DNA of 64,000 nt, from positions 2,335,501 to 2,399,500 of the forward strand of contig NZ_CP149926.1 in assembly GCF_037949285.1 (NCBI RefSeq), written 5' to 3'. This stretch comes from Thioclava sp. GXIMD4216. GTDB taxonomy: Bacteria; Pseudomonadota; Alphaproteobacteria; Rhodobacterales; Rhodobacteraceae. A model generated the notes under the pieces. The model saw only the letters and a program-made list of their open reading frames with translations, did not search any database and had not been told where the DNA came from. This document shows, one piece after another, positions 1-64,000 of this stretch. The first letter of the stretch is position 1, and each line of letters begins with the position of its first letter. The position numbers were made by a program, and so were the translations under genes.

Positions 1-752
1 AGCCCCGCGCCGATCAGTGCCGCCGTAAACACCAGAATCTCGCCGGTGCCGGGCACGTAATGCACATCCAGATAGGAGGTGAAATCACTCCGGCCCACGA
101 TATAGGCAATCGCCCCCAAAGTGCCTGCCGCGATCATGGCGGGCATGATCGCCAGACCGTCCAGACCGTCGGTCAGGTTGACCGCATTGGCCGCCCCCAC
201 GATCACCAGCATCGCAAAAGGCACGAAGAGCACACCCAGATTGATCAGCACATTCTTGAATACCGGCACCGCTAGTTGTCCCGACAGATCTGCCGGATGC
301 AGCCATGCCGCCCACACCCCCGCAACCGCCGCAAGCAAAAGCCCCAACCCCATCCGCACGCGCCCGCTGACGCCTTTGGTATTCTGCTTGGAGACCTTTG
401 CGTAATCATCGGCGAACCCGATCAGCGCATAGCCCACCGTCACCATCAGAACCAGCCAGACATAGCCGTTATCCAGCCGCGCCCAAAGCAGCGTAGACAC
501 CAGAATGGAGGCCAGAATAAGCAAGCCCCCCATGGTCGGCGTACCGGCTTTGGCCAGATGGCTTTCCGGCCCGTCGCTGCGGATCGGCTGCCCTTTGCCC
601 TGCGTGCGACGCAGGAAATTGATCAGTGCCGGACCGAACAGGAACCCGAAGATCAACGCGGTAAAAAACGACGCTCCCGCACGGAAGGTCAGGTAACGGA
701 ACAGGTTGAAGAGGTCGCCCCCGTCCGAAAGATTTGTCAACCAATAGAGCAT
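1..752 (-). CDS. mraY: Phospho-N-acetylmuramoyl-pentapeptide-transferase (partial, C-terminus beyond window)
   Basis: MraY moves phospho-MurNAc-pentapeptide from UDP to undecaprenyl phosphate, forming lipid I on the cytoplasmic face of the inner membrane. About 250 N-terminal residues are visible, from an ATG whose complement lies at 750-752. They contain several hydrophobic membrane segments and the family's acidic motifs GFADDYAK and NLTDGLDGL, which hold the conserved catalytic/Mg-binding aspartates. The 3' end runs off the left edge. It starts 13 bases after murF ends, so it belongs to the same dcw transcript. Identification is from motifs and gene order. Confidence 0.93.
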   Translation of the reverse strand, partial: MLYWLTNLSDGGDLFNLFRYLTFRAGASFFTALIFGFLFGPALINFLRRTQGKGQPIRSDGPESHLAKAGTPTMGGLLILASILVSTLLWARLDNGYVWLVLMVTVGYALIGFADDYAKVSKQNTKGVSGRVRMGLGLLLAAVAGVWAAWLHPADLSGQLAVPVFKNVLINLGVLFVPFAMLVIVGAANAVNLTDGLDGLAIMPAMIAAGTLGAIAYIVGRSDFTSYLDVHYVPGTGEILVFTAALIGAG

Positions 753-765
753 TCCGTCTTATCCT

Positions 766-2196
766 TTATATCTCGGTCGAAACCGGCTGACCAAGCTTAC
801 GCAGCGCCTCGACAACAAGGCTCACCTTCGACCCCTTGGAGCCTTTCACCAAAATCACATCGCCCGCATCGACCAGATGGCGCACGCGGCTGACCATGTC
901 CTGCGCCGTTTCATACCACTCGCCGCGCTTGGCTGCAGGCAGCGCATCGCGCAAGGCCGCCATGCGCGGACCGACCATATGCACCACATCGATCGACGCC
1001 ATTGGCGCCAGACGCGCCAACCCCGCATGCATCTCCGCCTCGCTCGGCCCCAGCTCCAGCATCTCGCCCAGAATGGCCACACGGCGGCCATGCTTGACCC
1101 GCCCCACACCATCTTGCGGCATCTGGGCGGCCAGCATTTCAAGCGCCACCGCCATCGAGGTCGGATTGGCGTTGAAGGCATCATCAAACAGATCGATCCC
1201 CTGTTCGGGGTTGATCGGGTCAAACAGCACCCTCTCGCGCGTGCCGCGCCCCGCCGGTGGCACCCAATGCCCCAGATCGATGGCCGCCACCGCCTGCTCG
1301 CAGCCAAGCGCCGCGCAGGCGGCAATCGCGCCCAAAGCGTTGGAAGCGAAATGCCGCCCCGGGCTTTGCACCTTGAAAAGCAGATCCTGCCCGCGCGCAT
1401 CAGCCTGCACCACGGTAGTATCGCCATGAATATCTACCCTGACCAGCCGGTAATCTGCCGCCTCATCCGCCCCGAACGTCACCACCTCGCCCGCCGCTTT
1501 CGCCGCCTGCATCAGCACGTCCGACACCTCAAGCCCCAAGGGCACGACACAGGTGCCCCCGGGCTCCAGCCCCTCGAAGATCGCCGCCTTTTCACGGGCA
1601 ATGCCGAAGAGGTCGTCGAATGCCGCCAGATGGGCCGCAGCCACCGTGGTGATCATCGCCACATGCGGACGCGCCATCCGCGCCAGCGGCGCGATCTCGC
1701 CCGGATGGTTCATCCCGATCTCGATCACCGCGAAATCGGCATCGGCCGGCAGGCGCGCCAGCGTGATCGGCACCCCCCAGTGATTGTTGAAAGAGGCCTC
1801 GGCCGCATGGGTCTTGCCCTGCCCCTTGAGCACCTCGCGCAGCATCTCCTTGGTCGAGGTCTTCCCCACCGACCCCGTCACCGCGATGACCTTCGCGCCA
1901 GAGCGCGCGCGCCCCGCACGGCCCAGATCCTGCAGCCCCTCCAGCACATCCGCCACAAGCACCAGCGGATCGGCCTCGCTACAGCCTTCGGGAATACGCG
2001 ACACAAGCGCCGCCCCCGCCCCCTTATCCAGCGCCTGCCGCACGAAATCATGCCCGTCGCGCGCCGCGGTCAGCGCCACGAAAAGATCCCCCCGCGCAAT
2101 CGTGCGGGTGTCAATGGAGATCCCGCCGATCTGTGCGTCAAGGGTGGCCCGTCCCCGCGTGGCACGGGCAATCTCGGCTGTGGTCCAGAGTGTCAT
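766..2196 (-). CDS. murF: UDP-N-acetylmuramoyl-tripeptide--D-alanyl-D-alanine ligase
   Basis: MurF adds D-Ala-D-Ala to UDP-MurNAc-tripeptide with ATP in the cytoplasm, completing the peptidoglycan pentapeptide. The 476-residue protein has the Mur-ligase layout: an N-terminal substrate domain, a P-loop GSVGKT at about 108-113, then the central and C-terminal ligase domains. Length is normal for the family. Its ATG shares one base with the TGA of murE (TGATG), which points to translational coupling, and mraY follows after 13 bases. Confidence 0.95.
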   Translation of the reverse strand: MTLWTTAEIARATRGRATLDAQIGGISIDTRTIARGDLFVALTAARDGHDFVRQALDKGAGAALVSRIPEGCSEADPLVLVADVLEGLQDLGRAGRARSGAKVIAVTGSVGKTSTKEMLREVLKGQGKTHAAEASFNNHWGVPITLARLPADADFAVIEIGMNHPGEIAPLARMARPHVAMITTVAAAHLAAFDDLFGIAREKAAIFEGLEPGGTCVVPLGLEVSDVLMQAAKAAGEVVTFGADEAADYRLVRVDIHGDTTVVQADARGQDLLFKVQSPGRHFASNALGAIAACAALGCEQAVAAIDLGHWVPPAGRGTRERVLFDPINPEQGIDLFDDAFNANPTSMAVALEMLAAQMPQDGVGRVKHGRRVAILGEMLELGPSEAEMHAGLARLAPMASIDVVHMVGPRMAALRDALPAAKRGEWYETAQDMVSRVRHLVDAGDVILVKGSKGSKVSLVVEALRKLGQPVSTEI

Positions 2197-3686
2197 CAGA
2201 TTTTCCCATCCAGTGCAGCCACCGCAACCGATGCCTGTTCGGCATCATCGAACGGATAGACATCCGTACCGATCACCTGCCCCGTCTCATGGCCCTTGCC
2301 CGCAATCAGAAGCGCATCGCCCGGTTCCAGCTTGTCGACCGCCAGCAGGATGGCCTCGGCACGGTCGCCCACCTCGATTGCGGTCGGGCCCGCGCCCTCC
2401 ATCACCGCCGCGCGGATCAGGGCGGGATCTTCGGTGCGCGGGTTATCATCGGTGACAAAGACCATATCGGCATGATCGGTCGCGGCCCTGCCCATCAGCG
2501 GGCGCTTGGTCCGGTCACGGTCCCCGCCCGCCCCGACGATCACCACGATCTTGCCCAGCACATGCGGACGCAGCGCGCTCAGCGCCGTGGCCACCGCATC
2601 GGGCGTATGGGCATAATCGACAAACACCGTCGCACCGTTCTCGCGCACCGCGACTTGCTGCATCCGCCCCCTGACGGTCGTCAGATGCCCCAGCGCCTGC
2701 ACCACAGACAGAGGGTCGGCCCCGCAGCCGATCACCAGCGCCGCAGCCGTCAGCACATTCATCGCCTGGAACTCGCCAATCAGTGACAGGCGCACCATCT
2801 GCGGCTTGCCCTCCCATGCAAAGCGCACATCCTGCCCTGTGGCATCGGGACGCTTGCCCAGAAGCCGCATCTCGCATTCTTCACCATGCCCCACACGGAT
2901 CACCCGCTGCCCGCGGGCATGGGCGATCTCGGCCATTGCCTCGCCTTTGGGGTCATCCATATTGATCACGGCCACCCCGTCTTCCGGCAGGACACGGCCG
3001 AACAGCCCCGCCTTGGCCGCGAAATAGTCCTCGAAGGTGGCGTGATAATCGAGATGGTCTTGCGTGAAGTTGGTAAACGCCGCCGCGCGCAGGGTCACAC
3101 CATCCAGCCGCTTCTGGGCCAGACCATGCGACGAAGCCTCCATCGCGGCATGGGTGATGCCGGTCTTGGCCATCTCGGCCAGAAGGCGGTGCAGCGTGAT
3201 CGGCTCGGGGGTCGTGTGATTGGACGGGGCGGAATAGGCCCCCTCTACGCCGGTGGTGCCGATATTGACCGCCTCATAGCCAAGAACCTGCCAGATCTGG
3301 CGGGTGAACGTGGCCACGCTTGTTTTCCCGTTGGTGCCGGTCACCGCGATCATCGTGGCAGGCTGCTGCCCGAAAAACAGCGCCGCCGCATAGGCCAGCG
3401 CCTGCCGCGGATCTTCCGCCACAACCAGCGTCGCCCCCGCCTCGGAGAGAGCCGCCTGCACCAGCGCCGCCCCCGCGCGGTCGGTCAGAACGGCCACCGC
3501 ACCTTTGGCCAGCGCGGCAGGCACGAAATCGGCCCCATGCACCTTCGTGCCCGGAAGGGCTGCAAAAAGATGACCGGGCCGGACCTGACGACTGTCGACC
3601 GAAAGCCCTGTAATCTGGCGGTCCCCCCCCGAATGCGGGGTCAGCCCCAATGCGATCAGGCTCGATTGCGGCACATCTGTCGGCAT
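2196..3686 (-). CDS. murE: UDP-N-acetylmuramoyl-L-alanyl-D-glutamate--2,6-diaminopimelate ligase
   Basis: MurE adds meso-diaminopimelate to UDP-MurNAc-Ala-Glu in the cytoplasm. The P-loop GTNGKTS is at about 117-123. A DNPR motif at about 414-417 is the signature associated with diaminopimelate rather than lysine specificity, as expected for a Gram-negative. I chose the ATG at 3686, 496 residues, because an AGAGAG ribosome-binding sequence precedes it. A 7-residue longer start has none. The stop overlaps the murF start by one base. Confidence 0.95.
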   Translation of the reverse strand: MPTDVPQSSLIALGLTPHSGGDRQITGLSVDSRQVRPGHLFAALPGTKVHGADFVPAALAKGAVAVLTDRAGAALVQAALSEAGATLVVAEDPRQALAYAAALFFGQQPATMIAVTGTNGKTSVATFTRQIWQVLGYEAVNIGTTGVEGAYSAPSNHTTPEPITLHRLLAEMAKTGITHAAMEASSHGLAQKRLDGVTLRAAAFTNFTQDHLDYHATFEDYFAAKAGLFGRVLPEDGVAVINMDDPKGEAMAEIAHARGQRVIRVGHGEECEMRLLGKRPDATGQDVRFAWEGKPQMVRLSLIGEFQAMNVLTAAALVIGCGADPLSVVQALGHLTTVRGRMQQVAVRENGATVFVDYAHTPDAVATALSALRPHVLGKIVVIVGAGGDRDRTKRPLMGRAATDHADMVFVTDDNPRTEDPALIRAAVMEGAGPTAIEVGDRAEAILLAVDKLEPGDALLIAGKGHETGQVIGTDVYPFDDAEQASVAVAALDGKI

Positions 3687-3884
3687 GATTATGGCTCTCT
3701 GTTTCAATTTCGGCGCGCGGCGAAAAGGGTGCCGGAGATGACGCGCCTTCCGTCAAAAGCGGCCCCTGCCCCATAGGCTTCATTTATCGCGGGCAAGTGG
3801 ACAAGGTCAACGCATCGCCTGCCTGCCGCCCGACCGTATCGGCAAATTCCGACCGGTGCGGACAGGCCCCGCGACCTGCCCCGA

Positions 3885-5690
3885 TCACTCGTCGGCGACC
3901 GTCTTCTCGCCCGGCTTCTTGGTGACCTGAATACCGGCAATCTGGTCATGCGCGGGCATCGGGCGCAGGCCCAGAAGCGGGGCACAACGGCGGATCACCT
4001 CGGCGGCCACGGGCACAGCGGTCCAGCCTGCGGTGCGGCGCGGGATCGGGCCGGAATTGTCCGAAGGCTCGTCCAGCGTCAGCACTAGCACATATTTCGG
4101 ATCCGAAATCGGGAACGCGCCGGCAAAGGTGGCGATGACCTTGTCGTCATAATAGCCGCCCGTCGGCTTTACCTTATCGGCGGTGCCGGTTTTGCCGCCC
4201 ACCTCATAGCCCGGCACATTGCCGAACGAGGCCGTCCCCTGCGTCACAACGATCCGCATCATCGCCAGTGCCTTGCGCGACACATCATCGCTGATCACCC
4301 GCTCGCCATGACCTTTATCCACCCCCGCCAGAAGTGTGGGTTCGACGCGGATACCATGATTGGCAATGGTGGCATAGGCCGCCGCCAGATGCAGCGGGCT
4401 GGCCGCCAGACCATGCCCATAGCCGATGGTCATCGCCGAAACATCTCCCCATTTCGGCGGCAGTTGCGGCTGGCCCGTCTCGGCCTCGATCAGCTCGACC
4501 GAGGTCGGTTTGAGAAAGCCCAGCTTGGCAAGAAACTTCTTCTGCGCATCGGGGCCGAACATCTCGACAATATGCGCCGTGCCGACGTTCGAACTGTGTT
4601 TGATAACATCGGTCACCGTCAGATGGGCACCGTAATTGTGGAAATCGCGGATACGGAACCGCCCGACTTTCATCGGCGACTGGCTATCGACGACGGTGGT
4701 AGGGGTCACCAGCCCCATCTGCATCGCCTGCGAGACCGCAAAAATCTTGAAGGTCGAGCCCAGCTCGTAAAGCCCCTGAACCGCGCGGTTGAACAGCGGG
4801 CTGTCGGAGGCATCGCCCGTGGTCAGCGGACGCGGGCGTTTGTTGGGGTCGAAATCGGGCAGGCTGGCCATCGCCACGATCTGGCCGGTCTGCACCTGCA
4901 TCAGGATCGCGGTGGCGCCCTTGGCATTCATCAGCTTCATGCCGCCGTCCAGAATTTCTTCCAGCGCCGCCTGCACGGTCAGGTCGATCGACAGCCTCAG
5001 CGGCGCGCCCTTATTGGCCGGATCGCGCAGCCAGCTATCGAATTCTTTCTCGACACCTGCCGTCCCCACGATCTCGGCAGAATTCACCCCCTCGGCCCCG
5101 AAGCGCGACCCGCCCAGAATATGGGCCGCCACGGCACCATTGGGATAAAGCCGCATCTCGCGCGGGCCGAACAACAGCCCCGGCTCGCCGATATCATGCA
5201 CGGCCTGCATCTGCTCGGGCGAGATCTTCTTTTTGATCCAGACGAATTTTCGGTTGCCGGTGAAATCCTTCATCAGCCGGTCATGGTCAAGATCGGGGAA
5301 AATCTTGATCAGCTTGTCAACCGTACCCACAGGGTCCACCATCATCGGCGGCTGTGCATAAAGCGCATGGGTCACAAGATTGGTGGCCAGCACGCGGCCC
5401 TCGCGATCGACGATATCGGCCCGCTGCGCATGGATGCCCGAAGGGGCGGCCGCGCGCGGCTCGACCGGCTCGGAGGCCGCAAGCGAGCCCATACGCACGC
5501 CCACAACGGTAAAGCCCGCCACAAAGGCGAGCCCCATCACCAGAAGCCGCCCCTCGGCACGCACCCGCGCACGGTCGCGGGTGGCCTCGCCACGGATGCG
5601 GGTGTTCTCGCGTTCGATATCGTCGGGGTTCTCGCCGCGATTGCGGGCCGAAATGATCTTTGCCAAAGGCCGGAGCGGAATGCGGATCAT
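3885..5690 (-). CDS. ftsI: Peptidoglycan D,D-transpeptidase FtsI (penicillin-binding protein 3)
   Basis: Division-specific class B penicillin-binding protein that cross-links septal peptidoglycan in the periplasm. From the ATG at 5690 it has 601 residues: a basic cytoplasmic tail, one membrane anchor at about 50-70, a PBP dimerisation domain, and a transpeptidase domain with STFK (312-315, catalytic Ser), SSN (366-368) and KTGT (500-503). The start follows the ftsL stop by one base. Longer starts would overlap ftsL and read a highly basic non-family extension. The 198-bp gap before murE is the largest inside this dcw cluster. Confidence 0.95.
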   Translation of the reverse strand: MIRIPLRPLAKIISARNRGENPDDIERENTRIRGEATRDRARVRAEGRLLVMGLAFVAGFTVVGVRMGSLAASEPVEPRAAAPSGIHAQRADIVDREGRVLATNLVTHALYAQPPMMVDPVGTVDKLIKIFPDLDHDRLMKDFTGNRKFVWIKKKISPEQMQAVHDIGEPGLLFGPREMRLYPNGAVAAHILGGSRFGAEGVNSAEIVGTAGVEKEFDSWLRDPANKGAPLRLSIDLTVQAALEEILDGGMKLMNAKGATAILMQVQTGQIVAMASLPDFDPNKRPRPLTTGDASDSPLFNRAVQGLYELGSTFKIFAVSQAMQMGLVTPTTVVDSQSPMKVGRFRIRDFHNYGAHLTVTDVIKHSSNVGTAHIVEMFGPDAQKKFLAKLGFLKPTSVELIEAETGQPQLPPKWGDVSAMTIGYGHGLAASPLHLAAAYATIANHGIRVEPTLLAGVDKGHGERVISDDVSRKALAMMRIVVTQGTASFGNVPGYEVGGKTGTADKVKPTGGYYDDKVIATFAGAFPISDPKYVLVLTLDEPSDNSGPIPRRTAGWTAVPVAAEVIRRCAPLLGLRPMPAHDQIAGIQVTKKPGEKTVADE

Positions 5691-5691
5691 C

Positions 5692-6078
5692 TTACAACCC
5701 CTCTTTTGGTGCCTGCCCGTTTTTCGCCGCCTGACCGTTCTGCGCCAAGACATCCGGCTCCTGCGGGGCATCCGGATCCGCCATCTCGACCGGATTCGGA
5801 TAGGGAATTTCCGACACGGTGGCGAATTGGTCGGCCTGTAGCGGCAGAAGCTCGAGATCGGTGAAATTCAGGTTCACCAGTTCCCGCAGACGATCGGGCC
5901 GGTTGAGATAGGCCCATTCGGCATGCAGAACGCCCAGACCCTCGTTCAGCGACGCGATCTCGCGATCCAGTGCGCGCAGCTCGTCCCGCTTGTCCTGAGT
6001 ATCGTAATTGACGCGATATGCCCAGAAGGCCAGCCCCATCACACACAGAGCCGTTGCAAGATAGATCAACGATCTCAT
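5692..6078 (-). CDS. ftsL: Cell division protein FtsL
   Basis: A 128-residue bitopic membrane protein with a hydrophobic segment at residues 4-20 followed by a periplasmic heptad-like helix. It has the size and topology of FtsL, which bridges FtsB/FtsQ and the FtsWI synthase in the divisome. Sequence conservation in this family is low, so the call rests on topology and its position between rsmH and ftsI. Its start overlaps the rsmH stop by four bases (ATGA). The C-terminal tail is rich in Ala, Pro, Gly and Lys. Confidence 0.88.
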
Positions 6079-7103
6079 CGAGTTCTCCGTTTATGCGGCG
6101 TGGCTTTGCCAGCGGGTTCCAGAACAGGGGCAGGAAGCCCCAGCGTGCTACGGTCCGCCGGTGCGGCGGGGGTATCAAGACGACGCGCGACTCGCAATTT
6201 GGCCGAACGGGCGCGCGGGTTGTCTATAAGCTCTTCTTCGTCCGGAGGAATAGCCTTTGAGGGCTTATCAAAGCCCGGCACGGCGGATTTCTGCACTGGT
6301 GCATAGCGCGAGCCCTGCCCGCCCCCGCCAGAGCGCGCCTGCAAGAAGCGCTTCACAACACGGTCTTCCAGCGAATGGAAACTGACCACAGCCAGAAGCC
6401 CGCCCGGTTTCAGCGCGCGCTCGGCGGCTTCAAGCCCCTCGATGAGTTGACCGAATTCATCATTCACCGCGATGCGCAGCGCCTGAAAGCTGCGGGTCGC
6501 CGGATGCGACTGACCGGGCTTGGGGCGCGGAAGCGAGCGCTCGATCACCTCGACCAGCTGTTTGGTCGTAGCAAATGGCGCGATCTCGCGGGCTTTCACA
6601 ATATTGCGGGCAATCCGGCGCGAGGCGCGCTCCTCGCCATAATGATAGAGGATATCGGCCAGCTCCTCCTCATCCAGCGTATTGACCAGATCGGCCGCCG
6701 ACGGCCCGCTCTGCGACATACGCATATCCAGAGGGCCGTCCTGCATGAAGGAGAAGCCGCGCTCGGCCTGATCGATCTGCATCGAGCTGATGCCCAGATC
6801 CAGCACCACGCCATCCACACGCCCCTCGGGCGCGATCTCGGCGGCATAGTCATCCATCTCGGAGAAGGTTCCATGCACCAGTTGCAGCCGGTCGCCATAG
6901 TCTTTGCGCCAGCTTTCGGCCATATCGAACACCATCGGATCACGGTCCACACCGATCACCGTTGCTGCACCTTCCGCCAAAAGCCCGCGCGAATAGCCGC
7001 CCGCGCCGAAGGTGCCATCAATCCAGATGCCCTCGACAGGGGCCACAGCCTTCAGCAAGGGACGCAGAAGAACCGGAATATGCGGACGGCCAGGCGCGCT
7101 CAT
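6075..7103 (-). CDS. rsmH: 16S rRNA (cytosine(1402)-N4)-methyltransferase
   Basis: RsmH (MraW) methylates N4 of C1402 in the 16S rRNA decoding centre using S-adenosylmethionine. The 342-residue protein begins with the typical HIPVLL segment and has the SAM-binding stretch [10 protein letters not shown] near residue 30. It also has [13 protein letters not shown] and the C-terminal [13 protein letters not shown] signature. mraZ ends three bases upstream and ftsL overlaps its stop. The C-terminus is extended by a basic RRTR tail. Confidence 0.96.
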
Positions 7104-7106
7104 GGT

Positions 7107-7589
7107 TTAGGCCCCCAAAAGCGAGAGCGGGTCGAAATCATCGCCCATCTCGTCGATCCATTGATCCACATTGGCCTGATCGGCATCCTCGAAGGTCTCG
7201 GGCTTCCATATCTCGAAGGTCTCGCCGACGCCGGCGAAATAGGCCTCGTTCTCAAGACCGATCTTTTCGCGCAGGAATGCCGGAAGGACCATCCGGCCAT
7301 CCGGATCGATCTCCAGCGGTTGCGATTTGGACAATACCATACGTTGCAGGATGGTACGGTTTTTCGAGCCGCGCGGCAGGGCCGCGATATCGGCCGCAAG
7401 CGCCTCGAAGGCGCTTTGCGTGTAAACCGTAAGCATTTTCTGATTGTCGGCCCCGTAGACGATCACCATGCGGGGGCGGTCCTGATTGGGGCGGCTCGGG
7501 TCACCGTCGGCCAGTTCTTGGCGATACGCAGCCGGGATCGACATGCGACCCTTGCTGTCCACCTTGAAGGTGTATTCGCCTATGAACAT
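7107..7589 (-). CDS. mraZ: Transcriptional regulator MraZ
   Basis: DNA-binding protein of the dcw cluster. Its 160 residues hold two SpoVT/AbrB-like swapped-hairpin modules, with DSKGRMSIPAAYR near the N-terminus and DPDGRMVLPAFLRE in the second half. I chose the ATG at 7589, which opens with the universally conserved FIGEY. Longer in-frame starts add a 48-residue non-conserved leader. In Escherichia coli MraZ binds 10-bp-spaced TGGGN repeats upstream of its own gene and represses the cluster. Similar repeats lie upstream here (7709-7732, 7897-7911, 8394-8446). Confidence 0.93.
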   Translation of the reverse strand: MFIGEYTFKVDSKGRMSIPAAYRQELADGDPSRPNQDRPRMVIVYGADNQKMLTVYTQSAFEALAADIAALPRGSKNRTILQRMVLSKSQPLEIDPDGRMVLPAFLREKIGLENEAYFAGVGETFEIWKPETFEDADQANVDQWIDEMGDDFDPLSLLGA

Positions 7590-7708
7590 GCCCGCCAATT
7601 GCGAACCCTCTCCTGCCCCTCTCGACGCACCTTCTGCCTCTGGCCGTCGGGTGTATTGGCGACCCCGAAGGGTCAGAATGAAAACGGCGGATTGAGCTGC
7701 TGCCACTG

Positions 7709-7732
7709 CCCAATCCGCCGCCCTCGTTCCCA
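7709..7732 (-). promoter_or_regulatory. TGGG pair 20 bp apart, weak MraZ-box candidate
   Basis: Read on the minus strand, TGGGA at 7732 and TGGGC at 7712 are exactly 20 bp apart, two turns of the 10-bp period of MraZ boxes. The expected middle repeat is degenerate. The site lies about 120 bp upstream of the mraZ start. This is a weak candidate by pattern alone. Confidence 0.3.
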
Positions 7733-7896
7733 TCTCTGGGCTGTCCGACTGCGCGCGCCACCTGGGGGGATGTCTGCTCGCTCGCGCGCCGGATCTCTCT
7801 TTTTCGCGTCAGGGGGTGCCTGTATGAAACTGCTCTTTTCGCCGTGAGGTCTTTGTGCCTCTATGTTCCCGCCTTTGCGATGAGTTAGGGATGCCA

Positions 7897-7911
7897 CGGG
7901 AATTTACGGGA
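7897..7911 (+). promoter_or_regulatory. CGGGA-N5-CGGGA direct repeat (MraZ-box-like)
   Basis: Two CGGGA units are separated by ATTTA, giving 10-bp periodicity on the plus strand. The same unit occurs three more times, inverted, at 8394-8446. The geometry equals that of E. coli MraZ boxes (TGGGN separated by 5 nt), with C in place of T. Confidence 0.45.
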
Positions 7912-7958
7912 GGCAATAGGTTTTTAGCTAACAGTTGGTTAATGACCTTGGACAACTC

Positions 7959-7967
7959 TGTGGATAA
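7959..7967 (-). promoter_or_regulatory. Perfect DnaA box
   Basis: TGTGGATAA on the plus strand is the exact complement of the consensus DnaA box TTATCCACA. It sits in the AT-rich part of the mraZ upstream region. A single box suggests transcriptional control or titration rather than an origin. Confidence 0.55.
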
Positions 7968-8126
7968 GTTAACCTTCTGAGAACATGAGGGGAACGGCAT
8001 AGTAATAAATCGTGGTTTTGTGAGATTCAGACACCAAATCTAGTAATAAAAAAACTTTTGCTTAATCCCGCCAAATCCCAAATGGCGGAGCGCAATGTCA
8101 CCCAAAAACCACGGGTCCAGAACTTA

Positions 8127-8142
8127 TTAACTATTTATTAAC
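8127..8142. promoter_or_regulatory. Consensus CtrA-binding site
   Basis: TTAA, seven bases, then TTAAC matches the alphaproteobacterial CtrA full site TTAA-N7-TTAAC without mismatch. CtrA controls division genes in Caulobacter. Here the site lies about 540 bp upstream of the mraZ start, in the AT-rich segment that also holds the DnaA box. Confidence 0.55.
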
Positions 8143-8393
8143 CACTATCACCGGAGCGTGATCTCTCGTGATCGGCCACCAGAGTCAAGCCCAACTCACC
8201 CTCGGAATTCGCCAAAAATTAGGCAAAATGCGCCATTTTTTATGATGCAACTGCGGGAGAAGGGGAATATGCGCGAAGCAGTTCCGCTGCGTCACGGGAG
8301 ATTAACCGGCCAACCGTACCCCGAATCGGAAGCAGGGCCACTATCTCCCCAGTCAGAATCAGAATCGGCCGGCCTCGCCAGAAGCCGACCATT

Positions 8394-8446
8394 TCCCGTC
8401 ATTTCCCGTCCCGCGAATTCCCGTGGCCCGTTCCCGTGAATTCCCA
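8394..8446 (-). promoter_or_regulatory. Three tandem GGGA-N6-GGGA pairs (MraZ-box-like cluster)
   Basis: On the minus strand the GGGA units fall in three pairs, each exactly 10 bp apart. The first reads TGGGA-ATTCA-CGGGA, the second CGGGA-ATTCG-CGGGA, the third CGGGA-AATGA-CGGGA. Shared consensus is YGGGA-AWTNR-CGGGA. The cluster lies 87 bp beyond the mrp stop and far upstream of mraZ. It may be an operator array. Confidence 0.45.
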
Positions 8447-8532
8447 GCGGGGTCCCGCCCTGCCCCCGCCACGGCTTTGCCGGATCGGGCGACACGGATC
8501 GGCGTTCTCGGGCGCCGGACCGGACCGGCCCT

Positions 8533-9600
8533 TCAGCCCGCCAGATCCGCGACCCGCGCAAGCGTCGCGGCCAGCCCCGCATAAGGCGCCGCCACAGCGG
8601 TTTCGCCCGCCGCAACAGGGGTCCCCGCATCTGCGGCCAGACGCACCTCGATATTCAACGGCAAAGACCCCAAAAGCGGCAGACCAAGCCGCGCGGCCTC
8701 CTCGGCCACCCCGCCATGACCGAAGAGATGCGCCTCATGGCCGCATTCCGGGCAGATATAGGTGGACATATTCTCGACCAAGCCCAGCACCGGCGTGCCA
8801 AGACGCTTGAACATATCCAGCGCCTTGCGCGCATCCAACAGCGCGATATCCTGCGGGGTGGACACGATCACCGCGCCGTCAAGCTTGGTCTTCTGACACA
8901 GGGACAGCTGGATATCTCCCGTTCCGGGCGGCAGATCGATGATCAGCACATCCAGCGGCCCGTAATGATCCCATTTCACCTGCCCAAGAAGCTGCTGCAG
9001 CGCCCCCATCAGCATCGGACCACGCCAGATCACCGCCTCGTCCTCTTTCAACATGAACCCGATCGACATCAGAGTGACCCCATGCGCCTGCAACGGCAGG
9101 ATCGTATGGCCATCGGGCGAGGCCGGACGTTTGGACACCCCCATCATACGCGGCTGGGAGGGGCCGTAGATATCGGCATCCAGCAGCCCGACCTTTACCC
9201 CCTGACGCGCCAGCGCAACCGCAAGATTGGCGGAAACGGTCGATTTCCCGACCCCTCCCTTCCCCGACCCTACGGCGATCACATGTTTCACCCCCTCCAC
9301 CGGCAGCGGACCGGACTGCTTCTTGGGATGCCCGCCAATGGTCGGCCCCTTCGCCCCTGCAGGTCCGGCGGCGGGGATCACAATCGACAGGCTCTTGAGA
9401 TCCGGCAGAGCCTTCAGCTCGACCTCGAGCCGCGACCGGATCGCCTCCAGCTCGGCCTGCGGTGCCCCCTCCAGCACGAATCGCACCACACCCGCCTCGA
9501 CTGCCAGCGCGTGAATCAGGTTGCGCTCTGTTACGGTGCCGCCTTGCGGCAGCCTGACCTGCGCGAGGGTTGCCAGAACGGTGTCTTTGGTGAGTGTCAT
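8533..9600 (-). CDS. apbC: Mrp/ApbC family iron-sulfur cluster carrier ATPase
   Basis: P-loop ATPase that carries and transfers [4Fe-4S] clusters to apoproteins in the cytoplasm. The 355 residues comprise an N-terminal MIP18/DUF59 domain (about 5-75), a linker, and a ParA-like ATPase. The deviant Walker A GSGKGGVGKST is at 111-121 and a CPEC cysteine pair at 283-286 bridges clusters in the family dimer. The ATG at 9600 is preceded by GGAGG. The longer reading frame upstream lacks family similarity. Confidence 0.93.
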   Translation of the reverse strand: MTLTKDTVLATLAQVRLPQGGTVTERNLIHALAVEAGVVRFVLEGAPQAELEAIRSRLEVELKALPDLKSLSIVIPAAGPAGAKGPTIGGHPKKQSGPLPVEGVKHVIAVGSGKGGVGKSTVSANLAVALARQGVKVGLLDADIYGPSQPRMMGVSKRPASPDGHTILPLQAHGVTLMSIGFMLKEDEAVIWRGPMLMGALQQLLGQVKWDHYGPLDVLIIDLPPGTGDIQLSLCQKTKLDGAVIVSTPQDIALLDARKALDMFKRLGTPVLGLVENMSTYICPECGHEAHLFGHGGVAEEAARLGLPLLGSLPLNIEVRLAADAGTPVAAGETAVAAPYAGLAATLARVADLAG

Positions 9601-9789
9601 CGGGGCCTCCAGAACTCGAATTTCGCCGACTGTGGCCATTTGGACGCGCTGTTCAAGCCCCCGAAACGCCCTGCCCGCCGTTTTCCCGCAACCATGACGG
9701 GGCACACGCAATGAAATATCCGAATCCAGGGGGAAATAGGTCAGAATGTGTTATGCACTTTCCGCATGACGGGCTTGCCGCCGTCACCA

Positions 9790-9818
9790 TTGTGCGAACG
9801 CGGCATTTTCGCCATGTT
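9790..9818 (+). promoter_or_regulatory. Possible heat-shock-sigma promoter of the DUF1127/sRNA operon
   Basis: TTGTGC at 9790-9795 and CCATGTT at 9812-9818 with 16 bases between resemble RpoH-type promoters of Rhodobacterales, where the -10 element is CCAT-like. It lies 60 bp upstream of the DUF1127 gene. The related operon of Rhodobacter sphaeroides is transcribed by RpoHI/RpoHII, which is the main reason for proposing it. Confidence 0.35.
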
Positions 9819-9877
9819 AGCGACAACAGAAGGCGAAAACGCCACGAACGCAAGCACGAACCCAAAGGAATACGCAA

Positions 9878-10081
9878 ATGGCAGTAGCAACTGAAATCCG
9901 CCAAGACCGCCGTGGCTTTGGACTGATCGAAGCCCTCAAGGACGCGATCGCTCGTCGCAAACTCTATAACGAAACGCTGGCCGAGCTGCGCTCGCTCTCG
10001 ACCCGCGAACTGGATGATCTGGGCATGAGCCGCGCAATGCTGACCCGCGTTGCTGCAGAAGCCGCCTACGGTCGTCACTGA
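9878..10081 (+). CDS. DUF1127 small protein, CcaF1-like
   Basis: A 67-residue basic protein. The C-terminal half (LYNETLAELRSLSTRELDDLG then a short helix ending RVAAEAAYGRH) is a classic DUF1127 arginine-rich domain. It has an AAGGAA ribosome-binding site 8 bases upstream. In Rhodobacter sphaeroides the homologous gene product CcaF1 binds RNA and affects maturation of the CcsR sRNAs encoded directly downstream. Here, too, an array of CUCCUCCC-loop hairpins begins 15 bases after the stop codon. Function is inferred from domain and context, not from the sequence alone. Confidence 0.85.
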   Translation: MAVATEIRQDRRGFGLIEALKDAIARRKLYNETLAELRSLSTRELDDLGMSRAMLTRVAAEAAYGRH

Positions 10082-10095
10082 ACATAAGCTTCCAT

Positions 10096-10120
10096 AGGCT
10101 CCCTCCTCCTCCCTGAGCCT
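10096..10120 (+). ncRNA. Array hairpin 1
   Basis: Stem AGGCTC/GAGCCT (6 bp) closes a 13-nt loop, CCTCCTCCTCCCT. Confidence 0.75.
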
Positions 10121-10128
10121 TAGGAATG

Positions 10129-10164
10129 GGCGGCAGTCTCCTCCTCCTCCCTGAGACCGCCGCC
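10129..10164 (+). ncRNA. Array hairpin 2
   Basis: Stem GGCGGC-A-GTCTC pairs with GAGAC-C-GCCGCC (11 bp with one mismatch) around loop CTCCTCCTCCCT. Confidence 0.8.
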
Positions 10165-10202
10165 ACCCTTTACAGGCCCTGTTGCGCCACAGCCGGATAC
10201 GC

Positions 10203-10230
10203 CGATCTTCCTCCTCCTCCCTGAAGATCG
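10203..10230 (+). ncRNA. Array hairpin 3
   Basis: Perfect 8-bp stem CGATCTTC/GAAGATCG around loop CTCCTCCTCCCT. Confidence 0.8.
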
Positions 10231-10243
10231 CGTTTGTGAAGTC

Positions 10244-10277
10244 GGCGGTTCCTCTTCTCCTCCCTTGGGGAACCGCC
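10244..10277 (+). ncRNA. Array hairpin 4
   Basis: Perfect 9-bp stem GGCGGTTCC/GGAACCGCC around a 16-nt loop carrying CTCCTCCC. The 73-nt spacer that follows is the longest in the array. It holds a small motif-less hairpin, GGGAAG/CTTCCC, at 10323-10337. Confidence 0.75.
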
Positions 10278-10350
10278 AGACTTCTCTTTCGGCTCGAGAC
10301 GCCGCCGATGGTCTTGAAACACGGGAAGCCTCTTCCCATTTGCATACGGA

Positions 10351-10376
10351 CAGCCCGCTCCTCCTCCCTAGGGCTG
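10351..10376 (+). ncRNA. Array hairpin 5
   Basis: Perfect 6-bp stem CAGCCC/GGGCTG around a 14-nt loop carrying CTCCTCCTCCC. Confidence 0.75.
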
Positions 10377-10384
10377 ATCGTTTC

Positions 10385-10418
10385 GCGGTGTTCTCCTCCT
10401 CCTCCCTGAGGACACCGC
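10385..10418 (+). ncRNA. Array hairpin 6
   Basis: Eleven-pair stem GCGGTGTTCTC/GAGGACACCGC with one T-G wobble, around loop CTCCTCCTCCCT. Confidence 0.8.
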
Positions 10419-10427
10419 ATCAGATAC

Positions 10428-10455
10428 CGCGCCTCACTCCTCCTCCCGAGGCGCG
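10428..10455 (+). ncRNA. Array hairpin 7
   Basis: Perfect 8-bp stem CGCGCCTC/GAGGCGCG around loop ACTCCTCCTCCC. Confidence 0.8.
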
Positions 10456-10464
10456 CGTTAGGAC

Positions 10465-10489
10465 CGGTTCTCCTCCTCCCTGAGAACCG
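10465..10489 (+). ncRNA. Array hairpin 8
   Basis: Perfect 8-bp stem CGGTTCTC/GAGAACCG around the shortest core-type loop, CTCCTCCCT. Confidence 0.8.
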
Positions 10490-10500
10490 TTCCGTTTCCA

Positions 10501-10530
10501 AGGGCCCTCACTCCTCCTCCCGAGTGCCCT
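10501..10530 (+). ncRNA. Array hairpin 9
   Basis: Stem AGGG and CACTC pair with GAGTG and CCCT, with a four-base bulge at 10505-10508. The loop is exactly CTCCTCCC. Confidence 0.7.
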
Positions 10531-10540
10531 GGTCTACAAG

Positions 10541-10583
10541 AACGGCGATGCCCCTCTCCTCCCGGGCGTCGCCGTTTTTCTTT
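10541..10583 (+). terminator. Array hairpin 10, serving as rho-independent terminator
   Basis: Thirteen-pair stem AACGGCGATGCCC/GGGCGTCGCCGTT with one wobble, loop CTCTCCTCCC, followed by a T-rich tail (TTTC-TTT). It carries the loop motif of the other nine hairpins and ends the transcript. Confidence 0.85.
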
Positions 10584-10674
10584 AATTCCCCCGAATCCGC
10601 CCCTTGTTCACGCGCCCCCTTGCGCCACGGCCCGTATCGCGGCATCACCGCCCAAACGACCGGGAGCCTTTGCC

Positions 10675-11454
10675 ATGCTGTCCTATCAACACGCCTATCA
10701 CGCCGGAAATCTGGCAGACCTGCATAAACATGCGCTGCTGTCGGTGATGCTGGACTATCTGACCCGCAAGGATAAGCCGCTGAGCTATCTGGAAACCCAT
10801 GGCGGGCGCGGGCTGTATGACCTGTCGGATGCCTCAGCGGTAAAGACAGGCGAGGCCGCCCAAGGCATCCAGCGCCCCGAGGTCGCGGGCTGGTTCAAAC
10901 CCGATCATCCCTATGCCCGCGCAATTACTAAGACCCGCGAAGCCCATGGCCCCGATGCCTATCCCGGATCGCCGCTGATCGCAGCGACCCTCCTGCGCGA
11001 GATCGACAGCCTTCAGGTCTGCGAGCTGCATCCGCAGGAATATCAGGCGCTGTTTCCGGTGATGAAGCGCCATGCGCGGTTGCATAACAAGGACGGGCTG
11101 GAGATGGCTGTGGCCATGACGCCCCCCACGCCGCGGCGCGGGCTGATCATGATCGACCCCTCATGGGAGGTGAAAACCGACTATACCGCCATCCCCAAAC
11201 TGATCGACAAGCTGGTGACGCGCTGGAATGTCGGCATTATCGCGCTGTGGTATCCGGTTCTGGAAAACCGCGCGCAGGCGGGAATGGTGGCGCGGCTTGT
11301 GGGTCAATACCCCGAGGCGCTGTCCCATGAGGTCCGCTTCCCGCCCGCCCGCGAGGGGCATGGGATGATCGGGTCGGGGATGTTCATTATCAACCCGCCC
11401 TTCGGGTTGGATGGCGAGGCGAAACGCCTCACCAAACTGTTCAGCACGCTTTAA
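10675..11454 (+). CDS. rlmJ: 23S rRNA (adenine(2030)-N6)-methyltransferase
   Basis: RlmJ methylates N6 of A2030 in 23S rRNA. The 259-residue protein opens with the diagnostic MLSYQHAYHAGNLADLHKH. It carries THGGRGLYDL for SAM binding and a DPSWE motif near residue 160 in place of the more usual DPPYE. Length is slightly shorter than the E. coli protein (280). It ends tail-to-tail with uvrD, the two stop codons overlapping by two bases. Confidence 0.9.
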   Translation: MLSYQHAYHAGNLADLHKHALLSVMLDYLTRKDKPLSYLETHGGRGLYDLSDASAVKTGEAAQGIQRPEVAGWFKPDHPYARAITKTREAHGPDAYPGSPLIAATLLREIDSLQVCELHPQEYQALFPVMKRHARLHNKDGLEMAVAMTPPTPRRGLIMIDPSWEVKTDYTAIPKLIDKLVTRWNVGIIALWYPVLENRAQAGMVARLVGQYPEALSHEVRFPPAREGHGMIGSGMFIINPPFGLDGEAKRLTKLFSTL

Positions 11455-13871
11455 AACGGCACATCATCGGCGCTCTCGGCGGGCACCACGAAAGAGGCGA
11501 TCAGCTTCTTCGTGCCCGCCATGTCGAATTCGACCACCAGCTTGTCGGCCTCGGTACCCATGACCTCGCCATAGCCGAATTTCTTGTGGAACACGCGGTC
11601 GCCGATATCGAAATCATTCTCGACGGTGACGGCACGCGGGCGCGAGGGCGTCTGGCTGTGCACCCCACGGCTTTGCAGCCGCTTCCAACCGGGGGAGTTA
11701 TAGACATCGGCACTGGCCGCGCGCGCATCGATCTGGCTGCCCAGCGTCGAGGGCGCGCCCCCGCCCAGACCGGGCGGCGTCATGACATCCACATGATCCG
11801 AGGGCAGCTCATCGATAAAGCGCGAGGGCATCTGCGATTGCCACTGGCCATAGACCCGACGGTTGCCCGCAAAGGAGATATAGCAGACCTCCTCGGCGCG
11901 GGTGATGCCCACATAGCCCAGACGGCGCTCTTCCTCGAGCCCCTTCATCCCCGATTCGTCCATGCTGCGCTGGCTGGGGAAAAGACCATCCTCCCAACCG
12001 GGCAGGAAGACCACCGGAAACTCCAGACCCTTGGCACCATGCAGCGTCATCAGGGTGACCTTGGCCTCGGTATCTTTCGATTCGTTATCCATGATCAGCG
12101 CGACATGCTCCAAGAACCCCTGAAGGTTCTCGAATTGCTCCAGCGCCTTGATCAGCTCCTTGAGGTTTTCCAGACGACCCGGAGCCTCGGGGGTCTTGTC
12201 GTTCTGCCACATGGCGACATAGCACGAGTCCTCCAGAATTTCCTCGGCCAGACGCAAGTGCGAATGATCATTGGCCGGCGGCACCGCATCTTCCAGCACC
12301 TCGAACAGATCATCATCGTCATCGGCAGGGCTGCGTGCCGAGGCAGGCGAGGCCGCCCTCACGACCTCATTCCAACGATCGACATTGGCCACAAAGGCCC
12401 GCAGCTGCCCTGCCCCCTTGCCGCTGATCCCGCCCTGAGCCAGCAACAGCCGCGCGCCTTCCAGCAGGCTGACACCATTCTGACGCGCCTCGATCTGGAT
12501 CTTCTGCTGGGCCTTATCTCCCAAGCCCCGTTTGGGCGTATTGATCACCCGCTCGAAGGCAAGATCATCCTCGGGGCTGATCGCAAGCCGGAAATAGGCC
12601 ATAGCATCGCGAATCTCCATGCGCTCATAGAATCGCGGGCCGCCGATCACGCGGTAAGGCATGCCGATGGTCAGAAAACGGTCCTCGAAGGCGCGCATCT
12701 GATGCGAGGCCCGAACCAGAATCGCCTGATCCTCCAGGCTATAGGGCGCCATGCCCCGCGTACCGCGCGACAAAGCCTCGATTTCCTCACCGATCCAGCG
12801 CGCCTCTTCCTCGCCATCCCAATGGCCAATCAGCCGGACTTTCTCGCCGCCCTGCTCCTCGGTCCAGAGCGTCTTCCCCAAACGCCCCTCATTGCCGGAA
12901 ATCAGCTGCGAGGCCGCCGCCAGTATATGTTCCGTCGAGCGGTAATTCTGTTCAAGCCGGATCACCTTGGCGCCCGCGAAATCGCGTTCAAACCGCAGGA
13001 TATTGCCCACCTCGGCCCCGCGCCAACCATAGATCGACTGGTCGTCATCGCCCACACAGCAGATATTCTTATGCCCCTGCGCCAGAAGCCTCAGCCAGAG
13101 ATATTGGGCAACGTTGGTATCCTGATATTCATCCACCAGAATATATTTGAACCAGCGCTGATAGCGTTCAAGCACATCAGGAAACTTCTGGAAAATCGTG
13201 ACCATATGCAAAAGAAGATCACCGAAATCCACGGCATTCAGCGTGCGCAGACGTTCCTGATATTGCGCATAAAGCTCCGACCCGCGGTGATCAAAGGCCG
13301 CCGTATCGCCCCCTGTCACGCGATCCGGCGTCAAAGCCTTGTTCTTCCAGCCGTCAATCAGCCCCGCCAGCATCCGCGCAGGCCAGCGCTTCTCATCCAT
13401 ATTGGCCGCAATAATCAACTGCTTGAGCAAGCGGATCTGGTCGTCGGTATCCAGAATGGTGAAATTGGTCTTCAGCCCAACAAGCTCTGCATGGCGCCGT
13501 AAAAGCTTCACACAGACCGAGTGGAAGGTCCCAAGCCACGGCATCCCCTCGATCGAGCCGCCCAAAAGCGCCCCGATCCGGTCCTTCATCTCTCGCGCGG
13601 CCTTATTGGTGAAGGTCACGGCCAGAACCTCATTGGGACGCGCCCGCCCCGTAGTCATCAGATGCGCAATCCTGCAGGTCAAAGCCTTGGTCTTACCCGT
13701 CCCCGCCCCTGCCAACATCAACACAGGCCCGTCCAGAGTCTCCACTGCTTCACGCTGCGCAGGGTTCAAACCGTCAAGATATGGCAGCGCACGCGGCACA
13801 GCCCCAGCCATTGCACGCGCAGACAGGCTGACCGCGCCTTCAAATGCGTCATCTTCGTCAAATCGCGCCAT
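11451..13871 (-). CDS. uvrD: ATP-dependent DNA helicase UvrD/PcrA
   Basis: Superfamily 1A 3'-to-5' helicase acting in nucleotide excision and mismatch repair and in removal of recombinase filaments. The 806 residues show Walker A GAGTGKT (55-61), DEYQDTN, GDDDQSIYGWRGA, QNYRST, TLMTLHGAKGLEF and GYVGITRAEE helicase motifs in order. A C-terminal Tudor-like region (HKKFGYGEVMG) is typical of PcrA/UvrD. Length is normal. Whether it is best called UvrD or PcrA cannot be settled from sequence here. Confidence 0.95.
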   Translation of the reverse strand: MARFDEDDAFEGAVSLSARAMAGAVPRALPYLDGLNPAQREAVETLDGPVLMLAGAGTGKTKALTCRIAHLMTTGRARPNEVLAVTFTNKAAREMKDRIGALLGGSIEGMPWLGTFHSVCVKLLRRHAELVGLKTNFTILDTDDQIRLLKQLIIAANMDEKRWPARMLAGLIDGWKNKALTPDRVTGGDTAAFDHRGSELYAQYQERLRTLNAVDFGDLLLHMVTIFQKFPDVLERYQRWFKYILVDEYQDTNVAQYLWLRLLAQGHKNICCVGDDDQSIYGWRGAEVGNILRFERDFAGAKVIRLEQNYRSTEHILAAASQLISGNEGRLGKTLWTEEQGGEKVRLIGHWDGEEEARWIGEEIEALSRGTRGMAPYSLEDQAILVRASHQMRAFEDRFLTIGMPYRVIGGPRFYERMEIRDAMAYFRLAISPEDDLAFERVINTPKRGLGDKAQQKIQIEARQNGVSLLEGARLLLAQGGISGKGAGQLRAFVANVDRWNEVVRAASPASARSPADDDDDLFEVLEDAVPPANDHSHLRLAEEILEDSCYVAMWQNDKTPEAPGRLENLKELIKALEQFENLQGFLEHVALIMDNESKDTEAKVTLMTLHGAKGLEFPVVFLPGWEDGLFPSQRSMDESGMKGLEEERRLGYVGITRAEEVCYISFAGNRRVYGQWQSQMPSRFIDELPSDHVDVMTPPGLGGGAPSTLGSQIDARAASADVYNSPGWKRLQSRGVHSQTPSRPRAVTVENDFDIGDRVFHKKFGYGEVMGTEADKLVVEFDMAGTKKLIASFVVPAESADDVPF

Positions 13872-13932
13872 GTTCCGGCCCCAAGCGTTCTACCATTGTT
13901 CCCGTCATAGCAAAGATGCCCGTCGACCAAAA

Positions 13933-14076
13933 GGGGGCTCTGCCCCCGTCGCTCGTTCCGAGCGCCTCCCCCGGGATATTTTAGGCAGCTGGAACTAGGG
14001 CGCAAACGCTACATTCCAGCTGCTAGAAATATCCCGGAGTGAATTGAGCCGCAGGCTCAAGAGAGGCAGAGCCTCT
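13933..14076. repeat. Intergenic palindromic repeat cluster between uvrD and folE2
   Basis: The core is a 24-bp inverted repeat (13971-13994 and 14014-14037) starting CCGGGATATTT and ending GCAGCTGGAA, near-perfect, around a 19-bp centre. It is flanked by small hairpins GGGGGC/GCCCCC (13933-13947), GAGCC/GGCTC (14046-14058) and AGAGGC/GCCTCT (14062-14076, touching the folE2 stop). GGGATATTT-type intergenic repeats are common in Rhodobacterales genomes. Two convergent copies like this may act as terminator or mRNA-stabilising structure. Confidence 0.65.
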
Positions 14077-15167
14077 TACCCCCCGTGAATCAGGCTCGCA
14101 AACAATCGAGGGTCAAGGCTTTCGGATGCAAAGACCGACCCTTCTGTCAGCACCGCAACTGCATCATGGCTGTGCAGGCTTTCCTGATGGCTGGCAACAA
14201 CACGGAAGTCGCCGATACGCGGATCTGCTTTCAGACCTTCGGCCAGCACTCTTACGGCATCTTCAACGAAGATCGGATGAGCGGCATTCAACTCGGCGAA
14301 GGCCTGTTCGTCTTCCCGCTTCACCATGACTTGCGTTTCAGTGGGTATCTGGCGGCGGGCAATCGCGATCAGATCCTCGAACCACAGGCGCTCACCCGGC
14401 AGCGTCTCCACCGAGATTCGTGCCACAGAACGCTGGGAGTGTGGTGTCGCCAGTTGCCCGCGTTGCGAACGCGCGTGCTCTGACAGTTCCAGCGAGCAGG
14501 GGCATGTCGAGCTATAGACATAGTCCAGATGCATGATCTTGCGACGCTGGCCGCTATGTTCGATCAACTCCAGAGCGATATCGTAATATTGCCAGCCCGA
14601 CAGCCCCGAGCGTAGGCTGTCGCGCCGCATCGGGTAAGAGAACGCCATCGCAAGGCGCGCATCGAAGCTTTCGAGGTCGGCCTTATAATCGTCCAGCACC
14701 CCCGCCATCACATCCAGCGAGAAATCCGTCTCGGAATGGGCATAGAAGGACCGCATGATGCGGCTCATATTGATGCCTTTTTTCTCGGCCTCGAGGCTGA
14801 CCGTACCGGTGACCGAGGTTTCCAGCTCGCGCTCGCCCCCGTCGCGGCGGCGGTAACGGATCGGCAGGCGGAAATTCGAGATCCCCACATGGCCGATGCG
14901 CGCCTTGGCCCCTACAATCAGCGAGGACGGCCCGTTCTGCAGATCGGGCATTGTGGCCTTATAGGCCTCATCCACGGTAAAATCGTGATCGTAGCGGCGC
15001 GTGAGATCCGGATAGTTGGCCACTTCCCGCCCGGGCAGGAGCCGCGCAATCGCCGGATCCAGTGCGGCTACTTCTTCCGGTGTGACGGAAGCCGCCCAAT
15101 CCCGCAACTCGTTCAAAGCTGCGCGGGCACGTTCCTGACGGGCATCAATACGGCGATCGACGTTCAT
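14076..15167 (-). CDS. folE2: GTP cyclohydrolase I type FolE2
   Basis: FolE2 (type IB) converts GTP to dihydroneopterin triphosphate, the first step of folate synthesis, and can replace the zinc enzyme FolE. The 363-residue protein has the family motif GINMSR at 131-136 and TCPCS at 221-225, the latter containing the metal-binding/catalytic cysteine. I chose the ATG at 15167 because an AAGGAC site precedes it. The 17-residue longer start lacks one. An inverted repeat sits just upstream (15200-15225). Confidence 0.92.
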   Translation of the reverse strand: MNVDRRIDARQERARAALNELRDWAASVTPEEVAALDPAIARLLPGREVANYPDLTRRYDHDFTVDEAYKATMPDLQNGPSSLIVGAKARIGHVGISNFRLPIRYRRRDGGERELETSVTGTVSLEAEKKGINMSRIMRSFYAHSETDFSLDVMAGVLDDYKADLESFDARLAMAFSYPMRRDSLRSGLSGWQYYDIALELIEHSGQRRKIMHLDYVYSSTCPCSLELSEHARSQRGQLATPHSQRSVARISVETLPGERLWFEDLIAIARRQIPTETQVMVKREDEQAFAELNAAHPIFVEDAVRVLAEGLKADPRIGDFRVVASHQESLHSHDAVAVLTEGSVFASESLDPRLFASLIHGG

Positions 15168-15199
15168 GGGATTTGTCCTTTCCGTAGATCGCACAGATA

Positions 15200-15225
15200 G
15201 GGTGGCAGATGTGATCATGCCACCC
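15200..15225. promoter_or_regulatory. Inverted repeat upstream of folE2
   Basis: GGGTGGCA and TGCCACCC are a perfect 8-bp dyad with a 10-bp spacer, centred about 45 bp upstream of the folE2 ATG and about 20-45 bp beyond the metZ stop. On the plus strand it is followed by TTTT, but no plus-strand gene precedes it. An operator, a folE2 leader element or a terminator are all possible. Confidence 0.45.
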
Positions 15226-15244
15226 TTTTAACGACAAAAGCTTA

Positions 15245-16423
15245 TCAAACTGCGTCAAGTGCCCCGACGATATCTTTCACCAGATCATCGCCATCCTCGA
15301 TCCCGATCGAAATGCGCACCATGCCGGGGGTGATCTTGATTTCGGCGCGTTCGTCTTCGGTCAGGTTCTTGTGGGTGGTGGTCGCGGGGTGGGTCGCGAT
15401 GGATTTCGCATCCCCCAGATTATTCGAAATCTTCACGATCTCCAGCGCATTGAGGAATTTGAACGCGGCCTCCTTGCCCCCCTTCAGATCCAGCGCCACC
15501 ATCGTGCCACCCGACCCCATCTGGGCCATCGCCAGATCATGCTGCGGATGGCTCGGCAGGCCTGGATAGATCGAGCGGTTCAGCGCCGGATGGCCTTCGG
15601 CCGCCTTGGCAACTTTGGCCGCGCTTTCGGCCTGAGCCCGCACCCGCAGATCCAGCGTCTGCATGCCCGACAGGTGCAGCCATGCGTGATAGGGGCTCAT
15701 CGCGCCGCCGGTATGTTTGGCATAGGTTTCGAGCGGCCCACGGATGAACTCGCGGTCGCCACAGACCACGCCACCAAGCGCGCGCCCGCCGCCGTCGATA
15801 TGTTTGGTCGTCGAATAGACGATGATATCCGCGCCCTGCGCCACCGCATTCGAGAAAACCGGCGAGGCGAAGACGTTATCGACCACCAGTTTCGCGCCAT
15901 GCGCATGGGCGATTTTCGCCACGCCCGTGATATCGATCACTTCCAGCCCGGGGTTCGAGACCGACTCGAAGAAGCAGAGCTTGGTGTTGGGCTTGATCGC
16001 GGCGTCCCATTCGGCAAGCTGGGTGCCATCGACCAGCGTGACCTCGACGCCAAAGCCCTGCAGGACCTTCAACACGTAAAGGCACGACCCGAACATCTGG
16101 CGCGCGGCCACGATATGGTCGCCCGCTTTCACCTGAGAGGTCAGCGCGGCATTGACGGCGGCCATGCCCGACGCGCAGGCAAAGGCATCTTCGGTGCCCT
16201 CGATCGCGGCGATCCGGTCTTCGAACATGCGGGTGGTGGGGTTGCCGTAGCGGGCATAGATGAATTCGTCCGGACCGGCATGCAGGAAACGTTCCTCGGC
16301 CACTTCTGCCGAAGGGTAGACAAAGCCTTGGGTCAGAAACAGAGCCTCGGCCATCTCGCCATACTGGCTGCGGCGGATGCCTTCATGAACCAGTTTCGTG
16401 CGGGTGTTCCAATCCTTGGTCAT
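15245..16423 (-). CDS. metZ: O-succinylhomoserine sulfhydrylase
   Basis: PLP enzyme making homocysteine directly from O-succinylhomoserine and sulfide in methionine synthesis. The 392 residues follow the Cys/Met-metabolism fold: YARYGNPTT near 57-65, SGMAAV near 85, VDNVFASP near 181, and the PLP lysine in STTKHIDGGGR (K207). The overall pattern, with FVYPSAEVAEERF, fits MetZ better than cystathionine gamma-synthase. ATG at 16423 follows GAGGAC. A longer start exists 11 codons upstream without support. Confidence 0.92.
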   Translation of the reverse strand: MTKDWNTRTKLVHEGIRRSQYGEMAEALFLTQGFVYPSAEVAEERFLHAGPDEFIYARYGNPTTRMFEDRIAAIEGTEDAFACASGMAAVNAALTSQVKAGDHIVAARQMFGSCLYVLKVLQGFGVEVTLVDGTQLAEWDAAIKPNTKLCFFESVSNPGLEVIDITGVAKIAHAHGAKLVVDNVFASPVFSNAVAQGADIIVYSTTKHIDGGGRALGGVVCGDREFIRGPLETYAKHTGGAMSPYHAWLHLSGMQTLDLRVRAQAESAAKVAKAAEGHPALNRSIYPGLPSHPQHDLAMAQMGSGGTMVALDLKGGKEAAFKFLNALEIVKISNNLGDAKSIATHPATTTHKNLTEDERAEIKITPGMVRISIGIEDGDDLVKDIVGALDAV

Positions 16424-16525
16424 CGTCGTCCTCATCCTAAATGGCCGGACCGTCACCCGGCGCTTCTTGCCGATGCGATACGCCTATAGGCTGGGCCGGT
16501 CAAGGATTGGCTGCCCCGGAACGCC

Positions 16526-17143
16526 TCAGTCGTCGGTCTTGTCCTCGGCGCTCTCCTCAAGGGCATAGCGTTTCAGCAGCCCCCCCTGCGCCATCAGGAA
16601 GACGAACATCAGGATCATCAGGCCGAAGGTCTTGAAATTGACCCACATCTCTTCCGACTGGGTGCGCCAGATCACTTCGTTGAGCACCGCAAGCCCCAGA
16701 AAGAACAGCGCCAGCCGCTTGGTCAGGATGGTCCAGCCCTCGGGTTTCATCGGCAGATTGTCAGAAAGCACAAGCTGCAACCACGGTTTTCCCAGCAGCA
16801 GCCCCGCGCCAAGGATCCCCGAAAAGAGCAGGTAGATCAGCGTCACTTTCATCTTGAAGAATTTCGGATCATTGAGCCAGACCGACAGCCCGCCGAAGAC
16901 AATCACCAAGACAAGCGTCGCAATCTGCATCGGCGCCAGCTTGCCCGTCAGTTTCCACAGCACAAGCGTGCAGATGGTCAAGAGCGGAATGAACATCGCC
17001 GTCGCGACGATAAAGCCGTGATATTCCGTGCCGTGGAACATCACCGTCTGGTCCTTGAGTTTCATATAGACCACGAAAAAGGCCAGAATGGGACCCCATT
17101 CAAGCGCGCCTTTCACCACGGGGCTGATCTTGCGTTCCGACAT
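16526..17143 (-). CDS. yciB: Inner-membrane septation protein A family (YciB)
   Basis: A 205-residue polytopic inner-membrane protein with about five or six hydrophobic helices, matching the YciB/IspZ family by its N-terminal LEWGPILAFFVVY and later NEVIWR and WVNFKTFG motifs. Members affect envelope integrity and intracellular septation in some bacteria. The exact biochemical role is unknown. It lies in a minus-strand run with ftsY and the unknown secreted gene, an arrangement common in alphaproteobacteria. Confidence 0.9.
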   Translation of the reverse strand: MSERKISPVVKGALEWGPILAFFVVYMKLKDQTVMFHGTEYHGFIVATAMFIPLLTICTLVLWKLTGKLAPMQIATLVLVIVFGGLSVWLNDPKFFKMKVTLIYLLFSGILGAGLLLGKPWLQLVLSDNLPMKPEGWTILTKRLALFFLGLAVLNEVIWRTQSEEMWVNFKTFGLMILMFVFLMAQGGLLKRYALEESAEDKTDD

Positions 17144-17238
17144 ATTCCGTCCTGTCCTAGCTGGGCCTTTATTCCGATATGCCGCGTTCGGGGCGCAAAG
17201 TCACGCCCCGCACGGCTCACGGTGCCGTCAGGCCTGTT

Positions 17239-18198
17239 TCACGGGTTGGGGCCATAGCCGATCTGCAGACCAAAACCGCCCTGCGCCAGCAGCTTCGTGC
17301 CATAGGCCATCGCCCTATCCTGCGCCTGCAGTTCTTCCTGCGTCAGCGACAGTGATGGCACCCTGCCCCGCAGATCCACCGATAGCGCATGCTGCGGATG
17401 CGGCAGGTCCCCGATCAACCGCACAAGCGCCGCGCGTGACGGCGCATCGATATAGGCGTCCGGCAGCGCCTCGGCCAAAGCCGCATATTGGGTTTGCAAT
17501 GCGGCAAGAGCTGCCGCAGGATCACCCTCTTCAGGCAAAAGCGCCATACCCATCGGCATCAGGGCAACCGCCTCGAACAGCCACGGCAAGGCCAGATCCA
17601 GCGAGAAAGCTTCGACCGAAGGGAAGCTCGCCTGTTCGACGGGGGCCGCGAAGAACGCAGGAGTGACCGACCCCAGCGTGAAGGACAGCTGCGAGACCTG
17701 CCCCAGCGGATCGGTCACCTCCATCCGGTTCAACCGCAACTCGGCATCTTCCTCGTTCCAGTCGAGATCCAGCGCAACCTGATATGCCGCCATCCGCGCG
17801 ATTTCATTCTGTAGATAGGCCATCTTGGGCGGATAGCCTTCTATCCCGCGGATGCCATAGAACAGGTTGGATACACGCAGATCCACATGCGAGGGCAGCG
17901 CATCGGGCCGCAGCCCCGCATCCATCCCGCGCAGTGAGACATCCAGCTCGTCAGCATAAAGGGCCGCCAAATCAAGCGGAATCGGAACGACCAGATCGCG
18001 GAAAATGCAGCGATCGCCGTTCTGCTCCTGCGTGCCATAATCGACCTTTGCCAGCGCAAGCAGCTCTGCCACCGGCGCACAGGCTGTCTTTTTGGCATCA
18101 TCGGCGGATGCAGGCCCCGCCATAAGCGGAAGCGCCAGAAGGGGCATCACCCTGACGCCTAGCGAAAGCCCCTGTGTAATAAATCTTCTAATACTCAC
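17239..18198 (-). CDS. Putative secreted protein of unknown function
   Basis: A 319-residue protein that I do not recognise. It begins with a GTG start, preceded by AAGGAC, and an N-terminal signal peptide (basic RR, hydrophobic stretch, ASA cleavage near residue 33). The mature part is acidic with two cysteines near positions 40 and 63 that could form a disulfide, and has no obvious repeats or catalytic motif. Its start lies in the second copy of a 13-bp duplication whose first copy contains the ftsY stop, so it is probably co-transcribed with ftsY. Confidence 0.7.
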   Translation of the reverse strand: MSIRRFITQGLSLGVRVMPLLALPLMAGPASADDAKKTACAPVAELLALAKVDYGTQEQNGDRCIFRDLVVPIPLDLAALYADELDVSLRGMDAGLRPDALPSHVDLRVSNLFYGIRGIEGYPPKMAYLQNEIARMAAYQVALDLDWNEEDAELRLNRMEVTDPLGQVSQLSFTLGSVTPAFFAAPVEQASFPSVEAFSLDLALPWLFEAVALMPMGMALLPEEGDPAAALAALQTQYAALAEALPDAYIDAPSRAALVRLIGDLPHPQHALSVDLRGRVPSLSLTQEELQAQDRAMAYGTKLLAQGGFGLQIGYGPNP

Positions 18199-18214
18199 GT
18201 CCTTCTAATACTCA
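18185..18214 (-). repeat. Short tandem duplication at the ftsY / secreted-protein junction
   Basis: On the minus strand TGAGTATTAGAAG occurs twice, separated by GACG. The first copy supplies the ftsY stop codon, the second, read as G-TGAGTATT, supplies the GTG start of the next gene. The pattern suggests a small tandem duplication that set the present gene spacing. Confidence 0.6.
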
Positions 18215-19492
18215 TTTCGCCTCGATCCCCACCAGCGCCTGCGCGAATTCCTGCGGGTCGAACGGGGCCAGATCGTCGATCTGCTCGCCTACGCCGATCG
18301 CATGGATCGGCAGGCCGAAGCGGTCTGCCAGCGCCACCAGAACCCCGCCCTTCGCGGTGCCGTCAAGCTTGGTCATCACCAGACCCGACACATCGGCCAG
18401 CTTGCGGAAGGTCTCCACCTGGTTCAGCGCGTTCTGCCCCGTCGTCGCATCCAGCACCAGAAGCGTGTTATGCGGTGCCGAAGGGTCTTTCTTGCGGATC
18501 ACACGGACGATCTTGGCCAGTTCTTCCATCAGATCGGCGCGGTTCTGCAGGCGGCCTGCCGTGTCGATCATCAGAAGGTCTGCGCCCTCGGCCTCGGCAC
18601 GGGTCATCGCGTCAAAGGCAAGGCTTGCAGGGTCCGAGCCTTCGGGCGCGGTCAGCACCGGCACATCGGCGCGCTCGCCCCAGACCTTCAGCTGCTCCAC
18701 CGCGGCTGCGCGAAAGGTATCGCCTGCCGCAATCACCACCGATTTTCCGGCGGCCTTGAACTGGCTGGCCAGCTTGCCGATGGTCGTGGTCTTGCCCGAG
18801 CCATTGACCCCCACCACCAGCACCACCTGCGGGCGCTTGGGGAAGATCGGCATCGGCTTGGCCACGGGCTCCATGATGCGGGCGACTTCCTGCGCCAACA
18901 GCCCCTTGATCTCGTTGACCGAAAGCTTGCGCCCCATACGGCCCTCGGCAAGGTTTGCCGTCACGCGCAGGGACGTATCGACCCCCATATCCGAGGCAAT
19001 CAGCAACTCTTCGAGGCTTTCCAGAAATTCGTCATCCAGCACACGGCGCGGGCTGTCATCGCGCGCCCCGCCCAGAAGCCGACCGAAGAAACCGGGCTTG
19101 CTGGCTGGCGCGGCAGGGCGAAGCGGCTCCGCTGCGGCGGGCATTTTCTGGACCGGAGCCGCAGGCGGCACAACAGAAGGCGCGCCCTGCGTTTGCGGCT
19201 GAGCGGACGGCTGTGCATCGGGCCGCGACATACCCGCCCCCGCATCCCCCGACCCTGCCGCCTCGGGCTTGTCCTTTTCCGGCGTTACCGCCTCGGGCTT
19301 AGCGCCTTCCGGCGTTACCGCCTCGGGCGTCGTATCTTCGGGCGCCGCCACACCCTGTGCATCGGGTGCGACGTCAGGCACCGCTTCGGGTTCGGGCAGC
19401 GCCGGCTTTTCGGCCACAAGATCCTCGATCCCTTCCTCAAGACGCGAGGAGGACCGTGTCAGACGGGATTTCAACTTTTTGAAAAACGACAT
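18212..19492 (-). CDS. ftsY: Signal recognition particle receptor FtsY
   Basis: GTPase that docks SRP-ribosome complexes to the SecYEG translocon at the inner membrane. The 426 residues consist of a short basic membrane-binding start, a low-complexity acidic A domain (about 20-130, with repeats of the type PEAVTPE), and the NG domain. That domain carries GVNGSGKT (228-235), DTFRAAAVEQL, DTAGR and TKLDGTAKGG. The 5' neighbour is divergent (alkB-like), with 208 bp between. Confidence 0.95.
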   Translation of the reverse strand: MSFFKKLKSRLTRSSSRLEEGIEDLVAEKPALPEPEAVPDVAPDAQGVAAPEDTTPEAVTPEGAKPEAVTPEKDKPEAAGSGDAGAGMSRPDAQPSAQPQTQGAPSVVPPAAPVQKMPAAAEPLRPAAPASKPGFFGRLLGGARDDSPRRVLDDEFLESLEELLIASDMGVDTSLRVTANLAEGRMGRKLSVNEIKGLLAQEVARIMEPVAKPMPIFPKRPQVVLVVGVNGSGKTTTIGKLASQFKAAGKSVVIAAGDTFRAAAVEQLKVWGERADVPVLTAPEGSDPASLAFDAMTRAEAEGADLLMIDTAGRLQNRADLMEELAKIVRVIRKKDPSAPHNTLLVLDATTGQNALNQVETFRKLADVSGLVMTKLDGTAKGGVLVALADRFGLPIHAIGVGEQIDDLAPFDPQEFAQALVGIEAK

Positions 19493-19700
19493 AGCTTGCC
19501 CCTATACGCCTAATGGCCCTGCCCTGACGGCCCCGACCAGATTGGTTTCGTTTTCACCTAATCAATCCTGCCGAGCGATGGAAGGGCTTGCCAAAGCATT
19601 CTCCACGCAAGCGCAGGGAAATTGCGCCGTTTTCCGTCGATTCTACCCCGAAAATCCCGTATCACCGTCGCAACCTGCCCAGATCCACTGAAGGACCCCC

Positions 19701-20807
19701 ATGAAGCGCCCGCCCGGAACATCGCTTTTCGCCTGTGCGACACTGGTGCCCATGATCTTGGTCGGGCTGGCAGCGGAGCTTGGCGGCTGGTGGTGCCTGC
19801 TGGCTTTCTGCGCCAGTTCGACGGTTCTGCACCTGCTCGACAGGCTCTTCCCCGCCCCCCTGCCGGATGCGCCGGAAGGGGTGGAATTTCCGGCCGCAGA
19901 CGGGCTTCTGCTGGCAATTTTCGCAGGCCATCTGGTTATCTTCGCCCTGTGCCTGAACGCACTGGTCACAGGATGGGGCGCCGCTCCGCTGCCCACCACT
20001 CCCCTGCACAAGGACCCGTTCACGCTTGCCCTGTCCAAACTTGCCCTGTTTCTTGCATGTGGTTTCGTTCTGGGGCAGGTGAGCGTGCCCGCCGCCCATG
20101 AGCTGATCCATCGCCGCAATCGGCTGTTCTTCCGGCTGGGACAATGTCTCTATATCACACTGCTCTTCGGCCATCACGCCTCGGCCCATAGGCTGGTGCA
20201 CCATATCCATGTCGCCACCCCGCAAGACCCCAATTCCGCGCCGCGCGGCATGGGGTTCTGGACCTTCCTGCCACGCGCTTGGATCGGGTCTTGGAAAGCG
20301 GGCTTGCAGGCCGAAGAAGCGCTGCGTCGCAAGGCTGGACGTCCGGTCCGGCACAGGGTCTATCTCGCCTATGGTCTGGGGGCTGTGCTGATGATCTGCA
20401 TGGTGACACTGGCTTGGGGGCCTTGGGGGCTATGCGCCTATCTGGGCCTATGCGCCCATGCGCAGATCCAGCTCCTGCTGGCCGATTACGTGCAGCATTA
20501 CGGGTTAAGGCGGCAGATCCGGAACGGGCGGGTCGAACCGGCAGGACCGGATCACAGCTGGGATGCCTGCCCACCCGCCTCTTCGCTCTGGATGCTCAAC
20601 GCTCCGCGTCACAGCGACCACCATGCCCATCCCGCGCGCGCCTATCCCGCCCTTCGGATCGGCGAGATCACGGCAACCCGCCCGATCCTGCCGCGCTCGC
20701 TGCCGGTCATGGCGACGCTGGCGCTCTGCCCGCCGATGTGGCGGCGCGTCATGGATCGGCGGCTCGACCGGCTCGCTGGACCCGCTACGCACACAGACAG
20801 GCGCTAG
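19701..20807 (+). CDS. alkB: AlkB-like membrane diiron alkane 1-monooxygenase
   Basis: Integral-membrane non-haem diiron hydroxylase that would oxidise terminal methyl groups of alkanes using rubredoxin as electron donor. The 368-residue protein has about six hydrophobic helices and the histidine boxes HELIHRR (133-139), HHASAHRLVHH (158-168) and RHSDHH (303-308), plus the AlkB-specific HYG motif (266-268, in DYVQHYGL). No rubredoxin gene is adjacent. AAGGA precedes the ATG. Substrate is inferred from the family. Confidence 0.88.
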   Translation: MKRPPGTSLFACATLVPMILVGLAAELGGWWCLLAFCASSTVLHLLDRLFPAPLPDAPEGVEFPAADGLLLAIFAGHLVIFALCLNALVTGWGAAPLPTTPLHKDPFTLALSKLALFLACGFVLGQVSVPAAHELIHRRNRLFFRLGQCLYITLLFGHHASAHRLVHHIHVATPQDPNSAPRGMGFWTFLPRAWIGSWKAGLQAEEALRRKAGRPVRHRVYLAYGLGAVLMICMVTLAWGPWGLCAYLGLCAHAQIQLLLADYVQHYGLRRQIRNGRVEPAGPDHSWDACPPASSLWMLNAPRHSDHHAHPARAYPALRIGEITATRPILPRSLPVMATLALCPPMWRRVMDRRLDRLAGPATHTDRR

Positions 20808-21061
20808 CAGGCGGCCGTCGGCAAGGTCCCGCGGCCAGAAGCGGCTTGGCGCGGCCTTGGCGCAGGGAAAGGCCACGCAACGCAGCGGCGGTTCCACCCA
20901 CCCAAACCGCCGTGAACTTCGCGTCCAGCCCCCGCAAAAGCCCCTGGCTTCCAGCCCCCCGGATAGAATGCGCGCATAGCAGGCGTTTCACGGGGCTGTG
21001 GGTTTCACATTGGCACGGTTTTTGCCAAGATGGCCCCGATCTTGCCCAGCCGGAGCCCCTG

Positions 21062-21472
21062 ATGCGCGCCCTCGTCCTCGCCTTCCCGCTTGCCCTCCTT
21101 GCCACTGTGTCGCAGGCCGAAGATGCCACGCCCCCGCTGGATGCCGCGGGGTTCGACGCCCGCACCACCGGAAAGACAATCACCTATTCCGCCAATGGCC
21201 AAGCCTATGGAATCGAGCAATATCTGCCCGGTCACAAGGTGCTATGGGCCTTCACCGAAAGCGCGTGCAAAGTGGGCACATGGCATCAGCAGGGCGAAGA
21301 GATCTGCTTCGACTATCAGGACGAGAACGGCCAGCAATGCTGGAAGTTCTACGATACAGACAAAGGGCTGAAAGCCCAGTTCATGGGCGATGGCGGCATG
21401 TCCGAACCGCTGATCTCGCTCAGTGAAAGCGAGACCCCGCTGAATTGCCCCGGCCCCGATATCGGCGTCTGA
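21062..21472 (+). CDS. Small secreted protein of unknown function
   Basis: A 136-residue protein starting at an ATG with GGAG upstream. Residues 1-22 form a clear signal peptide ending SQA-ED. The mature domain is acidic and aromatic, with WAFTESACKVGTWHQQGEEICF and four cysteines that could make two disulfides, suggesting a periplasmic or exported fold. I recognise no family. Neighbours give no clue. Confidence 0.75.
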   Translation: MRALVLAFPLALLATVSQAEDATPPLDAAGFDARTTGKTITYSANGQAYGIEQYLPGHKVLWAFTESACKVGTWHQQGEEICFDYQDENGQQCWKFYDTDKGLKAQFMGDGGMSEPLISLSESETPLNCPGPDIGV

Positions 21473-21579
21473 CAAGTCTCGAAGACCTATGGGTAAAGCG
21501 CCCCGATGCGGCACGCATCGCGCGGACTGGCGGGGTCCAATGCCCCGACAGGACGCGGCCCCGCCGAAGATCGGCGCGA

Positions 21580-23202
21580 TCAGAACAGGCTGCCCTGCTC
21601 CGGAGGCGTAGACTTCACCGCTTTCTTAGGCGCCTTTTTGGCGGGTTTCGGCGCAGCAGTCTCCGCCACGGGGGATTTCGGCACGGGGGATTTCGGCTCT
21701 AGGGATTTCGGCTCGGGGGCCTTGGTCGCCTCAGGCAACGGACCGCCCTCCCCACCAGTGACCACCGGCAGAACACCATCGGCAAATTCGACCTGCAGCG
21801 CCGCGTGCCCGGCCGCCTCAACAGCCGTCGTCACCACGCTCTCGCCCGCGCGCACCACCGCATAGCCGCGCTTGAGCGTCTCACGATAGCCCAAAGTCTG
21901 GCGCATACGGTCCATCTGCTCCAGCCGCTCACCCAGCTGACGGATCCGGCGTTGCTGCGCCTGCGCCATCCGCTCGCCCAAAGCCTCCAGCCTTTCACGC
22001 GACTGCGCATTGCGCGAGCGCGCCAGATCAAGGTTGCGCGCCCGTGCCGAAACCAGCCGCGCGGACAGCCCCTCAAGCCTGCGCCCCTGTTCCGAAAGCC
22101 CCCGCGTCAACAGGGTCGGAGACAGCCGCGCCTCGATCCGGCCAAACTCGGAGCGCTTGCGCAAAGTCACCCCGCGCAGCGCCGGATCCAGCCTGTCGGC
22201 CCACCAGTCATAGCGCTGGCGCACAGGGTCCAGAACCGCCTCGGGCCGCCCCAAGGCACGCGACAGATCGCTATGACGCTGGCGCTGGATATCCACCCGC
22301 GCCCGCACCGCGCGCGCCATCCGCGCGCCTGCATCCTGCAGCCAGACAGCCAGCTCGCCACGTACCGGCACCGCCATCTCGGCCGCCGCCGTCGGCGTGG
22401 GCGCCCGCTTGTCCGAGGCATAATCGATCAGCGTGGTATCGGTCTCATGGCCCACCGCCGAAATCAGCGGGATACGGCTTTCCGCCGCCGCCCGCACAAC
22501 AATCTCTTCGTTGAACCCCCAAAGGTCCTCGATCGACCCACCGCCCCGCGCCACGATCAACAGGTCGGGCCGCGGGATCGGCCCGTCAGGCGCCAGCGCA
22601 TTGAAGCCACGGATCGCCCGCGCCACCTCGCCCGCACAGGCCTGCCCCTGCACCGCCACCGGCCAGATCAGCACATGGCGCGGAAAGCGGTCGCGCAGAC
22701 GGTGCAGAATATCGCGGATCACCGCCCCCGAGGGCGAGGTCACCACCCCGATCACCTTCGGCAGCCACGGCAGAGGCCGCTTGCGACCCGCATCAAACAG
22801 CCCCTCGGCACCCAAGGCCTTCTTGCGCGCCTCCAGCATCGCCATCAGCGCGCCCGCCCCCGCAGGTTCGACGGTATCGACGATCAGCTGGTATTTCGAC
22901 TGGCCCGGAAAGGTGGTCATCTTGCCGGTGGCAATCACCTCCATCCCCTCTTCGGGGATCACCGCCATCCGGTCCACCTGCCCCTTCCAGCTGATCGCAG
23001 CGATCACCGAGCGGTCGTCCTTCAGGTCGAAATACAGATGCCCCGAGCGCGGGCGTGTCGCACGCCCCACCTCGCCGCGCACCCGCACGCGGCCGAATTC
23101 GCCCTCGATCACGCGTTTGACCGCCCCCGAAATCTCGGAGACCGTGTAATCATGGGCGTTGTTATTGCCGCTCGGGCCTGATTCATCTTCAAAAAGATCC
23201 AT
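21580..23202 (-). CDS. xseA: Exodeoxyribonuclease VII large subunit
   Basis: Large subunit of the single-strand-specific nuclease ExoVII. The 540 residues show the N-terminal OB fold (SGHLYFDLKDDRSVI), the catalytic core with GGGSIEDLWGFNEE and GHETDTTLIDYASDKRAPTPTAAAE, and a long Arg/Glu coiled coil. The last 60 or so residues are a Pro/Lys/Ala-rich tail with PKS-type repeats (about 485-540), not part of the usual domain. The xseB partner is not in the window. Confidence 0.94.
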   Translation of the reverse strand: MDLFEDESGPSGNNNAHDYTVSEISGAVKRVIEGEFGRVRVRGEVGRATRPRSGHLYFDLKDDRSVIAAISWKGQVDRMAVIPEEGMEVIATGKMTTFPGQSKYQLIVDTVEPAGAGALMAMLEARKKALGAEGLFDAGRKRPLPWLPKVIGVVTSPSGAVIRDILHRLRDRFPRHVLIWPVAVQGQACAGEVARAIRGFNALAPDGPIPRPDLLIVARGGGSIEDLWGFNEEIVVRAAAESRIPLISAVGHETDTTLIDYASDKRAPTPTAAAEMAVPVRGELAVWLQDAGARMARAVRARVDIQRQRHSDLSRALGRPEAVLDPVRQRYDWWADRLDPALRGVTLRKRSEFGRIEARLSPTLLTRGLSEQGRRLEGLSARLVSARARNLDLARSRNAQSRERLEALGERMAQAQQRRIRQLGERLEQMDRMRQTLGYRETLKRGYAVVRAGESVVTTAVEAAGHAALQVEFADGVLPVVTGGEGGPLPEATKAPEPKSLEPKSPVPKSPVAETAAPKPAKKAPKKAVKSTPPEQGSLF

Positions 23203-23315
23203 ACCCCTGTTTCGCCCATCCTCCCTGCCGCTTCAAGGCGTCAATGCCACTTGCCCGAAAGCCCCCTTCGCCGTAAACGGGGCGCGATCACACGAGTGCG
23301 GCAAAGGGACGACAT

Positions 23316-24578
23316 ATGAACATTCTGGTTCTTGGAAGCGGCGGGCGCGAACATGCGCTGGCATGGGCCATCAAGCAAAACCCCAAATGCGACCGTCTGA
23401 TCGTCGCGCCGGGCAATGCGGGGATTGCCGCGATTGCCGAATGCGCCGCTATTGACCCCTGCGATGCGCAAGCCGTGCTGGACCTGTGTCAGGAACAGGC
23501 GATCGATTTCGTGGTGATCGGCCCCGAGGCCCCTCTGGCCGCAGGTGTGGCCGATGCGCTGCGTGCGGCGGGCCTTCTGACCTTCGGCCCATCGGCCGAG
23601 GCCGCCCAGCTCGAAGCGTCCAAGGCCTTCACCAAAGCCGTCTGCGATGCCTGCAACGCCCCCACCGCCGCCTATGCGCGGTTCGACAGTGCCGATGCGG
23701 CCCGCGCCTATGTCGAGGCGCAAGGCGCCCCCATCGTTATCAAGGCCGATGGTCTGGCCGCAGGCAAAGGCGTGATCGTCGCGATGACGCTGCAAGAAGC
23801 GCTCGACGGCATCACCGAGATCTTCGGCGGCGCCTTTGGCGAGGCCGGCGCAGAGGTCGTGATCGAGGAATTCATGGAGGGCGAGGAAGCCTCGCTCTTC
23901 ATCCTGTCGGATGGCGAGAATATCGCGGTCGTGGGCGGCGCTCAGGACCACAAGCGCGTGGGCGATGGCGATACCGGCCCCAATACCGGCGGCATGGGCG
24001 CCTATTCCCCCGCCCCCGTCCTGACGCAGGCGGTCGAGGATCTGGCCATCACCCAGATCGTCAAACCGACCGTGGCCGAAATGGCGCGTCGTGGCACCCC
24101 CTTCCAGGGCGTGCTCTATGCGGGCCTGATGATCAAGGACGGCCAGCCGCGTCTGGTGGAATATAACGTCCGCTTCGGCGATCCGGAATGTCAGGTGCTG
24201 ATGATGCGCTTGGGCGCGCAGGCGCTGGACCTGCTGCTGGCCTGTGCCGAAGGGCGTCTGGATCAGGTGCAACCGCAATGGGCCGATGACCATGCGCTGA
24301 CCGTGGTGCTGGCGGCAAACGGCTATCCGGGCAGCTATACCAAAGGCACCGAGATCCGCGGCCTCGACGCCCTGCCCTCGACCTCAAGCGAAACGGTCTT
24401 CCATGCGGGCACCACGGCAAAAGACGGCGCAATCCTCGCCACCGGCGGGCGCGTGCTCAATGTCACTGCCCGAGGTGCTACGTTACAAGAAGCCCGCGAC
24501 CGCGCCTATGCGCTGGTCGACCAGATCGACTGGCCCGAGGGCTTCTGCCGCAAAGACATCGGCTGGCGCGCGCTCTGA
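23316..24578 (+). CDS. purD: Phosphoribosylamine--glycine ligase
   Basis: PurD ligates phosphoribosylamine and glycine with ATP to give GAR in de novo purine synthesis. The 420-residue protein opens with [17 protein letters not shown] and has the ATP-grasp signatures [30 protein letters not shown] and RFGDPECQ. Length is normal. It is divergent from xseA, 113 bp apart. A G/C stem at 24587-24609 follows the stop and may end transcription. Confidence 0.96.
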
Positions 24579-24586
24579 GCCGCGTG

Positions 24587-24609
24587 TCGGGGGCGTAACG
24601 CGCCCCCGA
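24587..24609. terminator. GC-rich stem between purD and the desaturase gene
   Basis: TCGGGGGCG and CGCCCCCGA form a 9-bp stem with a 5-nt loop, 9 bases after the purD stop. It has no T-tract, so termination is uncertain. It may serve both convergent genes. Confidence 0.4.
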
Positions 24610-24670
24610 GGCCCCGCCCGAGCGGGAGGGTCCCCCTCCCCGAGGAAGGGGCCACCCCGCTGGGATAACC

Positions 24671-25495
24671 CTAGCGCCGGACATCATCCCAAACAGGCAC
24701 CACAGGCTGGCGCCCCGCGGCATAGCCCGGCACAGTCGCATCCAGCCGCCGCGCCAGTTCCGGCAGGCGGCTGACCGGCACTTTGGGAAACAGATGATGT
24801 TCACGGTGGTAGAACATCAGATAGGCAACCCACGCCAGTGGCCCGCGCTGGCTACGCCCCGCAAGCCCTGTCTCGTCCGTTCCCTGATGGGTGATCCACA
24901 CGGCAAAAAATGCCGTCAAACACTGCCCCAAAGCCATCGCCAGAAGATGGAACCGCAGCGTCCCCCCTCCCCAAGCCGCAGGCAGCAGCACTCCCAGCAG
25001 CACCAGCGCCGCCACCAAAGCCCAATCCACCAACAGCCTGCGCCGCCAGCGCGCACCGCCCCGCGCCCATGTCGTTGTGTTCAGCTTGACCGGAAACCTC
25101 GGCCCATAGCGCAGCACCTCCCAAAAGCTCATGCGCGCGCAATGGCCCTCGTGATCGCCCTCGCCCATCATGTCGCGGTGATGCTCCAGATGGCAGAAGG
25201 CATCCGCATGGTTCGACCCCAGCATCAAACCGCTCAGCCCATGCATGATGGCGTGATCCACCGCCCTAGGAGCACCAAGATTGCCATGGATCGCCTCATG
25301 GTTCAGCCGCAGACAGCAGAGGAAAAACATAAAGCTGCAGATAAAACCCAAGGGCCAGAACGGCCCCGCATAAAGCACCAAAGACCCGACAAACCACGGC
25401 AGCGGCAAAGCCAGTTCGATATACTTCTGATAACGGGGGATCTGCGTCAGATCGTGATACTCGACCCCTTTCGGGGCGCGCTCGAATTCGGTCAT
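24671..25495 (-). CDS. Membrane fatty acid desaturase family protein
   Basis: Member of the integral-membrane diiron desaturase/hydroxylase family. From the ATG at 25495 (GAGG upstream), 274 residues carry the three histidine clusters HEAIHGN, HLEHH and HREHH, with hydrophobic helices between them. The substrate could be an acyl lipid or a carotenoid. Nothing in the sequence decides this, and no carotenoid genes are nearby. It converges on purD. Confidence 0.82.
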   Translation of the reverse strand: MTEFERAPKGVEYHDLTQIPRYQKYIELALPLPWFVGSLVLYAGPFWPLGFICSFMFFLCCLRLNHEAIHGNLGAPRAVDHAIMHGLSGLMLGSNHADAFCHLEHHRDMMGEGDHEGHCARMSFWEVLRYGPRFPVKLNTTTWARGGARWRRRLLVDWALVAALVLLGVLLPAAWGGGTLRFHLLAMALGQCLTAFFAVWITHQGTDETGLAGRSQRGPLAWVAYLMFYHREHHLFPKVPVSRLPELARRLDATVPGYAAGRQPVVPVWDDVRR

Positions 25496-25571
25496 AAAAA
25501 CCTCTGCAGGAAATCGCAAAATAAATCCCGCTCGGTCTAACCAGCTAGGGCCTCGCCCGCAAGTCAGGCCT

Positions 25572-26033
25572 TTACAGCACCAGCGCCAACCACGCACCGC
25601 CAAGCGCCAGACAGGCGCTGCCCATCTGCCATGGCCGCAGCCTGATGAAATACAAAGGCACCTCTTGGCGCCGAGCGGCCCTCGGGTCCAAGACCGCATA
25701 GATCGCATAACACAAAGCCAGCAGCGCCAGCCCGATGGCTTCGGGCAGAATCAGCGCCAAAAGCCCAGCGCCGAACATCCCCAGCATCACCGCAAGCTGC
25801 CCGACCCGAGGCCCGCCCGGCGTGCGGAAGCTCAAGCCCCGCCGGACACCTGCCAGAAACATCACGATCCCCGCGCTCCACAGGACCAGACCGCGCAGCG
25901 CCAAACCCTGCATCTCGCCCTGAAGACAGACCGTCAGCGCCAAGAGCCAGATCGGCACCATCGCCAGCCAGCCGAAAACCGCCCCGTCCAGAGGCACCTG
26001 CGCCTGTTCCTCGATCCTGATTTCGCGTGCCAT
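25572..26033 (-). CDS. DUF3429 membrane protein
   Basis: A 153-residue protein with about five hydrophobic helices, matching the DUF3429 pattern (MVPIWLLAL, then FLAGVRRGLSF, with a C-terminal YFIRLRPWQM). Function is unknown for the family. The ATG at 26033 follows AAAGGAC. A start ten codons further upstream is possible. It lies between the desaturase and sdaA on the same strand. Confidence 0.75.
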   Translation of the reverse strand: MAREIRIEEQAQVPLDGAVFGWLAMVPIWLLALTVCLQGEMQGLALRGLVLWSAGIVMFLAGVRRGLSFRTPGGPRVGQLAVMLGMFGAGLLALILPEAIGLALLALCYAIYAVLDPRAARRQEVPLYFIRLRPWQMGSACLALGGAWLALVL

Positions 26034-26127
26034 CCCGTGTCCTTTCGCCAGTCTCCCTAGCAAAAGCCACTAATGCCCTGAAAGTTTCCGCCGAAGAGCC
26101 CCGCCGAGCGTCAGGAAAGATCAGGGC

Positions 26128-27510
26128 TCAGCAATTAGGCACATTCACCGCCAGCCCGCCAAGGCTGGTTTCCTTGTAATGTTCATGCATATCGCGGCCC
26201 GTCTGACGCATGGTCTCGATCGCGGCATCAAGCGGCACGAAATGCGTGCCATCTCCGCGCAGCGACAGCGAGGCTGCCGAGACCGCCTTGATCGCGCCCA
26301 GACCGTTGCGCTCGATGCAGGGCACCTGCACCAGCCCGCGCACCGGATCACAGGTCATCCCCAGATGATGCTCCAAGGCGATTTCGGCGGCATTCTCGAT
26401 CTGCTCGGGCGTGCCGCCCATCACGGCGCATAGCCCCGCCGCAGCCATGGCCGCCGCCGAGCCCACCTCGGCCTGACAGCCGCATTCCGCCCCCGAGATC
26501 GAGGCATTGGTCTTGATCAGCCCGCCAATTGCCGCCGCCGTCAGCAGGAATTCCCCCACGCGGGCTCGACTTGCCCCCGGAACATGGTCCAGCCAGTAGC
26601 GGATCACCGCAGGCAGCACACCCGCCGCCCCATTCGTTGGCGCGGTGACGACCTGCCCGCCGGCGGCATTTTCCTCATTCACCGCCATCGCATAGGTCGA
26701 GATCCAGTCGTTGACGATATGCGGCGCCTGCAGGTTCTGGCCGCGTTCGGAGTGCAACGCGTCATGGATCGCCTTGGCGCGGCGCTTGACCTTCAGACCT
26801 CCGGGCAGGATGCCATCGGTCTCGAGCCCGCGCGACAGGCAGCCGTTCATCACCTCCCAGATGCGCGACAACCCCGCCTCGATCTCGGGGCGACTGCGGA
26901 AACGGGCCTCGTTCTGCAGCTTCATTTGCGCGATCCCCAGCCCCGAGGCATGGGCCATCGACAGCATCTCATCCGAGGAACGGAACCCGAAGGGCACGGG
27001 TGATGGCGCATCCTTGGCCGCGGCATCATCGGCGGCCGCCATCTCGCGGGCACTGCGCACAAAGCCACCACCGATGGAATAATAGGTCTCCTGCGCCAGC
27101 ACGTCGCCCTGCTTATCCAGCGCCTCCAGCACCATCCCGTTGGCATGACCTTCCAGCGCGGGGCCATAATCAAAAACCAGATCCGTTTCGGGGTTGAAGG
27201 CCAGCGGCCCCAGCCCTTCGGGGGTCAGCAGATGATCCTTGGCATTCTGCGCCAGAACCGCTTCGGCGGCCTCGTGGTCATAGCTCTCGGGCAGGACCCC
27301 CGCGAGACCGAGGATCGTGGCACGGTCGGTGGCATGGCCCTTACCGGTGAAAGCCAGCGACCCGTAAAGCCGCGCACGCAGCCCGTGCGCCTTGAAATGC
27401 GAGCCCCGCAGAAGCGCCAGAAACATGCCACCGGCGACCATCGGCCCCATCGTATGCGAAGAGGACGGCCCGACCCCGATCTTGAAGATATCGAACACAC
27501 TCAGAAACAT
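26128..27510 (-). CDS. sdaA: L-serine ammonia-lyase (iron-sulfur type)
   Basis: Deaminates L-serine to pyruvate with a [4Fe-4S] cluster. The 460-residue single-chain enzyme begins [23 protein letters not shown], the substrate-binding signature. It contains cluster cysteines in [10 protein letters not shown], the AGLC region and GMTCDPVRG. Beta and alpha domains are fused as in E. coli SdaA. ATG at 27510 with GGGAGTG upstream. It is divergent from the Hint-domain gene. Confidence 0.95.
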
Positions 27511-27709
27511 CTCGCACTCCCTGGATGGTCCCGCGCGGGCGGGGATGGCTGCCTTTGCACAATGTCACAGCCCGACCGGCGGACCTGCGCGAAAACGACA
27601 TTCGGCGCATCAAACGCGCGAATTCCCCCACAAGATTAAGAACATTAGCTGAACATTTACCGAAAATCGGTCAGATAGGGGCTGGTTCTGTAACTGACGT
27701 GATGGTGAC

Positions 27710-28702
27710 ATGCCAACCTTTGGCGCCTGGCAAATTTCCGACCTCGTGATCACGGGGCCTGACCCGTTTGCATCGAATGCGACGGCCGAGACAGATGCGC
27801 CCGGTGCCACCAGCTTTGTCATCTCCCCCAGCGCCGATCTGCAGCTTGTCGATCTGGTCGATGACGATGCCAGCTTCGAGGATGCCGATGGCGGGCAGGC
27901 TCTGGCCGCCGCCACCACATTCGACGGGGTCGCGTGGGATGCGGGCGACGGGGTCGAGACCGAATACAGCTATATCATCCGCCCCAGCGGTTCGAGCGAT
28001 CCTGCCGACAACATCACGATCTATGTGCTGGAATATCAGGGGCAAGTGCATGGGATCGCCTCTACCGAACGGCTCTTTGCCGGACAGAGCTACGATATTG
28101 TGGGCATCGACAGCAATGATCCGGTTATTGCCTATAGTGCGATGGCGATCTGCTTTGCGGCAGGCAGTCTGGTGGCCACCAAGCAGGGGCCGGTGCCGGT
28201 GGAAAAGCTGCGCGAGGGGATGCGTATCCAGACCGTCGATAACGGCTATCGCCCGCTGGAATGGGCGGGGCGCTGGCTGGTTAACGGACGCGGAGCCAAT
28301 GCGCCGGTGCGGTTTGAAACCGGTGTTATCGGCAATACGCGCCCGCTGTTTCTGTCGGGCCAGCACAGGGTGCTTATGCGACCGGAGCGGGGGCCGTTGC
28401 AGGGCGAGGAAATTCTTGTGGCGGCCCGCGCCCTTGTGGGACAACCCGGCATCACCCGTGCCGAATGCGACCGCATCCAGTGGGTCCATCTGCTGTTCGA
28501 ACGCCACGAGGTCGTCTTTGCCGAAGATGCCCGCACCGAAAGCCTGCTGCCCGGCCCCGCCGCGCTGAGTTGCGTCGGCCCCGAAACGGCCCGCTATCTG
28601 CAAGCCACGCGCGAGGCCGACCCGTTCGGCATGCTGCCTGCGCGCCCGATCGTGCCCACGGGCAAAGCGCAGCGGATGTTGCGCCTGCCCCAGCGCGCGT
28701 GA
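27710..28702 (+). CDS. Hint (hedgehog/intein)-domain protein
   Basis: A 330-residue acidic protein. The N-terminal 145 residues are rich in Asp, Ser and Ala, without a Sec signal. From Cys148 the sequence CFAAGSLVATKQG, followed by PVPVEKLREGMRIQT and SGQHRVLM, is the Hint_2-type self-processing fold common in Rhodobacterales. The family can cleave at the Cys by N-S acyl shift. Many such proteins are thought to be secreted by type I systems, but no transporter is adjacent. Substrate and role are unknown. Confidence 0.8.
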   Translation: MPTFGAWQISDLVITGPDPFASNATAETDAPGATSFVISPSADLQLVDLVDDDASFEDADGGQALAAATTFDGVAWDAGDGVETEYSYIIRPSGSSDPADNITIYVLEYQGQVHGIASTERLFAGQSYDIVGIDSNDPVIAYSAMAICFAAGSLVATKQGPVPVEKLREGMRIQTVDNGYRPLEWAGRWLVNGRGANAPVRFETGVIGNTRPLFLSGQHRVLMRPERGPLQGEEILVAARALVGQPGITRAECDRIQWVHLLFERHEVVFAEDARTESLLPGPAALSCVGPETARYLQATREADPFGMLPARPIVPTGKAQRMLRLPQRA

Positions 28703-28820
28703 TCACGCGCGCCTGATCACGCGGCCCATATGATTTTATACGAAACCCTGAGGAATAGCGCGTGCATGGTCGCGCAGGTCTGCTATAAGCCGCGCGAACG
28801 GATCTTTGAGGAGCAAAACC

Positions 28821-29606
28821 ATGCCCGCCGAGCTTTCCCCCATGGACAAGGCCAAATTCGCCGCCGCCCGCCGCGCGGTGGATTTCATCGAGGACGGCAT
28901 GCGTGTCGGCCTTGGCACCGGCTCGACCGCTGCATGGATGGTGCGCTGTCTGGGCGAGCGTGTGCGCGAGGAAGGGCTGAACATCATCGGCGTGCCGACC
29001 TCGACCCGCACCGCAGACCTCGCGCGCCAGATGGGCATCAAGGTCGTCTCGCTGGAAGAGGCGAAATGGCTGGATCTGACCATTGACGGTGCCGATGAAT
29101 TCGACCCCGAGCTGAACCTGATCAAGGGCGGCGGTGCAGCCCTTCTGCAAGAGAAGATCGTGGCGACCGCTTCGGACCGGATGATCGTGATTTCGGATGC
29201 ATCCAAGGAAGTCGCGCATCTGGGGGCCTTCCCGCTGCCCGTCGAGGTCACGCCCTTCGGCTGGCCGGTGACCCGCACCCTGATCGAGGAAGTGCTGTCG
29301 TCGATGGATGTGCTGGGCCGCGAGACCACCGTGCGTATGGAGGGCGACCAGCCTCTGGTCACCGATGAGGGCAACCATATCATCGACTGCCATCTGAACA
29401 AGATCGGCAATCCGCGCCAACTTGCACTGGCGCTGAACCAGATCGCCGGTGTGGTGGAAAGCGGGCTGTTCATCGACATCTGCGATATGGTCATCATCGG
29501 TGATGCCGATGGCCGCGTCGAAGTGCGCGATATCAATGCTGGCACCGTGGCGCATGAAAAGATCGACTTTGCCGAGAACGACAACATATTTGGCGATCTG
29601 AAATAA
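28821..29606 (+). CDS. rpiA: Ribose-5-phosphate isomerase A
   Basis: Interconverts ribose 5-phosphate and ribulose 5-phosphate in the pentose phosphate pathway. The 261-residue protein has GLGTGSTAAWMV, TIDGADEFDPELNLIKGGGAAL and KIVATAS motifs, with the catalytic Asp/Lys residues. I chose the ATG at 28821 because GAGGAG stands just upstream. An ATG-type start 15 bases earlier overlaps that site. gor follows 429 bp later. Confidence 0.96.
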   Translation: MPAELSPMDKAKFAAARRAVDFIEDGMRVGLGTGSTAAWMVRCLGERVREEGLNIIGVPTSTRTADLARQMGIKVVSLEEAKWLDLTIDGADEFDPELNLIKGGGAALLQEKIVATASDRMIVISDASKEVAHLGAFPLPVEVTPFGWPVTRTLIEEVLSSMDVLGRETTVRMEGDQPLVTDEGNHIIDCHLNKIGNPRQLALALNQIAGVVESGLFIDICDMVIIGDADGRVEVRDINAGTVAHEKIDFAENDNIFGDLK

Positions 29607-30035
29607 CCGCCACTCCGCCAAGCCACCCGCCTTGCGGGCGTGCTGCGACGGCCAATAAGCTAGACCGGGTCCGGGCGGCGCTGCCGCTGCGGGCCCGTTT
29701 CTGTTCCAGGGCCTGCGGGAGGCGTTCCGCATATTGAAGCGCCCCGCCCAAGGCCCCGCCCTGCATTGCCCTGCCCCGCTCAGACCCGAAATGCCGCCAG
29801 CACCGTGCAAGCTGTGTCAACACATGCCGGCTTCAAGCGCTCATGGTCCCACGGCACGGCTTTGGGCTACCCGCCGCATTGACCATATTGGTCGCGCATT
29901 CGGGGCAGACGCGACCCGACGACGGCAACTCTGGCCAAGCCCGCCGATGTGTGGTCTATCTTCGCGCAACAGAAGGGCCATGTGCTGCCCATGACAGCCC
30001 CGCGTCTGGCGGAGCGGAACGTAAGGACATCTCCC
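29607..30035. other. Gap between rpiA and gor without a recognised gene
   Basis: 429 bp. Short open frames exist (for example 29734-29994 on the plus strand) but have no ribosome-binding site or family-like composition. A CCCGC/GCGGG hairpin about 20 bases after the rpiA stop may end its transcript. The gor promoter should lie in the right half. Nothing else stands out. Confidence 0.5.
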
Positions 30036-31388
30036 ATGAGCAATTTCGACTTTGATCTTTTTGTCATCGGTGGCGGCTCTGGCGGGGTCCGGGCCGCACG
30101 GATCGCGGCAGGCCACGGGGCGAAAGTGGCACTGGCCGAAGAATACCGCATGGGCGGAACCTGTGTCATTCGCGGCTGCGTGCCGAAAAAGCTGATGGTC
30201 TATGCCTCGGGCTATCCCGAAGCCGTGCGCGAGGCGCAGGCCTATGGGTGGGACGCCACGATCGGTGCCTTCGACTGGGAGGTCTTCCACAGGAAGCTGG
30301 AGGCCGAGCTTGACCGTCTGGAAGGGCTTTATCGCAAGGGACAGGAAGGCGCGGGCGTCACCCTCCACGACTGCCGCGCGACCGTGGCGGGCCCGCATGA
30401 GGTGAGACTGGCCGACGGGCGCATCGTCTCGGCCAAGCATATTCTGGTGGCGGTGGGCGGCAAACCCTTCGTGCCGGAGTTCGAGGGGTGCGAACATGTG
30501 CTGACCTCCAATGACATGTTCAAGTTCAAGACCCTGCCGAAGACCATGCTGATCGTGGGCGGGGGCTATATCGCCTGCGAATTCGCCTGCATCCTGAACG
30601 GTCTGGGCGTCGAGGTCTCGTTGCTCAACCGCTCGGCCCTTCTGCGCGGCTTTGATGCGGAATCGCGCGATGTGATCGTGGGGCAGATGGAACGCGCGGG
30701 GGTCCGCATCCGCACCGGCCATGTCATCGACCGCGTCACCTGCAAGGGCACGGCCTTCAGCGTGCATATCGCGGGACAAACCGAAGAGACCTATGACGCC
30801 GTACTCTACGCCACGGGCCGTGTGCCGCTGACCGAAGGGCTGGGGCTGGAGGAGGCCGGCGTCAAACTGGGCCAGCGGGGCGAGGTGCTGGTGGATGAAT
30901 GGTCGCAGACCAACGTGCCCTCGATCTTTGCGGTGGGCGATGTGACCGACCGCATCCAGCTGACCCCTGTGGCAATCCGCGAGGGCCACGCCTTTGCCGA
31001 TACCGTCTTCGGGGCCAATCCGCGCAAGATGGACCATGATCTGGTGGCCTCGGCGGTCTTCACCCAGCCCGAATTCGGCACCTGTGGCGTGACCGAGGAG
31101 GAGGCCGCGGGCACCGGTGCCGATATTTACACCTCTAGCTTCCGCCCGATGAAGAGCCTCTTTGCGGGCAATGACGAGAAGGTCTTCCTGAAGCTGGTGG
31201 TGGATCAGAAGACACAGGTCGTGACCGGCTGCCATATCGTTGGCCCCGATGCGGGCGAGATGATCCAGATGGTGGCCATTGCCATGAAGATGGGCGCAAC
31301 CAAGGCGCAATTCGATGCGACCTGCGCCGTGCATCCGACAATGGCCGAAGAACTGGTAACCATGCGCAGCCCGACGCGCAGCGTCTGA
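30036..31388 (+). CDS. gor: Glutathione-disulfide reductase
   Basis: FAD-dependent class I disulfide reductase that regenerates glutathione with NADPH. The 450 residues show the FAD motif GGGSGG (12-17), the redox-active CVIRGC (C43, C48), the NAD(P) motif GGGYIACE and the C-terminal HPTMAEE with catalytic His-Glu. The start ATG at 30036 has AAGGAC upstream. An in-frame longer start is unlikely. Glutathione reductase is preferred over related enzymes because of the CVIRGCVPKKL pattern. Confidence 0.92.
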   Translation: MSNFDFDLFVIGGGSGGVRAARIAAGHGAKVALAEEYRMGGTCVIRGCVPKKLMVYASGYPEAVREAQAYGWDATIGAFDWEVFHRKLEAELDRLEGLYRKGQEGAGVTLHDCRATVAGPHEVRLADGRIVSAKHILVAVGGKPFVPEFEGCEHVLTSNDMFKFKTLPKTMLIVGGGYIACEFACILNGLGVEVSLLNRSALLRGFDAESRDVIVGQMERAGVRIRTGHVIDRVTCKGTAFSVHIAGQTEETYDAVLYATGRVPLTEGLGLEEAGVKLGQRGEVLVDEWSQTNVPSIFAVGDVTDRIQLTPVAIREGHAFADTVFGANPRKMDHDLVASAVFTQPEFGTCGVTEEEAAGTGADIYTSSFRPMKSLFAGNDEKVFLKLVVDQKTQVVTGCHIVGPDAGEMIQMVAIAMKMGATKAQFDATCAVHPTMAEELVTMRSPTRSV

Positions 31389-31531
31389 GCCACGGCCCCC
31401 GCAGGTAAACCGGCCCTGCGGGAATCCGGAAATATCGACAATCATATACTTAGAACTGCTATGGGGCGGGTTGAAACCTGCGGGTTCCCTCCCCAAATCA
31501 CTGCGGAGATCAAGAAAAGGTGAGGAGTCTC

Positions 31532-32677
31532 ATGAGCAATTCAGGTCCCTGGGGAACGGGCGGCGGAGATGACGGCGACAAGCCGAAAGGGTCCGACAAG
31601 CGCCCCGGACAACGTGGCCCCGGCAAAGAGCAGGTCCCCGAGATCGAAGAGTTCATGAAAAAGGGCTCCGAACAGCTGCGCGTGCTGATGGGCGGGCGTT
31701 CGGGGTCCGGTCGCGGGGCCGGACCGCGCGGCCCAAGCAATGGTCCCGGTGTCAAGACCATCGGCGCGATTGTCGTGGTCGGGGCTGCCGTGCTTTGGGC
31801 ATGGTCGTCGTTCTATACCGTGCAGCAGGGCGAAGAAGCCGTCGAGATGACCTTCGGCAAATATTCGGCCACCAAGACCGCAGGCCTCAACTTCGCCCCT
31901 TGGCCTGTGGTGACCCATGAAATCCTGCCTGTCGATCTGGAACAGACGGTGGATATCGGGATGGGGCGCGCAGGCTCGAACGATACCGGCCTGATGCTGA
32001 CCGGCGACCAGAATATCGTTGATATCCAGTTCCAGGTCGTCTGGAACATCAAGGATCCGGCGAAATATCTCTTCAACCTCTCCGATCCGCAGGAATCGAT
32101 CCGCGCGGTGGCCGAATCGGCCATGCGCGACATCATCGCGCGCTCGGAACTGGCACCGGTGCTCAACCGTGATCGCGGGGCGATCCGTGCCGAGCTGGAA
32201 GGCGCCATCCAGGGCACGCTCGACAGCTATAACTCGGGGATCCATGTGATCCGTGTGAACTTCAACAAGGCCGATCCGCCGCAGGAGGTGATCGACAGCT
32301 TCCGTCAGGTGCAGGCGGCCCAGCAAGAGCGGGACCGTCTGACCAATGAAGCCGACGCCTATGCCAACCGCGTCACCGCGCAGGCCCGTGGTCAGGCCGC
32401 CCAGCTGAAAGAAGAGGCCGAAGCCTATCGTGCCCGCACCGTGAACGAGGCCGAGGGTCAGGCCGCGCGCTTTACCTCGGTCTATAATGAATATGTCAAC
32501 GCGCCCGATGTGACCAAGCGCCGGATGTTCCTGCAGACGATGGAAAGCGTTCTGGGCGGGGTCGATAAGGTGATTATCGACGAGCCCGAGGGCGCTCAGG
32601 GGGTCGTGCCCTATCTGCCGCTGCCCGACATGAAACCTGCAGCCAAAACCGACACGTCGAGCGAGGGATCGAACTGA
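31532..32677 (+). CDS. hflK: FtsH protease modulator HflK
   Basis: SPFH/band-7 inner-membrane protein that forms a large complex with HflC around the FtsH protease. The 381-residue protein has a Gly/Pro-rich cytoplasmic N-terminus, one membrane span near residues 70-90, and a periplasmic band-7 domain. The C-terminal helix contains repeated QAAxxxxEAEAYRA-like segments. The ATG at 31532 follows GGTGAGGAG. Its TGA overlaps the hflC ATG by one base. Confidence 0.95.
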   Translation: MSNSGPWGTGGGDDGDKPKGSDKRPGQRGPGKEQVPEIEEFMKKGSEQLRVLMGGRSGSGRGAGPRGPSNGPGVKTIGAIVVVGAAVLWAWSSFYTVQQGEEAVEMTFGKYSATKTAGLNFAPWPVVTHEILPVDLEQTVDIGMGRAGSNDTGLMLTGDQNIVDIQFQVVWNIKDPAKYLFNLSDPQESIRAVAESAMRDIIARSELAPVLNRDRGAIRAELEGAIQGTLDSYNSGIHVIRVNFNKADPPQEVIDSFRQVQAAQQERDRLTNEADAYANRVTAQARGQAAQLKEEAEAYRARTVNEAEGQAARFTSVYNEYVNAPDVTKRRMFLQTMESVLGGVDKVIIDEPEGAQGVVPYLPLPDMKPAAKTDTSSEGSN

Positions 32678-33594
32678 TGCAAAAACTCGCAATCGCCATT
32701 CCTGTGATCGCCCTTGTGGCCGCTGTCGGCCTGAGCTCTGTCTATGTGGTCGACGAGCGCGAACAGGCGCTTGTGCTGCAATTCGGGCAGGTGAAAGAGG
32801 TCAAGACCACCCCCGGTCTGGGTTTCAAACTTCCCCTGATCCAGACGGTCAAAACCTATGAGGACCGCATCCTGTCGCTGACGACGCGCCCACTGGAGGT
32901 GACCCCTCTGGATGACCGCCGTCTGGTGGTGGATGCCTTTGCCCGCTGGCGCATCACCGATGCGGTGAAATTCCACACAGCCACCCGTGGCCGCGGCGAA
33001 CCCTGGGCGCAGCAGCAGCTGGACAATATCATCACCGCCCAGATCCGCGAAGTACTGGGGGGTGTGCCCTCGACTGCGGTTCTGTCGGATGACCGGATCA
33101 GCCTGATGGTGAAGATCCGCGATTCCGCCCGCGCCGAGGCACAGGCCCTTGGGGTCGAGGTGATCGACGTGCGTCTGACCCGCACCGACCTGCCCGACCA
33201 GAACCTTGAGGCCACCTATGCCCGTATGCGCGCCGAGCGCGAGCGGGAGGCGGCTGACGAGATCGCACGCGGGAACGAGGCCGCCCAGCGGATCCGCGCC
33301 AGCGCCGACCGGACCCGCACCGAACTGACCTCGGATGCGCAACGTCAGGCCGAGATCGTTCGTGGTGAGGCACAGGCACAGGCCAACAAGATCTATGCCG
33401 AGGCCTATAATAAGGACCCGAACTTCTTCGCCTTCACCCGCCAGCTGGATTTCTACGCCAATACGCTGAAGTCGGATAGCTCGCGGATCATCGCGCAGCC
33501 CGATAGTCTTTACTTCGACTATGACCGCTTCCTGAAATCGCTTGGGGAAGCCCCCAGCCAAGCGCAGACGGCAAAGCCGCCAGCCGCGCAATAG
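32677..33594 (+). CDS. hflC: FtsH protease modulator HflC
   Basis: Partner of HflK in the HflKC-FtsH membrane quality-control complex. The 305 residues contain an N-terminal membrane anchor, VVDEREQALVLQFGQ opening the band-7 domain, and an Arg/Glu/Ala-rich helix. It is translationally coupled to hflK and followed after 14 bases by a strong terminator (33608-33639). degP lies downstream in its own unit. Confidence 0.95.
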   Translation: MQKLAIAIPVIALVAAVGLSSVYVVDEREQALVLQFGQVKEVKTTPGLGFKLPLIQTVKTYEDRILSLTTRPLEVTPLDDRRLVVDAFARWRITDAVKFHTATRGRGEPWAQQQLDNIITAQIREVLGGVPSTAVLSDDRISLMVKIRDSARAEAQALGVEVIDVRLTRTDLPDQNLEATYARMRAEREREAADEIARGNEAAQRIRASADRTRTELTSDAQRQAEIVRGEAQAQANKIYAEAYNKDPNFFAFTRQLDFYANTLKSDSSRIIAQPDSLYFDYDRFLKSLGEAPSQAQTAKPPAAQ

Positions 33595-33607
33595 GCCCCG
33601 CATCACA

Positions 33608-33641
33608 GAAAGGCCGCAGCCGCAAGGTTGCGGCCTTTCTC
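33608..33641 (+). terminator. Terminator after hflC
   Basis: GAAAGGCCGCA and TGCGGCCTTTC form a perfect 11-bp stem with a 10-nt loop. The right arm itself supplies the TTT-C run. Confidence 0.8.
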
Positions 33642-33907
33642 ATGGACGAGCGCGCCGGTTACCGGACCGGATCAGAGGGATCATCGCCCGCGATACCGAC
33701 CGTGGCGACACAGAACCGCCCCCTCACAGCAGAGCCCGTGTCAAATCACGATCCGGCCAGACAGGTGGTCACCGGCGTTTCACAGCCAATTGTCCCAATG
33801 AGACGGGGCTTTCATTTGTGATTTCCGTCACGACGTTCTTAAACTGGCATACCGAGGTCGGAAGCCTAAAGGTGCCGGCCAACCGCATCTTCGGAGCAAG
33901 AGAGAGC

Positions 33908-35380
33908 ATGACAATCCAGACCCCCGCCTTCCTGTCCGCAAAAAATGTCCGTGGTGCCTTCGGGGCCGCGGCCGTGGCGGCCGCAATCGCCCTGACCCCG
34001 CTTCATGCCACGCCGGTATTTGCCAAAGCCGCGCCTGACAGTTTTGCAGATCTGGCGCAGAAGGTTTCGCCTTCGGTGGTGATGATCACCACCTCGATGA
34101 CCGTCTCGACCCCGACCCAGTCGAACCCGATGTTCCCCGAAGGCAGCCCCTTCGATGATCTGTTCCGCGATTTCGGCTTCCCCGATCAGGGCCAGCAAAG
34201 CCCCTCGCGCCCGCATCACTCGAATGCGCTGGGATCGGGCTTCGTGATCTCGGAAGACGGCTATATCGTGACCAATAACCATGTGATCGAAAATGCCGAT
34301 GACATCACGGTGGCCTTCTTCGATGGCACCACCAAGAAAGCCAAGCTGATCGGCACCGATCCCAAAACCGATATCGCGCTTCTGAAGGTCGAAACCGACA
34401 AGCCACTGCCCTTCGTCCCCTTCGGTGACAGCGACAAGATGCGGGTAGGTGACTGGGTCATGGCGATGGGCAACCCGCTGGGCCAGAACTTCTCGGCCTC
34501 GGCGGGGATCGTCTCGGCGCGCAACCGCGAGCTTTCGGGCACCTATGATGACTATATCCAGACCGATGCCGCCATCAACCGTGGCAACTCGGGCGGGCCG
34601 CTATTTGACATGAACGGCGAGGTGATCGGCGTGAACACCGCGATTCTGTCGCCCAATGGCGGCTCGATCGGGATCGGCTTCTCGATGGCGTCGAATGTCG
34701 TGAAAAACGTGGTGTCGCAGCTACAGCAATATGGCGAAACCCGTCGCGGCTGGCTGGGTGTGAAAATTCAGGATGTCACCGATGATATGACCGAAGCGCT
34801 GGGTCTGAGCTCGAGCAAAGGCGCGTTGGTTTCGGAAGTGCCCGACGGTCCGGCCAAGGATGCGGGCATGCAGGCGGGCGACGTGATCGTGAAATTCGAC
34901 GGGGGCGATGTCGCCGACACCCGCGATCTGGTGCGCCGCGTGGCCAAGGCCCCGATTGGCGAGAAGGTTCAGGTGATCGTCCAGCGCGATGGCAAAGAGA
35001 AAACCCTGACCGTCACGCTGGGCCGCCGCGAGACCTCGGAAGACCAGCCCATTCCGGCGGCGGCAAAAAGCCAGTCGCAAGACAGCGATACCGTTCTAGG
35101 CATGTCCATCGAACCGCTGAACGACGACCTGCGCGGCCAGCTGGATCTGCCCTCGGATGCCAAAGGTCTGGTCATCAGCGATCTCGACGAGGAAAGCGAT
35201 GCCTATGACAAGGGCCTGCGCGCCGGAGATGTGATTGCCGAAGCCGGTCAGCAGGATGTGACCAGCGTCACCGACCTGCAAGACCGCGTTAAAGAGGCCA
35301 AGGATGAGGGGCGGAAATCGCTTCTTCTGCTGATCCGTCGTGGGGGTGAGCCGCGCTTTGTCGCGCTGCCGGTGAAATAA
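33908..35380 (+). CDS. degP: Periplasmic serine protease Do (DegP/HtrA family)
   Basis: Periplasmic chaperone-protease that degrades misfolded envelope proteins. From the ATG at 33908, 490 residues include a signal peptide ending near FAKA (40), a trypsin-like domain with triad His125 (TNNHVIEN), Asp155 (DPKTDIALLK) and Ser228 (GNSGGP), and two PDZ domains (about 270-350 and 395-480). A Gly/Ser/Pro-rich loop at 88-108 corresponds to the LA loop. The position after hflKC places two envelope-stress systems side by side. DegP versus DegQ cannot be settled. Confidence 0.93.
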   Translation: MTIQTPAFLSAKNVRGAFGAAAVAAAIALTPLHATPVFAKAAPDSFADLAQKVSPSVVMITTSMTVSTPTQSNPMFPEGSPFDDLFRDFGFPDQGQQSPSRPHHSNALGSGFVISEDGYIVTNNHVIENADDITVAFFDGTTKKAKLIGTDPKTDIALLKVETDKPLPFVPFGDSDKMRVGDWVMAMGNPLGQNFSASAGIVSARNRELSGTYDDYIQTDAAINRGNSGGPLFDMNGEVIGVNTAILSPNGGSIGIGFSMASNVVKNVVSQLQQYGETRRGWLGVKIQDVTDDMTEALGLSSSKGALVSEVPDGPAKDAGMQAGDVIVKFDGGDVADTRDLVRRVAKAPIGEKVQVIVQRDGKEKTLTVTLGRRETSEDQPIPAAAKSQSQDSDTVLGMSIEPLNDDLRGQLDLPSDAKGLVISDLDEESDAYDKGLRAGDVIAEAGQQDVTSVTDLQDRVKEAKDEGRKSLLLLIRRGGEPRFVALPVK

Positions 35381-35407
35381 TCACCGCACATCCCCACCTG
35401 TAGAGAG

Positions 35408-35430
35408 AGGGGCGCCCCACGGGGCGCCCT
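35408..35430 (+). terminator. Possible terminator after degP
   Basis: AGGGGCGCC and GGGCGCCCT form a GC-rich stem with a one-base bulge and an ACG-type loop, about 30 bases after the stop. Only TT follows, so the assignment is moderate. It also faces the convergent lipoprotein gene. Confidence 0.5.
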
Positions 35431-35465
35431 TCAACCGATCTTGGCAATGGGTATGGCCCCAGAGG

Positions 35466-36068
35466 TCAGGTTGGTCCCATCTGGCCGGGATAGGGCGCAG
35501 CAACACCGGGCGTGGCCGAAGCCGTCGGGGCGGTCTTGTCCGACCAGAGCGTCAGCCCCAGCTCCTGTGCCGCCCGTGTCGAAAGGGTCGCGCTATAAAG
35601 CCCGCGCGCTTTCTGATAGGCATGGATCGCCTGCCCCGTGGACCGGTCCAGACTGCCCGACAGCCCCCCATGATAATAGCCCCGCGCCGCCAGAGCGCGT
35701 TGCAGCATCACCACGAAATCCTGCGTAAAGACCGGCGGACAGGGCGCGGCAAACCAGCGCGTGCCCCGCGCTGTCACGATCTGGTGGCGGGTTTCGGTGT
35801 GATAGGCGGCAGCCTGCGTGATTTTGCCGGTCTCGGGGTCGCGGATCTCGGGCGAGACCAGCCGCTGTTCGGTTACCGTTTCGACCACCGCCGGACTGGT
35901 CTGACGCGCATAACACCCTGCCGCCGCCGGATCGGGCGGGGTGTCGCGCCATTCATTGGCCAGTGTCAGCGGGATTTCGGAATCATCGCGCGGTGCGATC
36001 TGGCGATCGCCCGTCATACAACCGCCCAGCATGGCCAGCACCGAGACAGCCGCCACATATTTACGCAT
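35466..36068 (-). CDS. Lipoprotein with peptidoglycan-binding-like domain
   Basis: A 200-residue exported protein. It has a signal peptide with a lipobox (LGGC, Cys near 17). The C-terminal part, FVVMLQRALAARGYYHGGLSGSLDRSTGQAIHAYQKARGL-type, is a PG_binding_1 repeat of about 55 residues. It is likely anchored in the outer membrane or inner-membrane outer leaflet, contacting the cell wall. Two nearby in-frame ATGs (36083, 36068) are both possible. I chose the one that opens directly into the signal peptide. Function unknown. Confidence 0.75.
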   Translation of the reverse strand: MRKYVAAVSVLAMLGGCMTGDRQIAPRDDSEIPLTLANEWRDTPPDPAAAGCYARQTSPAVVETVTEQRLVSPEIRDPETGKITQAAAYHTETRHQIVTARGTRWFAAPCPPVFTQDFVVMLQRALAARGYYHGGLSGSLDRSTGQAIHAYQKARGLYSATLSTRAAQELGLTLWSDKTAPTASATPGVAAPYPGQMGPT

Positions 36069-36102
36069 TCCCGCCATCCGCATTCCGTTCAACTTCGCCT
36101 GA

Positions 36103-36537
<435 letters not shown>

Positions 36538-36688
36538 GCTCCCCGCCCGAGGCCCCCGCTTCGGGCGTTTCTTTTGGCAATGTCGCAGGCGGGCGTCGCC
36601 TTTTCCCGTCAGCCTGTCGCAAATCACCGCGAAGGGAATGGCCGTTCGGATGAAGGTCATGGCAACAAGCCATGCGAGAGGACATCCG

Positions 36689-37621
36689 ATGACCGCCCCT
36701 GAGACAACAGCCGGAAAGACCGCCGAACAGACCCCCGAACAGACCTTTGTCCTGACCGTGCAATGCCCGACCGCCCGCGGAATTGTGGCCGCCGTCACCA
36801 CCTATCTGGCAGAAAAATCCTGCAATATCATCGACGCGCAGCAATATGACGATGCGCTGACGGGGCAGTTCTTCATGCGCATGACCTTCCGCAGCGAGGG
36901 CGGTATGGCGCTGGAGGATATCTCGGCAGGCTTCGATCCGGTGGCGGCCCCCTTCGCTATGGTCTGGAAATTCCACGATCCGTCGCAGCGGATGAAGGTC
37001 ATGCTGATGGTGTCGCGCTTCGGCCATTGCCTGAACGACCTGCTCTATCGCTGGCGTATCGGAGCACTGCCGGTGGATATCGTGGGCGTCGTGTCCAACC
37101 ACTTCGACTACCAGAAGGTCGTGGTCAATTACGACATCCCCTTCCACCACATCAAGGTCACTAAAGAGAACAAGCCCCAAGCCGAAGCCCGCCTTCTGGC
37201 GCTGGTCGAGGAAACCGGCACCGACCTGATCGTGCTGGCGCGTTATATGCAGGTGCTGTCGGATGATCTGTGCCAGAAAATGTCGGGGCGGATCATCAAT
37301 ATCCACCACTCCTTCCTGCCCTCCTTCAAAGGCGCGAACCCCTACAAGCAAGCCTATGAACGCGGCGTGAAGCTGATCGGCGCGACGGCGCATTACGTGA
37401 CCGCCGATCTCGATGAAGGCCCGATCATCGAACAGGACACGGTCCGTATCACCCATGCCCAATCGGCCGCCGATTACGTATCGCTGGGCCGCGATGTCGA
37501 GGCGCAGGTGCTCTCGCGTGCGATCCACGCCCATATCCACCACCGCGCCTTCATCAACGGCAATAAAACGGTGGTCTTCCCCGCCTCCCCTGGCTCCTAT
37601 GCCTCGGAACGGATGGGCTGA
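36689..37621 (+). CDS. purU: Formyltetrahydrofolate deformylase
   Basis: Hydrolyses 10-formyl-THF to formate and THF, balancing one-carbon pools and supplying formate for PurT. The 310 residues have an N-terminal ACT domain (VLTVQCPTARGIVAAVTTYLA) and a C-terminal formyltransferase domain with VVSNHFDYQ, NIHHSFLPSFKGANPY and the catalytic His/Asp in HYVTADLDEGPIIEQD. The ATG at 36689 was chosen at the start of the conserved region. Starts up to 51 bases earlier are possible. A strong terminator follows. Confidence 0.93.
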   Translation: MTAPETTAGKTAEQTPEQTFVLTVQCPTARGIVAAVTTYLAEKSCNIIDAQQYDDALTGQFFMRMTFRSEGGMALEDISAGFDPVAAPFAMVWKFHDPSQRMKVMLMVSRFGHCLNDLLYRWRIGALPVDIVGVVSNHFDYQKVVVNYDIPFHHIKVTKENKPQAEARLLALVEETGTDLIVLARYMQVLSDDLCQKMSGRIINIHHSFLPSFKGANPYKQAYERGVKLIGATAHYVTADLDEGPIIEQDTVRITHAQSAADYVSLGRDVEAQVLSRAIHAHIHHRAFINGNKTVVFPASPGSYASERMG

Positions 37622-37625
37622 ATAG

Positions 37626-37651
37626 AAGGGGCGCCTCGGGCGCCCCTTTTC
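37626..37651 (+). terminator. Terminator after purU
   Basis: AAGGGGCGCC and GGCGCCCCTT form a perfect 10-bp stem with loop TCG, followed by TT-C. Five bases after the stop codon. Confidence 0.85.
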
Positions 37652-37741
37652 GATTTGCGGCGGGGCTCGATGCCCATTGATAATTTTAGGGCTGACCACC
37701 AATTCGAAGAGGTAAATTCAATTGATTGAAAGCTTCAGAAT

Positions 37742-38455
37742 TTGGGAAACCCTCGGAAAAAACGCCCAGAAAAAGTGCCAAACTTCGACGAATTTGTGCA
37801 TGAACTCCAGCTAGCGTTGGATGACCTCTGCGTCGACATTGCCTTTGTACAGGAATATCTCGAACGAAACCCGCGCAAGCTCAAACGGCACGAACTTGTT
37901 GCTCTAACTCCCGTTCAGCAGTCAGCATGGATGACGTTCAAGACTTATGAAAACAGCCTTCTGCTTGAGACCGCTAAACTGCTCGACGGCACCACTGACG
38001 TAATATCCCCTACAAAATTCATCCAACACAAAGAAGGACAGATAGGCTGGAAGATTTTCCCAGACGAAAGCGCCTACGAAGAGTGGCGCATTTTATTCAA
38101 AGACTGGGATGATCGATGCTCCACACTCAAGATTTTCCGAGACGAAAACCTAGCGCATAAACTGGCACGCGGTGCTGGCAGAAAGCGCAAAGAGCTTTGG
38201 GATTATAAAGATAGGGCAGACGAAGACAACGCGGCCGGAACCTATGAAGGTCAGTGGGGAAAGCAGTTTGCCCTTTGTCTCGAAGGGATCCACCTACTCT
38301 CGTGGCTTCTCTGGCTTTGTGCTCACTCGAAGCATGATCTGGACTCCGCAGAGATATGGAAGCAACGCGCAAAAGAGCGCGTCAGTGACGACATCGCAGA
38401 ATACCGCGCAACCCACGCCGCCCTACTCGACCTCGTCACACCAACCGCCAAATGA
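37742..38455 (+). CDS. HEPN (AbiU2-like) protein, possible horizontally acquired gene
   Basis: A 237-residue, mostly helical protein. The segment SLLLETAKLLDGTTDVISPTKF followed by DDRCSTLKIFRDENLAHKL has the AbiU2-type HEPN layout. RDENLAH fits the HEPN Rx4-6H ribonuclease motif (R, then five residues, then H). Base composition is visibly lower in GC than the neighbours, and it stands alone between purU and pyrG, bounded by terminators. The likely start is TTG at 37742. A GTG at 37775 is an alternative. Toxin or phage-defence roles are inference. No antitoxin partner is seen. Confidence 0.65.
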   Translation: MGNPRKKRPEKVPNFDEFVHELQLALDDLCVDIAFVQEYLERNPRKLKRHELVALTPVQQSAWMTFKTYENSLLLETAKLLDGTTDVISPTKFIQHKEGQIGWKIFPDESAYEEWRILFKDWDDRCSTLKIFRDENLAHKLARGAGRKRKELWDYKDRADEDNAAGTYEGQWGKQFALCLEGIHLLSWLLWLCAHSKHDLDSAEIWKQRAKERVSDDIAEYRATHAALLDLVTPTAK

Positions 38456-38480
38456 AAAAGGGGCCCGAGGGCCCCTTTTC
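38456..38480. terminator. Bidirectional terminator between the HEPN-like gene and pyrG
   Basis: AAAAGGGGCCC and GGGCCCCTTTT form a perfect 11-bp stem with a very short loop, starting one base after the HEPN-like stop. A-tract and T-tract on both sides make it usable in both directions, and pyrG ends at 38481. Confidence 0.8.
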
Positions 38481-40124
38481 TTATACCAACCGGCTTTGCT
38501 CTTTCGCGGCTTTCACGAAACCCGAGAAGAGCGGGTGCGGCGCGAAAGGTTTCGACTTTAGCTCGGGGTGGAACTGCACACCGATGAACCACGGGTGGTC
38601 CTTATGCTCGACGATCTCGGGCAGGCGATTGTCGGGCGACATGCCCGAGAACACCAGACCGCATTCCTCCAGCTTCTCGCGGTAGCGGCCATCGACCTCA
38701 TAGCGGTGACGGTGACGCTCTTCGATCTCGGTGGTGCCATAGACAGCCGCCACATTCGAATCGGCCTTCAGCACGGCGGAATAGGCGCCCAGACGCATGG
38801 TGCCGCCCTTGTCGTCGCTGACCTTGCGCTCGACGCGGTGATTGCCCTGCACCCATTCTTTCAGGTGGTAGACAACCGGTTCGAAGCGGCGCTTGCCTGC
38901 CTCGTGGTCGAACTCTTCCGACCCCGCATCCTCGATGCCTGCAAGGTGGCGCGCGGCCTCGATCACCGCCATCTGCATACCAAGGCAGATGCCCAGATAG
39001 GGGATCTTCTTCTCGCGGGCGAATTGCGCCGCGCGGATCTTGCCCTCGGTGCCGCGTTCGCCAAAGCCGCCCGGCACGAGGATCGCGTTATAATCGCTCA
39101 GGAAGTTGGCCGGATCTTCTTTCTCGAACAATTCGGCATCGATCCATTCGGCCTTTACCTTCACGCGGTTGGCCATGCCGCCATGCGTCAGCGCCTCGGC
39201 GATCGACTTATAGGCGTCTTCCAGCTGGACGTATTTCCCGACGATTGCAACCTTCACCTCGCCCTCGGCATTTTCCAGACGGTCCATCACGTCTTCCCAA
39301 CGCGACAGATCGGGCTTGGGCGCGGGCGAAATCCCGAAGGCATCCAGAACCGCCTGATCGAGACCCACGCGGTGATAGGCCAAGGGGGCCTCGTAGATGG
39401 TTTTCAGGTCATAGGCCGGAATCACCGCATCGGGGCGGACATTACAGAAAAGCGCGATCTTGGCGCGTTCCTTATCGGGGATCGGCTGTTCCGAGCGGCA
39501 GACCAGCACATCCGGCTGCAACCCGATGGAGCGCAGCTCCTTGACCGAGTGCTGGGTGGGCTTGGTCTTCAGCTCGCCGGAGGCTGCCAGATAGGGCAGC
39601 AGGGTCAGGTGCATGAAGATACATTGGCCGCGCGGACGTTCCTGCGCGAATTGACGGATGGCTTCAAAGAAGGGCAGACCTTCGATATCGCCCACCGTGC
39701 CACCGATCTCGCAGAGCATGAAATCGACCTCGTCATCGCCCACGGCGAGGAAGTCCTTGATGCCATTGGTGACATGCGGCACGACCTGAATGGTCTTGCC
39801 CAGATATTCGCCACGGCGTTCCTTTTCCAGAACGTTGGAATAGATACGCCCCGACGAAACCGAATCCGTCTTGCGGGCCGGAACGCCGGTGAACCGCTCG
39901 TAGTGACCAAGATCCAGATCGGTCTCCGCGCCGTCATCGGTCACGAAAACCTCGCCATGTTCGAACGGGCTCATCGTGCCCGGATCGACGTTCAGATAGG
40001 GATCGAGTTTGCGCAGCCGCACCGAAAAGCCGCGAGCTTGCAGCAAAGCCCCCAGCGCCGCCGATGCCAGCCCCTTCCCCAAAGAAGACACCACACCGCC
40101 GGTGATGAAGACATAACGTGCCAT
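38481..40124 (-). CDS. pyrG: CTP synthase
   Basis: Amidates UTP to CTP with glutamine and ATP. The 547 residues carry the synthase domain starting [20 protein letters not shown], with the ATP/UTP sites in [15 protein letters not shown] and [11 protein letters not shown]. The class I glutamine amidotransferase domain follows, with catalytic Cys in [10 protein letters not shown] and a C-terminal HPELKSKP. I chose the ATG at 40124, the conserved family start. secG lies 219 bp upstream on the same strand. Confidence 0.97.
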
Positions 40125-40302
40125 GAAAGCCCCCGTGAGTTTGCTTGGGTTTGCCGGTCCAGCAGCGGACCTGACAAAAATTATAAACACTCCCGAGGCC
40201 AAAGGCTTCGGGATCACGGGATTTGATGCTTACATGATTCGCGGCCAGCCCGCAATCGGACCGCAAGCAGTTGGGTAAATTTTATGTGGTTACGCTACCA
40301 CT

Positions 40303-40327
40303 TGTGCGCCCGACAAAGGGGCGCACA
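40303..40327. terminator. GC-rich stem between secG and pyrG
   Basis: TGTGCGCCC and GGGCGCACA form a perfect 9-bp stem with a 7-nt loop, 17 bases beyond the secG stop. No T-tract follows on either strand, so it may attenuate or stabilise rather than terminate. Confidence 0.4.
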
Positions 40328-40343
40328 GAAGTTGTGAGATGTC

Positions 40344-40754
40344 TTACTGCGCGGCCGGAGGCGTGACGGGAGAATCCGTCGCGGCGGGCGGGGTCAGGTC
40401 AACACTCGGGATCGCGGCATCATCGGTCTTGCTTTCGGATGCGGCATCCGGCTTGGCCTCGTCCTTGCCCGAAACGGTGAAATTGCCAGCACCCAGACGG
40501 TCCAGAACCGAAGATTCGCCCGCGTCGCGTGCGGCAACAACCGTCAGCGCCACCGAGGTGCACAGAAAGCCCGCCGCCAGAACCCATGTCGCTTTCGACA
40601 GGGCATTGGCCGCCTGACGACCGGTCATCACGCCGCCCGCGCCACCGCCCGAGCTGCCCATCCCGAGGCCACCGCCTTCGGAGCGTTGCAACAGAACAAC
40701 GCCGATCATCAACAGCGCGAGGATCAGATGAACGGTAAGGATGATGTTCTGCAT
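40344..40754 (-). CDS. secG: Preprotein translocase subunit SecG
   Basis: Small accessory subunit of SecYEG. Residues 1-75 have the two-helix SecG pattern: [34 protein letters not shown], a Gly-rich loop, and a second helix. A 60-residue acidic, Pro/Ala-rich tail (about 77-136) is longer than in E. coli but usual in alphaproteobacteria. AAGAAGGTC lies upstream of the ATG. It is divergent from purA. Confidence 0.93.
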
Positions 40755-40995
40755 ATGGAGACGGACCTTCTTGCAAAGCTTGCGCCTACTTATTCATATG
40801 CCGCCCATCGCGCAACCCCTTATCCCACAGCAGAGGGGCCCCGCAGGGGGGCTGCGCACTCCTTATATATGCGCGCCCCTCCCCCCGAGATGTTTTTTCA
40901 CCGCATTCACGGCAGTTTTCCCAAGAAACTGGTTCCCCCTCGGGCTTGGCTTCTGTATACCGCCCGAGGTTTTTCGCAGCGCCAAGGAGAGTCTC

Positions 40996-42288
40996 ATGGC
41001 CAATGTCGTCGTCGTCGGTGCCCAGTGGGGTGACGAGGGGAAAGGCAAGATCGTAGATTGGCTGTCGGAACGTGCCGACGTCATCGCACGGTTCCAAGGC
41101 GGGCATAATGCCGGCCACACGCTTGTCATCGACGGCAAGGTCTACAAGCTGAACGCGCTGCCTTCGGGTGTGGTGCGTGGCGGCAAGCTGTCGATCATCG
41201 GCAATGGCGTCGTGCTTGACCCGTGGCATCTGATCTCGGAAATCGAGAAAATCCGCGAACAGGGTGTGGATATCTCGCCCGAGACGCTGATGATCGCCGA
41301 GAACACGCCGCTGATCCTGCCGTTCCACGGCGAGCTTGACCGTGCCCGCGAGGCGCAGGTGGCAGTGGCCAAGATCGGCACCACCGGTCGCGGCATCGGT
41401 CCGGCCTATGAAGACAAGGTTGGCCGCCGCGTGATCCGCGTCGCGGACCTTGCCGACCCCGCCACGCTGGAACTGCGTGTGGATCGCGCCCTTGTGCACC
41501 ACAACGCGCTGCGCGCCGGTCTGGGGCTTGAGCCCATCGACAAGGATGCGCTGATCGCCAAGCTGGGCGAGATTTCGGCAGAAATCCTGCAATATGCAGC
41601 CCCCGTCTGGAAAGTTCTGGCCGAGAAGCGCAAAGCCGGCAAACGCATCCTCTTTGAAGGTGCGCAGGGCTCGCTTTTGGATATCGACTTCGGCACCTAT
41701 CCCTTTGTGACCTCCTCGAACGTGATCGCAGGTCAGGCCGCAACCGGCGTTGGCATCGGTCCGGGATCGATCGATTTCGTGCTGGGCATCGTGAAGGCCT
41801 ATACCACCCGCGTCGGCGAAGGCCCCTTCCCGACCGAGCTGAAAGACGATGATGGCGAGCGCCTCGGCACCCGTGGTCATGAATTCGGCGTGGTCACCGG
41901 CCGCAAGCGCCGCTGTGGCTGGTTCGATGCGGCTCTCGTGCGTCAGACCTGCTCGGTCTCGGGTGTCAACGGGATCGCGCTGACCAAGCTGGACGTGCTC
42001 GACGGGTTCGAGACCATCAAGATCTGCGTGGGGTATGAACTGGACGGCGAGCGTCTGGACTATCTGCCGACGGCTTCGGACAAACAGGCGCGCTGCACCC
42101 CGATCTATGAAGAGATCGAAGGCTGGAGCGACTCGACCGAAGGTGCGCGGAGCTGGGCCGATCTTCCGGCTGCGGCCATCAAATATGTCCGCCGCATCGA
42201 AGAGCTGATCGACTGTCCCGTGGCCCTGCTGTCCACCTCGCCCGAGCGCGACGACACGATCCTCGTCACCGACCCCTTCGCGGATTGA
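40996..42288 (+). CDS. purA: Adenylosuccinate synthetase
   Basis: Joins IMP and aspartate with GTP, the first committed step to AMP. The 430 residues start [18 protein letters not shown] with the GTP-binding GDEGKGK (12-18). They contain [19 protein letters not shown], and the C-terminal GTP-recognition region [15 protein letters not shown] precedes the ATG. A longer in-frame extension upstream is not family-like. DUF2842 follows 5 bases after the stop. Confidence 0.97.
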
Positions 42289-42293
42289 TCGCG

Positions 42294-42548
42294 ATGGCGG
42301 GGCGACACTTAAGCTGGACGACGCGGCGCAGGCTGGCGATTCTGGTGCTGGTCATCGCCCTGCCGCTTTATGTCGTGGTGGCGGTGACACTGGCCAACTG
42401 GCTGGAGGCCCGCTTCGGGCGTCTGCCGCTCTGGGCCGAACTGGCACTGTATATCGGCCTTGGCGTCGCATGGATTTTCCCGTGCAAGCCGGTCTTCATG
42501 GGGGTCGGCAAGGCCGATCCCGCGAAACAGTCCGATACCACGCCGTAA
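42294..42548 (+). CDS. DUF2842 membrane protein
   Basis: An 84-residue protein with two hydrophobic helices (about 15-35 and 48-70), matching DUF2842: RRLAILVLVIALPLYVVVAV and the ALYIGLGVAWIFPCKPVF motif. Function unknown. ATG at 42294 lies just after the purA stop, so the two are co-transcribed. A terminator at 42571-42600 ends the unit. Confidence 0.82.
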   Translation: MAGRHLSWTTRRRLAILVLVIALPLYVVVAVTLANWLEARFGRLPLWAELALYIGLGVAWIFPCKPVFMGVGKADPAKQSDTTP

Positions 42549-42570
42549 ACTGGCCATCAGACCTCTTCAA

Positions 42571-42600
42571 AAGCTCCCGAAACCGCTTCGGGAGCTTTTT
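42571..42600 (+). terminator. Terminator after purA-DUF2842
   Basis: AAGCTCCCGAA and TTCGGGAGCTT form a perfect 11-bp stem with a 5-nt loop, followed by TTT. Confidence 0.9.
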
Positions 42601-42680
42601 CACATTCCCCCCTGTCGAGACCATCAGCAAAGACACGGCATGCCGCCGCCCGCGCACGGGCGCGCGCCGTCCAATGCGGA

Positions 42681-42717
42681 AGACCCGAAACGGCACGCAC
42701 CGTTTCGGGTCTCTTTT
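42681..42717. terminator. Long stem-loop facing the large Ala/Glu-rich gene
   Basis: AGACCCGAAACG and CGTTTCGGGTCT form a perfect 12-bp stem with an 8-nt loop; CTTTTC follows on the plus strand. It lies about 45 bp beyond the stop of the minus-strand gene, whose transcript it probably ends, though the T-run favours plus-strand reading. Confidence 0.65.
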
Positions 42718-42757
42718 CTGGCTTTCCAGTCGGCTTCAGGGCCTGCGTGCCGGTCTC

Positions 42758-45151
42758 TCAGGCGCGTTTTTCCTCGAGAAAGCGCGACTGCTCGGAGACC
42801 ACATATTGACCGCGATTGATCTTGGCGATCTTCCCCTGCCGTAGGAGTTTCCCGAAGCTGCGCATCCGGTCCTCGCGCGAATAGCCTGCCCCTTCCTCCA
42901 ATGCGGTCACCTTGCGCATGATCTGCGGCGCGGTGAAATGCGGCTGCTGCTCGATCTGTGCGGTGTAGGCGGCTGCGGCTTCCAGAAGATCGGCCAGACC
43001 ACGCGTCCCCGCACGGTCCGCAAATTCGGCAAAGCTGGTTGCACCTCCTTGCGGGAGGCTGTCCTGAATGTCCTCCGCAGCGTCATCGATCTGCTGCGCA
43101 ATCTCGGCGGTGGTCACCCGACGCGGACGGATCGCCTCTTCCGCCGCTTTGGCAGTGGCCGTGGGATCATCCACCCGCTGCTCCGACACCAGCACCAGCG
43201 GTGCCTCACGACGCGGCTCGGCGGCCGTTTGCACCGCTTCCGGCGCTTCGGGGCGGTTGTCGCGATCCTCTCCGGCAACCGGACGGCGCGGGCGCACCGC
43301 ACGGTCGAGATCCTCGCGATAGGCTTTCGTCTCATCGGGCTGGGCTTTCTCGCCTTTCAGACGGCGCTCTGCCACCGTCGCAGCCACTGCGGCTTTCAGA
43401 TGCGCAATCGCCGACAATCTGCGCCGGTTGTCACGCCCTGCAAACTGGGTTTCGGCCTCTTTCATCAGACGCGAGACATCCGCCTCCGAGGCCCCTTCCC
43501 CCATGCCCGCTTTCACCACAGCCGGTTCCGTCTCGGGCTCCTCTGCCGCAGCCTCGGCGGGTTTGTCATCGGCACGGCGGCGGCGCAGGATATCGGTCAG
43601 GCTGGGGCCACGCCGCGGCGTGACCTTGGCCGCGCCCTCGGGCTCTTGTGCCCGCTCTGCCTCGGCAGATTGAGGAGCGAGCTCTTCGACCGGCGCGGAT
43701 GCCTCGTCAGCGTCGCCCTCAGGAGCCTCTTCCCCCGCATCCGCAACCTGATCCGCAGCCTCATCTGCAAGCAAGTCGGCGATTGCGGCTTCGCTTGCAT
43801 CCTCTTCGGGCATCCGCGGCTGCGGCACCACCTCTTGCGGGGGCAGGTCTGCCGCCTCTTCGGGGCCATCCAGCTCGGCCAAGGTCTTGAGCAGATCTTC
43901 CTCATCCTCGGGCGAAAGATCGGCCCCCGGCAAATCATTGGTCGGCACATTCGGCAAGGCTGCGGGCATAGCAGGCGCAGGCTCTTCTGCCGCAGGGGGC
44001 GGGGCAACGCGCCGCACCTTGATCACGCGGGTCCGAAGCTGCGGACGCACAGGGCGCGGCGTGGCCTCTGCAGCATCGTCCTCCGTAACCTCCGGCGCGG
44101 CAGGGGCTTCAACCGTCTGCGGCGTGTGCTCGGCATCCTCCGCCGTTTCTTCCAAGGCCGAAAGCTCTGCTGCCAGACGGGCTTCAGCTTCACGGGCCTC
44201 TGCTTCACGGGCCTCAGCTTCGGCTTCAAGGGTTCTGGCCTTGACTTCGGCTTCGGCTTTGGCCGCTGCTTCGGCCTCTTCGGCTGCCTTTGCCTCGGCC
44301 TCGGCTTTCGCGCGGGCCTCTGCCTCTGCCGCCTGCGCAGCCTGCTCTGCGGCAACCCGTGCGGCCTCTTTTGCGGCTTTCGCTTCTTCCGCAGCCAAAC
44401 GCGCGGCCTCTGCCTCAGCCTCTTCGGCCTGACGCGCCGCCTCCTGCAACGCCTCGGCCTCGGCGCGGGCAGAGGCTTCCAGCTCGTCGGGCGAGGTGCG
44501 GTCGCTCTCGGCCATCTGTGTCAACTCGTCATCCGATACCGGCCCGGAAATATCGAGCGGATCGCCAAATCCCCCTTTCCCGATATAGTCCTGATCCTCC
44601 GGCACACCGGCCAGATCTTCCATGAACTCGGCTCCCGAAAGCTCCGGAGCCTCAGCCACCGCGGCCTCCGCTTTGGAACGGGCCACGACATCGCGGATGC
44701 GCGCCAGCTTCGCAGCCACAGACTCCTCCATCCGGGCCGCCATCGGCGCAGGCGTTTTTAGGGGTGTTTGCACCGGTGTTTGAACGGGTGTTTGCACGGG
44801 CACCTGAACTGCCGCGGCCTCTTCCGGCGCGGCGACAGCAGCCTCGGGCTTCTCCGGTGCCAAGGACCTGGCGGCGACAGAAGGCACAGAGCCCGTTTCC
44901 GAAGCACGCAGAATCACCCCGTTTTTCTGGATCTTGGCATCAACGCGGCGCTGGATCTCGCGCTCGGCAATCCGGTGCAGCATCTCCGCATCAGGCTGGG
45001 GAGGCTCGGCACCGAAATATCGGTCCTCGGCGGCGAGGTCGCGGAAATATTCCGCAATCGCCTGCATCGTCTGGAACGGCTCGTCAAAGCCCTCAAGCGT
45101 GCAGGAGAATGTCCCGTAAGAAACAGTGAGAATCTTATTTGCACCGACCAT
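42758..45151 (-). CDS. Large Ala/Glu-rich protein of unknown function
   Basis: A 797-residue acidic protein. Three parts are visible. An N-terminal globular domain of about 80 residues (ILTVSYGTFSCTLEGFDEPF, then YFRDLAAEDRYFGAEPPQPDAE) looks strongly constrained. A long Ala/Glu/Lys-rich, probably coiled-coil centre (about 200-340) leads into a disordered acidic and basic stretch. A C-terminal domain of about 100 residues (FAEFADRAGTRGLADLLEAAAAYTAQIE) reads like a winged-helix or helical module. ATG at 45151 follows GAGGCGAG. Known to me only as a conserved Rhodobacterales protein without assigned function. Confidence 0.75.
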   Translation of the reverse strand: MVGANKILTVSYGTFSCTLEGFDEPFQTMQAIAEYFRDLAAEDRYFGAEPPQPDAEMLHRIAEREIQRRVDAKIQKNGVILRASETGSVPSVAARSLAPEKPEAAVAAPEEAAAVQVPVQTPVQTPVQTPLKTPAPMAARMEESVAAKLARIRDVVARSKAEAAVAEAPELSGAEFMEDLAGVPEDQDYIGKGGFGDPLDISGPVSDDELTQMAESDRTSPDELEASARAEAEALQEAARQAEEAEAEAARLAAEEAKAAKEAARVAAEQAAQAAEAEARAKAEAEAKAAEEAEAAAKAEAEVKARTLEAEAEAREAEAREAEARLAAELSALEETAEDAEHTPQTVEAPAAPEVTEDDAAEATPRPVRPQLRTRVIKVRRVAPPPAAEEPAPAMPAALPNVPTNDLPGADLSPEDEEDLLKTLAELDGPEEAADLPPQEVVPQPRMPEEDASEAAIADLLADEAADQVADAGEEAPEGDADEASAPVEELAPQSAEAERAQEPEGAAKVTPRRGPSLTDILRRRRADDKPAEAAAEEPETEPAVVKAGMGEGASEADVSRLMKEAETQFAGRDNRRRLSAIAHLKAAVAATVAERRLKGEKAQPDETKAYREDLDRAVRPRRPVAGEDRDNRPEAPEAVQTAAEPRREAPLVLVSEQRVDDPTATAKAAEEAIRPRRVTTAEIAQQIDDAAEDIQDSLPQGGATSFAEFADRAGTRGLADLLEAAAAYTAQIEQQPHFTAPQIMRKVTALEEGAGYSREDRMRSFGKLLRQGKIAKINRGQYVVSEQSRFLEEKRA

Positions 45152-45284
45152 TTGCTCGCCTCTTTGGACTTCTGTTCGGCTAACCATGTTTCGAAATTGG
45201 TGCCATTCAGTGAACGAATAATGGCAATTACAAGGAATTTTACCTATTCAGAGGCCAATCCAGCGCCCCTGACAGGATCAAATA

Positions 45285-45947
45285 ATGACGGAATCGCCTG
45301 TATTATCAAGAAAAACCGGCATTACGCTGCTGGGTGGCGGGCAAATCGACCCTCGGGACGTTTACCATGCCATGACAATCGCGCCGCATTTGGTCGCGGC
45401 AGATGGCGGCGCAAATCAGGCCTTGGCGCTGGAACTGATGCCCGAAGCCGTGATCGGCGATATGGATAGCTTCGATCCGGCCCATCGTGGCAGAATCACG
45501 GCAGAACGGCTGCACCACATCGCCGAACAGGACAGCACCGATTTCGGCAAATGCCTGCGCCTGACACAAGCCCCTTTCTATCTGGGGCTCGGCTTTACGG
45601 GGCGGCGGCTCGACCATACGCTGGCGGCCCTGTCGGCGCTGGCCCACCCGCCACGTAAAAAGATCATCCTGATCGACGCGGAAGATATCGTGTTCTGCGC
45701 GCCACCGGAAATGGCTTTGACCCTGCCGGTCCAAAGCCGCTTTTCCCTTTATCCGCTAGGCCCCTCTGCCGGAACATCCACGGGGCTACGCTGGCCCATC
45801 GACGGCCTGACGCTGGAGCCTTGCGGCCAGATCGGCACCTCGAATGAAGTCACAGGGCCCGTCACCTTGCAGATGACAGGCCCCTGTCTGGTCCTTCTGC
45901 CCAAAACCGCCCTTGGCGAAGCGCTAAGGGCGCTGGGATGCGTGTGA
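45285..45947 (+). CDS. thiN: Thiamine diphosphokinase
   Basis: Transfers pyrophosphate from ATP to thiamine, making the cofactor directly. The 220-residue protein shows the family motifs ADGGANQAL (about 38), GDMDSFDP (about 58) and QDSTDFGKCL (about 83), and the C-terminal thiamine-binding region. Divergent from the large Ala/Glu-rich gene across 133 AT-rich bases. No thi-box riboswitch is recognisable there. It converges on phaR; the stop codons touch. Confidence 0.88.
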   Translation: MTESPVLSRKTGITLLGGGQIDPRDVYHAMTIAPHLVAADGGANQALALELMPEAVIGDMDSFDPAHRGRITAERLHHIAEQDSTDFGKCLRLTQAPFYLGLGFTGRRLDHTLAALSALAHPPRKKIILIDAEDIVFCAPPEMALTLPVQSRFSLYPLGPSAGTSTGLRWPIDGLTLEPCGQIGTSNEVTGPVTLQMTGPCLVLLPKTALGEALRALGCV

Positions 45948-46496
45948 TCAGAGCTTGGACAGCTTCGATTGCAATTCGGAAAGCTGTTTCTTGATCTTTT
46001 CCAGTTCCTCGCGGTCCTCGGAAGCGGCGGGGGTTTCCCGCTCGGGGCCGGTGCCCGCTTTGGGCCAGCCCCCCATCATCGTCTGCAAGAACGCCTGCTG
46101 CTGTTTTTGCAGCGCCTCGAATCCCGGCATGGAAGCAATCGGCATACGGCCCATATTCTCCATCATCTGGGACTGGCCCTGACGCAGCATGTCGAAACTT
46201 GCCGCCAGAAACTGCGGCACAACGCTTTGCGCCGAACTGGTGTAAGAGCGCACGAGATCGGTCAGCACATCCACCGGCAGAACGCTCTCGCCGCGGCTTT
46301 CATGTTCGGCAATGATCTGAAGAAGATACTGGCGCGTCAGATCGTCGCCCGATTTCAGATCGACAATCTGCACCTCGCGGCCATCGCGAATGAAGCGGGC
46401 AATATCTTCCAGCGTCACATAATCGCTCGTCTCCGTATTATACAGACGACGGCTCGCGTAGCGTTTGATCAGTAGAGGCTTTTCCGCATCGGCCAT
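45948..46496 (-). CDS. phaR: Polyhydroxyalkanoate synthesis repressor
   Basis: DNA-binding repressor that senses PHB granules and controls phasin expression. The 182-residue protein has the N-terminal PHB-accumulation regulatory domain (LIKRYASRRLYNTETSDYVTLEDIARFI) and a second region (TRQYLLQIIAEHE). A C-terminal coiled coil KIKKQLSELQSKLSKL follows. The ATG at 46496 has GGAGG upstream. It is separated from phaP by a terminator-like hairpin. Confidence 0.94.
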   Translation of the reverse strand: MADAEKPLLIKRYASRRLYNTETSDYVTLEDIARFIRDGREVQIVDLKSGDDLTRQYLLQIIAEHESRGESVLPVDVLTDLVRSYTSSAQSVVPQFLAASFDMLRQGQSQMMENMGRMPIASMPGFEALQKQQQAFLQTMMGGWPKAGTGPERETPAASEDREELEKIKKQLSELQSKLSKL

Positions 46497-46560
46497 GATG
46501 ATCCTCCCCAGGATATCGTATGAAACGCTATCATGAGGCGCAAATGCCATAAAATCAATA

Positions 46561-46590
46561 AGAAAGGGGCGAGCCGAAGCCCGCCCCTAA
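46561..46590 (-). terminator. Terminator after phaP
   Basis: On the minus strand AGGGGCG and CGCCCCT pair, extended by GGC/GCT around a TTCG tetraloop, then TTTCTT follows. It separates phaP from phaR. Confidence 0.75.
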
Positions 46591-46639
46591 GTCCGTTCCC
46601 TGACTGGGAGGATCTTGCCAGAGACCCGGGAGGAAGAGA

Positions 46640-47098
46640 TTACTTCGCGGTCGCTGCTGCGGTGGTCTTTTTCGCAGCCGAAGTTGCCGAAGACGTTGCC
46701 GATTTCATGGCAGCGGTGGCATCTTCCGAGAAGTCCTTGCCGGCGGCCAGCATCAGTTCGACGGTTTCCATCTGCACTTTTTTCGCAACTTCTGCGAAAG
46801 CGGCGATGTTTTCCGACGCGATTTCTGCCGAAGCCGACGCGAAGTCGCTGACAGCTTTAGCATAGTCTGCCGGTTCGGATTTGGTGGTTGCGATATCGCT
46901 CATTTTGGCGAGCGTTTCTTTGGTCCATTTTGCCGAAATCTCGGTCGATTTCTCGGCAGCATCCAAAGCCACTTTGGACATTTTCTCACCGAAAGCCGCT
47001 TGCGCTTTGAAGCCCTCTTGGAACTTCGACATGTCCATCGGCATCGAGGACATCATATCTTGCATAATCTTGGTGAAATCTTGGGTAGTTGCGGCCAT
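46640..47098 (-). CDS. phaP: Phasin
   Basis: PHB-granule surface protein of 152 residues. It is an amphipathic, Ala/Lys/Glu-rich helical protein with the Phasin_2 pattern (MSKFQEGFKAQAAFGEKMSKVALDAAEKSTE), followed by a low-complexity Ala/Thr/Lys tail. It lies downstream of phaC on the same strand with its own promoter region. Two PhaR-type dyads (47176-47215) stand about 80-115 bp before its start, so it is probably repressed by PhaR when no polymer is present. Confidence 0.92.
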   Translation of the reverse strand: MAATTQDFTKIMQDMMSSMPMDMSKFQEGFKAQAAFGEKMSKVALDAAEKSTEISAKWTKETLAKMSDIATTKSEPADYAKAVSDFASASAEIASENIAAFAEVAKKVQMETVELMLAAGKDFSEDATAAMKSATSSATSAAKKTTAAATAK

Positions 47099-47175
47099 TT
47101 CGTCGCTCCGATCTGAGATAGAAGGGCCAGGGGTTCGGTCTGCGCGGCCCTATTCGCTACAATGAAGAGTATATG

Positions 47176-47186
47176 CTGCAGCGCAG
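47176..47186. promoter_or_regulatory. PhaR operator 1 (CTGC-N3-GCAG)
   Basis: CTGC-AGC-GCAG, followed by AAAA, a perfect dyad of the type PhaR binds in Paracoccus denitrificans. It lies upstream of phaP and in the gap after phaC. Confidence 0.75.
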
Positions 47187-47204
47187 AAAATCAAGTCTTT
47201 TATG

Positions 47205-47215
47205 CTGCATTGCAG
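47205..47215. promoter_or_regulatory. PhaR operator 2 (CTGC-N3-GCAG)
   Basis: CTGC-ATT-GCAG, also followed by AAAA. It repeats operator 1 with a 29-bp phase, and the flanking ATG at the left and GAAAAT at the right are shared too. Confidence 0.75.
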
Positions 47216-47269
47216 AAAATTTACACTAGGTAAAGCACAGGACAAGTCTTAAACCACTCGGAAAAATTT

Positions 47270-49060
47270 TCACAACAAAATTGTCTCGCGAACGTAACTT
47301 CCGGGAGCATCCGCCACAATTTCATGCCCGCCTGCTCCGGGCACGCGCGCGGCAACCTGCCGCCCCGACCGTCCGGCCAGCCATTCGGACCAGCGCGGCC
47401 ACCACGTGCCTTCGTGATATTCGGCAGCCGCATGCCAGTCGTCGGCATCCTCGATCGGGGCCGGACTGGTGTAATGGCCGTATTTCTTCTTGTCGGGCGG
47501 ATTCACGATCCCTGCGATATGGCCCGATTCTGCCAAGACGAACTGTTTGTCTTTCGACCCCATCTGCGCCACCCCCCTGAACGAGGCACGCCACGGCGCG
47601 ATATGGTCGGTCTCGCAGGCAATCGCCATAAGCGGCACATCAATATCGGCCAGTCGCAGATCCTCGCCCAACAGGGTAAAGGTCTCCTCGGCAAAGCGGT
47701 TCTGCTGGCACAGGCCGCGCAGATATTCCATTGCCATCTTGCCCGGCAGGTTGGTCGCATCGCCGTTCCAGTAAAGCAGATCGAAGGCGGGCGGGGCCTC
47801 GCCCATCATGTAGCTGCGGATCGCCGGACGCCAGATCAGGTCGTTCGAGCGCAGGAAAGAGAAGGTGCGCGACATGAAATAGCTCGAAAGCACACCGTCC
47901 ACACGGCACTGCACCTCCAGCCCGTCCACGAAATCATCCTGCAAGAACGAGACAAACTCCCCCTGATCGGAAAAATCGGTCAGCGTCGTGAAGAAGGTCG
48001 CGCTATTGATCGAATGATCACCGCGCTTTTTCATCAAAGACAGCGTCAGCCCCAGAGTGGTGCCCGCGATGCAATAGCCGATTGCGTTGATTTTGGCGAC
48101 GCCGGTCTCCTGTTTGACCTGCGCAATGGCCTCCAGATAGCTGGCGACATAATCGTCAAAGCCCACATCGGCAAAGCTGGCATCGGGGTTTTTCCAGCTC
48201 ACGACAAACACGCTGAACCCTTGCTCCACCGCATAGCGGATGAAGCTGTTCTGCTCTTTCAGATCCAGAATGTAGTATTTGTTGATCCAAGGCGGGAAAA
48301 TCAGCAAAGGCGTGCGATACACTTTCTCGGTGCGCGGCGTGTACTGGATCAGTTCGAACATGCGGCAGCGGTAGATCACCTTGCCCTCGGTCGTGGCCAG
48401 ATTGCGCCCGACCTCGAAGGCGGTGCGGTCTGCCAATGTCACCAGCAGATCGCCGTGATTGCGCTCGACATCATGCACGAGATTCTCCAATCCCCGCACC
48501 AGACTTTCGCCTTCGGTTTCGATGGCGCGTTCCAGCGCGTCGGGATTGGTGGCGAAGAAATTGGTGGGGGCCATCATATCCACCAACTGCTTGGTGAAGT
48601 ATTTCAGCCGCTTGCGATCTACATCGGCAAGGCCCGGCAGGGCGTCGGTGCCCTCGTCAATGGCCCGCGAGGCGATCATATATTGCTGTTTGACGAAGTT
48701 GAAATAGGGATGGGTCGTCCAGAGCGGATTGGAAAAGCGCTTGTCCTCGGGGCCCGGATCCTCGGGCGGACGGAAGCCTTGCGTGGCAAGAGCATGCGTG
48801 GCCTGAATATAATGGCTCATCGCATCGCCCCAGTATTTCACCTGCGCTTCGAGAATCTGAGCCGGCTTATCCGACAATTCCCGCATCAGCGCCGCGGTCG
48901 TCGACATATACAAATCGACGCCGGGTCCTTCCAAAGAGGGATTCGGCATGCGCCGATGGCTTAACGCATCGACAAGTCGCTGCGAAAGCTGTTCTATCTT
49001 TGCAAGATTTTCCTGCATTTTCTGCGATGCAGCAGAAACCTGCGCCTCCCCTGTTGTCAT
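47270..49060 (-). CDS. phaC: Class I poly(3-hydroxyalkanoate) synthase
   Basis: Polymerises 3-hydroxybutyryl-CoA into PHB at granule surfaces. The 596 residues have the PhaC N-terminal domain, an alpha/beta hydrolase core with the nucleophile Cys330 in GYCIAG, an Asp in ACETDHIAPW and the general-base His in SGHIAG. Length and the absence of a PhaE/PhaR-subunit partner place it in class I. The ATG follows AGGAGG. It is divergent from phaZ. Confidence 0.95.
   Translation of the reverse strand: MTTGEAQVSAASQKMQENLAKIEQLSQRLVDALSHRRMPNPSLEGPGVDLYMSTTAALMRELSDKPAQILEAQVKYWGDAMSHYIQATHALATQGFRPPEDPGPEDKRFSNPLWTTHPYFNFVKQQYMIASRAIDEGTDALPGLADVDRKRLKYFTKQLVDMMAPTNFFATNPDALERAIETEGESLVRGLENLVHDVERNHGDLLVTLADRTAFEVGRNLATTEGKVIYRCRMFELIQYTPRTEKVYRTPLLIFPPWINKYYILDLKEQNSFIRYAVEQGFSVFVVSWKNPDASFADVGFDDYVASYLEAIAQVKQETGVAKINAIGYCIAGTTLGLTLSLMKKRGDHSINSATFFTTLTDFSDQGEFVSFLQDDFVDGLEVQCRVDGVLSSYFMSRTFSFLRSNDLIWRPAIRSYMMGEAPPAFDLLYWNGDATNLPGKMAMEYLRGLCQQNRFAEETFTLLGEDLRLADIDVPLMAIACETDHIAPWRASFRGVAQMGSKDKQFVLAESGHIAGIVNPPDKKKYGHYTSPAPIEDADDWHAAAEYHEGTWWPRWSEWLAGRSGRQVAARVPGAGGHEIVADAPGSYVRETILL
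49022..49032. promoter_or_regulatory. Third CTGC-N3-GCAG dyad, inside the phaC 5' coding region
   Basis: CTGC-GAT-GCAG lies within the first 13 codons of phaC and about 160 bp upstream of the phaZ start. It has the same form as the two phasin operators, and GCAG recurs at its edge. If bound by PhaR it could act on phaC elongation or on phaZ. Confidence 0.55.
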
Positions 49061-49187
49061 GCCTTCTCGCTCCTCCTATCCTTTTCCCAACCATAGACCT
49101 CTCTTCTCTAGGGTAAAGCGGGCATTCAGCAGATTTTCACCTCAGGCGTGTGAAATGTCCGGACTGGTCGGCCAAAGGAGCGACACG

Positions 49188-50861
49188 ATGAAAGGCATCT
49201 ACAGCTACGATCTGATGGAGAGCATCAGAAACACCAATGAATGGATCGGCGCCTCCGCCCGTGCCATCGCCTCTTACCCGGTGTTCGGCCTCTCGCCCAA
49301 CCCCGCTTTCCGCATCATGGAATCATGGGGTGCGGTGACCGAACGCAGCTTCTCGCGCATGGTCATGAAACCCGACTGGGGCATCCGTGCCATCGCCGCT
49401 GCCGACGGGCGCGACCACATAGTGGAAATAGAAACCCTGATGGACAAGGCCTTCGGGTCGCTTGTGCATTTTAAGGTGCAGGGCCGCGACCCTATGCCGC
49501 GCCGCATCCTGCTGGTGGCCCCGATGTCGGGCCATTACGCGACCCTGATGCGCTCGACGGTCATCTCGCTGATGCCCGATGCAGAGGTCTATGTGACCGA
49601 CTGGAAGAACGCGCGCGACATTCCGGTCAGCGAGGGTAAGTTCGACGTCGAGGATTACACCCGCTATCTGGTCGATTTCATGCGCAAGCTCGGCCCCGAT
49701 ATCAACGTAATCGCGGTCTGCCAACCGGCCCCGCTGGCGCTTGCCGCGACCGCCTATCTGGCCGAGGAAGACCCCGAGGCGCAGCCGCGCACCCTGACGC
49801 TGATCGGCGGGCCGATCGACCCCGATGCCGCCGACACCGAGGTCACCGATTTCGGACGCCGCATCACGATGGGCCAGCTGGAACATAGCGTGATCCAGCG
49901 CGTGGGCTATCGTTACAAGGGCGTGGGCCGCATGGTCTATCCCGGCCTGATGCAGCTTGCCTCTTTCATCTCGATGAATGCCGAGACCCATGCCAAGTCC
50001 TTCTTCGACAAGATCATGGCCGATGCGAAAACCGGCCCTGCCGAGCGTGACCGCCACAACCGCTTTTATGATGAATATCTCTCCGTCATGGATATGACGG
50101 CGGAGTTCTATCTTTCGACGGTGCAGCGGATCTTCAAGGGGCTGGAAGTGGCCCGCAACCGGTTCAGCATCGATGGCAAGAAGATCGATATCGGCAAGAT
50201 CACCACAGTGGCGGTCAAAACGGTCGAAGGCGAGAAAGACGATATCTCCGCCCCCGGTCAATGTGTCGCGGCGCTGGATCTGTGCACCGGCGTGCCCGAC
50301 CATATGAAAGGCCAGCATCTGGAGCCGAATGCAGGCCATTACGGCATTTTTGCAGGCGGCGCATGGCGCAACAATATCCGCCCGATCGTGCTGAAATTCA
50401 TCGACGAGCATGCCGCGCCAGAAGATGCGGATCGCGAGATCAAGGGCAATAGTGCGGTCACTCCGATGGCACCGCGCAAAGCTGCGGTCCGCAAGGCGGC
50501 GGCCTCCGAAACGGCAGCCCCCAAGGCGGCGACCCGTCGCGGGCGCAAACCCGCCGCTTCCAAAATCGAGGCCCCCAAAACCAAGACCTCCGAAACCAAA
50601 GCAGAACCGGTAAAAACCGCGCCGGTCAAAGAGGTCGCCAAAGAGGCCGCGCCCGCCGCGTCCCCTGCCCCCGTCCAGCCCGCGCCGGTGGCGGCCCCTG
50701 TCACTGCAGCGCCTGTAACCGCCACGCCGGCACCTGTGGCACAGACCGTTGCCCAGAAACCGGAGGGCGCAGCCGCAGCGCCGCAAGCCGCTCCGGCCAC
50801 CTCTGCCACCAAAGCGGCAGACCCGCTTCCTGCCGCAAAGGCCGAGGGCAACAAATCCTGA
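49188..50861 (+). CDS. phaZ: Intracellular PHB depolymerase with basic low-complexity tail
   Basis: Hydrolyses native intracellular PHB granules. The 557-residue protein has a 420-residue catalytic part of the Ralstonia PhaZ1 type. That type uses a nucleophilic Cys rather than Ser (Cys178 in VCQPAPLAL), and the general-base His lies in NAGHYGIFAGG. A tail of about 135 residues follows (about 421-557), made of Lys/Ala/Pro-rich repeats like AAVRKAA, APKAATRR and EAPKTK. ATG at 49188 follows AAAGGAG. Divergent from phaC; terminator at 50887-50912. Confidence 0.92.
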   Translation: MKGIYSYDLMESIRNTNEWIGASARAIASYPVFGLSPNPAFRIMESWGAVTERSFSRMVMKPDWGIRAIAAADGRDHIVEIETLMDKAFGSLVHFKVQGRDPMPRRILLVAPMSGHYATLMRSTVISLMPDAEVYVTDWKNARDIPVSEGKFDVEDYTRYLVDFMRKLGPDINVIAVCQPAPLALAATAYLAEEDPEAQPRTLTLIGGPIDPDAADTEVTDFGRRITMGQLEHSVIQRVGYRYKGVGRMVYPGLMQLASFISMNAETHAKSFFDKIMADAKTGPAERDRHNRFYDEYLSVMDMTAEFYLSTVQRIFKGLEVARNRFSIDGKKIDIGKITTVAVKTVEGEKDDISAPGQCVAALDLCTGVPDHMKGQHLEPNAGHYGIFAGGAWRNNIRPIVLKFIDEHAAPEDADREIKGNSAVTPMAPRKAAVRKAAASETAAPKAATRRGRKPAASKIEAPKTKTSETKAEPVKTAPVKEVAKEAAPAASPAPVQPAPVAAPVTAAPVTATPAPVAQTVAQKPEGAAAAPQAAPATSATKAADPLPAAKAEGNKS

Positions 50862-50886
50862 GACAGCCTCGTCCATAACTCCATAG

Positions 50887-50917
50887 AAAGGGCGCGCCAC
50901 ACCGCGCCCTTTTTTTA
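50887..50917 (+). terminator. Terminator after phaZ
   Basis: AAAGGGCGCG and CGCGCCCTTT form a perfect 10-bp stem with a 6-nt loop, the T-run extending to seven. Confidence 0.92.
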
Positions 50918-50921
50918 CGCC

Positions 50922-51743
50922 CTAGGCTTCACGGCTTGGGGAGGTTTCCCCCGAAGGCAGGCCGATGCTGCGAGCCCGCTCTGCCGCCGCATCCAGCCCC
51001 TCAAAAAGCATCCTGCGCAGCGGCGCGTCGCGCAGCACCTGCAACCCCGCCGCTGTCGTGCCGCCATAGGCAAGCATGTCCCGCACATGGGCCGAGGCGG
51101 TGGCGGGCTGGTGCGCCATCATCTGCCCCGCGCCTAGAAAGAGCTGACGGATCGCACGGTCCGCCACCGCCTCTGCGACCCCGCGCGCGACCAGATAGTC
51201 CTGCATCATTTCGGCAAAAAGCGCGACAAACCCCGGCACCGGGCCGGTCAATGCAGTGAAAAGCGCCAGAAGCTCTTCGTTCTCCAGACGCTCCGCCCGC
51301 CCCAAAGCCCCCAGAAACGTCCCGACCTGCGCCATGCCGCGCGCGTCCAGCCCTGCCCCCGCCACCCAGGGCGAATAGGCAAGCCCCTGCTCTGCCGCCG
51401 GACTGGACATCGCACGGGCCAGTTGGGCCTCGGGGGCGATCCGTGCAAGCTGGGCCAGATCTATTCCGGCCATGACCGACAGAACCGGCTTGCCCGCCAG
51501 ATCAAGACGCAATGTCCGCGCCTGTGCGGGCGGCAGCAACAGCACCGCCAGATCGCATCGGGCCGCAAGCTGTCGGTAATCCTGCATCAGGGCAACCGCT
51601 TCCAGCCCCTCTGGCAGCGGTTGGTCCGAGCGGCTGAAAACGGTGATATTCCGCGCCGGCATCCCCGCGCGCATCAGCCCCAGCCCGAAAGCGCGCCCAA
51701 GCATTCCCCGCCCTCCGACAAGCGCCACTCTCATATCCTGCAT
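50922..51743 (-). CDS. ProC-like NAD(P)-binding reductase family protein
   Basis: A 273-residue protein with an N-terminal Rossmann motif (VALVGGRGMLGRAFGLGL) and a C-terminal helical domain close to the P5CR type (FVALFAEMMQDYLVARGVAEAVADR, then AHVRDMLAYGGTTAAGLQVL). The general plan is pyrroline-5-carboxylate reductase, but several conserved residues differ, so a paralogue acting on a related imine is possible. ATG at 51743 has GGGAGG upstream. It lies downstream of the TRAP genes on the same strand. Confidence 0.7.
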   Translation of the reverse strand: MQDMRVALVGGRGMLGRAFGLGLMRAGMPARNITVFSRSDQPLPEGLEAVALMQDYRQLAARCDLAVLLLPPAQARTLRLDLAGKPVLSVMAGIDLAQLARIAPEAQLARAMSSPAAEQGLAYSPWVAGAGLDARGMAQVGTFLGALGRAERLENEELLALFTALTGPVPGFVALFAEMMQDYLVARGVAEAVADRAIRQLFLGAGQMMAHQPATASAHVRDMLAYGGTTAAGLQVLRDAPLRRMLFEGLDAAAERARSIGLPSGETSPSREA

Positions 51744-51871
51744 CCGCGTCCTCCCTGGTCTGGCGGCCAAATCATGCGGGCGCATCGCCTGCCTGCCGCC
51801 CGTCCTGCCAGCCCACGAAAAAACCGGCGCCTTTGCAAGCGCCGGTTCTGGTCTGAAAGCGTCCGGGCGGG

Positions 51872-53674
51872 TTAGTTCAGGCCACCCAGACCTGCCGGAG
51901 CCGGAATGCCAAGGCTTGCATCCCCGCCCTGCGGCGGCGTGGCGGGCTGGCCCGTGGGCGCACCCGGCATGCCCAGCGGCGGCAGGCCAAGCGGGTTGCT
52001 ATCGCCGCCCGAAGGCGCCCCGCCCAACGGCGCAAGGCCGCCCATTCCGCCAAGACCCGGCATATCGGGCAGCTTCATCTCGATCGTCGACGGATCGATG
52101 GTCGGCCCTTTGTAATGCATGACCATCTGCGGGAAGGCGATTACCAGCCCGATCATCGCGATCTGGATGAAGAGGAAGGGCACCGCCCCCCAATAGATCT
52201 GCGAGGTCTTCACCGGCGCAATCGTCTTGCCGGTGATCCGGTCAAGATAGGGCACTTTCGGCGCGACCGAGCGCAGGAAGAACAGCGCGAAACCGAAGGG
52301 CGGGTGCATGAAGGAGGTCTGCATGTTCACGCCCAAGATCACGCCAAACCAGATCAGGTCGATCCCCATGGCTTCTGCCGCAGGGGCCAGAAGCGGCACG
52401 ATGATGAAGGCCAGCTCGAAGAAATCGAGGAAGAAGGCCAGGAAGAACACCATCACCGAGACCACCAGCAGGAAGCCAAGCTGGCCGCCCGGAAGCGAGG
52501 TCAGCAGATGCTCGACCCAGAGGTGCCCGTTCACGCCGTAGAAGGTCAGCGAGAAGACCCGCGCCCCAAGCAGGATGAACATCACGAAGGCCGACAGACG
52601 CGTGGTCGAGGTCAGCGCGTCACGCACCACATCGAACTTCAGCCGCCCCTTCATCGCCGAGAGGATCAGCGCGCCAACCGCGCCCATCGCCCCACCCTCG
52701 GTGGGCGTTGCCACGCCAAGGAAGATGGTGCCAAGCACGAGGAAGATCAGCGCCAGCGGCGGGATCAGCACGATAACCACCTGCTGGGCCAGACGGCTCA
52801 TGAGGTTGGTCTTCAGCCCGCGGTCGGCCAGCGCGATGACATAGGCCACGATCACAGCGGCAAAGACCGCCAGAATGCCCGCATCATTGGCCGCGTGATT
52901 GGTCGCCAGATAGAGATCGGTGCCATAGAAGACCGCGCCCGCGATCGCCAGCACGACAACCAGCGACATGACACCAGAGCCCAGCGTACGCGCCTCTTTC
53001 GGCAGCGCCGGCATGGCGTTCGGGCGGATGATCGACATCACGAAGACATAGCCCAGATAGAGCCCCATCAGGATCATACCGGGGATCAGCGCGCCTTTAT
53101 ACATGTCGCCCACGGACCGGCCCAACTGGTCGGCGAGGATGATCAGCACCAGCGACGGCGGGATGATCTGCGCCAGTGTCCCCGAGGCGGTGATCACCCC
53201 CGAGGCGATCTTGCGGTCATAACCGTAGCGCAGCATGATCGGCAGCGAGATCAGCCCCATCGCGATCACCGAGGCCGCAACGACCCCCGTGGTTGCCGCC
53301 AGAAGCGCGCCCACGATGACCACGGCATAGGCCAGACCACCGCGCACGGGGCCGAACAGCTGACCGATGGTGTCCAGCAGGTCTTCCGCCATGCCGGATT
53401 TCTCCAGCATCAGCCCCATGAAGGTAAAGAAGGGAATGGCGAGCAATGTCTCGTTCGACAAGACCCCCCACATCCGTTCCGGCATCGCGTTGAGAAGCGG
53501 CCAGCTAAGATGGATCGAGCCGCCCGACATCGGCGCCAGATAGACCCCGATCACAAAGAACAGCAGACCATTGGCCGCCAGCGAGAACGCCACCGGATAG
53601 CCCAGCAGCAGGAAGATCACCAGCGAGGCGAACATGATGGGCGCAAGGTTCTGCGCGATAAGCTCCATCAACAT
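51872..53674 (-). CDS. dctM: TRAP transporter large permease subunit (DctM family)
   Basis: Twelve-or-more-span permease of a tripartite ATP-independent periplasmic transporter. The 600-residue protein is the long DctM type, with signatures SPPFGFALFFLRSVAP-like near 450 and GVATPTEGGAMGAVGAL near 330. The last 65 residues are an unusual Gly/Met/Pro-rich tail (GGMGGLAPLGG, GLPPLGMPGAP). Its ATG overlaps the dctQ stop (TAATG). No substrate-binding protein is in the window, so substrate is unknown. An alpha-keto acid type is one option. Confidence 0.88.
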   Translation of the reverse strand: MLMELIAQNLAPIMFASLVIFLLLGYPVAFSLAANGLLFFVIGVYLAPMSGGSIHLSWPLLNAMPERMWGVLSNETLLAIPFFTFMGLMLEKSGMAEDLLDTIGQLFGPVRGGLAYAVVIVGALLAATTGVVAASVIAMGLISLPIMLRYGYDRKIASGVITASGTLAQIIPPSLVLIILADQLGRSVGDMYKGALIPGMILMGLYLGYVFVMSIIRPNAMPALPKEARTLGSGVMSLVVVLAIAGAVFYGTDLYLATNHAANDAGILAVFAAVIVAYVIALADRGLKTNLMSRLAQQVVIVLIPPLALIFLVLGTIFLGVATPTEGGAMGAVGALILSAMKGRLKFDVVRDALTSTTRLSAFVMFILLGARVFSLTFYGVNGHLWVEHLLTSLPGGQLGFLLVVSVMVFFLAFFLDFFELAFIIVPLLAPAAEAMGIDLIWFGVILGVNMQTSFMHPPFGFALFFLRSVAPKVPYLDRITGKTIAPVKTSQIYWGAVPFLFIQIAMIGLVIAFPQMVMHYKGPTIDPSTIEMKLPDMPGLGGMGGLAPLGGAPSGGDSNPLGLPPLGMPGAPTGQPATPPQGGDASLGIPAPAGLGGLN

Positions 53675-54252
53675 TACAGAGCCTCCTCTTTCACGACAGG
53701 CTCATCGGACATATCGCCGTGGCTGGACTGGCCCGCATGCGGGTCTTCGGTCAGACCGCGCAAAATAGCGATCTTCTTGATGATTTCTGCGATATTCTGC
53801 GCAAAGAGCAGCACGAAGCCGATCAGGAGCAGAAGCTTTGCGGGCCACAGGATCAGCCCGCCCGCATTCGTCGAAACCTCGCCCGAACGGATCGACAGCA
53901 TCACATAGGGATAGAGGAAATACAGCATCAGCGATGTGAACGGCAGCAGAAAGAAGACATGGCCAAACAGGTCGATCCAGTTCTGGGTGCGCCGTTTCAG
54001 CGCGCCATAAAGGATATCGATCCGGATATGTTCGTTCTTTTGCAGGGTATAGGCCGCCGCCAGCAGGAAAGCCGCCCCGTAAAGATACCATTGCAGTTCA
54101 AGCCACGCATTGGACGAGACACTAAACACCTTGCGCACCACCGCATTGACCGCGCTGACAAGGATTGCCAGCAGGATCAACCATGACACAGATTTTCCGA
54201 TGAATTCATTCACGCGGTCAACAGCCCGCGCGAATGCCAACATGGCACCCAT
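53674..54252 (-). CDS. dctQ: TRAP transporter small permease subunit (DctQ family)
   Basis: Four-helix small subunit that pairs with DctM. The 192 residues show the family ELQWYLYGAAFLLAAAYTLQKNEHIRIDI motif, with the expected four hydrophobic segments. GGGAGGAAA precedes the ATG. It is translationally coupled to dctM by a one-base stop/start overlap. The C-terminus is acidic and extended. Confidence 0.88.
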   Translation of the reverse strand: MGAMLAFARAVDRVNEFIGKSVSWLILLAILVSAVNAVVRKVFSVSSNAWLELQWYLYGAAFLLAAAYTLQKNEHIRIDILYGALKRRTQNWIDLFGHVFFLLPFTSLMLYFLYPYVMLSIRSGEVSTNAGGLILWPAKLLLLIGFVLLFAQNIAEIIKKIAILRGLTEDPHAGQSSHGDMSDEPVVKEEAL

Positions 54253-54674
54253 AAGTTTCCTCCCTCACATCGGGTCCCGATGGGCAGGACCGCACTATGA
54301 CACCCCCCCTCTTGGTGCAGACAGCCGTCTCAGGTCAAGGGGAATGCCTAAATCTGGTGAGATTAATTGACCACTTTGCACTTTTACCGCAACCAATCGG
54401 GCCGTTTGCTCCCCATTCAGGCGCATACCTTCCGATTACCACGTCCGGCGCCGTTTTACACCCATTCGCCGCCGAGCGCGTGGCCTTTCTCCGAATCTGC
54501 CGCAAATCCGCCCGCCCGGCCGTGGTCAATTTGCGATTATTCCGACAAGCCCCGGCATTTACGCAATAAAGAACCGAATTATATGCCCGCAGAGTTACTT
54601 TATTTCCGATTTTGAGATTGACGGCCCTTGCGCGGGGACATAATGTGCCAGCAACCACAGTGAAAGGACTAGCG
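54253..54674. other. Region between dctQ and the ilvI leader
   Basis: 422 bp between divergent units, with no convincing gene. It should hold both the dctQM and ilvIH promoters. I see no strong repeat or operator there. Confidence 0.5.
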
Positions 54675-54722
54675 ATGAACTCGCTCCTCGTCGTCATTAG
54701 AAGGAAGCGCATGGGCCGTTAA
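54675..54722 (+). CDS. ilvIH leader peptide (branched-chain amino acid sensing)
   Basis: A 15-codon open frame, MNSLLVVIRRKRMGR, with AAAGGA upstream. Codons 4-8 read Leu-Leu-Val-Val-Ile, all end products of the pathway controlled by ilvI. It runs into overlapping RNA hairpins before ilvI, so it is a classical attenuation leader. Confidence 0.85.
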   Translation: MNSLLVVIRRKRMGR

Positions 54723-54776
54723 GCGGTTAGACCATGATGGTTCCCATGCGCCCCCGCCACAGGTCGGGGGCTTTTT
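54707..54776 (+). promoter_or_regulatory. Transcription attenuator of ilvIH
   Basis: Two mutually exclusive pairings are visible. GCGCATGGG (54707-54715) can pair with CCCATGCGC (54743-54751). GCCCCCG (54750-54756) pairs with CGGGGGC (54765-54771) before TTTTT, forming the terminator. The first pairing shares bases 54750-54751 with the terminator and would disfavour it. Stalling at Leu/Val/Ile leaves 54707-54715 free (read-through). A ribosome reaching the stop at 54720-54722 masks it (termination). Confidence 0.85.
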
Positions 54777-54838
54777 CGTATCGACACACTGGGTTGGATT
54801 GGAACGGGCCCGATATTGGGCAATGGATGGAGTATGCG

Positions 54839-56584
54839 ATGTCACGGCAGATGACTGGCGCGAAAATGGTGGTTCAGGCGCTCAAGGATCAGGGTGTCGA
54901 AGTTATCTTCGGCTATCCGGGCGGCGCTGTGCTACCGATTTATGACGAGATTTTCCAGCAAAACGACATCCGCCATATCCTTGTCCGCCACGAACAGGCG
55001 GCGGTCCATATGGCGGAAGGCTATGCCCGCTCGACCGGCAAGCCGGGCGTGGTGCTGGTCACCTCTGGCCCCGGGGCGACGAATGCCGTCACCGGCCTGA
55101 CCGATGCGCTGCTCGATTCCATCCCGCTGGTGGTTCTGTCGGGTCAGGTGCCGACCTTCCTGATCGGCACCGACGGTTTTCAGGAAGCCGACACCGTGGG
55201 CATCACCCGTCCCTGCACCAAGCATAACTGGCTGGTAAAAGAGACCGAGGAACTGGCCGCCACGATCCACGAGGCCTTCCATGTGGCGACCTCTGGCCGC
55301 CCTGGCCCCGTGCTGGTGGATCTGCCCAAAGACGTGCAATTCGCGCTTGGCACCTATTGCGAGCCGAAACAGGTGGATGTCAGCCATTACGCCCCCAAGG
55401 TGAAGGGCGATATCGAGGCGATCACCAAGCTGGTGGAGCTGATCGAAACCGCCAAGAAGCCCGTCTTCTATACTGGCGGCGGCGTGATCAATTCCGGCTC
55501 GGCGGCAAGCCAGCTTCTGTGCGAGCTGGTCGATGGCACCGATTTCCCGATCACCTCGACGCTGATGGGTCTGGGTGCCTATCCGGCCTCGGGCAAGAAC
55601 TGGCTGGGGATGCTGGGGATGCACGGTCTCTATGAGGCCAATCTGGCGATGCATGACTGCGACCTGATGATCAATATCGGCGCGCGTTTCGATGACCGGA
55701 TCACCGGCCGCGTGGCAGATTTCTCGCCCGAGTCCACCAAGGTGCATATCGACATCGACCCCTCCTCGATCAACAAGATCATCCCCGTGCATCTGCCGAT
55801 CGTGGGTGATGTGGGCCATGTGCTGGAAGACGTGCTGAAGGTCTGGAAGGCGCGTGGCCGCAAGACCAACAAAGAGGCCGTGGCCGCATGGCACAAGCAG
55901 GTGGACGAATGGCGCGCCGTGCGCTGCCTTGCCTATACCGGCTCGGAAAAGACCATCAAGCCGCAATATGCGCTTGAGCGCCTGCAGGCGCTGACCGCCG
56001 ACCGCGACCGCTATATCACCACCGAAGTGGGCCAGCACCAGATGTGGGCCGCGCAATATCTGCATTTCGACAAACCGAACCGCTGGATGACCTCCGGTGG
56101 TCTGGGCACCATGGGCTATGGGTTCCCTGCCTCGATCGGGGTGCAGATCGCGCATCCGGAGGCGCTGGTGATCAACGTGGCCGGTGAGGCCTCGTGGCTG
56201 ATGAACATGCAGGAAATGGGCACCGCCTCGCAATTCCGCGTGCCGGTCAAGCAGTTCATCCTGAACAATGAACGCCTCGGCATGGTCCGCCAGTGGCAGG
56301 AGCTGCTGCATGGCGAGCGCTATTCCTCCAGCTGGTCCGAAAGCCTGCCCGATTTCGTCAAGCTGGCCGAGGCCTTCGGCTGGAAAGGGATCGTCTGTGA
56401 CAACCCCGCCGATCTGGATGATGCCATCATGGAGATGCTCAACCACGATGGTCCGGTGCTGTTTGACTGCCTTGTCGAGAAGCATGAGAACTGCTTCCCG
56501 ATGATCCCCTCGGGCAAGCCGCATAACGAGATGCTACTGGCCGCCGATGCGCAGGCCTTCAAAGAGGGCGCAGCCCTCGTGTAA
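54839..56584 (+). CDS. ilvI: Acetolactate synthase large subunit
   Basis: ThDP enzyme making 2-acetolactate and 2-aceto-2-hydroxybutyrate for Leu, Val and Ile synthesis. The 581 residues begin with MSRQMTGAKMVVQAL and show VIFGYPGGAVLPIYDE with the catalytic Glu in RHEQAAVHMAEGYARSTG. A NVAGEASWLMNMQE stretch is the ThDP-binding region. I chose the ATG at 54839. A frame opening further upstream would begin inside the attenuator. ilvH follows. Confidence 0.96.
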   Translation: MSRQMTGAKMVVQALKDQGVEVIFGYPGGAVLPIYDEIFQQNDIRHILVRHEQAAVHMAEGYARSTGKPGVVLVTSGPGATNAVTGLTDALLDSIPLVVLSGQVPTFLIGTDGFQEADTVGITRPCTKHNWLVKETEELAATIHEAFHVATSGRPGPVLVDLPKDVQFALGTYCEPKQVDVSHYAPKVKGDIEAITKLVELIETAKKPVFYTGGGVINSGSAASQLLCELVDGTDFPITSTLMGLGAYPASGKNWLGMLGMHGLYEANLAMHDCDLMINIGARFDDRITGRVADFSPESTKVHIDIDPSSINKIIPVHLPIVGDVGHVLEDVLKVWKARGRKTNKEAVAAWHKQVDEWRAVRCLAYTGSEKTIKPQYALERLQALTADRDRYITTEVGQHQMWAAQYLHFDKPNRWMTSGGLGTMGYGFPASIGVQIAHPEALVINVAGEASWLMNMQEMGTASQFRVPVKQFILNNERLGMVRQWQELLHGERYSSSWSESLPDFVKLAEAFGWKGIVCDNPADLDDAIMEMLNHDGPVLFDCLVEKHENCFPMIPSGKPHNEMLLAADAQAFKEGAALV

Positions 56585-56647
56585 GCCTGATCGGGCGGGT
56601 CCGCCCCGCCCGAGCGCTGAAATGCATGGATTGAAAGGAGACAGGCT

Positions 56648-57208
56648 ATGGCCGCTCTGAACATCAAAAAGGGCTCGACGAGCCATTCGGCCTATGACCT
56701 ACGGGATTTCCATTCCGAGGTCGTGCAAAGCCACACGCTGGCGCTGATCGTGGAAAACGAAGCGGGCGTTCTGGCCCGTGTGATCGGGCTGTTTGCCGGT
56801 CGCGGGTATAATATCGACAGCCTCACCGTGGCCGAGATCGACCATAAGGGCCACCGTTCGCGCATCACCATCGTGACCCGCGGCACCGTGGCCGTCGTCG
56901 AACAGATCAAGGCCCAGCTTGGCCGCATCGTGCCGGTGCATGAGGTGATCGACCTGACCATCGAAGGTCAGGCCGTTGAACGCGAACTGGCGCTGATCAA
57001 GGTGGTGGGCGCGGGCGACAAGCGTATCGAGGCGCTACGTCTGGCCGAGATCTTCCGCGCCAATGTGGTGGATTCGACGCTGGAGAGCTTTGTCTTCGAG
57101 ATGACCGGCGCGCCCGAGAAAATCGACGCCTTTGCAGAGCTGATGCGTCCGCTGGGCCTGAGCGATGTCGCCCGTACCGGTGTCGCGGCCCTGTCGCGCG
57201 GGATCTGA
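56648..57208 (+). CDS. ilvH: Acetolactate synthase small (regulatory) subunit
   Basis: Regulatory subunit that confers valine feedback on the large subunit. The 186 residues have an N-terminal ACT domain (ALIVENEAGVLARVIGLFAGRGYNIDSLTVA) and the C-terminal IlvH domain. A 23-residue N-terminal extension precedes the ACT domain. It follows ilvI by 63 bases, with AAAGGAGA upstream of the ATG. Confidence 0.95.
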   Translation: MAALNIKKGSTSHSAYDLRDFHSEVVQSHTLALIVENEAGVLARVIGLFAGRGYNIDSLTVAEIDHKGHRSRITIVTRGTVAVVEQIKAQLGRIVPVHEVIDLTIEGQAVERELALIKVVGAGDKRIEALRLAEIFRANVVDSTLESFVFEMTGAPEKIDAFAELMRPLGLSDVARTGVAALSRGI

Positions 57209-57248
57209 CCACCGCGTCGACCACCGCGTCACTGGCCCCGAAATACAC

Positions 57249-57276
57249 AAAGGCGCGGCTGTCCTGCCGCGCCTTT
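57249..57276 (+). terminator. Terminator after ilvIH
   Basis: AAAGGCGCGG and CCGCGCCTTT form a perfect 10-bp stem with an 8-nt loop. Confidence 0.8.
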
Positions 57277-57349
57277 AGTCTATTCCGGCACACCCGCTTC
57301 CGGAATGACGCCTTCGGAATGTCTGGCTTCGAAATGTCTGTGCAGCCGG

Positions 57350-57709
57350 TCAGGGCGGATCTTGCAAGAAGACATCGCCCATCAATGCCCCCTCGATCAT
57401 TTTGACCAAAGCGGCCGCCCGCCGCGCCTCTGCCATGTGACGTTCCAGAACCGCGCCCGCATCGGCTTCCACACGGATCGCCCCACGCCTGCTGCTGCCC
57501 CGCGCCGGCGGGCTCAGGCGCGCCATTTGCGCCACGGCATCATTTGCAGGCTGTGGACGCGCCGCGTCGTTCTCATATTGCGGTGCGCTGTAGCTCACCA
57601 GATCACACCCCTTTTCCAAGGAAGCAATGCGCACAGAGCTGCCCTGAAAATATCGATGATCGTAAACGGGGTCGTTCGCTTTGAAAGTGCAACTCACGAT
57701 ACGGATCAT
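57350..57709 (-). CDS. Small hypothetical protein
   Basis: A 119-residue protein without recognised domains, starting at an ATG preceded by GGAGGG. It is basic in the middle (ARGSSRRGAIR) and Ala-rich with a probable helix in the last third (LERHMAEARRAAALVKMIEGAL). Two cysteines are in the first third. Its promoter region adjoins AT-rich DNA before the alpha/beta hydrolase. Confidence 0.55.
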   Translation of the reverse strand: MIRIVSCTFKANDPVYDHRYFQGSSVRIASLEKGCDLVSYSAPQYENDAARPQPANDAVAQMARLSPPARGSSRRGAIRVEADAGAVLERHMAEARRAAALVKMIEGALMGDVFLQDPP

Positions 57710-57866
57710 CAGGCCCTCCCTGCCATCGATCGCCTTCGTGCAAGGCAATTGAAATAACCGAACCCACTATTCACCGTAGACAAGAGAATAGAGGCGCAAA
57801 AGTTCTTTCTGCCTCTCAGGAAGATGTTCCAGTGCAAACGTTAAAAAAACCCAAAGAAAGTATCTA

Positions 57867-58577
57867 TTATTTGAAAGATTCTGGCAGGTTGAGCCAGTCC
57901 CGCAGCGCCTCGGTGACCACCTCCGGTTGCTCGAGCGGCGCCAGATGCCCCGCCTGCGGGATTTCCTTGTAAACGCCATGCGGAATCAGTTCGGCCAGAA
58001 ACTGGTGACGGCGCGGCGGACAAATCGTATCGGCCTCGCCGCAGAGCAAAAGCGCCCGCAGGCGGGCCGTGCGCAGCGACCGCTGCTGGTCGGGGCGGCG
58101 CATCAGCGCCCGCGACTGGGCGGCAAACCGGTCAGCGCCCAGGCTGCCTGCCATATCCAGCAAGATCGCCTGAACCGTAGCGCGATGTTCGCCCGCAGCC
58201 AGAGCCTCCGCAGGCACCTCTTCCAGCATGGCATCATCCAGACGCCCGATTTTGGCCCGCAGGATCCGCTGCTCGCGCAACCCCGCCATTGTGGGCGTTT
58301 CTGTCAGGGGCGACACGTTCATCAGGGCAATACGGCTGATCCGCTCGGGGGCCTGCTTGAGCATTTCCATCGCCACCAGCGCGCCCAGCCAATGCCCTGC
58401 CAAAGCAAAACGCGGCGGCGCATCCGCCAGCACCGCCTGCGCCATCGCCTCGACGCTCTCGCCCCGCAGCGGACAGACCATCACCGATCGTTCTGCGGAA
58501 AGCTCTGCAACCTGATGCCAATACATACGGGCATCGCACATAAAGCCCGGAAGCAGAACCAGTGGTTCAGCTGTCAT
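57867..58577 (-). CDS. Alpha/beta-hydrolase fold protein lacking the nucleophile serine
   Basis: A 236-residue protein with the alpha/beta-hydrolase layout: LLPGF near 8-12 (oxyanion region), a nucleophile elbow FALAGHWLG (61-65), and a late CGEADTICPP Asp loop and a QAGHLAPLEQPE His. The elbow has Trp63 where GxSxG members carry Ser. The TGG codon is one base from the Ser codon TCG. Asp and His positions remain. It is therefore probably inactive or uses another mechanism. ATG at 58577 chosen at the conserved start. Confidence 0.7.
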   Translation of the reverse strand: MTAEPLVLLPGFMCDARMYWHQVAELSAERSVMVCPLRGESVEAMAQAVLADAPPRFALAGHWLGALVAMEMLKQAPERISRIALMNVSPLTETPTMAGLREQRILRAKIGRLDDAMLEEVPAEALAAGEHRATVQAILLDMAGSLGADRFAAQSRALMRRPDQQRSLRTARLRALLLCGEADTICPPRRHQFLAELIPHGVYKEIPQAGHLAPLEQPEVVTEALRDWLNLPESFK

Positions 58578-58716
58578 CGCTCGAATTCCCTCTTCCTCTT
58601 GTGGCGGCTTCACCGCTCTTGACGCCAATGTGACGCAAGGGCGATGGAGATTGAAGCGGAAATGTCATCTCGGGGTTATAACGGCGGCCGCAAGCGACCG
58701 GATCAGGGGTGATCCC

Positions 58717-59463
58717 TTACGGAATACGAGCCAGCACATCGGCCACGGCACGCTCGATCATCTTCAGACAATCCTCATCCGAGAAGCGGTGATCGGCGCC
58801 CTTCACCAGTTGCAGCGTCATATCGGGGCAATCGGCGTGATTCAGTAGCCGGATCGCCCAGTCATAGGGCACGGCTTCATCATTGGTGCCCTGCAGAAGC
58901 CGCGTCGGGAAGGGCAGCGACAGCGGGTCGCGCAGCACCAGACGGGTGCGGCCCTCGTTGATCAGGCGGCGGGTGATGATCATCGGCGCGCCATAGTCCG
59001 AAGGGATCGCGATCTGCCCTTCGGCTTCCAGCTTATGCTTGGTGTCCTTGTCGAAACTGGCCCAATAGCCGTCTTCGGTAAAATCAGGCGCCGCCGCAAT
59101 CGTCACCAGACCTGCCACGCGGTCGGGGATCGTGCGCGCCACCAGAAGCGACACCCAGCCACCCATCGACGAGCCCACCAGAACCTGCGGCCCCTTGGTT
59201 AGCGTGGTGATCGCCGCCATCGCATCTTCGAACCAATCGCCAATCGCGCCTTCCTCGAAGGTCCCCGAAGACACTCCATGGCCAGAATAATCGAACCGCA
59301 GGAAGGACTTGCCCTGGGCCTTCGCCCATTGTTCCAGCGCCAGCGCCTTGGTGCCCTCCATATCCGAGCGCAAGCCCCCCAGAAACACGATGCCCGGCTC
59401 GCTGCCCTCGATACGGTTATAGCCGATCTTGCGGCCTTCGGGTGTGGTCAGGAAATCGGTCAT
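58717..59463 (-). CDS. Alpha/beta hydrolase with intact catalytic triad
   Basis: A 248-residue protein: FLGGLRSDMEGTKAL, then a FDYSGHGVS motif and a nucleophile elbow VGSSMGG (Ser99), with LVGSSMG typical of serine hydrolases, an Asp in QGTNDEAVP and a final His in GADHRFSDEDC. The ATG at 59463 overlaps the stop of the MFS gene (ATGA), so the two are translationally coupled. Substrate unknown; a BAAT/dienelactone-type or ABHD-like activity fits. Confidence 0.78.
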   Translation of the reverse strand: MTDFLTTPEGRKIGYNRIEGSEPGIVFLGGLRSDMEGTKALALEQWAKAQGKSFLRFDYSGHGVSSGTFEEGAIGDWFEDAMAAITTLTKGPQVLVGSSMGGWVSLLVARTIPDRVAGLVTIAAAPDFTEDGYWASFDKDTKHKLEAEGQIAIPSDYGAPMIITRRLINEGRTRLVLRDPLSLPFPTRLLQGTNDEAVPYDWAIRLLNHADCPDMTLQLVKGADHRFSDEDCLKMIERAVADVLARIP

Positions 59464-60737
59464 GTCTGAACCTCGGTCAATTTCGTTGCAATCCAAGCGC
59501 CTGCCACAGACATCACAAGAAACACCCCGATGACAAGGGGCACCGAGACACTTCCCAATGCGGCAGCCCCTGCCCCCGCCACCAGCAGGAAGATGCCCAC
59601 GACCGTATTCGAGACCGCCGTGTAATCCGCCCGCTCGCCCGGCGCCGACATATCCACCAGATGGGTAGACCGCCCTTGACGCACGCCATGATAGGCCAGC
59701 ATCAGGCAAAACAGCACCACAGGCATCGCCCAGATGGTCTGCGCCAGCCCCATAGCGTTCATCCCCAAGGCCAGCGCCAAGCTGACCGCCGCCGCAAGCC
59801 CCGCATAGATCAGCACGCGACGCGAGGACCGGTCCGACAGCCGCCCCCAGATATAGGCCGAAAGGAAAGCCGCCACGGAGGAGGCCAGCACCAGCCCGCC
59901 CAATTCGGCAAAATCCTGACTGCCCTTGGAGGCCAAAAGCACCAGATAGGGCGGCGCCAAAGCCGTACCGACCAGAAGCGCGCGCGCCATAATGAACAGC
60001 CGCAGCTGGCGGTCTTCGCGCATCAGGGTCCAGGGGTTGGGCAGGCCCTGATCGCCCGTGCCGCCATCATCATCCTCGACCATCAGCGCCATCATCACCG
60101 CACCAATCCCCCAGCCGATAGCAGCTAGAAAGATCGCCCATTCCACAAGGGCATAGCGATCCACCGGCACAAACAGCAGCACCAGCGCAAAGATCACCAC
60201 CGCCGCAGAACCGATCGTCGAGGCCGTGCCCGTCACCGTGCCGCGGCGGCTTTGACCAATCGTCTTTCCCAGCACATCCTTATAGGCCACCGAACAGGCC
60301 GAGCGCGCGACCGCCAGCACCGCCAGAAGCGCCACGATTACCGCGCCCGCCAAAGCTCCCTCAAGCCGCAGGCCCGCCAGCGCGATGCCGCCCGCCGCAA
60401 GCCCCTGCACCGCCGAGCCCAAAGCCCAGACCCATTTGCGCCGTCCCCGCCCGTGGATCAGCGCCGCCGTGAAGATCTGCGGCAAAAGCGCCCCCGCCTC
60501 GCGCACCGGCACCAGAAGCCCCGTATAGAAGGCCCCTGCCCCCAGATGGCTAAAAAGCCAGCTGAGCACCAGCTTCGGGTCAATCAGCCCATCCGCCGAT
60601 TTCGTCCCCGCCAACCCCACGATATGACGCAGAAAATTCGAAGGCTCGGCCTTGCGGGGGGCGGGTTTCAGGCCGCCGTCGCGGTCGGCGTCGTCCACAA
60701 GGCGGCGGAACAGGGAACGGCTGAACTGGCTGGGCAT
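59460..60737 (-). CDS. MFS transporter
   Basis: A 425-residue integral-membrane protein with about ten to twelve hydrophobic helices and internal charged loops with the typical MFS signature GRLSDRSSRRVL between helices. Its substrate cannot be told. ATG at 60737 was chosen because upstream in-frame sequence is not family-like. It is divergent from thrS and shares a stop/start overlap with the downstream alpha/beta hydrolase gene. Confidence 0.8.
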   Translation of the reverse strand: MPSQFSRSLFRRLVDDADRDGGLKPAPRKAEPSNFLRHIVGLAGTKSADGLIDPKLVLSWLFSHLGAGAFYTGLLVPVREAGALLPQIFTAALIHGRGRRKWVWALGSAVQGLAAGGIALAGLRLEGALAGAVIVALLAVLAVARSACSVAYKDVLGKTIGQSRRGTVTGTASTIGSAAVVIFALVLLFVPVDRYALVEWAIFLAAIGWGIGAVMMALMVEDDDGGTGDQGLPNPWTLMREDRQLRLFIMARALLVGTALAPPYLVLLASKGSQDFAELGGLVLASSVAAFLSAYIWGRLSDRSSRRVLIYAGLAAAVSLALALGMNAMGLAQTIWAMPVVLFCLMLAYHGVRQGRSTHLVDMSAPGERADYTAVSNTVVGIFLLVAGAGAAALGSVSVPLVIGVFLVMSVAGAWIATKLTEVQT

Positions 60738-60924
60738 GGAGACCTCGCTGAGACTTCCATAGATAACGGTGCTGTGAATGGGGAAGTTCCGCCATAGGCA
60801 CCCGTTTTTATGGACATTCTTTATCGAAGACTTGACACCGTTTCCTGCGGGTTCCACAAGGCCCCCGAATACATAACTTGCAACCGGGCGTTCCGTGGGC
60901 GCCAAACCGACGAGGAGGACTCAG

Positions 60925-62871
60925 ATGTCCCAGATTACCCTCACCTTCCCCGATGGAAATCAGAAGCAGGTCGATGCCGGCATCACGCCGATGGAAATCG
61001 CCGAGGGCATTTCCAAATCCCTGTCGAAAAAAGCGATCTCTGCTCAGGTAAATGGCCAGCATTGGGATCTGCAATGGCCGATCAAGGAAGATGCGCAGAT
61101 CGCCATCAACACCATGTCCGATGATGCGCCCGCGCTGGAACTGATCCGCCACGATCTGGCCCATATCATGGCCCGCGCCGTGCAGGAGATCTGGCCGGAT
61201 GTGAAAGTGACCATCGGTCCGGTCCGCGACAACGGCTGGTTCTATGATTTCGACCGCGCCGAGCCCTTCACCCCCGAAGATCTCGCGGTGATCGAGAAGA
61301 AGATGCGCGACATCATCAACGCCCGCGAGCCGGTAAAGACCGAGCTGTGGTCGCGTGAGGATGCGATCAAATATTACGAAGACCGTGGCGAGCCCTTCAA
61401 GGTCGAGCTGGTTAACCGCATCCCCGAGGGCGAGGATCTGCGGATGTACTGGCATGGCGACTGGCAGGACCTCTGCCGTGGCCCGCACCTTGTCCATACC
61501 GGCCAGGTGCCCGCCGATGCCTTCAAGCTGACCCATGTGGCGGGCGCCTATTGGCTGGGTGATTCCAGCCGCCCGATGCTGCAGCGGATCTATGGCGTGG
61601 CCTTCAAGACCAAGAAGGACCTGAACGCCTGGACCACCATGATGGAAGAGGCCGCCAAGCGCGACCACCGCCGTCTGGGCCGCGAGATGGACCTCTATCA
61701 CATGCAGGAAGAGGCCCCCGGTCAAGTCTTCTGGCACCCCAATGGCTGGACCATCTACACCACGCTGCAGGACTATATGCGCCGCAAGCAGCGCACTGAC
61801 GGCTATGTCGAGGTGAACACCCCGCAGGTGGTGAACCGCAAGCTCTGGGAAGCTTCGGGGCATTGGGAAAACTATCAGGAGAACATGTTCATCGTCGAAG
61901 TGGACGAGGATCATGCCCGCGAGAAAACCGTCAATGCGCTGAAGCCGATGAACTGCCCCTGCCACGTGCAGGTTTTCAACGTGGGGCTGAAATCCTATCG
62001 CGATCTGCCGCTGCGTATGGCCGAATTCGGGTCCTGCAACCGCTATGAACCCTCGGGGGCGCTGCATGGCATCATGCGGGTGCGCGGCTTTACGCAGGAT
62101 GACGCGCATATCTTCTGCACCGAGGCGCAAATCGAGGAAGAAACCGCCAAGTTCATCAGCTTCCTTGCGGGCATCTATGCCGATCTGGGCTTCGAGAACT
62201 GGACGATCAAGCTCTCGACCCGCCCCGAAAAGCGCATCGGCACGGAAGAAAGCTGGGACCGCGTCGAGGCGGCGCTTGGCAATGCGTGCAACCACGCAGG
62301 CTATGAATACGAGATTCAGGAAGGCGAAGGGGCGTTTTACGGGCCGAAACTCGAATTTACCCTGACCGATGCGATTGGCCGCGAATGGCAATGCGGCACG
62401 CTGCAGGTGGACCCCAACCTCCCCGAGCGTCTGGATGCCAGCTATATCGGGCAGGATGGCGAGCGTCACCGCCCCGTCATGCTGCACCGCGCGGTTCTGG
62501 GCTCGTTCGAGCGCTTCATCGGCATGCTGATCGAGAATTTCGCGGGCAAGCTGCCTTTGTGGCTGGCGCCGCGTCAGGTGGTTGTGGCCTCGATCGTGTC
62601 GGATGCCGATGACTTCGTGCGCGAGGTCACTGCTGCATTGACGGCCCGTGGCATCCGTGCCGAAGCCGATACGCGCAACGAGAAGATCAACTATAAGGTG
62701 CGCGAGCACAGCCTCGGCAAAGTGCCCTATATCTTTGCCATCGGGATGAAAGAAGTTGAGGACCGGACCGTTTCGGTGCGTCGTCTGGGGGAAAACCGCA
62801 CCGAGACCGTCGCATTGGACGAAATTATCGCAACGCTTGCATCGGAAGCCCTCGCCCCCGATCTGCGCTAA
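60925..62871 (+). CDS. thrS: Threonine--tRNA ligase
   Basis: Class II aminoacyl-tRNA synthetase with editing domain. The 648 residues begin with a TGS domain ([12 protein letters not shown]). They contain the second additional domain with [11 protein letters not shown], the catalytic core with [11 protein letters not shown] (zinc ligand Cys) and [17 protein letters not shown], and the anticodon-binding domain. GAGGAGGAC precedes the ATG. No T-box is visible upstream, as expected for a Gram-negative. Confidence 0.97.
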
Positions 62872-62916
62872 TTTTTCGGGCAAAATGCCATGCGCCGTGA
62901 CGCCATATCACAGAAA

Positions 62917-62940
62917 GGTGAGAGAGTTCGCTCTCTCGCC
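62917..62940 (+). terminator. UUCG-capped hairpin after thrS
   Basis: GGTGAGAGAG and CTCTCTCGCC form a 10-bp stem with one wobble, closed by a TTCG tetraloop, about 45 bases after thrS and 160 before the cold-shock gene. Only ATTT follows, so terminator or leader element are both possible. Confidence 0.5.
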
Positions 62941-63101
62941 ATTTCGTCATTGCATTTTCATACGCATGGTTCATGTTCGTACTCGCGTGTAACGCTGACT
63001 TTCTACCCCGTGTCCTAAGGGCTGCCGGGCGACTTGGAAGACCAGGCAGCACGGCCCGGTTGCAATCTCGCCGCCGGGAAGACCTGAAGGAGACTACGGG
63101 A

Positions 63102-63308
63102 ATGGCCACTGGCACCGTAAAATGGTTCAACACCACCAAAGGCTACGGCTTCATCGCCCCCGATGAAGGCGGCAAAGATGTGTTCGTCCATATTTCTGCA
63201 GTTGAGCGCGCAGGGCTGACCGGCCTCGCCGACAACCAAAAGATCGAATACGAACTGATCAGCGGCCGTGACGGTCGTGCCTCTGCTGGTGAGCTCAAGG
63301 TTCTCTGA
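63102..63308 (+). CDS. cspA: CspA-family cold shock protein
   Basis: A 68-residue single cold-shock domain that binds single-stranded RNA. It has RNP1 KGYGFIAP and RNP2 VFVHISAV, the family core. The ATG at 63102 has AAGGAG about nine bases upstream. A 230-bp gap separates it from thrS and gives room for the long 5' UTR typical of cspA mRNAs. A strong terminator follows. Confidence 0.94.
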   Translation: MATGTVKWFNTTKGYGFIAPDEGGKDVFVHISAVERAGLTGLADNQKIEYELISGRDGRASAGELKVL

Positions 63309-63329
63309 GCTTCATAGTCAGATGACGAG

Positions 63330-63360
63330 ACGGCCCGATTCCATCATCGGGCCGTTTTAT
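63330..63360 (+). terminator. Terminator after cspA
   Basis: ACGGCCCGAT and ATCGGGCCGT form a perfect 10-bp stem with a 6-nt loop, followed by TTT-A-TTTT. Confidence 0.92.
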
Positions 63361-63499
63361 TTTGTCGGCACCCTCCCTGCCCCGAAGCCCCACTCGGGCA
63401 CACCTGCCTCCGCAGTTCCGGAACAAAGCAAAAGCGCGCCGGATCAGGCGCGCAGGTCTAGGAGCTTGTCCAGAAAGCAGAGTATCGACAGGCCAAGGC

Positions 63500-63787
63500 T
63501 TATTCGCGCAGATCACCTTCCGGCACACCCAAAGCCGCAGCCGCCCGCAGCCGAAGATCGGAACCCAGCGCTTCTTTGCGGCATTCGATCCGCGCGAGCT
63601 GTTCCGGCGAAATCCCGACCGCATCTGCCAGACCCGCAGTGGACAGATTGGCCGCATGACGCCATGCGCAAAGCGGCGTTGCGCCCGCAGTAATCCAGGC
63701 AAGATGCACCCAATAATCGGGACGGACGGAAGTCACACGGGTAACCGGCGCACCCATAAGCTGGGCGGGGCTTGCAAGCTGAACCAT
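63500..63787 (-). CDS. Small XRE-type HTH protein
   Basis: A 95-residue protein with a C-terminal Cro/C1-type helix-turn-helix: LCAWRHAANLSTAGLADAVGISPEQLARIE followed by LRLRAAAALGV. GGAAGGA lies upstream of the ATG. It is probably a small transcriptional regulator. Targets are unknown. It converges on cspA. Confidence 0.72.
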   Translation of the reverse strand: MVQLASPAQLMGAPVTRVTSVRPDYWVHLAWITAGATPLCAWRHAANLSTAGLADAVGISPEQLARIECRKEALGSDLRLRAAAALGVPEGDLRE

Positions 63788-63917
63788 ACGGAATCCTTCC
63801 GTTACTGCGTCTTTTCACTACTCTGAACGACAGAGGTTAAAAATTCCGACGCGGAAAACTGATACATCAGGAAAGAAACATAAGCTGGTAAATAAAGTTC
63901 CCGCCCAGCCCAAATTT

Positions 63918-64000
63918 TTATGCCAGCCAGAGCCCCTGAACATCTTTCGCCCAGCCCAGCGTCATTTGCCCTGCCTCCTCAAGCACAGGACGTTTCATCA
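63918..64000 (-). CDS. C-terminal fragment of a gene entering from the right edge
   Basis: An open frame on the minus strand ends in TAA at 63918-63920 and runs off the right edge. Its visible end reads VLEEAGQMTLGWAKDVQGLWLA. I do not recognise the family, and only about 27 residues are seen. Confidence 0.4.
   Translation of the reverse strand, partial: MKRPVLEEAGQMTLGWAKDVQGLWLA

Follow-up and report, generated by a model that had tools for sequence, protein, structure and literature searches.

A DUF1127-linked array of five CcsR-like modules in Thioclava and its predicted LsrB/VtlR-type activator

Ten successive stem-loops, all carrying a CTCCTCCC motif, lie behind a small DUF1127 gene in a 64-kb window (the whole stretch of DNA that was analysed) of a Thioclava genome. 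A preliminary description had read them as about ten small RNAs in unusually large number. The locus raises the questions of what its repeated unit is, whether ten hairpins are many for such an array, and which regulator may act upon it.

Anatomy, conservation and class of the hairpins

All ten CTCCTCCC motifs found on the two strands of the window fall at 10106-10563 on the plus strand, each within a hairpin of 8-16 stem positions, and the array spans 10090-10579 (Table 1). The stems of H3, H4, H6, H7 and H10 pair in full when G-U is allowed; H2, H5, H8 and H9 have one mismatch, and H1 has two. CCTCCTCCC is present in eight of the ten hairpins, H4 and H10 having TCTCCTCCC, which is short of full CCTCCTCCC. 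Dinucleotide shuffles of 10082-10583 (n = 200) give on average 0.32 motifs and 0.005 motif hairpins, and shuffles of the remainder with the motifs kept fixed (n = 300) give a mean of 0.36 hairpins and a maximum of 3, versus 10 in the real sequence. Moreover, the fold z-score of the array region is -9.3. The claim that ten hairpins expose CTCCTCCC is thus borne out, all window motifs being in paired stems far above the shuffles, and so is the claim that a CcaF1-like DUF1127 gene precedes them, as the Pfam match shows (Table 1). H10 (16 pairs, loop of 10) ends in TTTTT and is terminator-like by eye, which supports the view that the last hairpin ends the transcript; the terminator scan, whose rule accepts loops of 3-8 only, reported none. 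H10 and its U-run are the predicted terminator of the array. An Mrp-type NTPase gene lies upstream of the DUF1127 gene in divergent orientation, and an RlmJ-type methyltransferase gene lies downstream of the array. Elsewhere in the window, an ORF at 7107-7733 on the minus strand reads by eye as MraZ; the mraZ 5' UTR of R. sphaeroides gives rise to the sRNA UpsM (PMC7866481).

Table 1. Features of the array locus (positions within the window)
Feature	Position	Strand	Basis or remark
LysR-type box ATGC-N7-GCAT (TGCA-N6-GCAT, fits T-N11-A)	9753..9767	+	Predicted LsrB/VtlR site
Promoter-like element: ATTGTGC 9789-9795, CCATGTT 9812-9818	9789..9818	+	
DUF1127 gene, CcaF1-like, 67 aa	9878..10081	+	Pfam PF06568, 39.4 bits, E 5.1e-10
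Module 1: H1 10090-10126, H2 10129-10164	10090..10164	+	CcsR1-model match 10088-10168, below cut-off
Module 2: H3 10203-10230, H4 10244-10277	10203..10277	+	CcsR1-model match 10195-10284, below cut-off
Motif-less spacer hairpin, conserved	10323..10337	+	Thioclava alignment
Module 3: H5 10346-10381, H6 10385-10418	10346..10418	+	CcsR1-model match 10342-10423, below cut-off
Module 4: H7 10428-10455, H8 10461-10493	10428..10493	+	Position; without its own CcsR1-model match
Module 5: H9 10501-10530, H10 10538-10579	10501..10579	+	CcsR1-model match 10494-10580, below cut-off

A pattern of three motifs matches all 16 Thioclava genomes searched, and a script counted ten hairpins in 13 of them, nine in two (G007 and G011) and eight in G006. 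In an alignment of the arrays of 15 of the 16 (G014 left out), whose genomes are related so that cells are not independent events, 95.5% of the cells at 91 stem pairs are paired versus 39-52% when the partners are slid. Two-sided changes occur at 45 of the 91 pairs (versus a mean of 20.7 over 500 shuffles, none of which is as high), a comparison that favours structure in that the structure scored was predicted on the same alignment; none of the ten motif stems lacks a pair with such a change. The loop is invariant across relatives and the stem is not. It is evident that stems and loops are both conserved across Thioclava, with the stems covarying, as would be expected of the hairpins that the preliminary description proposed. 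That description had also taken the motif-less hairpin of the spacer before module 3 for a possible decayed unit. Among the 15 aligned Thioclava rows, 95% of its cells are paired, two of its pairs have two-sided changes, and CTCCTCCC is absent at this place in every row, which argues for a conserved motif-less hairpin in its own right. In the same spacer, the string CTTGAAA-N15-CCCATTT at 10313-10341, considered as an internal promoter, resembles the sigma-32 consensus; of the other aligned rows, G013 alone shares its CCCAT, and the overlapping hairpin is conserved.

Rfam ar14 (RF02344) matches 10340-10463, within which module 3 falls, with 68.9 bits against a gathering cut-off of 58.8, and is the only family listed in the gathering-threshold scan of the window. 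A second, partly overlapping ar14 match at 10455-10579 (64.1 bits) comes from the whole-genome search only and is absent from the window scan. The Rfam CcsR1 model (RF02791) stays below its gathering score, its best match having 41.6 bits against a cut-off of 65.3, and we therefore file the array as cuckoo/ar14 in CIN1 organisation and not as Rfam CcsR1. The adjacent hairpins with CCUCCUCCC loops, and stems that are variable yet paired and covarying, are those of cuckoo/ar14 RNAs; the DUF1127 gene directly upstream on the same strand and, by sequence anatomy alone, the two-hairpin sRNA modules are those of the ccaF1-CcsR operon (CIN1). The ar14 score and the upstream DUF1127 gene thus support the earlier placement among the cuckoo RNAs with a DUF1127-CcsR organisation. 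Judged from its sequence, the array is genuine and strongly conserved, and it belongs to a known kind of sRNA.

DUF1127 linkage, array size and the repeated unit

The family survey covered 30 loci from at least 103 matching genomes among the 295 searched. Counted over related genomes that are not independent (some are near-identical, and Cereibacter johrii is represented by two contigs), a DUF1127 gene lies directly upstream of the array in 16 of 16 Thioclava, in 28 of 30 family loci among the matches listed, and in 44 of 48 named loci, where two of the four misses begin less than 100 nt from the locus end. Two loci scored as misses are L042, in which the DUF1127 gene stands behind a three-motif cluster and ahead of a further motif hairpin, and L037, in which no DUF1127 gene was found at the locus. 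Such strong linkage could indicate that the array serves the DUF1127 RNA-binding protein as a decoy or cis element, in the way that CsrB acts as a decoy for CsrA, and is not a source of base-pairing sRNAs. In R. sphaeroides, CcaF1 does bind RNA and affects the maturation of the CcsR RNAs (PMC10253847). However, this genome has two solitary cuckoo copies (L003 on contig C3 and L004 on contig C2), each consisting of one weak hairpin followed by a strong one, and DUF1127 was not found by profile in either 3.1-kb locus. Furthermore, the three-hairpin ar14 RNAs of S. meliloti are described as silencing their targets via anti-Shine-Dalgarno (aSD) motifs (PMC10746234), and the invariant part of the hairpins is the loop, complementary to Shine-Dalgarno sites, rather than the stem. 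We therefore regard the decoy reading as rather unlikely and keep to base-pairing sRNAs as the probable products of the array.

The size of the array is ordinary as far as these sequences go. The 30 arrays of other genera among the matches listed have 2-24 hairpins, and the 48 named loci, some of them near locus ends, have 5-17, with a median of 8 in both sets. The 24-hairpin array, behind DUF1127 in G180 (L039 / L174), is made of very similar 140-nt three-hairpin repeats and looks like a recent tandem expansion. Wenxinia marina (L072) has a 17-hairpin cuckoo array behind DUF1127. In Cereibacter, to which R. sphaeroides belongs in the NCBI taxonomy, the arrays behind DUF1127 in C. johrii (two contigs) and C. 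azotoformans comprise four pairs and hence exactly eight hairpins. With ten hairpins in 13 of 16 Thioclava, 2-24 in other genera and eight in Cereibacter, the copy number of the window cannot be called unusually large. When modules were compared among 10 Thioclava genomes (L009, L016, L018 and L020 dropped as near-duplicates, L011 and L021 dropped with 9 exact motifs), 45 of 50 modules had as their nearest relative the module that occupies their position in another genome. Because modules keep their positions across Thioclava, the hairpin count in this genus looks old and not the outcome of a recent expansion.

Several observations point to two hairpins as the unit that is repeated. The even hairpin is more stable than the odd one in 75 of 77 Thioclava pairs, and in 88 of 118 pairs from the 30 other-genus arrays among the matches listed, in which 30 pairs break this weak-strong rule. 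The median spacer in Thioclava is 5 nt from odd to even (within a pair) versus 33 nt from even to odd, and across the family, among the matches listed, 7 nt within versus 14 nt between pairs. CcsR1-model matches in the window, all below the cut-off, begin at odd hairpins only (1-2, 3-4, 5-6 and 9-10); the register is the same in L006 and L007, and L062 has five consecutive matches on five pairs. Behind the solitary pair on C2 stands a third copy of the motif, the best stem of which overlaps hairpin 2, and a box with one mismatch lies 80 nt ahead of the first motif of the pair. Stretches of 3.1 kb from C2 and C3 match Thioclava plasmids at 98.8-99.7%, as expected of a Thioclava genome. Odd hairpin totals were counted by script in 11 of the 30 family arrays (among the matches listed) and in 17 of the 48 named arrays, and the three-hairpin unit of the 24-hairpin array is a further exception to pairing. 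The named set was found by a CcsR1-consensus pattern and is biased to weak-strong pairs, so that its 172 of 205 is not independent support. The repeated unit hence looks like a two-hairpin module, which gives five modules and not ten sRNAs, and from the sequence we conclude that the window array consists of five CcsR-like modules, one more than CcsR1-4 of R. sphaeroides. The figure of about ten sRNAs finds no support in the weak-strong pairing, the register of the CcsR1 matches, the solitary pairs or the four-pair Cereibacter arrays.

Could the array still be ten independent single-hairpin sRNAs, expanded in number here to scale sponge or repression capacity? Ten motif hairpins are indeed present, and loop number could matter, given that S. 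meliloti NfeR1 is reported to have three aSD motifs that act redundantly (PMC10746234). Nevertheless, the hairpins pair into modules and their positions correspond across Thioclava, and we consider ten separate RNAs quite improbable. Finally, an origin as a palindromic mobile repeat or as CT-rich repeats of low complexity that arose by chance, which the repeat-like look of the region might suggest, is virtually inconceivable in view of the compensatory changes and shuffle tests (on which a repeat or mobile-element origin was rejected), the DUF1127 gene upstream in most loci, and the single and scattered occurrence of most other genomic CTCCTCCC copies.

The upstream box and a candidate LsrB/VtlR regulon

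Upstream of the DUF1127 gene lie a promoter-like element and a LysR-type box (Table 1). The strict form of the box, ATGC-N7-GCAT, occurs upstream of 84 of 95 array clusters; among the other 11, eight have it with one mismatch at the corresponding place, and for the remaining three the upstream DNA is shorter than 400 nt. It was found in 80 of 88 upstreams versus 0.35 of 88 after shuffling. The box by itself is not uncommon, with three occurrences in the window. The TTGTG and CAT-N-TT columns of the promoter-like element are invariant in an upstream alignment of 14 of the 16 Thioclava (G004 and G014 left out), and of 72 upstreams outside the genus, 64 have ATTGTGC. Both Cereibacter species also have the box and the conserved promoter block. 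The motif, TGC[A/G]-N6-GCAT, is the same as the LsrB site of S. meliloti NfeR1, and in the window, as in NfeR1, TGCA-N6-GCAT stands upstream of the core promoter. If transcription starts about 7-9 nt past the -10-like element, the box would lie at about -73 to -59, with a spacing apparently as in NfeR1, where TGCA-N6-GCAT spans -72 to -60 and transcription requires LsrB (PMC10746234).

A synteny of trxB with a LysR-type regulator (LTTR) gene is described as conserved in the class (PMC7486931). For six of eight alphaproteobacterial genomes, a single gene here, G000:C1:215465-216418, stands out as the best match of the LTTR encoded beside trxB, with 44-47% identity (next best about 30%); the 1.5-kb trxB flanks of the other two genomes yielded no LTTR match. 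This orthologue is not beside trxB here, and sequence motifs showed neither an LTTR nor trxB next to the suhB loci. Another LTTR, at L151, was rejected as LsrB; its neighbour reads by eye as an AhpF-like reductase, and it is taken for OxyR on that account. An LsrB/VtlR orthologue is present in all 46 array genomes tested.

Directly 3' of the LTTR gene lies a SorY-like sRNA (Rfam SorY, 56.5 bits, E 1e-9, below the cut-off of 111), and the order of LTTR gene, ATGC-N7-GCAT box and SorY-like sRNA (G000:C1:215465-216640, L142:1441-2616) recurs in relatives. Of 30 loci, 18 have the strict box in the first 420 nt past the LTTR gene, and none has it in the next 420 nt or in the 420 nt before the gene; a SorY core string follows the gene in 28 of the 30. 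A genus scan with ATGC-N7-GCAT-RNCGG found six sites in this genome, and the reversed control found none. Among 31 box loci inspected (30 from the genus scan plus L119), five are array promoters, two are SorY promoters, and six lie about 120 nt before a second DUF1127 gene, of 61 aa; the rest comprise two with one site before another ORF, one that could not be placed, and 15 without such a neighbour. In this genome the second DUF1127 gene is at L119:1501-1801, with its box at G000:C1:2545364, and five other Thioclava have the same arrangement. Pfam was run on two of these six second DUF1127 proteins, both of which pass.

In A. tumefaciens, VtlR directly activates abcR1, the sRNA vrsA and the small-protein gene atu1667, the last being orthologous to two B. 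abortus genes activated by VtlR (PMC7486931). We infer, in part from PMC12501420, that these VtlR-activated small proteins are DUF1127 proteins. The shared box leads us to predict that LsrB/VtlR activates the array, the SorY-like sRNA and the second DUF1127 gene. More broadly, we lean towards the view that one LsrB/VtlR-type regulator drives such a joint regulon family-wide, comprising the array, the adjacent SorY-like sRNA and the separate DUF1127 gene, as the counterpart of the rhizobial LsrB/VtlR circuit (AbcR, NfeR1 and the small-protein gene), and that it reflects an ancestral alphaproteobacterial co-control of aSD sRNAs and DUF1127 proteins. No link of LsrB/VtlR to CcsR or SorY was found in the full-text literature covered, which includes few of the subscription papers, and LsrB/VtlR control of the arrays would be a new regulatory prediction.

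Proposed mechanism and its implications

We are fairly confident that the locus is a DUF1127-cuckoo (CIN1-type) operon with a stress promoter, five CcsR-like modules acting by aSD repression, and LsrB/VtlR as its predicted activator. One stress-inducible promoter would yield the DUF1127 mRNA together with the 3' array of five modules, up to the terminator, and this promoter is predicted to be activated by the LsrB/VtlR orthologue, alongside an RpoH-type sigma factor. With R. sphaeroides as the model, the precursor would be cut in the spacers between modules by RNase E, aided by the DUF1127 protein. Each module would then show two CUCCUCCC loops, which presumably mimic the anti-Shine-Dalgarno tail of 16S rRNA. 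These loops may pair with Shine-Dalgarno sites of the GGGAGGAG type, to which CUCCUCCC is complementary, so that translation of transporter and carbon-metabolism mRNAs would be blocked under stress. As for candidate targets, GGGAGGAG stands 2-10 nt before an ATG at 21 places genome-wide, one of which is the array's own antisense, and the reversed pattern does so at 3. Outside the array, the 20 sites precede 15 ORFs with a Pfam family, four without, and one 6-aa ORF outside the scan; they are candidates only, with putative starts, and a strong Shine-Dalgarno site is enough to place any gene among them. They include four solute-binding proteins of transporters, an ABC ATPase whose ATG is seemingly internal, an aldehyde dehydrogenase above the ExaC cut-off (914 bits against 900), an Fe-alcohol dehydrogenase, PqqA, mesaconyl-CoA hydratase-like, HpcH/HpaI and catechol dioxygenase-like proteins, and others. 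As candidates, the transporters echo NfeR1, and alcohol oxidation echoes the effect of CcsR on C1 metabolism (PMC10746234, PMC10253847).

In R. sphaeroides, CcsR1-4 and ccaF1 come from one RNase E-processed transcript, and CcsR1-4 target the mRNA of the regulator FlhR and interact with Hfq (PMC10253847, PMC8307010, PMC7866481). The window array resembles this operon in its DUF1127 gene, tandem two-hairpin modules, CUCCUCCC loops and terminal hairpin terminator, but has five modules instead of four (a Cereibacter count taken from C. johrii and C. azotoformans) and misses the Rfam CcsR1 cut-off. With the cuckoo/ar14 RNAs of rhizobia (NfeR1, SmelA075 and SmelA099) it shares the CCUCCUCCC loops and variable stems and, with NfeR1, the LysR-type TGCA-N6-GCAT box upstream (PMC10746234); the rhizobial RNAs are described with three or four hairpins, whereas the ten hairpins here form a 3' array behind DUF1127. 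The VtlR/LsrB circuit of Agrobacterium, Brucella and Sinorhizobium likewise has the LTTR gene beside an sRNA, and its LTTR acts as an activator of sRNAs and of a small-protein gene (PMC7486931), a regulation that is predicted here. The circuits differ in that the LTTR-adjacent sRNA is SorY-like in Thioclava and the cuckoo modules there form a single array behind DUF1127; moreover, the Agrobacterium/Brucella VtlR box, given as GCAT-N3-TG-N3-T (PMC7486931), has no letter-for-letter match to ATGC-N7-GCAT.

Array size differs between genera and is near-constant within Thioclava, and such arrays should be counted in modules rather than in hairpins. Control of the CcsR and SorY RNAs has been attributed to the sigma factors RpoE and RpoH (PMC8307010). 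The box points to a second, possibly redox-linked regulator of these RNAs, and it raises the question of whether the sRNA circuits of rhizobia and Rhodobacter may have one origin.
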